Below are positions 1 through 33,717 of a DNA stretch of 33,717 nucleotides, in pieces. The first letter of the stretch is position 1. Every line of letters begins with the position of its first letter. Under the pieces are notes generated by a model that saw only the letters and a program-made list of their open reading frames with translations, was not told where the DNA came from and did not search any database. Source of the stretch: Ruminococcus flavefaciens. Its GTDB lineage: Bacteria > Bacillota > Clostridia > Oscillospirales > Ruminococcaceae. The stretch is from NCBI GenBank assembly GCA_002373775.1, contig DFJW01000019.1:1-33717 (forward strand). Reading direction: 5' to 3'. The position numbers and the translations under genes were made by a program.

Positions 1-120
1 TGAAACCGGAGCGATTTTGTCACCCGTTTGTCACCCTAAATTGAAAAATGCTAAGTTCTGACACATATTTCAAAAGGTCAATAAGAATTTGAATTTGCTA
101 AAATACGGCTATTTTTCGGC

Positions 121-273
121 AATTATACGCCGCATAGCGCAATGCTGTGGAATCCGCAGATCGGCTATACATGAATGGGCAACAACCCGATGGTCGGTGC
201 AACAGTTGCTTGCGCAGTTGCTGTTGAAGAGGCTATGAAGTTATTCATAATCGGCTATAATACGCAACATTAA
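121..273 (+). pseudogene. possible remnant of a small coding region
   Basis: One forward frame reads through 17 codons to a TGA at 172-174, then immediately ATG at 175 and 32 further codons to TAA at 271-273. The second part has a hydrophobic, Ala/Val-rich sequence (GATVACAVAVEEAM). There is no convincing ribosome site before the ATG, and I do not recognise the peptide. The strong terminator directly after the TAA suggests a gene end once sat here. It may equally be non-coding DNA; nothing else in 1-120 looks like a gene. Confidence 0.2.
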
Positions 274-311
274 AAGCTTCCGGCAGATCAATAATCTGTC
301 GGAAGCTTTTT
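272..311. terminator. strong bidirectional terminator
   Basis: AAAAGCTTCCGGCAGAT (272-288) pairs with ATCTGTCGGAAGCTTTT (294-310) with a single G-T wobble and a 5-nt loop, and T runs are present on both sides. It can end forward transcripts from the left and reverse transcripts from the 401-1119 genes. From 312 to 400 I see nothing further. Confidence 0.85.
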
Positions 312-400
312 CATCTGATAAATTTTTCTCTGGACTTCACTTTACCGGCTGTGCAGGAAGGCAGTCATAATGCGTTCACTGCTCAGCCATGAAATTAACG

Positions 401-625
401 CTATTCGTCTTCGTGCTGCTTAGGCTGCTGATTCTGATCGTTATTCATGCCAGAATACCTGTCAGCAAGCGACTGTGCCCCCTGCTGCTGGAGTTTCTTG
501 TTACGCGCCTTTGAAGAAATACTGTTCATCAGATTATCTACGCCGTCGTTTATCAGCTTTCTGATAACGTATAACACAACAACAAAGGCAATAATTATCA
601 ATACATAAATACTATTCCACCTCAA
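401..625 (-). CDS. small single-pass membrane protein, unknown
   Basis: A 74-residue protein with one N-terminal membrane helix (about residues 5-22, very Ile/Val-rich) and a polar, Gln/Asn-rich cytoplasmic tail ending in acidic residues. I do not recognise the family. The apparent start is TTG at 625-623, overlapping the TGA stop of the upstream gene as TTGA, so translation probably depends on re-initiation by the ribosome finishing the 622-1119 gene; no good Shine-Dalgarno site precedes it. The tight coupling implies a shared function with that neighbour, which is also a membrane protein. The start codon is the weakest part of the call. Confidence 0.6.
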   Translation of the reverse strand: MRWNSIYVLIIIAFVVVLYVIRKLINDGVDNLMNSISSKARNKKLQQQGAQSLADRYSGMNNDQNQQPKQHEDE

Positions 626-1119
626 AACAGGCTATGCTTAGTCTTGAAATTGATAGCCTGCTCCGTTATACTTGTGTTCGGGTCATACTGTAAGAATGCC
701 TTTTCGATAGCCGTGAGCATGATGTTGAAATCCATCGCATTTTTTGGAGTGCCCCTGTACTCGTCAAACTGTACAAGAGCGTACGCAAACATCAGTGAGC
801 CGTCGTCAGACCGCAGCCTGTCCAGACGTGCTGTCCAGCTCCTGCCCCTGTAAGTAACAGTGCCGGCGTAGTCGCCTGAGAAAGAGCAAACTCCTGTACT
901 CTCCACATTATTGGTAAGTGTCTGATAAAATCCCTGCTCATCGCTGATAAAGGACTTGAAGATTTGCTTGTTCTTGTAGAAATTATACTTTCTCTTGATT
1001 ATCTTGCCCTCCGCTGTGAGCTTTTTTACCTTAGTTACCCTCAGAAATACACCAATAGCAACGCAGGCTGCAAATAATAGTCCGCCAAATATAAATGCCG
1101 TTTTTAATGAATCGTCCAT
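622..1119 (-). CDS. membrane-anchored hypothetical protein
   Basis: A 165-residue protein starting MDDSLKTAF at 1119, chosen because AGAAGGAG lies 8 nt upstream; a longer frame starting at 1173 has no such site. Residues about 8-26 form a membrane helix, followed by a basic stretch (VTKVKKLTAEGKIIKRKY) that should be cytoplasmic, then a soluble domain of about 120 residues with many aromatic and Asp residues (SWTARLDRLRSDDG). I do not recognise the family. It is first in a two-gene operon with the small membrane protein ending at 401 and has its own sigma-A promoter at 1164-1192. Confidence 0.7.
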   Translation of the reverse strand: MDDSLKTAFIFGGLLFAACVAIGVFLRVTKVKKLTAEGKIIKRKYNFYKNKQIFKSFISDEQGFYQTLTNNVESTGVCSFSGDYAGTVTYRGRSWTARLDRLRSDDGSLMFAYALVQFDEYRGTPKNAMDFNIMLTAIEKAFLQYDPNTSITEQAINFKTKHSLF

Positions 1120-1163
1120 ATATACACACTCCTTCTGCACTTTTATGCTTTTAATATGCCTAT

Positions 1164-1192
1164 ATTGTATCACTTTTTTTCAAAAAGCACAA
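1164..1192 (-). promoter_or_regulatory. sigma-A promoter for the 1119-401 operon
   Basis: Read on the minus strand: TTGTGC (-35, 1192-1187), a 17-bp spacer and TACAAT (-10, 1169-1164) with an extended TG one base upstream. Directly behind the -35 is a perfect 7-bp inverted repeat with a 4-nt gap, ACTACAC-aatc-GTGTAGT (1192-1209), which could bind an activator or repressor. Confidence 0.6.
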
Positions 1193-1368
1193 CTACACAA
1201 TCGTGTAGTCTCTTCGATCTTTTATGCAAATATCAGGGAATACAGCGTATATCCGAGTGGATCCTCATTCTCTTTTTCTCCCGGAATTCAGGCTTCAGAT
1301 AGTCCCGGCATATTACCAGTTTGCAGTATTCAAGGCAGAAGCTGAGCCGTTGCACAAGGGTAATAACC

Positions 1369-1397
1369 TTGACAAATGTAAATCTTCATGGTATACT
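1369..1397 (+). promoter_or_regulatory. consensus sigma-A promoter before the DUF2325 gene
   Basis: TTGACA (1369-1374), a 17-bp spacer and TATACT (1392-1397). Around the start point lies the inverted repeat GTATT-N5-AATAC (1398-1412). The leader to the ATG is about 85 nt and ends in a second inverted repeat, AGTTAG-N6-CTAACT (1459-1476), directly against the AAGGAGG site (1477-1483). Both repeats suggest control. The rest of 1210-1368 shows nothing I can support. Confidence 0.8.
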
Positions 1398-1487
1398 GTA
1401 TTCAGTCAATACACAATCAGTACACGGGATCCTATATTCCGTTTTATTTAACACTATGAGTTAGTAACAACTAACTAAGGAGGAATT

Positions 1488-1772
1488 ATGAGCATAGTTA
1501 TCGTTGGCGGCAACGACCGCATGGCTACAAGATATCAGGATATCTGCAAATCATTCAATTTCAAATCCAAGGTATTCACTCAGATGCCTGCTGACTTTGA
1601 AAACAAATTAGGCTACCCGGACCTCATGGTGGTATTCACAGGTACATGTTCCCACAAAATGCTCAGCGGCGTCAAGAGCCGCTCAGAAAAGCACGGCATC
1701 CCGGTGGAGCACGTTCACAGTTCAAGCGTGAGTGCGCTGAAACAGCTGCTCAATAACTACAAGGGAAGATAA
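1488..1772 (+). CDS. DUF2325 family protein
   Basis: A 94-residue soluble protein matching the DUF2325 pattern: an N-terminal Rossmann-like start (IVIVGGNDRMATRYQDIC), a central strand (DLMVVFTGTCSHKML) and the characteristic C-terminal segment IPVEHVHSSSVSALKQLL. The biochemical role of the family is not established as far as I know. It starts at ATG 1488, 4 nt after a full AAGGAGG, and ends 1 nt before the DUF3793 gene, so the two are translated together. In related Clostridia I recall these two families occurring as neighbours, sometimes near flavodoxin or iron genes; that memory is not verified here. Confidence 0.85.
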   Translation: MSIVIVGGNDRMATRYQDICKSFNFKSKVFTQMPADFENKLGYPDLMVVFTGTCSHKMLSGVKSRSEKHGIPVEHVHSSSVSALKQLLNNYKGR

Positions 1773-1773
1773 T

Positions 1774-2370
1774 ATGTCTGAATACGAAAAAAACGATCTT
1801 GAAAAGGTTCTCGCTGCCCATACCGCCCCTGCCCTGCTCGGAGTAAAATGCGCGAATCTCGTTTCAGTGGCTATCAATAAAAATACAGTAACAGAATATC
1901 TCGCTGCTACCGCTGAGAATGCTGCTGCACACGGTCTGAAAATGGTGAGGCTGTGTCAGTGCCGGGAACGCACGCTGGTCTACGTTTATCATGAAAAACT
2001 CCTTAAAGCATGGCTTGACGCTAAGGACATGAAAGAATTCCTTATGAGCCGCGGATACCCTAAGAACGGATCGGTCAAAGAAATGCTGGATGTACTCGCA
2101 AGCCGCATGAACTGCGGGAATTTCCCGCATGAGATCGGCGCTTTCCTCGGCTATCCTCTGGAAGACATACGCGGTTTTATACACAATCGCGGCAGTAATT
2201 GCCTGCTGTGCGGTCCATGGAAGGTATACAGCGATGTTGAGCATGCGAGAGAGCTGTTCAGGAAATACGACCGATGCAGAGAACTGCTCTGCAATGGCAT
2301 GGAACAGGGACTTGATCTGTTTCAGGCTCTTAGTCTGTCATCCGGTGATCCGGAGCTTAAAACTGATTAA
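1774..2370 (+). CDS. DUF3793 family protein
   Basis: A 198-residue soluble protein with features I associate with DUF3793: an N-terminal HTAPALLGVKCANLVS segment, the phrase CRERTLVYVYHEKLL, and a Cys-containing C-terminal half (FPHEIGAFLGYPLEDIRGFI, then NCLLCGPWKVYSD). Cys residues in CLLCG might bind metal or be redox active, but that is inference. It follows the DUF2325 gene by 1 nt with AAGGGA as ribosome site. A hairpin at 2394-2420 could end the transcript, so the pair is probably separate from the Fe-S genes downstream, which have their own promoter. Confidence 0.8.
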   Translation: MSEYEKNDLEKVLAAHTAPALLGVKCANLVSVAINKNTVTEYLAATAENAAAHGLKMVRLCQCRERTLVYVYHEKLLKAWLDAKDMKEFLMSRGYPKNGSVKEMLDVLASRMNCGNFPHEIGAFLGYPLEDIRGFIHNRGSNCLLCGPWKVYSDVEHARELFRKYDRCRELLCNGMEQGLDLFQALSLSSGDPELKTD

Positions 2371-2393
2371 CTGATCTCCTATACCTGTATGCT

Positions 2394-2428
2394 GCACCGT
2401 TCCAATTACGAAAACGGTGCGGCATTTT
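2394..2428 (+). terminator. probable terminator after the DUF3793 gene
   Basis: GCACCGTT (2394-2401) pairs with AACGGTGC (2413-2420), followed by GGCATTTT. The T run is short, so termination may be incomplete. Confidence 0.5.
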
Positions 2429-2457
2429 CCGTATATAACACTTTTCTCAGAAAAAGC

Positions 2458-2486
2458 TTGCATTTTATGCGGAAAAATGGTATAAT
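2458..2486 (+). promoter_or_regulatory. sigma-A promoter and long leader of smsCB
   Basis: TTGCAT (2458-2463), a 17-bp spacer and TATAAT (2481-2486) with an extended TGG. Transcription should begin near 2493, leaving about 137 nt before the smsC start. That leader holds a perfect 8-bp inverted repeat TCCGGTAT-N7-ATACCGGA (2557-2579), a possible regulator site or RNA hairpin. I do not recognise a known riboswitch in it. Confidence 0.75.
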
Positions 2487-2629
2487 AAAAATGTTGTGCT
2501 GCGCATAGGCAGGCAATCATCATCAGGCACCTACTGTATACGTTCCAGCGGCTGCGTCCGGTATTGATCTTATACCGGATAACAGGCAGTATGTGCGGCA
2601 ACGAACATAATATTAAAGGAAGTTTTGAT

Positions 2630-3358
2630 ATGCTCGAATTGAAAAATGTTTCATTCATCGCTGAAGATGAAGGCAGAAACACCGAGATAATCCGTGATCT
2701 CAGCCTTTCAGTCGGTGATAATAAATTCGTGGTCATCACCGGTCCCAACGGCGGCGGTAAATCCACACTGGCAAAAGTGATAGCCGGTATAATGCAGAAT
2801 ACCTCTGGTCAGATACTTCTCGACGGTGAAGATATCTCCGGCAAGAGTATTACTGAACGCGCCCGCATGGGCATCGGTTTTGCATTCCAGCAGCCCGTCC
2901 GCTTCAAAGGACTCACTGTACACGATCTGCTCAGGATAGCTGCCGGCAAGCAGCTCACTCAGGCTCAGGCATGCGACTATCTCTCAGAAGTCGGACTCTG
3001 CGCCAAGGATTACATTGATCGTGAAGTAAACGCCTCTCTCTCTGGCGGTGAACTGAAGAGGATCGAGATCGCTACCGTTCTTGCAAGAAATGTAAGGCTC
3101 GCTCTCTTTGATGAACCGGAAGCCGGCATTGATCTCTGGAGCTTTAATAATCTCATCCGCATATTTGAGAAAATGCGCAACTCCGACAGCGGACGCACGA
3201 TCATCGTTATCTCCCACCAGGAACGCATTCTCAATATAGCTGATGAGATAATCGTCCTCGCTGACGGTCAGGTAATAAAACAGGGCACTAAGGATGAGAT
3301 CCTTCCCGAGATCATCGGCAAGGACTACGCTGTAAATGCCTGCCAGAAACTTGTGTAA
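2630..3358 (+). CDS. smsC: SufC-like Fe-S assembly ATPase (SmsC)
   Basis: A 242-residue soluble ABC ATPase that powers Fe-S cluster assembly with the SufB-like scaffold encoded next. Visible motifs: Walker A GPNGGGKST (38-46), Q-loop in AFQQPVRF (about 85-92), signature LSGGELKR (137-144), Walker B ALFDEPEAGID (158-168) and the switch His in VISHQE. The LSGGE followed by KRIEIATVLA, and DEPEAGID rather than DEPTNHLD, are typical of SufC. The start at 2630 is set by AAAGGA 9 nt upstream; upstream in-frame ATGs lack a site. No sufD, sufS or sufU follows, which points to the minimal SUF-like (SMS) system. Confidence 0.9.
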   Translation: MLELKNVSFIAEDEGRNTEIIRDLSLSVGDNKFVVITGPNGGGKSTLAKVIAGIMQNTSGQILLDGEDISGKSITERARMGIGFAFQQPVRFKGLTVHDLLRIAAGKQLTQAQACDYLSEVGLCAKDYIDREVNASLSGGELKRIEIATVLARNVRLALFDEPEAGIDLWSFNNLIRIFEKMRNSDSGRTIIVISHQERILNIADEIIVLADGQVIKQGTKDEILPEIIGKDYAVNACQKLV

Positions 3359-3370
3359 GGAGGAGACGCG

Positions 3371-4297
3371 ATGAAAGAAATGGATGCAGTTCAGAAGAGA
3401 CTGCTTCAGGAGGTCGCCGATCTTCACGGTGTCCCTGAGGGAGCTTACAATTTCCGTGCCAACGGTGAGTCTGTAGGACGTAATTCTACGGCTAATATCG
3501 ACATTCAGTCCAAGACTGAGGGCAGCGGTATAGATATAAGGATAAAGTCAGGAACAAAAAATGAAAGCGTGCATATTCCTGTGGTCCTCAGTGCAAGCGG
3601 ACTCAAGGAAACAGTTTACAACGATTTCTATATCGGGGACGACTGTGACGTGCTCATAGTTGCCGGCTGCGGCATAGATAACTGCGGTTCTCAGGACTCG
3701 GAGCACGACGGTATCCACCGTTTTTATGTAGGAAAGAATTCCAGAATACGCTATGTTGAAAAACATTACGGTTCAGGTGACGGAAGCGGAAAGCGGATCC
3801 TCAACCCTGTCACAGAAGTGTACATGGAGGAAGGAAGCACCGCTGAAATGGAAATGGTGCAGATAAAGGGTGTCGATTCCACTGAACGCACCACTATCGC
3901 TGAGCTGAAAAAAGATGCTAAGCTCATCGTCCGCGAAAGGCTTATGACTCACGGCGAACAGCATGCAGGCAGCATTTATAAAGTAATGCTGAATGAAGAA
4001 GGTTCAAGCGCTGACGTTGTATCGCGTTCTGTTGCAAGAGATACAAGCTACCAGAAATTCGATGCTTGTATCGTCGGCAATGCTCCTTGCAGCGGTCATA
4101 CAGAATGCGATTCCATTATCATGGACAGCGGAAGGATACTCGCTGTTCCCTCTCTGGAAGCAAATCACATCGACGCTGCTCTGGTCCATGAAGCTGCTAT
4201 CGGAAAGATCGCCGGTGAACAGCTCATAAAGCTCATGACGCTCGGTCTCACTGAGGCTGAAGCCGAAGAGCAGATCATAAACGGATTCCTCAAATGA
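3371..4297 (+). CDS. smsB: SufB/SufD-like Fe-S scaffold (SmsB)
   Basis: A 308-residue protein of the SufBD core family, the scaffold on which the Fe-S cluster is built with SmsC. It is far shorter than classical SufB (nearly 500 residues in E. coli), lacking the long N-terminal part. The family C-terminus is clear: CSGHTECDSIIMDSG, then AVPSLEANHIDAALVHEAAIGKI and a final helix TLGLTEAEAEEQIINGFL. Cys and acidic residues in the HTECD and VHEA segments correspond to the cluster-ligand region in SufB by family knowledge. ATG 3371 follows AAGGAGG and lies 12 nt after the smsC stop, so the pair is one operon ended by a strong terminator. Confidence 0.9.
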   Translation: MKEMDAVQKRLLQEVADLHGVPEGAYNFRANGESVGRNSTANIDIQSKTEGSGIDIRIKSGTKNESVHIPVVLSASGLKETVYNDFYIGDDCDVLIVAGCGIDNCGSQDSEHDGIHRFYVGKNSRIRYVEKHYGSGDGSGKRILNPVTEVYMEEGSTAEMEMVQIKGVDSTERTTIAELKKDAKLIVRERLMTHGEQHAGSIYKVMLNEEGSSADVVSRSVARDTSYQKFDACIVGNAPCSGHTECDSIIMDSGRILAVPSLEANHIDAALVHEAAIGKIAGEQLIKLMTLGLTEAEAEEQIINGFLK

Positions 4298-4324
4298 TCC
4301 GCAAAGTGTTATTACAATAGCTGA

Positions 4325-4363
4325 AAAGCCCGGAAACGATGCTTCATCGTTTCCGGGCTTTCC
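4325..4363. terminator. strong bidirectional terminator
   Basis: AAAGCCCGGAAACGATG (4325-4341) pairs perfectly with CATCGTTTCCGGGCTTT (4345-4361) around a 3-nt loop. It separates the converging smsB and GH25 genes and can serve both. Confidence 0.85.
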
Positions 4364-4382
4364 GCTTTAAGTGTGCCGTCTG

Positions 4383-5708
4383 TCACGGTTCATAGTACAT
4401 TATGTTCAGATCCACATCCCCTGCTATTCCGGGTATCCTTCCGAAACAGCTCGCCTGCCATATCGAATAATCCCCTTCATAATCCGTTTCATCCACAAAG
4501 TGTGCCAGCCATACCGGACGTGCGGCTTTTGAACTGCTGCTCCAGAAATTGTTAAGGAAATTCTTGCTGCTGTACAGCATGCTCCTGTATCCGTATTTTG
4601 AAAGCTCATCTGCAAAGGCACCGTATATTTCATTCAGGTCATGGATATTCATGCCATATTGCTGGAAATTTGAGAATTCCTCCCAGTCAAAGGCTATGGG
4701 AAGTTCAAGTCCGCTGCCGTCAAGCTGCTCGGCTATCCAGCGTGCGTGTTCCCTGACGCCTTCCTCTGTATTGTCGGTAGTGTAGAAATAGAGTCCCACG
4801 TCAAGTCCTGCCGCCCTCGCACGTTCAAGATTCTGCCAGAAATAATCGTCCATTACGATATGGTCGTAGTAATAACCTATCCTTATGAACACGAATGAGC
4901 AGCCTGCATCACGGACCGCTTCAAAATCCACATCGCCCTGCCATGTTGAGACGTCTATGCCGAATCTTATGCCTTCGCCGCCGTAAATGTCCATGAAGTC
5001 CTCAAACCATACTCTGTCGTTATTATCAGGAACGACCGGCTTTGACTCGGCAACGGTAATAGCGGTATCCCATGAAGTCTCATTGCCGGAGCTGTCCGTT
5101 ACATAACAGGTTATAGGATAGCTTCCGGGAGTATCAGGTGAGATGTCTCCGGAATAAGTCAGCACAGGTGAGCGGTCGTAGTTATCGGCAAAGCCGACAT
5201 AATTACTCAGGTCGAAAGGAGTTCCTGCTATGTGTACCGATGACCAGCCTGCATTAAGTACGACGGGCGGTTCATTGTCCGCGACGGTATAGCTCAGTTT
5301 CTTGCTGAATTCGTGGTCTTTGTACTTGTATTTCACGTTCAGTTCATGCTCGCCGGTTTCAGCAGTATCCACTTTATCATCAGGAGAAGACAGCTCCACG
5401 TTCTTATCAACGATAAGATCTGATAATGTGAGTTCGTCATACACTCCTACGACATCCATGCCCTCAAGGACGAGATCCTCAGGCGGCACCGGAACAGTCG
5501 TTGTAGTCGTGGTGGTAGTCTTTGAAGTGATGGTTGTCGTTATGGTCGATGTTGCAGTAGTGGTCGTGGTCGAAGTTGTCGTTTCAGATGACGAAGTCTC
5601 CGCTGATGATGCTTCCTCTGGTCTGCTGTCAGATGTGCTGCTGTTCTTTCCGCATCCGGTAACAAGTATCAGCAATGCTGCCGCCGCAGCCGTAAGATTT
5701 CTTTTCAT
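4383..5708 (-). CDS. GH25 lysozyme-like lipoprotein with Ig-like domain
   Basis: A 441-residue surface lipoprotein likely to cut the glycan backbone of peptidoglycan. Residues 1-19 are a lipoprotein signal (lipobox LVTGC, Cys19). A Ser/Thr linker covers about 25-75, then one or two beta-sandwich segments (ADNEPPVVLNAG to YVTDSSGNETSWD resembles HYR/Ig-like repeats) and a C-terminal GH25 barrel from IRFGIDVSTWQGDVDF to the end. GH25 catalytic acids are visible as Asp in GIDVSTWQG and the Asp-Trp-Glu of IAFDWEEF. The start MKRNLT at 5708 is set by GAAAGGAG; a frame extension to 5768 has none. It is a single-gene unit, divergent from the ABC-F gene. Confidence 0.88.
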   Translation of the reverse strand: MKRNLTAAAAALLILVTGCGKNSSTSDSRPEEASSAETSSSETTTSTTTTTATSTITTTITSKTTTTTTTTVPVPPEDLVLEGMDVVGVYDELTLSDLIVDKNVELSSPDDKVDTAETGEHELNVKYKYKDHEFSKKLSYTVADNEPPVVLNAGWSSVHIAGTPFDLSNYVGFADNYDRSPVLTYSGDISPDTPGSYPITCYVTDSSGNETSWDTAITVAESKPVVPDNNDRVWFEDFMDIYGGEGIRFGIDVSTWQGDVDFEAVRDAGCSFVFIRIGYYYDHIVMDDYFWQNLERARAAGLDVGLYFYTTDNTEEGVREHARWIAEQLDGSGLELPIAFDWEEFSNFQQYGMNIHDLNEIYGAFADELSKYGYRSMLYSSKNFLNNFWSSSSKAARPVWLAHFVDETDYEGDYSIWQASCFGRIPGIAGDVDLNIMYYEP

Positions 5709-5739
5709 AATTGCTCCTTTCGATTTGTTTCGCTTTATT

Positions 5740-5768
5740 ATTCTAACATATAACGACCTAAATTGCAA
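5740..5768 (-). promoter_or_regulatory. sigma-A promoter of the GH25 gene
   Basis: Minus strand: TTGCAA (-35, 5768-5763), a 17-bp spacer and TAGAAT (-10, 5745-5740) with extended TGT. Between this and the divergent ABC-F promoter lies GCAGCA-N6-TGCTGC (5790-5807), a perfect inverted repeat that could bind a regulator of both. Confidence 0.65.
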
Positions 5769-5820
5769 GTATCAGACAAAGCTCGACCGGCAGCATCTGC
5801 TTGCTGCTCATGCCAACTAC

Positions 5821-5867
5821 TTGCTATTTCTGTGATTATGTGTTATAATATTCTCATAACACATAAT
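5821..5867 (+). promoter_or_regulatory. promoter of ABC-F gene with a large palindrome
   Basis: TTGCTA (5821-5826), a 17-bp spacer and TATAAT (5844-5849) with extended TGT. ATTATGTGTTAT (5835-5846) is repeated perfectly inverted as ATAACACATAAT (5856-5867), so a 12-bp inverted repeat spans the -10 and the start site. It looks like an operator; most of it lies upstream of the start, so an RNA hairpin is less likely. CGGAGG follows at 5871-5876. Confidence 0.75.
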
Positions 5868-5880
5868 TATCGGAGGAAAT

Positions 5881-7482
5881 ATGATAACAGTATCAAATGT
5901 CAGCGTGCAGTTCGGCGGAACTACACTTTTCAAAAACGTCAACCTTAAATTTACAAATGGCAACTGCTATGGTGTCATAGGCGCAAACGGTGCAGGCAAA
6001 TCTACATTCCTGCGCGTTCTCTGCGGTGAACTCGAACCTGCTTCGGGAGAAGTCGTTATGCCGAAGGAAGAGCGCCTGAGTGTGCTCAAACAGGATCACT
6101 TTGCTTTTGATGAGTACACAGTTCTCGACACGGTAATAATGGGAAATGCCCGCCTTTATGAGATAATGCAGGAAAAGGACGCACTTTATGCCAAGGAAGA
6201 TTTTTCTGAAGAGGACGGTGTAAAAGCTTCCGAACTCGAAGGCGAATTCGCTGAACTCAATGGCTGGGAAGCAGAATCTGATGCTTCAAAGCTCATTCAG
6301 GGACTCGGACTTCCGGAGGACATACTCTATCAGCAGATGTCCGGTCTTTCCGGTAATGAAAAGGTAAAAGTCCTGCTTGCACAGGCTCTTTTCGGAAATC
6401 CGGATATAATCCTTCTGGACGAGCCTACGAACCACCTTGACATCGACGCTGTAAAGTGGCTTGAGGAATTCCTTTCCGAGTACTTCGGTACAGTTATAGT
6501 GGTATCCCATGACCGTCATTTCCTTAATAATGTCTGCACACATATTGTTGATATCGACTACAACAAGATTAAGATGTACGTCGGAAACTACGAGTTCTGG
6601 TATGAATCCAGCCAGCTCATACAGCGCATGATAAAACAGCAGAATAAGAAAAACGAGGAAAAAATAAAGGAACTGAAAGACTTTATAGCTCGTTTCTCTG
6701 CAAATAAATCCAAGTCCAATCAGGCAACTTCACGCCGCAAGCTTATCGAAAAGCTGACTGTTGAAGAACTGCCGGCATCAAGCAGGCGCTATCCGTTCAT
6801 CGGATTTGATATGGACAGAGAACTCGGCAAAGATGTGCTTCAGGTCGAGGGCATTTCAAAGACTGTTGACGGCGTAAAGCTTCTCAACAACGTCAGCTTC
6901 ACTCTCGGACGCACCGACAAGGTCGCTATTATAGGCGAGAGCGAACAGGCGATAACCATGCTGTTCAAGATACTTATGGAAGAGGAACAGCCGGATGAAG
7001 GCAGCTTCAAATGGGGCGTATCTGTCACAACTTCATATATGCCTGTGGACAACTCAGATTACTTCAACGGGTGCGAACTCTCTATCCTTGACTGGATAAG
7101 ACAGTATTCAGTGAAAGATGAGACCGAGACATACCTCCGCGGATTCCTCGGACGTATGCTCTTTTCCGGCGACGATGTGTACAAGCCTGTAAATGTCCTC
7201 TCAGGAGGCGAAAAAGTGCGCTGCATGTTCTCGCGCATGATGCTTTTCGGATCGAATGTGCTGCTGCTCGACCGTCCTACGAACCACCTTGACCTTGAGA
7301 GTATCACTGCTGTGAACAACAGCCTGATAAACTTCAAGGGAGTAGTACTCCTTGCATCTCACGACCATGAGATAATGCAGACCACCGCAAACCGCATCAT
7401 TGAGATAACACCTGAAGGATGCATCGACAGACAGGGTACTTACGAAGAGTTTATAGAATTCAAGAAGAATATGAACGAATAA
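5881..7482 (+). CDS. ykpA: ABC-F ATPase, YkpA/YbiT type, one ATP site degenerate
   Basis: A 533-residue soluble ABC-F protein with two ATPase domains and no membrane domain; the family acts on ribosomes. Domain 1 has an intact Walker A GANGAGKST (34-42) and Walker B LLDEPTNHLD (178-187), but an altered signature LSGNE (156-160). The linker KKNEEKIKELKDFIARFSANKSKSNQATSRR matches the YkpA group. Domain 2 keeps signature LSGGE (440-444) and the switch His494, but its P-loop reads GESEQAITM (352-360), without the Lys, and the catalytic Glu after Walker B is Arg465 (LLLDRPTNHLD). All three changes belong to one composite site. ATG 5881 follows CGGAGG. Confidence 0.88.
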   Translation: MITVSNVSVQFGGTTLFKNVNLKFTNGNCYGVIGANGAGKSTFLRVLCGELEPASGEVVMPKEERLSVLKQDHFAFDEYTVLDTVIMGNARLYEIMQEKDALYAKEDFSEEDGVKASELEGEFAELNGWEAESDASKLIQGLGLPEDILYQQMSGLSGNEKVKVLLAQALFGNPDIILLDEPTNHLDIDAVKWLEEFLSEYFGTVIVVSHDRHFLNNVCTHIVDIDYNKIKMYVGNYEFWYESSQLIQRMIKQQNKKNEEKIKELKDFIARFSANKSKSNQATSRRKLIEKLTVEELPASSRRYPFIGFDMDRELGKDVLQVEGISKTVDGVKLLNNVSFTLGRTDKVAIIGESEQAITMLFKILMEEEQPDEGSFKWGVSVTTSYMPVDNSDYFNGCELSILDWIRQYSVKDETETYLRGFLGRMLFSGDDVYKPVNVLSGGEKVRCMFSRMMLFGSNVLLLDRPTNHLDLESITAVNNSLINFKGVVLLASHDHEIMQTTANRIIEITPEGCIDRQGTYEEFIEFKKNMNE

Positions 7483-7487
7483 AATAT

Positions 7488-7520
7488 GCCGTCCGGACTT
7501 ATGAGCCGGACGGCAGTTTT
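7488..7520. terminator. bidirectional terminator between ABC-F and sirtuin genes
   Basis: GCCGTCCGG (7488-7496) pairs with CCGGACGGC (7506-7514), with TTTT on the forward side at 7517-7520 and an A/T run on the reverse side. The two flanking genes converge here. Confidence 0.8.
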
Positions 7521-8233
7521 CATATCTGTGAGAACACTTTGCCGATCTTGTCGCAGATGAGCAGATCAGCCTGACTGTCAACATTTGTCGGCGACATATT
7601 GATGATAACCAGCGACGATCCTCTGAAATAACGGATAAGACCTGCTGCCGGATAAACGTTCAGAGACGTTCCGCCGATGATAAGCGTGTCTGCTTCAGCT
7701 ATAGCTCTGACTGCACCGGTAACAGTTGCGTCGTCGAGACCTTCCTCGTAGAGCACGACATCAGGTTTGATAAGTCCTCCGCATTCACAGTGCGGAACTC
7801 CCTCCGAGTGGAGCATGTGGTCAAACCCATAAAACTTCCGGCATTTCATGCAGTAATTGCGCAGCGTACTGCCGTGGAGTTCAAAGACTTTCTGACTTCC
7901 TGCCGCCTGATGAAGACCGTCGATGTTCTGAGTGACGACAGCTTTCAGCTTGCCCTCTTTTTCAAGCTCGGCGAGCCGGATATGCGCAGCATTTGGCTCA
8001 GCGCCTTCTATGAGCATTTTCTCGCGGTAGAAACGGTAGAATTCATCCGTATGCTCCATGAAGAAAGAATGGCTGAGTATAGTTTCCGGCGGATAATCCC
8101 ATTTCTGATTATAAAGACCGTCAACACTCCGGAAGTCCGGTATGCCGCTTTCAGTGGAAACACCTGCACCTCCGAAGAACACGATATTATCGGACTTCTG
8201 AACTATCTCGGAGAGTTTTTCTATCTCGTTCAT
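7520..8233 (-). CDS. SIR2-family NAD-dependent protein deacylase (sirtuin)
   Basis: A 237-residue cytoplasmic sirtuin that removes acyl groups from lysines using NAD. Key motifs are all present: GAGVSTESGIPDFRS (22-36) for NAD binding, TQNIDGLH (101-108), catalytic His120 in FELHGS, a zinc site from Cys128, Cys131, Cys149 and Cys151, and GGTSLNVYPAAG for NAD. The zinc spacing C-x2-C / C-x-C is slightly short on the second pair. It starts 3 nt after the YjbQ gene stop and its AGGAGG lies inside that gene, so it is the last gene of the 9657-7520 operon. Confidence 0.95.
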   Translation of the reverse strand: MNEIEKLSEIVQKSDNIVFFGGAGVSTESGIPDFRSVDGLYNQKWDYPPETILSHSFFMEHTDEFYRFYREKMLIEGAEPNAAHIRLAELEKEGKLKAVVTQNIDGLHQAAGSQKVFELHGSTLRNYCMKCRKFYGFDHMLHSEGVPHCECGGLIKPDVVLYEEGLDDATVTGAVRAIAEADTLIIGGTSLNVYPAAGLIRYFRGSSLVIINMSPTNVDSQADLLICDKIGKVFSQI

Positions 8234-8236
8234 GGC

Positions 8237-8632
8237 TCATCCTCCTATGACTTTGACGTAGAATTTGCGTGTTCTCGGACCGTCAAATTCACAGAAGTAT
8301 ATCCCCTGCCATGTACCGAGCAGCAATTTTCCGCCTGATATGATGATAGTCTCGCTTGCACCGACCGCGGATGATTTGATATGTGCATCGGAATTCCCTT
8401 CAGAATGACGGAACGTCATAAGTTCCGGGAAACTGAGTGCCATGCCGTTGATGAAATCGGATTGCACATCCGGATCAGCATTTTCGTTTATGGTTATTGC
8501 CGCAGTTGTATGCGGACAGTACACAATGCAGAAGCCCTCGTTCACACCGCTTTCAACGACTGCTTCCGTAACTTCGCTTGTGATATCCACAAGACCTTCT
8601 TCCGGTGTACTGAGTTTAAAATCGAATAACAT
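8237..8632 (-). CDS. yjbQ: YjbQ (UPF0047) family protein
   Basis: A 131-residue soluble protein of the YjbQ/UPF0047 family. Recognisable are the N-terminal strand pattern ending in VYCPHTTAAITINENADPDV, the central TFRHSEGNSDAHIKSS segment and the C-terminal GTWQGIYFCEFDGPR. The His residues in PHTTA, FRHSE and DAHIKS form the conserved putative active site. Some members can make thiamine phosphate in a secondary reaction; the true cellular role is unclear. AGGAGG lies about 8 nt upstream of ATG 8632, and the gene sits 27 nt after nth in the same operon. Confidence 0.92.
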   Translation of the reverse strand: MLFDFKLSTPEEGLVDITSEVTEAVVESGVNEGFCIVYCPHTTAAITINENADPDVQSDFINGMALSFPELMTFRHSEGNSDAHIKSSAVGASETIIISGGKLLLGTWQGIYFCEFDGPRTRKFYVKVIGG

Positions 8633-8659
8633 AAGGATACCTCCTCAAAATTATGATCG

Positions 8660-9298
8660 TCATTTATTGTTTTTTCCGAAATACCTGCAAAAATAGCTGA
8701 GCGGACATTCGCCGCATTTCGGACTTCTCGCTCTGCATATATCCCTTCCGAACTCGACTGTCTGGTGACAGAATTTATTGGAAATATCAGGCGGAAGGAG
8801 CTTTATCAGATCTTTTTCGACCTTAGCCGGCTCCTTATTATCGGTAAGACCAAGACGGCCGGTGATGCGTATGCAATGTGTATCTGTGACAACTGCCGGC
8901 TTGCCGAAAACATCGCCAAGCATGAGATTCGCTGTTTTTCTGCCGATCCCCGAGAGCGAGAGCAGCTGTTCCATAGTATCCGGCACTTCGCCGCCGAAAT
9001 CGTTTATAAGCTGACTTGCCATCTCTTTCAGGCTTTTAGCCTTTGTATGGTAAAATCCGCAGGGCTTCACATCCTGTTCGAGTTCCGCTAAGTCGGCATC
9101 TGCAAAAGCCTGAAGCGACGGATACTTTTTGAAAAGCGTCCGGGTAACGATATTCACCCGCGCATCCGTACACTGTGCAGCGAGACGTGCAGCAAACATC
9201 AGCTCATAAGGCTTTGAGTAAGTGAGGGAACACTGAACATCCGGGTACAGTTTTTCCAGCTCCTGACATGCAAGAGCCGTGCGTTCTTTTCTGGTCAT
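8660..9298 (-). CDS. nth: endonuclease III (DNA glycosylase/AP lyase)
   Basis: A 212-residue base-excision repair enzyme that removes oxidised pyrimidines and nicks abasic sites. The helix-hairpin-helix SLSGIGRKTANLML carries the catalytic Lys121, and Asp139 follows in VTDTHC. The C-terminal [4Fe-4S] loop is exact: Cys188, Cys195, Cys198 and Cys204 with C-x6-C-x2-C-x5-C spacing. Length matches the family. The ATG overlaps the stop of the upstream small membrane protein gene as ATGA, so translation is coupled. As an Fe-S enzyme it depends on machinery such as SmsCB in this window. Confidence 0.96.
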   Translation of the reverse strand: MTRKERTALACQELEKLYPDVQCSLTYSKPYELMFAARLAAQCTDARVNIVTRTLFKKYPSLQAFADADLAELEQDVKPCGFYHTKAKSLKEMASQLINDFGGEVPDTMEQLLSLSGIGRKTANLMLGDVFGKPAVVTDTHCIRITGRLGLTDNKEPAKVEKDLIKLLPPDISNKFCHQTVEFGRDICRARSPKCGECPLSYFCRYFGKNNK

Positions 9299-9657
9299 GA
9301 CTGCTCCTTCCTGTCCATTTCTCTGCGCCTCAGCAGTATCTCGTCATAGACACGGTACATTTTCTGGACAGTGTTTTCGAGAAAATAGTAATGCTTTATG
9401 TAGAACCCCAGCAGGACAAGGATAATGGTAACGAGCAGGAGTATGCCCACATTATCAGTGAAGAGCAGAACCGATATGAAAACGGTGAGTATAAGTGCGA
9501 ACAGCATGGTCACAAGGAAATGAACGATGCGTTCGTGCTGCATGAAACCTATCTTGTCTTTATGTTCGAGGAATATCTCTTCCAGTTCTTCACGGGTGGA
9601 GAAAGAATTCAGCCTGTTGCTGACAGTCTGCATGTACGCTTTCAGATATTCTGTCAT
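9295..9657 (-). CDS. small two-helix membrane protein, unknown
   Basis: A 120-residue protein starting MTEYLKAYMQ at 9657, with AAGGAGG upstream; the longer frame to 9771 would run through the promoter. An amphipathic N-terminal part (1-42) precedes two membrane helices (about 43-66 and 71-91) and a charged cytoplasmic tail (RVYDEILLRRREMDRKEQS). I do not recognise the family. It is first in the operon with nth, yjbQ and the sirtuin gene and overlaps nth by 4 nt. Confidence 0.75.
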   Translation of the reverse strand: MTEYLKAYMQTVSNRLNSFSTREELEEIFLEHKDKIGFMQHERIVHFLVTMLFALILTVFISVLLFTDNVGILLLVTIILVLLGFYIKHYYFLENTVQKMYRVYDEILLRRREMDRKEQS

Positions 9658-9697
9658 TGAAAGACCTCCTTGACAAAACCAACTATAATACAATGAT

Positions 9698-9726
9698 ATT
9701 ATACACCTTTTTAGGAAATATGTCAA
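9698..9726 (-). promoter_or_regulatory. perfect consensus sigma-A promoter of the nth operon
   Basis: Minus strand: TTGACA (9726-9721), a 17-bp spacer and TATAAT (9703-9698), every base matching consensus. It should give strong constitutive transcription of the 9657-7520 operon. Confidence 0.9.
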
Positions 9727-9827
9727 TACAAAGCACTCGAAATAAGGTTTTTTTGTCAGAATAGCAGACATTTCCTGCCGGGAGCAATTGATATATGATA
9801 CTATATACGCGGATAAGGAATATATAT

Positions 9828-9856
9828 TTGCAAGTTAAGGAGATCTGTGATATAAT
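9828..9856 (+). promoter_or_regulatory. sigma-A promoter of candidate small RNA
   Basis: TTGCAA (9828-9833), a 17-bp spacer and TATAAT (9851-9856) with extended TGA. No open reading frame with a ribosome site follows before the terminator at 9923-9967. Confidence 0.75.
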
Positions 9857-9862
9857 AACTAT

Positions 9863-9967
9863 CGAAGTTAAAAGATAATTACTAATCTATCATTCAGATA
9901 TTTTCTATTCCATCCTATAAAGAAGAACGGAGACCATTTGCAGCGCATTAGGTCTCCGTTCTTTTTA
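9863..9967 (+). ncRNA. candidate free-standing small RNA of about 105 nt
   Basis: A strong promoter (9828-9856) predicts a start near 9863, and an intrinsic terminator ends at about 9967. In between there is no start codon with a ribosome site. The RNA would have an A/U-rich, largely unpaired 5' part containing CUAUUCCAUCC, partly complementary to ribosome binding sites, and a 3' terminator stem with a 15-nt loop. The next forward-strand gene is more than 1.5 kb away, so this is not an ordinary leader. No known RNA family is recognised; the ends are predicted, not measured. Confidence 0.55.
9923..9967 (+). terminator. intrinsic terminator of the candidate small RNA
   Basis: AAGAACGGAGACC (9923-9935) pairs perfectly with GGTCTCCGTTCTT (9951-9963), followed by TTT. 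The loop is 15 nt. Confidence 0.85.
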
Positions 9968-10002
9968 TATTCGTTTAAGGATGCGGTACCCTGCTGCTCA
10001 AT

Positions 10003-10034
10003 AAAAAAGCGTGTCCGGCAGATACTGGACACGC
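10003..10034 (-). terminator. intrinsic terminator after the LysR gene
   Basis: On the minus strand GCGTGTCC (10034-10027) pairs with GGACACGC (10016-10009) and is followed by six T (10008-10003). It lies about 60 nt past the LysR stop. Confidence 0.8.
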
Positions 10035-10095
10035 CTTTGAACAAATTGAAGTGTGGGATGCTATCAGCACTGCTCATGGCGCAGTTATCCCCTGC

Positions 10096-11037
10096 TCATT
10101 CAAGGAACTGCTTCTCGGTAGTCGCTGCATAATCCATGATATAATTGATGCAGGACTGCACAAGGCTGTTGTTCTCACTGCTTTTCCGATAGATCACCAT
10201 ATCGGTATTGAGCATGTGCGAGGACGTGGAGTTGCGCAGTGTCATACCTGCACAGGTGTACTGCGGTTTTGGTATGGGACCTATCCACATGTAAGAACCT
10301 CTGACGGTATTGAGCATGCTCATCTGACTGCCGCGGTCATAGATATAGACCTTCTGACCGCATCCGTTGATATCGAGATCAGGACTTAGAGAATTCATTC
10401 TTATCATGGTCATATCCTCATCGCCGTGTATGATCTCGGTATAATTCTGGAGCAGTTCATGCGGGACTTCCTTGTACTTGCTGAGGGGATGATTCTTGCT
10501 GAAAATGAGCCTTATAGGATATTCCATTAGGACAGTGGCTTTCAGGTTCTTGGCATTGATCTGCTCGATGTAAGCATCCTTCTTGGCAGAAGGCACACGG
10601 ATGAATCCGATGTTGGTCTTTCCGCCGGCTGTATCCTCCACTACGTTATGGGTATTGGTCTCGAAGAAGTGTATGCTGAACTTTTTATTAGCTTCACCGA
10701 GTGTGCTCACCCATTCCCCGAAAGCAGAAGAAATGTAGGAAGAACGGGTAGAAGCCGCTTTGAAGATGACTTCGTTTTCTGTCTTGTTGAGATAATCGGT
10801 CTCGAGACTGTGCATACCGTCAACTATAGATCTTGCCCTGACAAGGAATTCCTCGCCTTCCGGGGTAAGTATCATACCGCCGGGAGTACGCCAGAAAATG
10901 GCGATACCTATCTCTGACTCCAGCTCACGCAGAGCCATGCTGATGTTTGGTTGAGCCTGGAACAGGCTTTTTGCTGCTTTAGTCACACTGCCTTCCCGGG
11001 CAATGGCTATCGCATACTCAAGTTGCTGTAATTTCAT
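10096..11037 (-). CDS. LysR-family transcriptional regulator
   Basis: A 313-residue regulator. The N-terminal winged helix-turn-helix is clear (MKLQQLEYAIAIAREGSVTKAAKSLFQAQPNISMALRELE would span residues 1-40; I cite only its pattern of QLEY, SVTKAA, QPNIS and LE.E.G). Residues about 90-300 form the periplasmic-binding-like effector domain with no obvious catalytic or metal site. ATG 11037 follows AGGTGG. The effector and targets cannot be read from sequence; no metabolic gene is divergent within 500 bp except the GNAT gene beyond the repeat array. A 16-bp palindrome on its own -10 suggests autoregulation. Confidence 0.9.
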   Translation of the reverse strand: MKLQQLEYAIAIAREGSVTKAAKSLFQAQPNISMALRELESEIGIAIFWRTPGGMILTPEGEEFLVRARSIVDGMHSLETDYLNKTENEVIFKAASTRSSYISSAFGEWVSTLGEANKKFSIHFFETNTHNVVEDTAGGKTNIGFIRVPSAKKDAYIEQINAKNLKATVLMEYPIRLIFSKNHPLSKYKEVPHELLQNYTEIIHGDEDMTMIRMNSLSPDLDINGCGQKVYIYDRGSQMSMLNTVRGSYMWIGPIPKPQYTCAGMTLRNSTSSHMLNTDMVIYRKSSENNSLVQSCINYIMDYAATTEKQFLE

Positions 11038-11084
11038 TTCTAATCCACCTATAAATATAGCTTAAAATATAACTTATTTCTATA

Positions 11085-11113
11085 ATTATAACATGTTATA
11101 AATAAAAATGCAA
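11085..11113 (-). promoter_or_regulatory. LysR gene promoter with overlapping palindrome
   Basis: Minus strand: TTGCAT (11113-11108), a 17-bp spacer and TATAAT (11090-11085), extended TGT. TTATAACATGTTATAA (11086-11101) is a perfect 16-bp palindrome covering the -10 and part of the spacer, of the sort LysR proteins bind. Confidence 0.7.
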
Positions 11114-11147
11114 CAGTATAGGCAAAAATAATATTTCTAATTATTCC

Positions 11148-11505
11148 CCTGATCTCCGCGGAGTTTCATAAGCGGCAATTTTTTCGCGCGTCTCTTGCTA
11201 TTTTTCTCACTATATGTTATAAGCAGCGTGACGCTGCACCCTTGATCGCGGCTTAGTTTCATGAGCGGCAATTCTTTTGCGCGTCTCTTGCTATTTTTCC
11301 CACTATATGTTATAAGCAGCGTGACGCTGCACCCTTGATCGCGGCTTAGTTTCATGAGCGGCAATTTTTTCGCGCGTCTCTTGCTATTTTTATCACTATA
11401 TGTTATAAGCAGCGTGACGCTGCACCCTTGATCGCGACTTAGTTCATGATCGGCAAGTTTTTTCGCGCGTCTCTTGCTATTTTTATCACTATATGATATA
11501 ATAAT
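11148..11505 (+). repeat. four tandem 93-bp repeats, each with a promoter
   Basis: Units begin at 11148, 11241, 11334 and 11427, all with an exact 93-bp period. Each contains GCGCGTCTCTTGCTATTTTT. In units 1-3 TTGCTA (11195, 11288, 11381) is followed after 17 bp by TATAAG (11218, 11311, 11404), then the inverted repeat GCAGCG-TGA-CGCTGC (11223-11237, 11316-11330, 11409-11423) over the predicted start site. Unit 4 lacks this inverted repeat and has TATAAT instead. Unit 1 is the most diverged at its left end; unit 4 carries a -1 and a +1 change that restore the period. This fills most of the 513-bp gap before the GNAT gene. Confidence 0.9.
11474..11502 (+). promoter_or_regulatory. promoter of the GNAT/thioesterase genes
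   Basis: TTGCTA (11474-11479), a 17-bp spacer and TATAAT (11497-11502) with extended TGA, in the last repeat unit. It is the closest and best of the four tandem promoters and should start near 11509, about 43 nt before the GNAT start. Confidence 0.8.
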
Positions 11506-11551
11506 ATTAGTCAGCAGTTGGCATCGTTGGTACAGATAACGGAGGTGCAGT

Positions 11552-12016
11552 ATGGAACTGAGATCAGCCAGAACAGAAGATACAGCTATCGTCAGGAACA
11601 TAGCTGTATATACGATAAATACCATATATCCGAGATATTACCCGTCAGGTGTCGTGACGTTCTTTACTGAACATCACAGCGTAAAAAACATCACCGATGA
11701 CATCACGTCAGGCTGTGTATATATCCTGTATGACGCCGGCATACCTGTAGGCACAGTGACAATAAAAGAAAATGAGATACTGAGGCTGTTTGTCATTCCG
11801 GAACATCAGAGCCGGGGATTCGGAAAGTATATGCTTGATATTGCTGAATCCATGGTGTTTGCGGAATTTGATTCAGTAATAGTCGATTCATCACTGCCGG
11901 CAAAAACAGTGTATCTCAGACGCGGCTACAAGGAATTTGAGTATATCCAGCTCGTAACACCGGATGGCGACGTTCTCTGCTATGACAGGATGGAAAAAAC
12001 AAGGCAGATGCCGTGA
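11552..12016 (+). CDS. GNAT-family N-acetyltransferase
   Basis: A 154-residue cytoplasmic acetyltransferase fold protein. The acetyl-CoA-binding motif A is visible as LRLFVIPEHQSRGFGKYMLDIAE (about 73-95; core Q-S-R-G-F-G), followed by the late beta-strand SVIVDSSLPAKTVYLRRGYKEF typical of the family. The substrate (an amine on a small molecule or protein) cannot be told. ATG 11552 follows GGAGGTG. The thioesterase gene follows after 12 nt, so both are probably one transcript driven by the repeat-array promoters. Confidence 0.88.
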   Translation: MELRSARTEDTAIVRNIAVYTINTIYPRYYPSGVVTFFTEHHSVKNITDDITSGCVYILYDAGIPVGTVTIKENEILRLFVIPEHQSRGFGKYMLDIAESMVFAEFDSVIVDSSLPAKTVYLRRGYKEFEYIQLVTPDGDVLCYDRMEKTRQMP

Positions 12017-12028
12017 AAGGAATATCCA

Positions 12029-12487
12029 ATGAATCAGATCAAGCCTTATGAACGCAAGGTTTACTATTATGAGACAGATAAAATGGGCATAATGCACCAT
12101 TCAAATTACATACGCATATTTGAAGAAACGAGAGTTTCCTATCTTCAGCAGGCAGGGATGCCATTTGAAATGATAGAAGCAGCCGGAGTTATGATGCCGG
12201 TCCTCTCAGTAGAATGCAGATACAGGAGCCCTCTTCGCTTTGATGAGACTTTTGCAGTGTATCCTAAGATAGTCAAATTCAACGGAGCAGTCCTTGAGCT
12301 TGATTACAGGATAGTCAGCCGCGATACCGGCGCTCTGTGTGCAGAGGGACATTCTTCACACTGCTTTACCGACGAGTCCATGAAGCCGCTCAGGACTAAG
12401 GCAAAATATCCTGATATATACCGCGTGTTTGCTGAGTATAATGGATATGAGGTGTGTGACTCACCGGATACATCAGCAGCAGAATGA
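12029..12487 (+). CDS. acyl-CoA thioesterase, 4HBT hotdog fold (YbgC/FadM type)
   Basis: A 152-residue hotdog-fold thioesterase expected to hydrolyse acyl-CoA. The 4HBT signature is near the N-terminus: YYYETDKMGIMHHSNYIRIFEETRVSYL, where Asp of TDKMG and the His-Ser-Asn-Tyr follow the family catalytic pattern (D-x-x-G-x-x-x-H-x-x-Y). The core ends with VSRDTGALCAEGHSSHCFTD. ATG 12029 follows AAAGGA. The last codons overlap nothing; the promoter of the DtxR-family gene starts 13 nt after the stop. Confidence 0.9.
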   Translation: MNQIKPYERKVYYYETDKMGIMHHSNYIRIFEETRVSYLQQAGMPFEMIEAAGVMMPVLSVECRYRSPLRFDETFAVYPKIVKFNGAVLELDYRIVSRDTGALCAEGHSSHCFTDESMKPLRTKAKYPDIYRVFAEYNGYEVCDSPDTSAAE

Positions 12488-12499
12488 ACCGCTGTCCCC

Positions 12500-12528
12500 T
12501 TGCTATTTTATACATTATATGTTATACT
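12500..12528 (+). promoter_or_regulatory. promoter of the dtxR-like/murL/murD2 operon
   Basis: TTGCTA (12500-12505), a 17-bp spacer and TATACT (12523-12528) with extended TGT. The flanks CCCCTTGCTATTTT match the repeat-array promoters and the TIR operon promoter. The leader holds CGCT-ttc-AGCG (12542-12552). Confidence 0.75.
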
Positions 12529-12573
12529 AATACCGTAACTACCGCTTTCAGCGAAAACGGAAGGAGAGTTATT

Positions 12574-12960
12574 ATGGCAATTACCGAAGCAGTAGAAAAC
12601 TATCTGGAAACAATACTTATTCTTTCCCAGAAGCAGCCGGATGTCCATGCTATAGACATCTGCTCTTACCTCGGTTACTCAAGACCTACAGTTTCGATCG
12701 TCCTTAAAAAAATGAAGGACGACGGACTTGTTAAAGTTGATAACGACAACCATATCACCCTTACTGAAAAAGGCAAGGATGTGGCTGAACATATTTATGA
12801 CAGGCATACTATCCTTTCTGAATTCTTCATGCTCCTTGGCGTAGGACGCGATCAGGCTGCCGAGGATGCCTGCAAGATCGAGCACGATATTTCAGACGAG
12901 ACATTCACTCTTCTGAAAGCATTGTACTACCGACTTGCAGCAGAAGCAGATAATAAGTGA
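12574..12960 (+). CDS. DtxR/MntR-family metal-dependent regulator
   Basis: A 128-residue repressor: winged helix-turn-helix (about 1-65, recognition region SYLGYSRPTVSIVLKKM) plus the DtxR dimerisation domain (66-125). It lacks the C-terminal SH3-like domain, so its size is that of MntR. By alignment the metal site holds His78, Cys100, Glu103 and His104, the DtxR (iron-type) pattern, but the N-terminal ligand normally Met (DtxR) or Asp (MntR) is Asn9, so metal preference is uncertain. The start at 12574 is fixed by AAGGAG; an upstream frame would run through the promoter. The murL gene follows after 14 nt. Confidence 0.88.
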   Translation: MAITEAVENYLETILILSQKQPDVHAIDICSYLGYSRPTVSIVLKKMKDDGLVKVDNDNHITLTEKGKDVAEHIYDRHTILSEFFMLLGVGRDQAAEDACKIEHDISDETFTLLKALYYRLAAEADNK

Positions 12961-12974
12961 GCACCGGAGGTAAC

Positions 12975-14357
12975 ATGGACAGATACGAAACGTTCAGAAA
13001 TGACTACCCACTGTTCCGCTTTGTGTCATATGATGTGACCGAAACAGACAGCACAGTTGAACTCAACTATGTATTCTCCATAGACGGATTGAAAGAGTTC
13101 CGCCCGGGCTGGAGTTTTCCTAAACCGGAAGGTGTTTCCGTTAAGGATGATCCTGCTTTTGAGAGGCTTGCATTTTCAATGGGAATGGCTGAAGCTGTAA
13201 GCTACTGGAAGGCAGTTTGTTCGCCTGAGTTCAGGATCGAATGCGGCTCACTTGATGAAGGTCAGAAGAAATGGTGGAAAAAGCTCTGGTACATGGGACT
13301 TGGCGAATTCTTCTATGTAAACGGCATAACTCCCGACAAGGAAAGCTTCGTCAGCATCACATGCACAGGTGCAGAAACAGTTCCGGATGAAGGAGCAAAG
13401 CGTGAACTCAGCGGCTGTCTTGTGCCTGTAGGCGGAGGAAAGGATTCTGCACTTACCCTTGAGACACTGGTGCAGGCCGGAGAAGAATGCCGATGCTATG
13501 CTATAAACAAGCGCTGTTCCATATCGGCAACAGTCGAGACTGCCGGTCTCCCTGAGTCTGCACTCATAACAGCACAGAGACATTTTGACCGTTCACTGAT
13601 AGAACTTAACAAAGCTGGCTACCTCAATGGTCACACGCCGTTTTCGTCAATAGTTGCATTTTCAGCTGAGATAACCGCCTACCTGCACGGACTGAAGTAC
13701 GTTGTGCTTTCAAATGAAGCAAGCGCTAATGAAAGCACTGTCATCGGAATGGAAGTGAATCACCAGTATTCCAAGAGCTTTGAGTTCGAACGGGATTTCC
13801 ATGAATATGAGCAGAAGTATCTGCGGACGGGAGTGTACTATTTCAGTTTCCTGAGACCGCTGGCTGAATTCCAGATAGCAGCGATGTTTGTGAAGCACAG
13901 GAAGTATCTTCCGGTATTCCGCAGCTGCAATCTCGGAAGCAAGGTATCACCAGACATCTGGTGCTGTGAGTGCCCCAAGTGCCTGTTCATTTGCCTCATA
14001 CTCTCCCCTTTCCTCACACTCGATGAGCTGAAGGAAGTATTCGGCAAGGATCTTCTCAATGATGAGGGAATGACGGAGTATTTCACCGAGCTTATTGGTG
14101 CATCTGAGCATAAACCCTTTGAATGTGTAGGCAGTATCGACGAAGTAAAACTCGCAGTAACGCTCGCCATAAACCGGCTGAACAAAGAGGGCAAAGAACT
14201 GCCGCTGCTGTTCAGAGGTTTTGCAGCCGGTGATCTGTACGATCCGGATTCAGCAGAAGAACGATGCAGGGATTATTTCAGGTCATACAACGAGCAGAAC
14301 TTGCTGCCTGACAAGTTCAGCAGAATATTAAAAAATGAAATGGAGCGACTTCTTTGA
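12975..14357 (+). CDS. murL: MurL: UDP-MurNAc-L-Ala-L-Glu epimerase
   Basis: A 460-residue cytoplasmic enzyme. MurL epimerises the terminal L-Glu of UDP-MurNAc-L-Ala-L-Glu to D-Glu, replacing the usual route through free D-Glu. Evidence is the family pattern: PVGGGKDSALTLE (151-163, a PP-loop-like nucleotide site), SNEASANEST (246-255), NHQYSKSFEFE (262-272) and CCECPKC (330-336, possible metal ligands), and above all its pairing with a MurD-like ligase, the MurD2-MurL arrangement known from Xanthomonas. ATG 12975 follows GGAGG at short spacing; a GTG at 12957 has no site. It overlaps murD2 by 4 nt. Confidence 0.85.
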   Translation: MDRYETFRNDYPLFRFVSYDVTETDSTVELNYVFSIDGLKEFRPGWSFPKPEGVSVKDDPAFERLAFSMGMAEAVSYWKAVCSPEFRIECGSLDEGQKKWWKKLWYMGLGEFFYVNGITPDKESFVSITCTGAETVPDEGAKRELSGCLVPVGGGKDSALTLETLVQAGEECRCYAINKRCSISATVETAGLPESALITAQRHFDRSLIELNKAGYLNGHTPFSSIVAFSAEITAYLHGLKYVVLSNEASANESTVIGMEVNHQYSKSFEFERDFHEYEQKYLRTGVYYFSFLRPLAEFQIAAMFVKHRKYLPVFRSCNLGSKVSPDIWCCECPKCLFICLILSPFLTLDELKEVFGKDLLNDEGMTEYFTELIGASEHKPFECVGSIDEVKLAVTLAINRLNKEGKELPLLFRGFAAGDLYDPDSAEERCRDYFRSYNEQNLLPDKFSRILKNEMERLL

Positions 14358-15712
14358 ATAAATTCGCTGAGTACATAAAAGAATATACAGAAGGAAAGAA
14401 AGTCTGCATACTTGGCTTCGGAAGAGAAGGCAAGTCAACATACAGGATGCTGACAAAATACTGTTCTCCGTCAGAGATAGCAGTTGCGGATATAAACACC
14501 ATAGACAGAGCTGCAAATGCTCTTCCGGCGGATATAACTCTGATATCCGGTTCGGGCTATCAGGAGTGCCTTAACGAGTACGACATAGTATTCAAAAGCC
14601 CCGGGATCGTCCTCGAAAAGCATCCTTCCCTGCTCAGCTGCGAGATAACATCAGAGACGCAGCTTTTCTTCAGCGTGTACCGTGAACAGATAATCGGCAT
14701 AACCGGTACAAAGGGAAAAAGTACTGTCACATCTCTCATATACCATATTCTGAAGGAGAACGGCAAGGACTGCCGCATCGCCGGCAACATAGGCATACCG
14801 GTATTCGATATCGCCGAAGATATGGGAGAAGAAACGATCGTTGTGTGCGAACTCTCGTGTCATCAGCTGGAATATATGACAGTATCGCCGGCAAAGGCAG
14901 TGTTCCTGAATCTTTATGAGGAACATCTCGATCACTACGGCACAATGGAGAACTACGCAAGGGCAAAATGCAATATATATCTTCATCAGACCGCAGATGA
15001 TATACTCTGGTGCAATACCATGATAAAGCCCAGCGGCATCGCTCCCGAGGTCATCACCGTATCCATGACCGACCACAACGCCGATGTGTATGTTGAGAAC
15101 GGCCGTGTGTGGGATTCTAACGACGACGAGTATGTCATTCCAGCTGACCGCATAAAGCTCCTTGGTGTCCACAACCATTACAATATCGCAGTTGCTTGGG
15201 ATGTGTGCAGAAGATATGGCATAGAGCCGGAACAGTTCGGAGAGGCACTCTGCACATTTGATCCGCTGTCTCACAGACTTGAATATGTTGATACTGTAAA
15301 CGGAGTTCGCTACTATGATGACTCAATATCTACAGCCTGTGCGACGGCTATAGAAGCTGTAAGGAGTGTTCCTGAGCCGGGAACGATACTCATAGGCGGC
15401 ATGGACAGAGGTATAGATTATTCACCGCTCATAGAATTCTTATCCGGCACATACATTAACATCATATGTATGGAAACTTCCGGTCTCCGTGTATACGATA
15501 CTATCCGGAGTATAAATTTCAACATGCCTGAGAGAGTCTATTATGCTGAGCATCTTGATGAAGCAGTAAAACTTGCATCGCAGATCACTCCGGAAGGAAA
15601 GAGCTGCATCCTGTCTCCTGCGGCAGCAAGCTACGGGATATTCAAGAACTTTGAAGAACGCGGCGATGTCTTCAAATCACTGGTCAGGGAACTGAAAAAT
15701 CCCGAAGAATAA
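14354..15712 (+). CDS. murD2: MurD2: UDP-MurNAc-L-Ala--L-Glu ligase
   Basis: A 452-residue Mur ligase. In this pathway MurD2 adds L-Glu to UDP-MurNAc-L-Ala with ATP, and MurL then inverts it. Seen: an N-terminal Rossmann-like domain (CILGFGREGKSTYRML, 18-33), the central ATPase with P-loop GTKGKST (118-124), LNLYEEHLDHYGTMENYARAK with the conserved His, and a C-terminal domain (LIGGMDRGIDYSPLIEFL, SPAAASYGIFKNFEERGDVF). It starts at TTG, overlapping the murL stop as TTGA, with GGAG 8 nt upstream. Assignment as MurD2 rather than MurD rests on linkage to murL; a genome search for a second murD would test it. Confidence 0.85.
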   Translation: MNKFAEYIKEYTEGKKVCILGFGREGKSTYRMLTKYCSPSEIAVADINTIDRAANALPADITLISGSGYQECLNEYDIVFKSPGIVLEKHPSLLSCEITSETQLFFSVYREQIIGITGTKGKSTVTSLIYHILKENGKDCRIAGNIGIPVFDIAEDMGEETIVVCELSCHQLEYMTVSPAKAVFLNLYEEHLDHYGTMENYARAKCNIYLHQTADDILWCNTMIKPSGIAPEVITVSMTDHNADVYVENGRVWDSNDDEYVIPADRIKLLGVHNHYNIAVAWDVCRRYGIEPEQFGEALCTFDPLSHRLEYVDTVNGVRYYDDSISTACATAIEAVRSVPEPGTILIGGMDRGIDYSPLIEFLSGTYINIICMETSGLRVYDTIRSINFNMPERVYYAEHLDEAVKLASQITPEGKSCILSPAAASYGIFKNFEERGDVFKSLVRELKNPEE

Positions 15713-15730
15713 TGAACACCATACAAAATG

Positions 15731-15760
15731 AAAGCGGCACTCATCCGAGTGCCGCTTTTT
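15731..15760. terminator. strong bidirectional terminator
   Basis: AAAGCGGCACTC (15731-15742) pairs perfectly with GAGTGCCGCTTT (15747-15758), ending in T5 on the forward strand; AAA on the other side serves the converging 15774 gene. Confidence 0.9.
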
Positions 15761-15773
15761 ACGGGCAGTAATA

Positions 15774-16736
15774 TCAGAATTCAATTGAGATGATCTTGTC
15801 CATTATCTGATACATGTCCGAATCTGCGCTGAATATCGCCTGATATACGATACCGCTGTTTCGGGGCGAAGCATAGCTGACATGCAGAGAACCCCAGAGT
15901 TCCTCAACTCCGAATACTCTTCCGCTGTATTCATAAATATCGCCCGAAATACTGGTGTCACCAAACAGCCGGTTTTCATCCGTGATGTTGATATAACCGC
16001 CTGCATATTCATAGTTCACGGATAAGCAGAATGCTTTTTCCGAGTTCACATTGCCGTGCTGACTTACTATACCAACGTTATAGCCGAGAAAATCACTGCT
16101 TGCACATGGTACGATAGGATATCCGAATCTTGTTTTAGCCTCATCGTAGGTGACATACAAATTCGTAAGTACAGCACCGGGATTTCCCGGTTCATCGGAA
16201 TGTCCGGGAGGATCTTCTACAGGCGGCTCTGAAGCCGGAGGAACTGTGACAGGGACAGTCGTCTGTATCATGCCGGGCTGTGTCGGTTCGGTAACGGCAG
16301 CAGTAGTTACCTGCGGCAATTTCTCAGCCGCTGTGGGACTGTCCTGATTTGTGCTGTCAGTCACATCTGACGGAAGTGTAGTTACTGCGGTCTGTTTTAC
16401 TGGTTTCGTAAGATTATCTGTGGTACTGGCGGTGGAAGCTGCGGACACTGTGGCAGTAGTGGAAGTGACTGTATGACTTTGTTCTGAAGAAGTCTCAGTG
16501 CCATCAGGAGATACCATACTTGTAATAATGTCTGACAACTCACCGGTGATATCCTGCTGAACCGGGACAGCCGGGACCTTATTCACATTAGTAAGATAAA
16601 CAAGTCCGAACGCCACGGCAAAGCATGCCAGAAACGGCGTAGCAAATCTGACCGCATGCAAACGCTTTTGCTTCTTTTTCATATAAGCTTCATATCTGGA
16701 TAGAACGCTCATATACATCTCGTCATCATTTTTCAT
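15774..16736 (-). CDS. probable membrane anti-sigma factor
   Basis: A 320-residue single-pass membrane protein encoded directly after, and overlapping by 11 nt, an ECF sigma gene. The short N-terminal region (1-30) could hold the sigma factor; a membrane helix is at about 31-49; outside is a Ser/Thr/Pro-rich stretch (about 60-185) and a compact C-terminal domain (190-320) of unknown fold, with two Cys. Neither a zinc-type anti-sigma motif nor a carbohydrate-binding module is recognised. The start at 16736 (MKNDDE) is preferred: a GTG at 16748 would sit inside the AAAGGAG site. Anti-sigma function is inferred from gene order and topology. Confidence 0.65.
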   Translation of the reverse strand: MKNDDEMYMSVLSRYEAYMKKKQKRLHAVRFATPFLACFAVAFGLVYLTNVNKVPAVPVQQDITGELSDIITSMVSPDGTETSSEQSHTVTSTTATVSAASTASTTDNLTKPVKQTAVTTLPSDVTDSTNQDSPTAAEKLPQVTTAAVTEPTQPGMIQTTVPVTVPPASEPPVEDPPGHSDEPGNPGAVLTNLYVTYDEAKTRFGYPIVPCASSDFLGYNVGIVSQHGNVNSEKAFCLSVNYEYAGGYINITDENRLFGDTSISGDIYEYSGRVFGVEELWGSLHVSYASPRNSGIVYQAIFSADSDMYQIMDKIISIEF

Positions 16737-17277
16737 ATTCGAATCCACTCCTTTCCAGTTCTGACCTCAAAGCTTTTTTCGCATTATACACCAGATCCTT
16801 GATCTGTCTGCCGCTCTTTTTCATTATCAGTGCGGCTTCTGAATTGCTGAAGCCTTCAAAATAAGTGAGAAACAGTATCTGTCTGTAATCCAGTTTCAGT
16901 CGATGCAAAGCTTTGTGGATCATGCGCATCTGTTCGCTCTTGATATAATTGCTTTCGATATTCTCCGCGTCTGCGACGTATTCCTGTGATTCCAGCGGAA
17001 CAGCACTGAGTTTTGAGTGCTTTCGCAGGTATTTGGAAGTGATGTTGCGTCCGATCGCATAGAGAAACGTTTTGAATGAACTTTTCCCCGAAAACACAGG
17101 CCGCTTTATCATGAGTTCCAGAAATATGTCCTCAGCCAGTTCCTCAGCGGTGTGAACGTTCTGTACAAAGCTGTTCAGATACATTATCAATCCTGTGCGG
17201 TACATACAGATCAGATCGTGCATTCCCTCATTGTCGCCCGCAAGGAAACGGCGGTAGCTACTTTCACCGTTATCCAT
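16726..17277 (-). CDS. ECF-type RNA polymerase sigma factor
   Basis: A 183-residue sigma-70 factor of the extracytoplasmic-function class. Region 2 is seen as the helical stretch LICMYRTGLIMYLNSFVQNVHTAEELAEDIFLELMI and SFKTFLYAIGRNITSKYLRKH (about 22-75), and region 4 as ALHRLKLDYRQILFLTYFEGFSNSEAALIMKKSGRQIKDLVYNAKKALR (about 118-168). There is no region 1 or 3 domain. ATG 17277 follows GAGGAGG. Its next gene is a membrane protein that probably restrains it; upstream, beyond a terminator, is a dockerin-bearing pectate lyase that could be a target. Confidence 0.92.
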   Translation of the reverse strand: MDNGESSYRRFLAGDNEGMHDLICMYRTGLIMYLNSFVQNVHTAEELAEDIFLELMIKRPVFSGKSSFKTFLYAIGRNITSKYLRKHSKLSAVPLESQEYVADAENIESNYIKSEQMRMIHKALHRLKLDYRQILFLTYFEGFSNSEAALIMKKSGRQIKDLVYNAKKALRSELERSGFEYEK

Positions 17278-17359
17278 TATGGATCCCTCCTCTCAAAGGC
17301 ACCTTTCTTACCTTTCACTTATTAGTACCATTTTTCACGGAAAAGTCGAAGCAGATCAT

Positions 17360-17396
17360 AACAGAAACCGCAGAAGAGGATCTTCTGCGGTCTGTT
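17360..17396 (-). terminator. hairpin terminator after the pectate lyase gene
   Basis: ACCGCAGAAGA (17367-17377) pairs perfectly with TCTTCTGCGGT (17381-17391), extended by outer AACAG/CTGTT pairs. The following T run on the minus strand is weak, so some read-through into the sigma gene is possible. Confidence 0.65.
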
Positions 17397-17415
17397 TAAA
17401 ATATGAAAGGGGTGG

Positions 17416-19104
17416 TTAAGAAAGAAGCATGCGTCTGAGCGATACCATATCGAATATATCTACGATACCGTCTTTGTATATATCAGCATTCTGCCAGTAG
17501 CTTATAACAGCACTGCTGTCTGAGATGAGCCATTTCTGAAGGCACACAGCATCAGCGATACCTACTGTTCCGTCGGAGTTCACATCGCCTCTGATGTGTT
17601 CGGTCACTTCTCCGCCGCCCTGACTGCCTTCGCTGCTCATTCTGCCTGCATGAGCCATTACATCGGCTTTTGCTTCATCCGGAGTCTGAGTCTTGTAGCT
17701 GTACATATCAAGGTCGAAATTATCATATCCTTCACCGCCTGCGATGAGATTCGGGATCTCCGGCTTATCTGTTCTGCCGGATACTATGCTGTAGGCAAGA
17801 CCTTCATCCGGCGCACAGTTGTCGAATTTGTCCCCGAAAGACTTGATCGTTCCGGAATACTGATCCTTGCCCATATTTATAGCATACAGTGGTGAATTTG
17901 TCTTTTCGAAATAATTCGCCTCAGAGAACACTTTTGAATTGTATGAAGCACAGATGCCATAGTCCGAGTTGGTGGAAAAATAATTGTTGAATGAGTGGAT
18001 ATGTGCATTTCTTGCGCGTGGATTTCTTGAATGTGTATTGTTGAACCAGTTGTGGTGATAAGTTATATAATCCTGCATCTGGTCATATCTTCCTCCGACA
18101 AGGGATGTCTTGTGGCAGTCCTTGAAGACATTGTATGAAACTGTGACATATTCAGACCATTTCATATCCACAGAACCGTCGCCGTCAGCCTTGTCTGCAT
18201 CAACATGTCCGCCGCCGGCGAACTGATTATACCCCTTTTCGATAGTGTTGTTGTGTACCCAGATATGAGCAGAACGGATGTCAGCATTTCCGGTCATGGA
18301 TATTCCGTCATCGGGATATCTTCCGAGCCAGAGATTTCTTACTTCACAGCTGGTGCAGCGCTTCATTTCGATTCCCCACTCAATGAGGTCAGTGTCCGGA
18401 CCTATGCCCTCTATCGTGACATTTGAGCTGTTCTGGAGATAGAGCATATTCGAGCCGTCATTGTGGCTGCCGTCGTTGGCTACAGTCCCGCTGGGGACAT
18501 CAAGTCTGCCTATGAAACGGAAAACAACGTTTTTAGGCTTGGCGCTGAAGAAAATATTGTAGAGACCGGTCTTTCCGTTATAGGTGATAGTATCCTTGTT
18601 TTCGTTGGTCACATAAATGACTGTGACATCCGGTTTGAGTGTACCGTCATCGTTATATGCTCCGATGCCGGAGTAGTTATAGTGAGCATAACCGCTTCTG
18701 TCAAAGGTCATGGTTTTTACGGTACATTCCGCCTTGCCGGCTGAACCTTCGATATGAATGGTGTACTCCGTATTGCCTTTGAGTCCGGGAATGTCAACTC
18801 TTGTGCCGCGGATGAGTTCGCTGTCCACCTGAACAAGCTCATTGCTTCCCGCTTCTGAATAGCTGACTGTTACGCCGCTGCCTATGGCATTGCTGTCCCA
18901 TTCAGCATAAGCCTCTTCGTACCATCCGCCGCAGAGAGTTACAGCACTCTTTGAATCGGCGGCAGATGCCAGCCCTGTGAGTGAAACAGACAAAGCGTTG
19001 TCACCGGCTAAAACACTGCCCGGAAGAATTGTTGTTAATTGTGCTAATGATGTGACCGCAGCCGCTATAACGGCAGCCGTCCTTTTCTGGATAAGTTTTT
19101 TCAT
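17416..19104 (-). CDS. cellulosomal pectate lyase, PL1 family, with dockerin
   Basis: A 562-residue secreted enzyme that cleaves polygalacturonan by beta-elimination. A signal peptide (about 1-33), then a beta-sandwich segment (about 36-130), a PL1 right-handed beta-helix (about 135-440) and a C-terminal type I dockerin. PL1 marks: SSNVTIEGIG, IWVHNNTIEKG, WSEYVTVSYNVFKDC, HHNWFNNTHSRNPRARNAHIHSFNNY (with the expected Arg) and NYFE. The dockerin has two calcium repeats, GDVNSDGTVGIADAVCLQKWL and DIYKDGIVDIFDMVSLRRML. MKKL at 19104 is preferred to the ATG two codons earlier because GAGGGG then sits 7 nt away. Confidence 0.95.
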   Translation of the reverse strand: MKKLIQKRTAAVIAAAVTSLAQLTTILPGSVLAGDNALSVSLTGLASAADSKSAVTLCGGWYEEAYAEWDSNAIGSGVTVSYSEAGSNELVQVDSELIRGTRVDIPGLKGNTEYTIHIEGSAGKAECTVKTMTFDRSGYAHYNYSGIGAYNDDGTLKPDVTVIYVTNENKDTITYNGKTGLYNIFFSAKPKNVVFRFIGRLDVPSGTVANDGSHNDGSNMLYLQNSSNVTIEGIGPDTDLIEWGIEMKRCTSCEVRNLWLGRYPDDGISMTGNADIRSAHIWVHNNTIEKGYNQFAGGGHVDADKADGDGSVDMKWSEYVTVSYNVFKDCHKTSLVGGRYDQMQDYITYHHNWFNNTHSRNPRARNAHIHSFNNYFSTNSDYGICASYNSKVFSEANYFEKTNSPLYAINMGKDQYSGTIKSFGDKFDNCAPDEGLAYSIVSGRTDKPEIPNLIAGGEGYDNFDLDMYSYKTQTPDEAKADVMAHAGRMSSEGSQGGGEVTEHIRGDVNSDGTVGIADAVCLQKWLISDSSAVISYWQNADIYKDGIVDIFDMVSLRRMLLS

Positions 19105-19318
19105 AATCATGCCCCTCTGAATAAATAAAATAAGAATAAAGTGATTTGTATCTATAAGAAAATGATATCATTAATGCACCGATTGTTGAATGATAAATCG
19201 TGCTCTAAAAATGATAATGTGAGCTTTTTTAATCAGTTTATGATAGAGATGCCGCTTTTTTGTTCGTTTATATAAAGCTTTGTTCCTTATTCATCCCGTG
19301 AGAATGATAAAATAATCC

Positions 19319-19347
19319 TTTACACAGCGCCTCAGCTGTGGTATAAT
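19319..19347 (+). promoter_or_regulatory. promoter of second ABC-F gene, palindrome in spacer
   Basis: TTTACA (19319-19324), a 17-bp spacer and TATAAT (19342-19347) with extended TGG. The spacer is occupied by CACAGC-N6-GCTGTG (19323-19340), a perfect inverted repeat between -35 and -10, an excellent operator position. The rest of 19105-19318 is A/T-rich with repeated ATGATA motifs but no clear minus-strand promoter. Confidence 0.75.
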
Positions 19348-19391
19348 TGAAAATACCGGTGACTTCCGGATATCATCTTGCGGAGGAAAAT

Positions 19392-20945
19392 ATGAGTATT
19401 CTTAACGTTGAACATGTAACGCACGGATTTGGTGCGAGGCAAATACTGAACGACGCATCTTTCAGACTCCTTAAAGGAGAACACGTCGGACTTGTAGGAG
19501 CGAACGGAGAGGGAAAATCCACGTTCCTGAATATAATTACAGGCAAGCTGATGCCTGACGAAGGAAAGGTCGAGTGGTGCAGGCATATCACTACCGGTTA
19601 CCTTGATCAGTACAGCACCCTTGAAAAGGGGAAAACTATCCGTGACGTCCTGCGCGAAGCCTTCGATCATCTTTCAGAGCTGGAAGCTGAGATGCTCAGG
19701 GCATACGAAAAAATGTCCGACTGCACCGAAGAAGAGATGAACGAGCTCATGGAGGATGTGGGAGAGATACAGAGTATACTGGAATACAGCGGATATTATA
19801 CGATAGACGCTAAAATATCTGAATATGCCAACGGTCTCGGACTCAATGAGATAGGACTTGACAGGGATGTAGCCGAACTGTCCGGAGGACAGCGTGCGAA
19901 AGTGCTTCTTGCAAAGGTGCTACTTGAAAATCCGATGATACTCATACTCGATGAGCCGACAAATTTCCTTGACGAGAACCATATAAGATGGCTCACTGAT
20001 TTCCTGAAAAACTATGAGAACGCATTTATTCTTGTATCCCATGACGTGCCGTTCATGAACAGTGTCATAAATGTGGTGTATCATGTGGAAAATGCAGTGA
20101 TGGCACGTTACACTGGCGATTACGACAATTTCGTAAGGATGTATGAACTGAAAAAGCGTCAGATCGAACAGGCGTATGAGAAACAGCAGAAGGAGATAGC
20201 TGACCTGGAGGATTTCATTGCCCGCAACAAAGCAAGAGTTGCCACTACGAATATGGCAAAATCCCGTCAGAAGAAGCTGGACAAAATGGATAAGATAACT
20301 CTCATGCGCGAGAAGCCGAAGCCAGTTTTCAGTTTCCGTAAGGCACGTACTCCCGGCAGAGTCGTCATCGACTGCAAAGACATCGTTCTCGGCTATGATG
20401 AACCGCTCACAAAGCCGGTCTCCGTAAAGGTGGAAAACGGTCAGAAGATAGCGATCCGCGGAGTGAACGGCATCGGAAAATCAACTCTTCTCAAAACACT
20501 GCTGAAACTGATACCGCCGCTTTCCGGATATGTTGAGCACGATCAGTTTGTTGAGTACGGATACTTTGAGCAGGAGGAAGAGAGCACTTCCGATACCGCA
20601 CTTGATGTGATATGGGCTGATTATCCTTCCATGACAAACGCCGAAGTGCGTGCAGCACTCGCACAGTGCGGGCTGACCACCGAGCACATCACTTCACAGA
20701 TGAGAGTCCTGTCCGGAGGAGAAAATGCCAAGGTGAGACTTTGCAGGATAATGCTCAAAGAGATAAATCTCCTTGTGCTCGATGAGCCTACCAATCATCT
20801 TGACGTTGAAGCAAAGGAAGCACTGAAAAAGGCAATAAAGGATTATAAAGGCACTGTACTGATAGTCAGCCATGAGCCTGAGTTTTACATGGACATAGCG
20901 GACAATATCTGGAATATCGAAGAATGGTCAACCAAGATAATATAA
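19392..20945 (+). CDS. yfmM: ABC-F ATPase, YfmM type
   Basis: A 517-residue soluble protein with two complete ATPase domains, of the translation-factor/ribosome-protection class. Both sites look active: Walker A GANGEGKST and GVNGIGKST, signatures LSGGQRAK and LSGGENAK, Walker B LILDEPTNFLD and LVLDEPTNHLD. The linker between domains (EKQQKEIADLEDFIARNKARV) contains the ribosome-facing arm. Sequence memory of B. subtilis YfmM (GEHVGLVGANGEGKS) matches well. ATG 19392 is chosen for CGGAGG; an in-frame ATG at 19347 lies in the -10. It is a single-gene unit. Whether it gives antibiotic protection cannot be told. Confidence 0.9.
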   Translation: MSILNVEHVTHGFGARQILNDASFRLLKGEHVGLVGANGEGKSTFLNIITGKLMPDEGKVEWCRHITTGYLDQYSTLEKGKTIRDVLREAFDHLSELEAEMLRAYEKMSDCTEEEMNELMEDVGEIQSILEYSGYYTIDAKISEYANGLGLNEIGLDRDVAELSGGQRAKVLLAKVLLENPMILILDEPTNFLDENHIRWLTDFLKNYENAFILVSHDVPFMNSVINVVYHVENAVMARYTGDYDNFVRMYELKKRQIEQAYEKQQKEIADLEDFIARNKARVATTNMAKSRQKKLDKMDKITLMREKPKPVFSFRKARTPGRVVIDCKDIVLGYDEPLTKPVSVKVENGQKIAIRGVNGIGKSTLLKTLLKLIPPLSGYVEHDQFVEYGYFEQEEESTSDTALDVIWADYPSMTNAEVRAALAQCGLTTEHITSQMRVLSGGENAKVRLCRIMLKEINLLVLDEPTNHLDVEAKEALKKAIKDYKGTVLIVSHEPEFYMDIADNIWNIEEWSTKII

Positions 20946-20947
20946 AA

Positions 20948-21004
20948 AGCCGCTGATATCAGCGGCTGAGAAAGCAAAACGGCTCCGGTGAAAACCAGAG
21001 CCGT
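20948..21004. terminator. paired hairpins between converging genes
   Basis: AGCCGCTGATATCAGCGGCT (20948-20967) is a 20-bp perfect palindrome preceded by five A, so it terminates minus-strand transcripts. A second hairpin, ACGGCTC-c-GGT-gaaa-ACC-a-GAGCCGT (20979-21004), follows with TTTTGCTTT on the minus strand. Together they separate the ABC-F gene from the 21011 operon. Confidence 0.75.
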
Positions 21005-21010
21005 AATTTG

Positions 21011-21703
21011 TTAGTTTTTATTGGACTTGCAGATTATGTTCCTGTCCTCAAGTGCTTTTCCGACCTCTTTGCAGAGTATCACTGCTCCGGGATCGCGGTT
21101 CGCTACAGCAGTTTCAAGCTGACCGAACAGATTATTGAGATTGAACTCAGCAGCTGCTGTAGCAGGACTGCTTACCGGATCACTGTAAGTGAAGCTTTCC
21201 GAGAGTTTTGTCAGAGCTGAACGGAGTTCAGCGTTATCAGTCTTGTTGGAAAGTCCCTGAGCTCTCATGGCGAGATTCTTCATGAGTCGTGTATCCACTA
21301 CTGTCTTGTTCTCGATGTTAGTTATCTCATCCCTTGCGATATTCGTTGTGATACCGCATACAAGTGCGGCGGCGAGAACGAGTATGCAGAGCAGAGCTGC
21401 GAGCCATACCGGGAAATCCTCCGATTGACCGGCAGCAATGAGAATGATCGAAAGCACTGTTTGTGCTGCAAGGTAGATGATGCCTACTCTGAATATCGGG
21501 AAACCGAGGACCTTGCTTTTTAGTTCTGCACCGTCATATGCCAGCTTGAAAACAGGCACCTGAAGTCCTATGGCAAGCATTTCAGCGCCGTATCCTATCC
21601 ATGCAACTGATGTGTATTCGATAGGCAGGAGGAAGAATACAGCAGAGAATACAACAGCCAGTATGGCGATAATTATATAGATCTGAGATCTTGTCTTATT
21701 CAT
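21011..21703 (-). CDS. four-helix membrane protein of the TIR/SPFH operon
   Basis: A 230-residue protein, last gene of the 25166-21011 operon. Four hydrophobic segments (about 8-26, 33-50, 67-88 and 96-118) are followed by a soluble, helical tail of about 110 residues (NIARDEITNIENKTVVDTRLMKNL and AEFNLNNLFGQLETAVANRDPG). I do not recognise the family. MNKTRSQ at 21703 is preferred to an ATG two codons earlier because AAAGGAG in the end of the SPFH gene is then 7 nt away; the first ATG would overlap the SPFH stop as ATGA. Strong coupling suggests a membrane partner of the SPFH protein. Confidence 0.75.
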   Translation of the reverse strand: MNKTRSQIYIIIAILAVVFSAVFFLLPIEYTSVAWIGYGAEMLAIGLQVPVFKLAYDGAELKSKVLGFPIFRVGIIYLAAQTVLSIILIAAGQSEDFPVWLAALLCILVLAAALVCGITTNIARDEITNIENKTVVDTRLMKNLAMRAQGLSNKTDNAELRSALTKLSESFTYSDPVSSPATAAAEFNLNNLFGQLETAVANRDPGAVILCKEVGKALEDRNIICKSNKN

Positions 21704-21705
21704 GG

Positions 21706-23523
21706 TCATTCTCCTTTCCTGTGTCCGCAGTTATTGCAGAAATTTCCGGTATTTCCTTCATGTCCGCACTCTGGGCAGTCCCATGCAGCGTCGTTTGCAG
21801 CCGGACGCGGCTTTCCGCACATGTTGCAGAAGTTCCCGGTAACGCCCTTGTTTCCGCATTCACAGTCCCATGTATCAGCTGCCTTAGGACGCGGTTTTCC
21901 GCACATGTTGCAGAAATTGCCGATCACGCCTTTATTTCCGCATTCGCAGTCCCATGTATCAGCAGCTTTCGGACGCGGCTTGCCGCAGATATTGCAGAAG
22001 CTGCCGGATGTGACGCGATTGCCGCATTCGCAGTCCCATACATTCGCATCAGTCATAGTGTTTCCTATAGATGAAGCAAGACCGGCAGCGGGAGTGAACG
22101 CATCCTTAGTCATGTTCATTACACCGCCCATAGCACCAAGAGCAACTCCGAGACCTGCCACATCAGCGATACCGCTGCCGCCTGAGCCGCCGCCCATGTT
22201 CTCAACAGCGCCGAGACCAACCTGACGTGCTGTCTCCTGCTGATAGGTGAAGCCCTTCATGCGCATCTCAGCTGCTTCAGCTGCTGCTTTGATCTTGAGA
22301 GCCTCAGCATCACCCTGAGCACCGATGACCTTGATGCTTGCTGCGGTAGAAGCTTCGACCTTCTGCCTTTCAGCACTTGCCTCAGCCTCCGCTTTTCGTA
22401 TCTGTTCCTCGCGCACTTTAAGGTAAAGATCGGCATGCTGCTGTTTCAGGCGCTTGAAATTCGGATCGTCGTCCGGAGTCATCACGGAAGTAACGAAGAA
22501 TTCCGGCATGAACAGACCATAATCTTCGAGGTATGTATTGATGCACTCGCAGAGTTTCAGTGATAACTCATCGAGGTGAGAATCTATCTCAAGGATATCT
22601 ATGCTGTTCTCTTTGATTATGCGTGCAAGATTGCTCTTGACTGTGGTCATTATCATCGCCTTGAACTTGGCGACGGAAGGTTTGAGACCGAATACGCCGT
22701 CCACCACATCCGCATGGGTGAACTCATTTGCTGTGCCGACGAGTTTGACAAGGAGCTTTCTGGAATCCTTGACACGGATATTGAACTGACCGTTAGCACC
22801 TATCTCAACAGGGATGCCAGTGACCGGCTCATAGAATCTTACCTTGGAATCAGTCCCCCACTTGATGCCCATCTGAGTGGTCATGTTTATGAAGTAGATT
22901 TCAGAATGGAATATGGTATCGGCATTAGTCGGGATCTTATACAGCTTTTCGATCAGTGGAAGATTCTGAGTCACAAGAGAATGTCTGCCTGCGCCAAAGA
23001 GGTCAAGAGCCTGACCGTCACGGAAGAAGATAGCTTCCTGTGACTCATGAACGATCAGCTGTGAGCCGTAATTGAAGTCCTCTATGGGATGCTTCCAGAC
23101 GAGTGTCTGATTATCGCCTTCATACTTTATGACGCTTGCAAGTCCCTGATTCTTGATCTTCTCCTTTTCTATCCGTTCCTGAACATCTATGACAGTCTCA
23201 CAGAGAGGACAGGTATATGTATCCGCATTTTTGTCTGCAACGAGATTGCATGAGCAGCTCGGGCAGGTGAATTCAGCCTTATTGCGGATATTATCCCCTG
23301 CATTTATCTTTTCCTTGCAGACAGGACATATAGCCTTGTCGCCCTTTGACTGATCGAAAACAACATTGTTGCCGCAGTGAGGGCAGTATCTTGATGTCAT
23401 CTTGTCGGTCTTAACATGGATCTTGTATCCGCAGGCGCAGTCAATGGTCTTTTTAGCAAAAAAGCCCTTTGAAGCTTCAGTGTATCTTCCGCACTGAGGA
23501 CACTCGATAACGAACTTTGCCAT
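21706..23523 (-). CDS. SPFH-domain protein with zinc ribbons at both ends
   Basis: A 605-residue protein. Residues 1-115 hold several Cys-pair zinc ribbons (CPQC, CPHC-CPVC, CPSC-CPLC). An SPFH/band-7 domain follows (about 130-370; the YdjI-like, so-called virion core protein group), then an Ala/Glu-rich coiled coil (REEQIRKAEAEASAERQKVE onwards), a Gly-rich stretch (about 435-485) and a tail of four WDCxCG...FCNxCG zinc ribbons, three being near-identical 28-29-residue repeats. No membrane helix is seen, so membrane contact would be peripheral or via its partners. In B. subtilis YdjI links PspA to the membrane with YdjG and YdjH; a similar envelope-stress role is inference. AAGGAGG precedes ATG 23523. 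Confidence 0.85.
   Translation of the reverse strand: MAKFVIECPQCGRYTEASKGFFAKKTIDCACGYKIHVKTDKMTSRYCPHCGNNVVFDQSKGDKAICPVCKEKINAGDNIRNKAEFTCPSCSCNLVADKNADTYTCPLCETVIDVQERIEKEKIKNQGLASVIKYEGDNQTLVWKHPIEDFNYGSQLIVHESQEAIFFRDGQALDLFGAGRHSLVTQNLPLIEKLYKIPTNADTIFHSEIYFINMTTQMGIKWGTDSKVRFYEPVTGIPVEIGANGQFNIRVKDSRKLLVKLVGTANEFTHADVVDGVFGLKPSVAKFKAMIMTTVKSNLARIIKENSIDILEIDSHLDELSLKLCECINTYLEDYGLFMPEFFVTSVMTPDDDPNFKRLKQQHADLYLKVREEQIRKAEAEASAERQKVEASTAASIKVIGAQGDAEALKIKAAAEAAEMRMKGFTYQQETARQVGLGAVENMGGGSGGSGIADVAGLGVALGAMGGVMNMTKDAFTPAAGLASSIGNTMTDANVWDCECGNRVTSGSFCNICGKPRPKAADTWDCECGNKGVIGNFCNMCGKPRPKAADTWDCECGNKGVTGNFCNMCGKPRPAANDAAWDCPECGHEGNTGNFCNNCGHRKGE
21784..22038 (-). repeat. three tandem zinc-ribbon repeats in the SPFH gene
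   Basis: Two 84-bp and one 87-bp copies encode WDCECGN....G.FCN.CGKPRP with short KAADT linkers; a more diverged fourth ribbon (WDCPECGHEG) ends the protein. Near-identity of copies suggests recent duplication or recombination. Confidence 0.85.
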
Positions 23524-23564
23524 TAGAATTCCTCCTTGGTATTGTTATGATATAAGACTTGTAT

Positions 23565-25166
23565 CTATTTCTTTTTCGGCTTATGTGTTAAATAAACGAT
23601 AAGACTTATGATCCCCACGATCAGCGCAAACATAGCTTCCCCTTCTCCGTCATTGCTGCTGCATACGAAGAACAGTACTATGCAGATTATCATTATGATC
23701 TGCGAAAGGTTGGCAATGGTCTTGTTCTTTTTCTGTTTTTTCCTTGCAGCGATGAGCTCGCTCTTTCGGCGCTCAGCCTCTGCGGCAAGCATAGCCTCTT
23801 CCTTCTGCTTGTCGGCAGCTTTCTGTGTCACATCACTGCGGACCATGGAGGCGATGCCGTTGTAGATATGGGAGAACTCCTTTTTGTCATCACCTCTTGC
23901 GAAGGCGATCGCATTTTTCAGGGAATTTCCGATAACGTACTGGATATGGTCATTATAGACCGCTTCGCTTGAAACATCATATCCATAGCCTCTTATGTAC
24001 TTGACAGAAAAGCGGTTGATAGTTTCAGGTGAATAAAGCTGATTTCCGATACGGCATGAGTTTTCAGCAAGGAATTTATAATAATACGCCTGTGCGCACT
24101 CAGGGTTGAGGTCGAGGACCTTTTCGCAGTACTGAGAGGCATTTGTAAAGTCTCCGTCATTGAGGAAAATATTGATCCTCTTCAGCAGCTTATCTTCGCT
24201 CACCTGCGGGGAAGCTGATGACTTTGACGCTGAAGATGGCGTATACTGAGTCGGTCTGTTCATTGAAGAAGGAGAGCCGACTACTTTTTTTATACCATGG
24301 ATAAGATCGTTGATAAAACCGATCTTTTCCATATTCTGAGCCTGAAGGTGAGAAAACTCAGGCGGCAGGTCATATGGATCCATATCCTTATAACATGGGA
24401 TGAGCAGTTTACTGTGGTCGGTCTTTACCAGCTTCAGGAATCTGCTCCATTCATTTCTTACCCATACCGCGCTGAAATACTCCAGCTTTGTACCTATAAC
24501 GAGCATGACCTTTGCAGTATTTATTGCAGCGAAGATATAGGGTTCATATTCCTGACCGAGTTTATCTTCAAGTGTTATAGCCGCATAGAATACCTTATAG
24601 CCGGCATTGACAAGCTGATAGTAGATATCATTGGCGTATACACTGTCGCGTGTCTTCTCACCGTTCTCATCAGTCTCCTTGTAGCATATGAAGACATCGA
24701 ATGGCTTTTCATTCTGAACTATGCGCAGGATACTTCTCTGTAATTTGTCGATCTCCTCAGCTTCGGCTTCGTATATTTCCCTCTGTCTGGGATCGGCATA
24801 GCTGATAGCAGAATTGTAGTCAACATCCGAAACGACTGATTCGAACTGAGTTCTGTGACATGTTGGTACGCGCTTGAAGGTCGCAGGATCTTCGACGTAC
24901 TCGATACCAAACTTGCAGAGCACCATTCCCCAGTACGCTTCCGAGTCATCAGGGGCAAGAGTAACGACTTTTTCGTACAGCTCCTGAGCTTTGTCGAATT
25001 CATTCTTCAGTCTCAGATTATTTGCACGGTCGAAAAGCTTCTGTGCATTTTCATCCGCCACTGACGGGATGGTCTGGAGAGTACCGCAGTATTCACATTC
25101 GCATACCTTTTCGCCATTTGTATAGTCAAGTGCACCGCCGCACATTTTACATTTGTAGATCGCCAT
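23565..25166 (-). CDS. TIR-domain protein with zinc ribbon, TPR and membrane anchor
   Basis: A 533-residue multidomain protein, first in a three-gene operon. Order: zinc ribbon (CKMC and CEYC, 6-27), TPR-like helices (about 38-85, FDRANNLRLKNEFDKAQELY), TIR domain (about 154-295), a Ser/Pro linker, a second TPR-like part (about 320-440), a charged coiled coil, and two C-terminal membrane helices. The TIR domain starts KPFDVFICYKETD and has VWVRNEWSRF, where Glu239 aligns by eye with the catalytic Glu of NAD-cleaving TIRs (WVHKE in SARM1). MAIYKC at 25166 follows GGAGGA; the longer frame needs TTG. Function unknown; NAD cleavage or signalling is possible. Confidence 0.88.
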   Translation of the reverse strand: MAIYKCKMCGGALDYTNGEKVCECEYCGTLQTIPSVADENAQKLFDRANNLRLKNEFDKAQELYEKVVTLAPDDSEAYWGMVLCKFGIEYVEDPATFKRVPTCHRTQFESVVSDVDYNSAISYADPRQREIYEAEAEEIDKLQRSILRIVQNEKPFDVFICYKETDENGEKTRDSVYANDIYYQLVNAGYKVFYAAITLEDKLGQEYEPYIFAAINTAKVMLVIGTKLEYFSAVWVRNEWSRFLKLVKTDHSKLLIPCYKDMDPYDLPPEFSHLQAQNMEKIGFINDLIHGIKKVVGSPSSMNRPTQYTPSSASKSSASPQVSEDKLLKRINIFLNDGDFTNASQYCEKVLDLNPECAQAYYYKFLAENSCRIGNQLYSPETINRFSVKYIRGYGYDVSSEAVYNDHIQYVIGNSLKNAIAFARGDDKKEFSHIYNGIASMVRSDVTQKAADKQKEEAMLAAEAERRKSELIAARKKQKKNKTIANLSQIIMIICIVLFFVCSSNDGEGEAMFALIVGIISLIVYLTHKPKKK

Positions 25167-25221
25167 TTCTATTCCTCCGGCATCCAATATATGTGAAATA
25201 ATTCCACAATAAATTACCTAC

Positions 25222-25250
25222 ATTATATCACATTATTATGAAAATAGCAA
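25222..25250 (-). promoter_or_regulatory. sigma-A promoter of the TIR/SPFH operon
   Basis: Minus strand: TTGCTA (25250-25245), a 17-bp spacer and TATAAT (25227-25222) with extended TGA. Its upstream flank, GTCCCTTGCTATTTT, is nearly the same as that at 12494-12509. The leader contains GTGGAA-tta-TTTCAC (25206-25192). Confidence 0.8.
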
Positions 25251-25294
25251 GGGACACTCGAAAATACTTCCAAATTGTAATATTCTGCCGCGAT

Positions 25295-25325
25295 AAAACA
25301 GAGGGCGGCGTTTCCGCCGTCCTCT
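25295..25325 (-). terminator. terminator after the 25393-25944 lipoprotein gene
   Basis: On the minus strand CAGAGG-a-CGGC...GCCG-c-CCTCTG (25325-25299) forms a stem with a T4 run at 25298-25295. It lies about 70 nt past the stop and just before the TIR operon promoter. Confidence 0.75.
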
Positions 25326-25392
25326 GGATCACGAGCCGTATGATCTTTACTGCCCGTGCAGATGCACTTGCCGTTCCTGAAATATCGCCGTG

Positions 25393-25944
25393 CTATTCAC
25401 ACGGTATCATCAACATCGAATCCCATATACGGCTTATCTGTTTTGCATTATCGTCCAGCAGATGCTCTGTAACGTCGCCTATGCTCTCTATCTTGATGAG
25501 TTCATGTGTATCGGCGTCAACCGCATACAGTGTCTTCTGTCCCATATCACAGGCGGTCTCTTCGCTGTCATATTCACTGCCTGTGATCTTCTGCGCAAGC
25601 TCCCAGCATTCCGCTGCTTTTTCTGCATTAGTATGCGCTGTCGGTTCAGTTTTTTCGTAGACATACTCCTGAAGGGTATCTAAAAGCTTATCATTTCCCG
25701 GCATGTCTATCCCGTTCTCCTCAGCAAGCTTGACAATGTCAAATGAATACACATCTCCGGCTGAATCCACAAAACTGCCGTCACAATGAATGCCCCATGC
25801 GTAGTTGCTGCACAGATGTACAAGAACTATGGTATTTTCAGGTGCCTGCGGCACATGTTTCTCAGAACTGCTCTCATGCGCCGTGTCGCCGCATCCTGCG
25901 AGCAGTATAGCTGTACATAACGATATTGATAATGACCTCAACAT
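25393..25944 (-). CDS. lipoprotein of unknown function
   Basis: A 183-residue predicted lipoprotein. The signal ends in lipobox LLAGC at about residues 14-18 (MLRSLSISLCTAILLAGCGD). The mature part is acidic with three Cys and no domain I recognise. The start at 25944 is fixed by AAGGAGG; the frame extends to 26079 but through the GH5 terminator. A perfect 8-bp inverted repeat TTACTGAA-N3-TTCAGTAA (25977-25959) sits against the ribosome site and could control translation. It lies downstream of the GH5 endoglucanase on the same strand, separated by a terminator. Confidence 0.75.
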   Translation of the reverse strand: MLRSLSISLCTAILLAGCGDTAHESSSEKHVPQAPENTIVLVHLCSNYAWGIHCDGSFVDSAGDVYSFDIVKLAEENGIDMPGNDKLLDTLQEYVYEKTEPTAHTNAEKAAECWELAQKITGSEYDSEETACDMGQKTLYAVDADTHELIKIESIGDVTEHLLDDNAKQISRIWDSMLMIPCE

Positions 25945-26020
25945 AAAGATTGACCTCCTTACTGAAATGTTCAGTAATACAGTGTATCCGCGAAGTGCTA
26001 TTGCTGCACGGGACAAGAAA

Positions 26021-26068
26021 AATCGTCCATATGCACAATTCTGTCTCAGAAAATCATGCACATGGACG
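26021..26068 (-). terminator. terminator after the GH5 gene
   Basis: On the minus strand CGTCCATGTGCA (26068-26057) pairs with TGCATATGGACG (26035-26024) with one wobble and is followed by ATTTTTC. Confidence 0.75.
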
Positions 26069-26075
26069 AATAATA

Positions 26076-27827
26076 TCAATCAGTTACGGGAAGAGCTTCA
26101 ACTATTCCGAGCTTGTATCCCTGTATAGCTGCTGCATCTGCATTTGTAACTCCGTCTCCGGGATTGCAGCAGTCGGCATTCGCAAGTCCATTCTTTGTTA
26201 TGCCGTCCGGCTTTCCTTCTCCGTAAGTATCGGGATTCGAAAGATACTGCATTACAAGTACTGCATCTGCCATATTCACTTCTTTGTCTTCGTTAGCATC
26301 GCCGTAGACAACATTTGCGGGTGTTGTAGTCGTTGTTGTGGTCGTGGTGGATGTGGTAGTTGTTGTCGTTGTGGTAACAGTCGTTGTCTTTGTTGTACTT
26401 GATCCCGATTGGCTTCCGGAATAGTACTCAGAAAGTGAGATACCGTCCTTGCCCATCGGGTATTTGTGGTCAAGGCTTATATATCTTCCGTTCTCATCAT
26501 GCCAGAGAGAATCCTTTATGAACTCATATTTCACATCATCCCACTTCTGGAAGTTGTCATACATAAGTCCGCCCGTATCTGAGGAATTCTCATTGAAGCA
26601 CCAGAAAGTGTGGTGGATATGCTTATCTATGATATAATCTCTGAGTTCCTCAAGCCAGTGAACGTTCTCGCCGGTCTTATCATGCTCTTCGTCTACCCAG
26701 CCTCCCCATTCACCAATGAGGACAGGTGCTATCTTCTCCTCGACAAGGAAAGCCCATGTACCGAGCCAGTAATCCTCCAGAAGCGTCTCACGGCTGAATG
26801 TCTTTGTAGGATCGTCAAGATAGAACCACTTCTGCTTGTATACCTCCGGACCATAATCGTGGGGAGAATAAACAAGTTTGTCCTGATGCTCTCCAAGGTC
26901 TATCGGACAGTCCCTTACTCCGCGGAGATTTGCTCCCCACCATGCTCCCCATACCTTGCTGGGCTTATCATAGTTCGAATAGTCAATTAAAGGTGTGGTC
27001 CAGTCTGCGCCCTGATCGAATTTAGGATAGCATTCGATACCCTCTACCATTATGAGAAGATTCGGATTCTGGTCGAGGCATGCCTTTGCACCGCGCTCGG
27101 CAGCATACTTCCAGTTGTTGATATCCTTAGAATCATCCCACTTTGCAAATTTTCCTGACTCAGGCTTGCCGTGGGGTTCGTTCTTGAGGTCGATAGCGAT
27201 GATGGTATCATCATCCTTGTAGTACTCACAGAACCATGAGAGGGCTTCGAGCCAGTCATCCGTGCTGAAATTCTCGTCATACCAGAGCGGTATCTCGTGT
27301 CCTGAAGCATTGGTGGAAGGGCTGTGGATATCTATCATTATCTTTATTCCCTTTTCTTTGCACCAGCCTACTACGATGTTCCATATGTCGAAGCTGTACT
27401 TTGGCTTGCCTCCCTGCACACCTTCGACTGTCAGCTCAGGGTTCTCATATTCATTGAGCTTTATCATGGGGTCCGGCTTTCCTTCTTTCCACTGAAGAAG
27501 TATCTCTGTAGACATCGGGACACGGAGAAGATTGAAACCGTGATCTGCTATAAGGTCAAGACAGTGTTCAACATTCGCAGACCATGCACCGTCAAATATC
27601 TGGCTTCCTACATTGTAACCAAACCAGTTTATACCTGTGAGCCATACGGGATTGCCGTACATATCGACTATCTCTGCATTCTCATTGACATGGAGCCAGT
27701 CATCGTGATACTCGTCAGGCTCTGCACTGCTGGCTGTAAGCTGAGACGATGTCCTTCCGACCGGGATAAGAGCTGTACATAATGCGGCTGCAAGGGCAGC
27801 TGCTTTTTTCAAAATAATCTTAGCCAT
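26076..27827 (-). CDS. cellulosomal GH5 endoglucanase with dockerin
   Basis: A 583-residue secreted beta-glycanase, probably an endoglucanase acting on cellulose or related beta-glucan. A signal peptide (about 1-35), GH5 barrel (about 45-435), Thr-rich linker (about 470-505) and a C-terminal type I dockerin. The acid/base Glu217 is in DLKNEPHG and the nucleophile Glu373 in LIGEWGGW; RVPMSTE and SPHDYGP are also typical. The dockerin has repeats GDANEDKEVNMADAVLVMQYL and the more degenerate CNPGDGVTNADAAAIQGYKL. MAKIIL at 27827 is preferred over an ATG two codons earlier that abuts GAGAGGGA. It has a perfect consensus promoter. Confidence 0.95.
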   Translation of the reverse strand: MAKIILKKAAALAAALCTALIPVGRTSSQLTASSAEPDEYHDDWLHVNENAEIVDMYGNPVWLTGINWFGYNVGSQIFDGAWSANVEHCLDLIADHGFNLLRVPMSTEILLQWKEGKPDPMIKLNEYENPELTVEGVQGGKPKYSFDIWNIVVGWCKEKGIKIMIDIHSPSTNASGHEIPLWYDENFSTDDWLEALSWFCEYYKDDDTIIAIDLKNEPHGKPESGKFAKWDDSKDINNWKYAAERGAKACLDQNPNLLIMVEGIECYPKFDQGADWTTPLIDYSNYDKPSKVWGAWWGANLRGVRDCPIDLGEHQDKLVYSPHDYGPEVYKQKWFYLDDPTKTFSRETLLEDYWLGTWAFLVEEKIAPVLIGEWGGWVDEEHDKTGENVHWLEELRDYIIDKHIHHTFWCFNENSSDTGGLMYDNFQKWDDVKYEFIKDSLWHDENGRYISLDHKYPMGKDGISLSEYYSGSQSGSSTTKTTTVTTTTTTTTSTTTTTTTTTPANVVYGDANEDKEVNMADAVLVMQYLSNPDTYGEGKPDGITKNGLANADCCNPGDGVTNADAAAIQGYKLGIVEALPVTD

Positions 27828-27909
27828 TGCCATTCCCTCTCAATACATTGTACCAATGACCTGATACTGCGGAAAAAGGTACATATTCACAGAATCATCT
27901 GCACTCATA

Positions 27910-27938
27910 ATTATATAACAGTTTTCATTTTTTGTCAA
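27910..27938 (-). promoter_or_regulatory. perfect consensus promoter of the GH5 gene
   Basis: Minus strand: TTGACA (27938-27933), a 17-bp spacer and TATAAT (27915-27910). The leader to the ATG is about 75 nt. A consensus promoter on a fibre-degradation gene implies either strong constitutive expression or repression by an unseen factor. Confidence 0.9.
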
Positions 27939-27994
27939 CAATTTTCGTCAAAGTTGCTTTTTTATACAATATCGTCTGTTTTTCAATGAAATAA

Positions 27995-28023
27995 TTGCTT
28001 TTTGCATCAGACCGTGGTATAAT
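27995..28023 (+). promoter_or_regulatory. sigma-A promoter of the recD2/mreB operon
   Basis: TTGCTT (27995-28000), a 17-bp spacer and TATAAT (28018-28023) with extended TGG; CGGAGG follows before ATG 28057. Confidence 0.75.
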
Positions 28024-28056
28024 ATAAAGTGAATTATTATGTTCGGAGGCTATTGA

Positions 28057-30363
28057 ATGGAACAGGATGTTCTGCATATAGAAGGAACAGTTGAAAACGT
28101 TCTCTTCAAAAATGAAAGCAACGGCTACATAGTCCTCGACCTTGACGCCGGCGGTGAGCTTATCACTGTTGTGGGCGAACTGGGAGATATCGAAGAGGGC
28201 GAAAGCCTCATACTTGAAGGCAGCTATACTACCCACCGCAGGTTCGGTACACAGTTCAGGGCTGTATACTGTGAAAGGAAACTGCCGGATACGGTAGTGA
28301 ATATCGAAAAGTATCTCGCCTCCGGAGCTATCAAGGGCATCGGTCCGGGACTTGCAAGACGTATCGTCGCTGTATTCGGCGCGGATACACTTAATATAAT
28401 GGAAAATGCTCCTCACCGTCTCAGTGAGATAAAAGGCATATCAGCCGCAAAATGTGAGGAGATCGCCGGCGAGGCTAAAAAACTGTTTTCCCTGCGCTGC
28501 ATAATGACTTTCCTTTCACAGTACGACATCCGCTCACAGTTCGCAATGAAAGCGTACAGGAAATTCGGCGGAGATACTATGGAACTGCTGAAGCTGAATC
28601 CTTATCTGCTCTGCGGCGACTCGATAGAGCTCGACTTCCGCAAGGCGGACAGCATCGCACATGATATGCACATCAGCCGCAATGACGATAAGCGCGTTAT
28701 TGCCGGCATACAGTACATCCTCAGGAGCAACACTTCTCTCGGCCATTCGTGCCTGCCGCTTGAGAGTCTTATGCAGATCGCTACAAAAGCTCTCGGAGTC
28801 TCGGAAAGCGATTTCTACAGTTCATATAACGCAGCCCTCGATGATGATGAACTCTTTGAATTCATCAAGAACGAAAGGGAATATGTATACCTTCCGGACT
28901 ACTATTATGCCGAGCGCTTCATCGCAGACAGGATACATATACTCCGTGATTTCACTTCTCCGGAAGACTTCGATTACGATGACCTCATAAACATCGAAGA
29001 GGAAGAACACAATATCCGTTACGAAAAGAAACAGCGTCAGGCTATAACCACTGCCGTCTCACGGGGACTTATGATACTGACCGGCGGTCCCGGTACAGGT
29101 AAGACCACCACGCTGAATGCTATAATCTCTATTTTCGAAAAGCGCGGCATGAGAGTGCTGCTTGCGGCTCCTACCGGACGCGCTGCAAAAAGAATGTCAG
29201 ACCTGACTGACAGGGACGCTAAGACGATACACCGTCTTCTCGAAGTTGTCTACGACGCAGGCGGCAAGCTCACTTTCGCACACAACGAGAACAATCCTCT
29301 GGACTGCGACGTTCTCGTAATTGATGAGATGTCCATGGTGGATGTGCTGCTCTTCGAAAGCCTGCTCCGCGCTGTAAGGCTCGGATGCAGACTTATCATG
29401 GTCGGTGACAGTGACCAGCTTCCCTCAGTGGGGGCAGGAAATCTTCTGCGCGACCTGATAGACAGCAAAGTTGTACCGGTGACCGAACTCACCGAGATAT
29501 TCCGCCAGGCACGTCAGAGCTGCATTGTCACAAATGCGCACAAGATCGTCGCAGGCGAATATCCCGATCTCACTCAGAGAAGGAGTGACTTCTTCTTTTT
29601 CAAGCGCGATGACTATGAACAGGCTGTCAGGCTCATAGTTGACCTCGCTAAACGACGTCTGCCGAAAGCTTACAACTACTCCCCTACCGACGATATCCAG
29701 ATACTCACGCCTTCAAGAAAAGGCACTGTCGGTTCTGTGGAGCTCAACAAGATACTTCAGAATGAGATAAACCCTCCCGGCGATGCAAAGCCTGAATACA
29801 AAAGCTATGTGTACACGTTCCGTGTCGGGGACAAGGTAATGCAGACGCGCAATAACTATGACATAGTCTGGCGCAGAGGCGATGAACAGGGAACTGGTAT
29901 ATACAACGGCGATATCGGCAAGATAGTGAACATAAATCCGCCTGCAATGACTGCGGTCATTGATTTCGACGGACGTGTCGCTTCTTATCCCTTCGATATG
30001 CTTTCCAATGTGGAACTGGCATATGCGATAACCGTCCACAAAAGTCAGGGATGCGAATTCGAAGCAGTCATAATGCCGGTCCTCGGCGGATTCGAAAAGC
30101 TGTTCTACAGGAATCTGCTTTACACCGCCGTTACCCGTGCGAAAAAGCTGCTCATCCTCATAGGCTCGGAAGAAAAGATCAACAGCATGGTCGATAATAA
30201 CAGAAGGACCAAAAGATATACCTGCCTGAGAAATATGCTCACAGGCAGCGACGATGCGCCGTTCATACATGCGCATCATACAAATAACAAGCCGGAAGAA
30301 GGCGGTTCGGGAATACTCGCTTTTCTGGCTGAAAAAGAAGGAAAGGACTCAGACAATGGCTAA
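28057..30363 (+). CDS. recD2: RecD2-type 5'-3' DNA helicase
   Basis: A 768-residue superfamily 1B helicase of the RecD2 group, which works without RecBC in DNA repair and replication. The N-terminal half carries an OB-like segment (residues 5-75) and helix-hairpin-helix motifs (AIKGIGPGLARRI at 91-103; IKGISAAKCEEI). The motor has Walker A GGPGTGKT (343-350), APTGRAAKRM, VIDEMSMVD (421-429), GDSDQLPSVG (450-459) and the late motif YAITVHKSQGCEF. Length is normal. The stop overlaps the next gene (MreB-like) by 8 nt, an unusual pairing of repair helicase and cell-shape protein. Confidence 0.95.
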   Translation: MEQDVLHIEGTVENVLFKNESNGYIVLDLDAGGELITVVGELGDIEEGESLILEGSYTTHRRFGTQFRAVYCERKLPDTVVNIEKYLASGAIKGIGPGLARRIVAVFGADTLNIMENAPHRLSEIKGISAAKCEEIAGEAKKLFSLRCIMTFLSQYDIRSQFAMKAYRKFGGDTMELLKLNPYLLCGDSIELDFRKADSIAHDMHISRNDDKRVIAGIQYILRSNTSLGHSCLPLESLMQIATKALGVSESDFYSSYNAALDDDELFEFIKNEREYVYLPDYYYAERFIADRIHILRDFTSPEDFDYDDLINIEEEEHNIRYEKKQRQAITTAVSRGLMILTGGPGTGKTTTLNAIISIFEKRGMRVLLAAPTGRAAKRMSDLTDRDAKTIHRLLEVVYDAGGKLTFAHNENNPLDCDVLVIDEMSMVDVLLFESLLRAVRLGCRLIMVGDSDQLPSVGAGNLLRDLIDSKVVPVTELTEIFRQARQSCIVTNAHKIVAGEYPDLTQRRSDFFFFKRDDYEQAVRLIVDLAKRRLPKAYNYSPTDDIQILTPSRKGTVGSVELNKILQNEINPPGDAKPEYKSYVYTFRVGDKVMQTRNNYDIVWRRGDEQGTGIYNGDIGKIVNINPPAMTAVIDFDGRVASYPFDMLSNVELAYAITVHKSQGCEFEAVIMPVLGGFEKLFYRNLLYTAVTRAKKLLILIGSEEKINSMVDNNRRTKRYTCLRNMLTGSDDAPFIHAHHTNNKPEEGGSGILAFLAEKEGKDSDNG

Positions 30364-31375
30364 TACAGATATAGGAATTGATCTCGGCACATCAAATATC
30401 GTTATGACGATGGGCAACAAAGGCGTCGTGCTCAGCGAGCCTTCCGTCATAGCTTACAACACACGCACAGAACGTGTGCTGGCTGTCGGAAAGGAAGCTT
30501 ACGAGATGATAGGCAGAAACCCGGATTATATCGCAGTCGCACGTCCTATCAGCGAAGGCGTTATCTCTGATGATGATCTGACTCACAGTATGATAAGAGA
30601 ATTCATCCTTAAAGTTTCAGGTCACCAGCTTATAAAGCCGCGTATCATAATCTGCATACCTTCATTCATCACTGACATCGAGAGCCGCGCTGTTGTCGAT
30701 GCCGCAAAGAGTGCAGGCTCACGTCAGGTGTTCCTGATACAGGAACCTATCGCCGCGATGATCGGTGCAGGCGTCAACATCACCAAAGCAAAAGGTCATA
30801 TGATCGTTGATATCGGAGGCGGCACTACAGATGTGGCTATCGTTTCCATGAACGGTGTGGTCACATGCCATACTATCAAGACTGCCGGAAATGCTATAGA
30901 CCGCTCGATCATAAAGTATATGCAGAATAAGTACAAGCTGCTTATCGGTGAGCGTACCGCTGAAAAAGTAAAGATAGAACTCTGCAACCTCTATGATCCG
31001 AGTGACGAAATGACTTACATGGTCAAGGGAAGAAGTCTGCTGAAAGGTCTGCCGGCTCAGGTGCTGCTCAGTGAAACTGAACTCTGTGAGGCTATCGAAG
31101 ACGATACTTTCGCTATCATGGAAGCTATCAGAAAAGTACTTGAGGATGCTCCGCCGGAACTGGTCGGTGATATTTACGACAACGGTCTTCTGCTCACAGG
31201 AGGAGGTGCTCTTCTCGGCGGACTTACACAGCTTATCAAACGTACACTTGGCATAAACTGCCATATCGCAAAAGATTCCATAAACTGTGTCGCTAAGGGC
31301 ACGGGCATGGCTTTCGGAAGAATGACGACGCTGCTCGACGGTTTCGAAGCAGCTACGGTTTATAAGTACCGTTGA
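30356..31375 (+). CDS. MreB/Mbl-like actin-family cell-shape protein
   Basis: A 339-residue bacterial actin. Phosphate 1 motif IGIDLGTSNIVMTMGNKG (6-23), phosphate 2 IVDIGGGTTDVAIVS, adenosine motif LLLTGGGALLGGL and the connecting segment LIQEPIAAMIGAGVNI are all present. MreB-class proteins form membrane-bound filaments guiding wall synthesis in rods; this organism's shape is unknown, so it may be one of several paralogues. ATG 30356 lies inside the end of recD2 with AAAGGA 8 nt upstream; longer frames do not have a site. It is second in the operon with a membrane protein and PASTA lipoprotein. Confidence 0.92.
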   Translation: MANTDIGIDLGTSNIVMTMGNKGVVLSEPSVIAYNTRTERVLAVGKEAYEMIGRNPDYIAVARPISEGVISDDDLTHSMIREFILKVSGHQLIKPRIIICIPSFITDIESRAVVDAAKSAGSRQVFLIQEPIAAMIGAGVNITKAKGHMIVDIGGGTTDVAIVSMNGVVTCHTIKTAGNAIDRSIIKYMQNKYKLLIGERTAEKVKIELCNLYDPSDEMTYMVKGRSLLKGLPAQVLLSETELCEAIEDDTFAIMEAIRKVLEDAPPELVGDIYDNGLLLTGGGALLGGLTQLIKRTLGINCHIAKDSINCVAKGTGMAFGRMTTLLDGFEAATVYKYR

Positions 31376-31379
31376 TACT

Positions 31380-32366
31380 ATGCTGGATATAACTAAGGAT
31401 GAGCTGAAAAATGCTCTTGAAAATGATAAACGTTCCGCAGTCCGCATCAAGCGCGGAATGGCTGTGTCGTCCCTCGCACTGCTGATACTGTCCATCGCCG
31501 GATTCATGGCAGCTGACCGCATTGCCGGCAATTCTTCATGGTGGATGCTGGTCTTTATCGCATTCATGGTGCTGATCGTGATGATCCTGCGCATCATCCC
31601 GTACTTCATCATGTTCATTGACACATCCGCAAAACAGGGCGCCGGTCATGCTTTCCGCAACGCTCTTCATATGCACAAGTATAAGCAGCTGTATCCGTAT
31701 CTCCGCACTGAGATCTGTTCGGACAGCTTTCTGTCCTCTCTCGATACGTTCATAAGTTCGGAAAAAAATGCGTATGAACTCTTTCAGCTGAATATTATCA
31801 AGTTCTACACTCACGTCAGAAGATGCGAGCAGGATAAAGCTGAGGCGACCGCTGAACATCTCGAAAGCAGCTACAGCAAGAAAATGTGCAGCGAGATCGA
31901 TATGCTCTCCATAAGGCTGAACCGCGCTTATCAGTACGGAACTGCCGAGGAATATCTCGGACTTGTCCGCGATAACGCGGAAGTCCTCGAAATCGCAAAG
32001 CATCAGGGACTGGACAGCGCCCTCTCTTATCTGAATTTCGCAGCACTCGAAAAAAAGCTGACCGGCGACCTCAACGGCGCTCTCGAACTCATGGAGATGA
32101 GCCGCGAATACTGTCTCGATAAATTCAATACACCGCTGGTTGCTCCACAGATGCAGCAGCAATTCAATTATTCACGCTATCAGTCAGCTCATATGCTGCT
32201 TGATACCGCTGAACTGCTTTTTGAGGCAGGCAATATCGCAAGATGCCGTCAGGTGCTGGAGGAATCCGAGTCCATGATAAAGCTCGTCAAGTGCAGCATG
32301 CCGGAAATGTATGCAAGAGACCACAAAAGCCTTATCGAAAAATTAAGAGTTGCAGAAAAGGAGTAA
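31380..32366 (+). CDS. two-helix membrane protein with TPR-like domain
   Basis: A 328-residue protein not recognised as a named family. Two membrane helices lie at about 28-46 and 53-78 (very hydrophobic WWMLVFIAFMVLIVMILRI), followed by about 245 residues of amphipathic helices with TPR-like spacing (NEIDMLSIRLNRAYQYG-type, LSYLNFAALEKKLTGDLNGALELME). It begins 4 nt after the MreB-like stop without a clear ribosome site, so it probably depends on coupling. Its position suggests a membrane partner of the MreB-like protein or the PASTA lipoprotein. Confidence 0.75.
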   Translation: MLDITKDELKNALENDKRSAVRIKRGMAVSSLALLILSIAGFMAADRIAGNSSWWMLVFIAFMVLIVMILRIIPYFIMFIDTSAKQGAGHAFRNALHMHKYKQLYPYLRTEICSDSFLSSLDTFISSEKNAYELFQLNIIKFYTHVRRCEQDKAEATAEHLESSYSKKMCSEIDMLSIRLNRAYQYGTAEEYLGLVRDNAEVLEIAKHQGLDSALSYLNFAALEKKLTGDLNGALELMEMSREYCLDKFNTPLVAPQMQQQFNYSRYQSAHMLLDTAELLFEAGNIARCRQVLEESESMIKLVKCSMPEMYARDHKSLIEKLRVAEKE

Positions 32367-32370
32367 GCTT

Positions 32371-33468
32371 ATGAAAAATCTTTCGATGTTCGCAATCGCA
32401 CTCGCATTGCTGATGTGCACGCTGACTGCATGCGAGGATGATGACGAAAGCTACAGCAGCCGCAGTCCGAAAAAGAATCGTTCAAGTTCTTCTTCAGTTT
32501 CTTCAAGTTCGGCTTCTGACACAGAATACACTTATTACATGCCAGATTTCTATAACTATGATTACGAAGATGCAGTACACTCTTACGGCAGCTCAATAGA
32601 GTTCGAGATAATCGGCAGCGAATACAGTGATCTTGAAGAAAACCGTATCATCAGTCAGGATATAGCTCCTGAGACGGAATTCAAGAAGGGCGATGTTCTT
32701 AAAGTCGTTGTCAGCAAGGGCATGGAGACTGTTGAAGTCCCGAAGGTGTCCGGAATAGATCTGGAAATAGCAAAAGAACAGCTCACTCAGCGCGGACTCG
32801 AATACGAGATCAAGCAGGTATCGGATCCTGATATCAAGAAGGGATATGTAGTAGAATCTGATCCTAAGGAAGGTACAGTCGTTCATAAGGGAGAAAAGAT
32901 CCTCCTCAAGGTAAGCCTTGGAGCAAGCAAGGGACAGATAAAGGTCGATAAGTATACCGGCATGGATATACAGGACGCATCAATGATGGCGTCGTATGCC
33001 GGTCTGAATGTAGTTACCAAGAGCAAGGCTTCATCTGAAAAAGAGAATACTGTTATTGAACAGAGCATCAACGCCGGCGAAAAGGTAGAAGAGGGCACAG
33101 AGATCACTCTCTACTACAGCAACGGTCAGAATCCTGAGGGAGAGATACCGTTCACTATCCCGTTCCCCAGCGATGCAAGCGGACGTTTCGTCATCGACTT
33201 CCTTATCAAAAACGAAGACGGCAGCATAACTACAGACTCTACGCCTACACTCGCACTCCCTGAAATGGGTTCAGAGATAACTCAAAAGGTAAACGGCAGC
33301 GATGAGAAGACATATGTTATAGCTACTCTTACAAATATAGATAACGGCTCAAGTGCAGTTATAGGAACTTACTATTTCAACTTCACAACAGGCACTGTTG
33401 TATCCGAGACAGAAGATATCTGGGGTGCATTCAATAAGGTCGGAGCTTTTGAACAGAAGAACGAATAG
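32371..33468 (+). CDS. lipoprotein with PASTA domains
   Basis: A 365-residue surface lipoprotein (signal 1-21 ending LTAC, then a Ser-rich linker). Three PASTA-like units follow (about 70-120, 121-190 and 191-255), marked by VEVPKVSGIDLEIAKEQL, VVESDPKEGTVVHKGEKI and VIEQSINAGEKVEEGTEITLYYS, with a final beta-rich domain (260-365). PASTA domains bind peptidoglycan or muropeptides and are usually attached to Ser/Thr kinases or penicillin-binding proteins; here there is no kinase or transpeptidase. The start at 32371 follows AAAAGGAG, 4 nt past the upstream stop. No terminator is visible after it. Confidence 0.88.
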   Translation: MKNLSMFAIALALLMCTLTACEDDDESYSSRSPKKNRSSSSSVSSSSASDTEYTYYMPDFYNYDYEDAVHSYGSSIEFEIIGSEYSDLEENRIISQDIAPETEFKKGDVLKVVVSKGMETVEVPKVSGIDLEIAKEQLTQRGLEYEIKQVSDPDIKKGYVVESDPKEGTVVHKGEKILLKVSLGASKGQIKVDKYTGMDIQDASMMASYAGLNVVTKSKASSEKENTVIEQSINAGEKVEEGTEITLYYSNGQNPEGEIPFTIPFPSDASGRFVIDFLIKNEDGSITTDSTPTLALPEMGSEITQKVNGSDEKTYVIATLTNIDNGSSAVIGTYYFNFTTGTVVSETEDIWGAFNKVGAFEQKNE

Positions 33469-33526
33469 TAAACTGACATATCCGCGCAGAAAAATTCCGG
33501 TATTATTCAGCTTCATCGTTTCAATG

Positions 33527-33555
33527 TTGACTAAATCAGAAAAATAGGTTATAAT
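33527..33555 (+). promoter_or_regulatory. sigma-A promoter of the Mrp-like gene
   Basis: TTGACT (33527-33532), a 17-bp spacer and TATAAT (33550-33555), about 28 nt before the predicted AAGGAG and the start at 33590. Confidence 0.8.
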
Positions 33556-33589
33556 ACTATTGTAACATAATTTTAAGGAGTGTTTCATA

Positions 33590-33717
33590 ATGAGTGAATC
33601 ATGCACATCTCAGGACTGCGCAGGCTGTCCCAGCGCAGGCAATTGCAGCAGCAAACCGGAAAGCATGCTCGAAAAACCTAATTCAATGAGCAATATCGGC
33701 AAGGTCATCGGCGTTGT
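33590..33717 (+). CDS. Mrp/NBP35-family Fe-S carrier ATPase (partial)
   Basis: The first 42 codons of a gene cut by the window edge. It starts MSESCTSQDCAGCPSAGNC, a Cys-rich head typical of the N-terminal cluster-binding motif in Nbp35-type Mrp proteins, then NSMSNIGKVIGVV, the strand before the expected deviant Walker A (GKGGVGKS) just outside the window. AAGGAG (33575-33580) precedes ATG 33590. Such ATPases carry [4Fe-4S] clusters from assembly systems to enzymes, fitting the smsCB pair in this region. Confidence 0.8.
   Translation, partial: MSESCTSQDCAGCPSAGNCSSKPESMLEKPNSMSNIGKVIGV

Follow-up and report, generated by a model that had tools for sequence, protein, structure and literature searches.

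A Ruminococcus flavefaciens operon that combines a membrane-anchored TIR protein with an SPFH protein and a 4TM membrane protein, and its putative role in signaling

The bacterial TIR proteins AbTir, SPARTA TIR, Thoeris ThsB, and TIR-STING are cytosolic and combine a TIR fold with the glutamate of a WxxxE motif, and animal Toll-like receptors consist of an ectodomain, one transmembrane (TM) helix, and a cytosolic TIR domain. In the available text on NTP-dependent conflict systems, TIR, TPR, zinc-ribbon, peptidase, and Band7-like parts recur as modules (eLife 2020;9:e52696, PMC7159879). The pspA-ydjGHI genes of Bacillus subtilis, as far as the available text of two reports describes them, encode an SPFH protein that lacks a TM helix of its own and has a zinc finger close to the C-terminus, along with two membrane partners, one of which has a zinc ribbon (PMC8581546, PMC9239133). 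The window analyzed here, a stretch of 33,717 nucleotides from Ruminococcus flavefaciens (contig DFJW01000019.1), contains a three-gene operon and associated signals, as follows.

25222..25250, minus strand: sigma-70-like promoter, TTGCTA-17-TATAAT with TG before the -10 (10/12 matches)
23565..25166, minus strand: protein of 533 aa with the order zinc ribbon (ZnR)-TPR-TIR-TPR-two TM helices (TIR_2 and TPR models over cut-off)
25077..25166, minus strand: N-terminal zinc ribbon of the TIR protein, residues 1-30 (Cys pairs C6, C9, C24, C27)
24912..25040, minus strand: first TPR stretch, residues 43-85 (Pfam TPR_2 43-74, TPR_14 46-79; helices in the structure model)
24270..24707, minus strand: TIR domain, residues 154-299
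24450..24452, minus strand: putative catalytic Glu239 (WVRNEW)
23832..24197, minus strand: second helical/TPR stretch, residues 324-445 (Pfam TPR_1 330-357; pLDDT mostly > 90)
23586..23717, minus strand: TM hairpin, residues 484-527, both ends predicted inside, without ectodomain (hydropathy scan)
21706..23523, minus strand: SPFH protein, 605 aa (Pfam Band_7_1 match)
23149..23523, minus strand: N-terminal zinc-ribbon region of the SPFH protein, residues 1-125 (Cys pairs in the sequence)
22468..23082, minus strand: Band_7_1 (SPFH) domain (Pfam)
21709..22038, minus strand: four C-terminal zinc-ribbon repeats of the SPFH protein, residues 496-605 (sequence)
21011..21709, minus strand: 4TM protein with a helical tail (YSDPxS and DRNxxCK motifs), 230-232 aa (alignment)
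20979..21004, minus strand: intrinsic-terminator-like hairpin downstream of the operon
20948..20967, minus strand: second terminator-like hairpin downstream of the operon

The three ORFs were open and co-directional, all on the minus strand, and lay where the original prediction had placed them, with the gene order running from the zinc-ribbon/TPR/TIR/two-TM gene (25166-23565) to the SPFH gene (23523-21706) to the 4TM gene (21709-21011). For the TIR gene (stop at 23565, 533 aa), the ATG at 25166 was preferred as the start over an alternative TTG at 25187. A gap of 41 nt separates this gene from the SPFH gene, which in turn overlaps the 4TM gene by 4 nt (alternative 4TM start, ATG 21703), so that the arrangement originally proposed, a 41-nt spacing followed by an overlap, was borne out. 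The proposed promoter was likewise present at its site; by itself it is weak, however, because 10 promoter-like sites of such quality occurred in the region, not clearly above the 6.9 +/- 2.7 found in shuffles.

The SPFH protein matched Band_7_1 (PF13421) with 129 bits against a cut-off of 24, a model that also matched in B. subtilis as a control, and its Cys pairs agreed with the zinc ribbons that had been predicted at both ends; zinc-ribbon tails of the same type were matched elsewhere in the sampled family. The 4TM protein had 35 relatives besides itself and matched nothing in Pfam or NCBIfam up to E 0.1. Its description as a four-helix membrane protein agreed with an AlphaFold2 model (mean pLDDT, 91) having four long N-terminal helices; the hydropathy scan gave three TM helices in the window copy and four in most full-length relatives. 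Comparison of this model with the PDB gave no clear match (best E, 0.18), which does not imply a new fold, and sequence searches of solved structures returned nothing useful for either the SPFH or the 4TM protein. Likeness to a SLATT membrane effector was rejected (14.4 bits versus an NCBIfam cut-off of 41). A scan of genome contigs with the 4TM protein brought up one distant locus, L076, which was set aside.

In the TIR protein, TIR_2 of Pfam matched residues 158-279 with 42.5 bits (cut-off, 28), and several Pfam TPR models were over cut-off. No zinc-ribbon model of Pfam was, and the ribbons were recognized by their Cys pairs; C6, C9, C24, and C27 were invariant across 50 aligned rows. K/R counts flanking the two helices of the TM hairpin were 6/0 and 0/4 (hydropathy scan). 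Structure prediction, which had been suggested as a check on the TIR domain, yielded a model that matched plant, SPARTA, AbTir, and SARM1 TIRs in a second-look structure comparison, with residues 199-204, part of the pocket loop, at pLDDT < 50. Foldseek with the model of the whole protein found mostly TPR proteins and none at E 0.001, and the solved structures matched by sequence were mostly designed TPR and WD-repeat proteins. The WVRNEW glutamate lies at residue 239, as the original prediction held, and was kept in 176 of the 176 rows having that column, within an alignment of 180 rows in which the window is counted twice; W235, N238, E239, W240, and R242 were all invariant or nearly so. Fold and glutamate together support placing the window TIR in the catalytic type, as had been predicted, with NAD(P)+ cleavage putative. 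It differs from the bacterial TIR NADases in being membrane-anchored and in its company of zinc ribbon, TPRs, and an SPFH/4TM hub. The SIR2_2 and RES families consume NAD, and both occur among the companion genes of relatives, which suggests NAD as a common target. It is quite improbable that the TIR acts solely as a structural adaptor, oligomerizing on the hub with no enzyme activity: a WxxxE-type glutamate alone is no proof of NADase activity, which does not always accompany it (PMC7075850, available text), and the model is poor in part of the pocket loop, but the conservation of the five residues and the SIR2_2 and RES companions argue against such an adaptor. Gut bacterial TIRs have been assayed for NAD products (PMC9092222, available text).

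A neighborhood search, also suggested as a check, indicated that the three families belong together. Among 245 genomes of the window's order, 20 had a strong ZnR-TPR-TIR match, and a strong 4TM match was present in 17 of these 20 versus 1 of the 225 others; in fetched loci, 27 of 50 TIR genes had an SPFH or 4TM gene no more than 5 kb away. The association elsewhere is far above chance, and the operon is not a local accident. The remaining 23 of 50 TIR genes lay beyond 5 kb of a hub gene, and any link is therefore often in trans. Adjacency as an inherited trait was rejected, as it was scattered on the TIR tree (17 changes versus a shuffled mean of 16.9). Of 31 strong-TIR genomes, four (G044, G280, G318, and G332) yielded neither a 4TM gene nor a TIR-adjoining SPFH gene; three of these four are 64-89% complete. 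The TIR protein family is large (at least 7,999 relatives at E 0.001 in one search); searches of plasmids (E 1e-10) and of phages (E 1e-5) did not recover the protein. The one IMG/VR contig on which TIR and 4TM occurred together was 100% identical over 10,463 bases to genome contig L110 and is therefore neither independent evidence nor proof of a virus. As the original prediction supposed, no description of exactly this SPFH/4TM/ZnR-TPR-TIR set was found in the open-licence literature, among the matches listed. The set is not described for NTP-dependent conflict systems in the available text of PMC7159879, and in contrast to those systems, the genes scanned here showed no vWA, MoxR, or GTPase core.

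We consider the chances about even that the operon encodes a membrane-anchored TIR signaling complex on a YdjGHI-like base, with defense against phage or other invaders as its likeliest use. We infer that the 4TM protein would anchor the SPFH protein, which would oligomerize into a hub, and that the ZnR-TPR-TIR protein would replace the zinc-ribbon membrane partner and be kept at the hub as an inactive effector. The trigger may be a membrane disturbance in the window's sub-type, which has no ectodomain, and a ligand bound outside in relatives with LRR, RCC1, DUF6273, or InlB ectodomains. Formation and clustering of the complex would bring TIR domains together, NAD+ would be cleaved or an ADP-ribose signal made, and the cell would be arrested or die; the presumed benefit would be immunity.

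The YdjGHI-like base was a comparison already drawn in the original prediction, and it proved apt because, in most of the TIR-less hub loci observed, the SPFH and 4TM genes have a zinc-ribbon protein nearby (as in L086-L089, L117, and L118); the 20.5-kb Butyrivibrio plasmid pNP21 also has a TIR-less hub, of SPFH, split 4TM, and ZnR-TPR protein. For the two membrane partners, one of them with a zinc ribbon, the likeness is one of anatomy only, and the window operon differs from pspA-ydjGHI in lacking pspA and in having a zinc-ribbon partner that carries TPRs and a TIR. A hub that also occurs without a TIR, with a zinc-ribbon protein nearby, would suit a nonimmune envelope-stress module for membrane repair or surveillance of the Psp/YdjGHI type, in which a small NAD-derived signal from the TIR would tune physiology without arrest. 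So would the service of such a complex to PspA in B. subtilis (PMC8581546 and PMC9239133, available text) and the ordinary look of the operon's flanks. We nevertheless regard that module as unlikely: the sole pspA match in the window's genome (G000:C47) is on another contig, unlinked to the operon; the same genome has a second, different Band_7_1 operon; and a housekeeping role accords less well than conflict with the patchy spread (strong TIR in 20/245 genomes), the paralogue arrays (as in G650), and the exchange of ectodomains.

Defense as the use of the signaling complex also has evidence against it. PADLOC 2.0.0 models gave no match for the three operon proteins up to E 0.1, the flanks are ordinary and do not differ in GC, with no defense gene recognized among the operon's neighbors (ORF list, by eye), 23/50 TIR genes are away from the hub, and 37 of 170 TIR proteins have no detectable TM helix. 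The ThsA partner of Thoeris is absent from the operon, in which the partners are the SPFH and 4TM proteins. In the loci of relatives, two companion genes matched PADLOC, and of 15 additional operon genes that were scanned, 10 gave no conflict-type family. A 404-aa gene of L097, which from its motifs we had presumed to be SIR2, drew no support for that reading from Pfam, NCBIfam, or PADLOC and gave no convincing alignment to the SIR2_2 gene of L112.

Many relatives of the TIR protein had one TM helix and a C-terminal ectodomain, with an inside-positive topology predicted by hydropathy. Ectodomains were of LRR (LRR_5), RCC1, C-lectin-like DUF6273, and InlB-repeat types and were swapped between nearly identical TIR modules; paralogues within one genome differed in their C-terminal part. 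The window copy belongs to a sub-type with a TM hairpin and without an ectodomain. The original prediction had the SPFH scaffold sensing and the TIR responding; in many relatives, however, sensing is probably the task not of the scaffold but of an exchangeable ectodomain that belongs to the TIR protein itself and lies on the other side of the TM helix. Such domains are of adhesion or ligand-binding types and, with the differing paralogues, would also suit the recognition of neighbors, host, or substrate, whereby ectodomains would read the surfaces of other bacteria, fiber, or glycans of the host, and the TIR would respond by signaling or by carrying out competition or kin discrimination. We find this doubtful, as the window's own sub-type has no ectodomain and no secretion or immunity gene was recognized adjoining its operon (ORF list, by eye), and prefer the defensive signaling complex.

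Because many relatives carry exchangeable, outside-facing domains, the family resembles a bacterial counterpart of Toll-like receptors. A bolder proposal, which we hold only tentatively, is that gut- and rumen-type Clostridia have a large family of transmembrane TIR receptors, in which a cytosolic ZnR-TPR-TIR module that hardly varies is joined through one TM helix to an ectodomain exchanged by recombination (LRR, RCC1 propeller, C-lectin-like fold, or InlB repeats), the receptors being clustered by an SPFH/4TM hub in cis or trans for NAD-based suicide; the window would then hold a hub and a receptor without ectodomain. As in Toll-like receptors, LRRs and a TIR are found in one protein in some relatives, separated by a single TM helix with the TIR on its inside-positive side, as in L109 (TIR 158-282, TM 539-557, LRR_5 from 604). 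In contrast to them, the order is reversed (TIR on the N-terminal side), the LRRs are of the LRR_5 (BspA) type, and other ectodomains occur too; the window protein has a TM hairpin instead of the Toll-like layout. If true, bacterial TIRs would serve in membrane receptors with exchangeable ectodomains, beyond cytosolic sensors, and SPFH scaffolds would organize immune signaling besides membrane repair. It would also bear on the possible origin of Toll-like receptors and allow a direct test of whether the Psp/YdjGHI stress complex is connected with TIR-based cell death. Elsewhere in the window's genome, there is a second receptor-like gene.

The operon occupies positions 25250-20948 of the minus strand: its three genes are preceded by a promoter-like site and followed by two hairpins that resemble terminators. 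The original prediction was correct in its operon coordinates, gene spacings, and placement of E239, the putative catalytic Glu of the WVRNEW (WxxxE) motif; the promoter it claimed does match the consensus, but such sites are not clearly above shuffled sequence.

25166-23565, minus strand: gene 1, 533 aa; zinc ribbon, TPRs, TIR_2 (42.5 bits; cut-off, 28), second helical/TPR stretch, and transmembrane (TM) hairpin
23523-21706, minus strand: gene 2, 605 aa; Band_7_1/SPFH (129 bits) with Cys-pair zinc ribbons at the N- and C-terminal ends
21709-21011, minus strand: gene 3, membrane protein (4TM) that begins with four long helices and ends in a helical tail; unnamed in the Pfam and NCBIfam scans

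It is very probable that these genes form a single functional unit. Co-occurrence of the three families, the neighborhood check initially proposed, was borne out across genomes. Single-sequence searches of 197 family genomes, the window's own included, gave a TIR match in 16 (13 strong, E < 1e-60) and the 4TM protein in 12, comprising 9 of the 13 strong-TIR genomes versus 3/184 others. Within the order sample (n = 245), TIR matches occurred in 24 genomes (20 strong), and a 4TM profile, built partly from 4TM proteins adjoining TIR genes, matched 25 genomes at E 1e-4, including 18 at E < 1e-30. Strong 4TM matches were found in 17/20 strong-TIR genomes versus 1/225 others (G196; Fisher 3e-22), and matches of any strength in 17/20 versus 8/225 (Fisher 2e-17); genomes do not count as independent observations, even if the 20 span 17 genera. 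None of the four weak-TIR genomes of this sample had a profile match. The phylum sample yielded a TIR match in 2/398 genomes, one being the window's own. Pooled over the three samples, 24/31 strong-TIR genomes encoded the 4TM protein. Among those without it, an SPFH gene adjoined TIR in G015 and G197, and G329 had an SPFH gene with a weak 4TM-like neighbor at a separate place; a hub (SPFH plus 4TM) was not found in G044 (SPFH search confined to the surroundings of the TIR gene), G280, G318, or G332.

As to whether the genes lie together or mostly apart, the latter named by the original prediction as a refutation, the outcome was divided. Surroundings of strong TIR places were fetched and annotated with profiles built from the same loci. 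This yielded 50 TIR genes with a profile E < 1e-100 and a length of 400 aa or more. An SPFH or 4TM gene on the same strand within 5 kb was present for 27 (linked) and absent for 23 (unlinked); the figures were 19 and 14, respectively, where 4 kb of DNA was fetched on either side. One unlinked gene belongs to an array (L119) whose hub lies 11 kb away. Linked and unlinked genes were intermixed in the TIR tree (17 changes versus a shuffled mean of 16.9). This split and mixing indicate that many TIR genes are unlinked, in genomes that mostly bear a hub, and we infer that one hub would serve several TIR proteins in trans. The window's genome holds two TIR genes for its one 4TM gene; the TIR gene outside the operon is on another contig, where it immediately follows a chorismate synthase gene. 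Hub-TIR operons came in two arrangements. In TIR-SPFH-4TM, the SPFH protein is often long and bears N-terminal zinc ribbons; in SPFH-4TM-TIR, ectodomains are often present. A very divergent 1470-aa zinc ribbon-TIR protein adjoins SPFH and 4TM-like genes (L135:4326-10242, G198:C7); TIR genes at L079, L096, and L127 contain stops or frame breaks, perhaps from decay or assembly error; and at L082:726-2774 and L084:12456-14372 an intact TIR gene is followed by a second TIR-like membrane protein without WxxxE (by eye), perhaps a catalytically dead partner.

Many TIR proteins have a predicted receptor-like form. Among the 120 TIR-protein matches listed, 81 were longer than the window protein. When these and 50 proteins from the loci (n = 170) were scanned for TMs by hydropathy rather than a trained predictor, 68 showed a single TM with 60 or more residues after it, and in another 17 the single TM sat close to the end; two TMs with a short tail were seen in 36, three or four TMs in 12, and no TM in 37. 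In 67 of the first 68, the side bearing the TIR carried the more positive charge, which fits an inside TIR and an outside C terminus. Near relatives (P0002-P0029; 54-59% identity, 512-533 aa) shared the window protein's two TMs and short tail in 27/28 cases. L109, a relative encoded beside SPFH and 4TM genes, has TIR at 158-282, a TM at 539-557, and LRR_5 from 604. A search from it, limited to proteins longer than about 550 aa and thus favoring ectodomains, listed 120 matches (97 distinct proteins), 111 with one TM and a long tail.

Ectodomains among the 120 L109-search matches listed (counted by eye): matches; with one TM and long tail; inside-positive among the latter
LRR_5: 29; 28/29; 28/28
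DUF6273: 54; 52/54; 51/52
RCC1: 12; 12/12; 11/12
InlB-repeat (PF09479): 8; 8/8; 8/8

Some RCC1-type members had no TM detected by hydropathy. DUF6273 of phage tentaclins is described as resembling the C-type lectin fold that diversity-generating retroelements vary (PMC10743442). One TIR-DUF6273 protein (P0260) that shares 79% identity with the L109 module carries a Bacteroidales label, reflecting either inter-phylum transfer or a misbinned contig.

The ectodomains appear exchangeable. When the 68 single-TM proteins were compared, 22 of them formed 97 pairs with at least 95% identity over the first 298 residues; their C-terminal parts had no match at E 1e-3 in 17 pairs, a match covering <40% in 41 more, and matched in 39, although metagenome chimeras could inflate the mismatched count. 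In G650, a 100% complete genome of about 20 contigs, identity between two array paralogues falls from 95% in the first 300 residues to 45% in the following 200 and 26% in a C-terminal stretch of 170 residues; a third paralogue (81-83%) has no C-terminal match. At L115:8880-10556 (G082:C56), RCC1 repeats are joined via a hydrophobic stretch to an SPFH domain, so that a scaffold protein carries a TIR-receptor ectodomain type.

Hubs also occur without TIR. SPFH and 4TM or 4TM-like genes lacked a TIR gene at L085-L089, L117, and L118 (a Bacteroides plasmid record; weak 4TM match). A zinc-ribbon or zinc ribbon-TPR protein was next or next but one in six of the seven, with ribbons judged by eye (L086, 355 aa; L087, 153 aa; L088, 562 aa; L089, 197 aa; L117, 464 aa; L118, 192 aa); none was found by eye near L085. 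L117, a hub of SPFH, 4TM, and zinc ribbon-TPR genes, lies on the 20.5-kb Butyrivibrio fibrisolvens plasmid pNP21 (NZ_CP146965.1); genes for a restriction S subunit and a toxin-antitoxin pair are close by, and the hub's 4TM gene is split over two ORFs. In Bacillus subtilis, according to two papers, one operon encodes the zinc-ribbon membrane protein YdjG, the membrane protein YdjH, and the SPFH protein YdjI, and membrane recruitment of YdjI and PspA requires YdjG and YdjH (PMC8581546, PMC9239133). The parts match, and the resemblance noted in the original prediction was apt; the B. subtilis system includes PspA, whereas pspA in the window's genome lies on a different contig from the operon. As judged from sequence, the hub has a YdjGHI-like anatomy and is a candidate member of that type of complex. 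A second Band_7_1 operon of the window's genome (L137:2103-5211, G000:C2) encodes an SPFH protein whose tail is a zinc ribbon, along with a separate zinc-ribbon protein and a small one resembling a membrane protein.

Companion genes were scanned in 12 of 25 hub-TIR operons (15 extra genes, all from hub-TIR loci and picked by place). Five resembled toxins or conflict enzymes: SIR2_2 (L112), RES (L119), DUF4365 with a PADLOC Ago-REase match (L104), zinc ribbon-trypsin (L114), and HEPN pEK499_p136 (L110; 24 bits, below the 26.6 cut-off). Two were DUF6273 proteins (L113, L079), two looked ordinary (both L098), and six had no convincing family. Such genes characteristically occur in toxin and abortive-infection systems.

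A role in conflict, most likely defense by NAD depletion, is suggested by the patchy spread, the arrays of paralogues, the exchange of ectodomains, a TIR of catalytic type, and companions that resemble toxins. Counting against defense, the three operon proteins had no PADLOC match, and the window's flanks and GC are ordinary. That a TIR-armed, YdjGHI-like membrane complex would carry out NAD-based defense we rate at even chances on these genomic grounds. Among the papers listed from the open-licence literature searched, none described the zinc ribbon-TPR-TIR/SPFH/4TM set, as originally supposed. The TIR and SPFH parts are of known kinds; what appears new is that they are combined in a membrane hub whose ectodomains can be exchanged. 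The receptor reading, a bacterial counterpart of Toll-like receptors, is kept as the bold case. On either side of the operon, ORFs at 17416-19110 and 26076-27833 appear by eye to encode secreted proteins, pectate-lyase-like and cellulase-like, that carry dockerin-like repeats.
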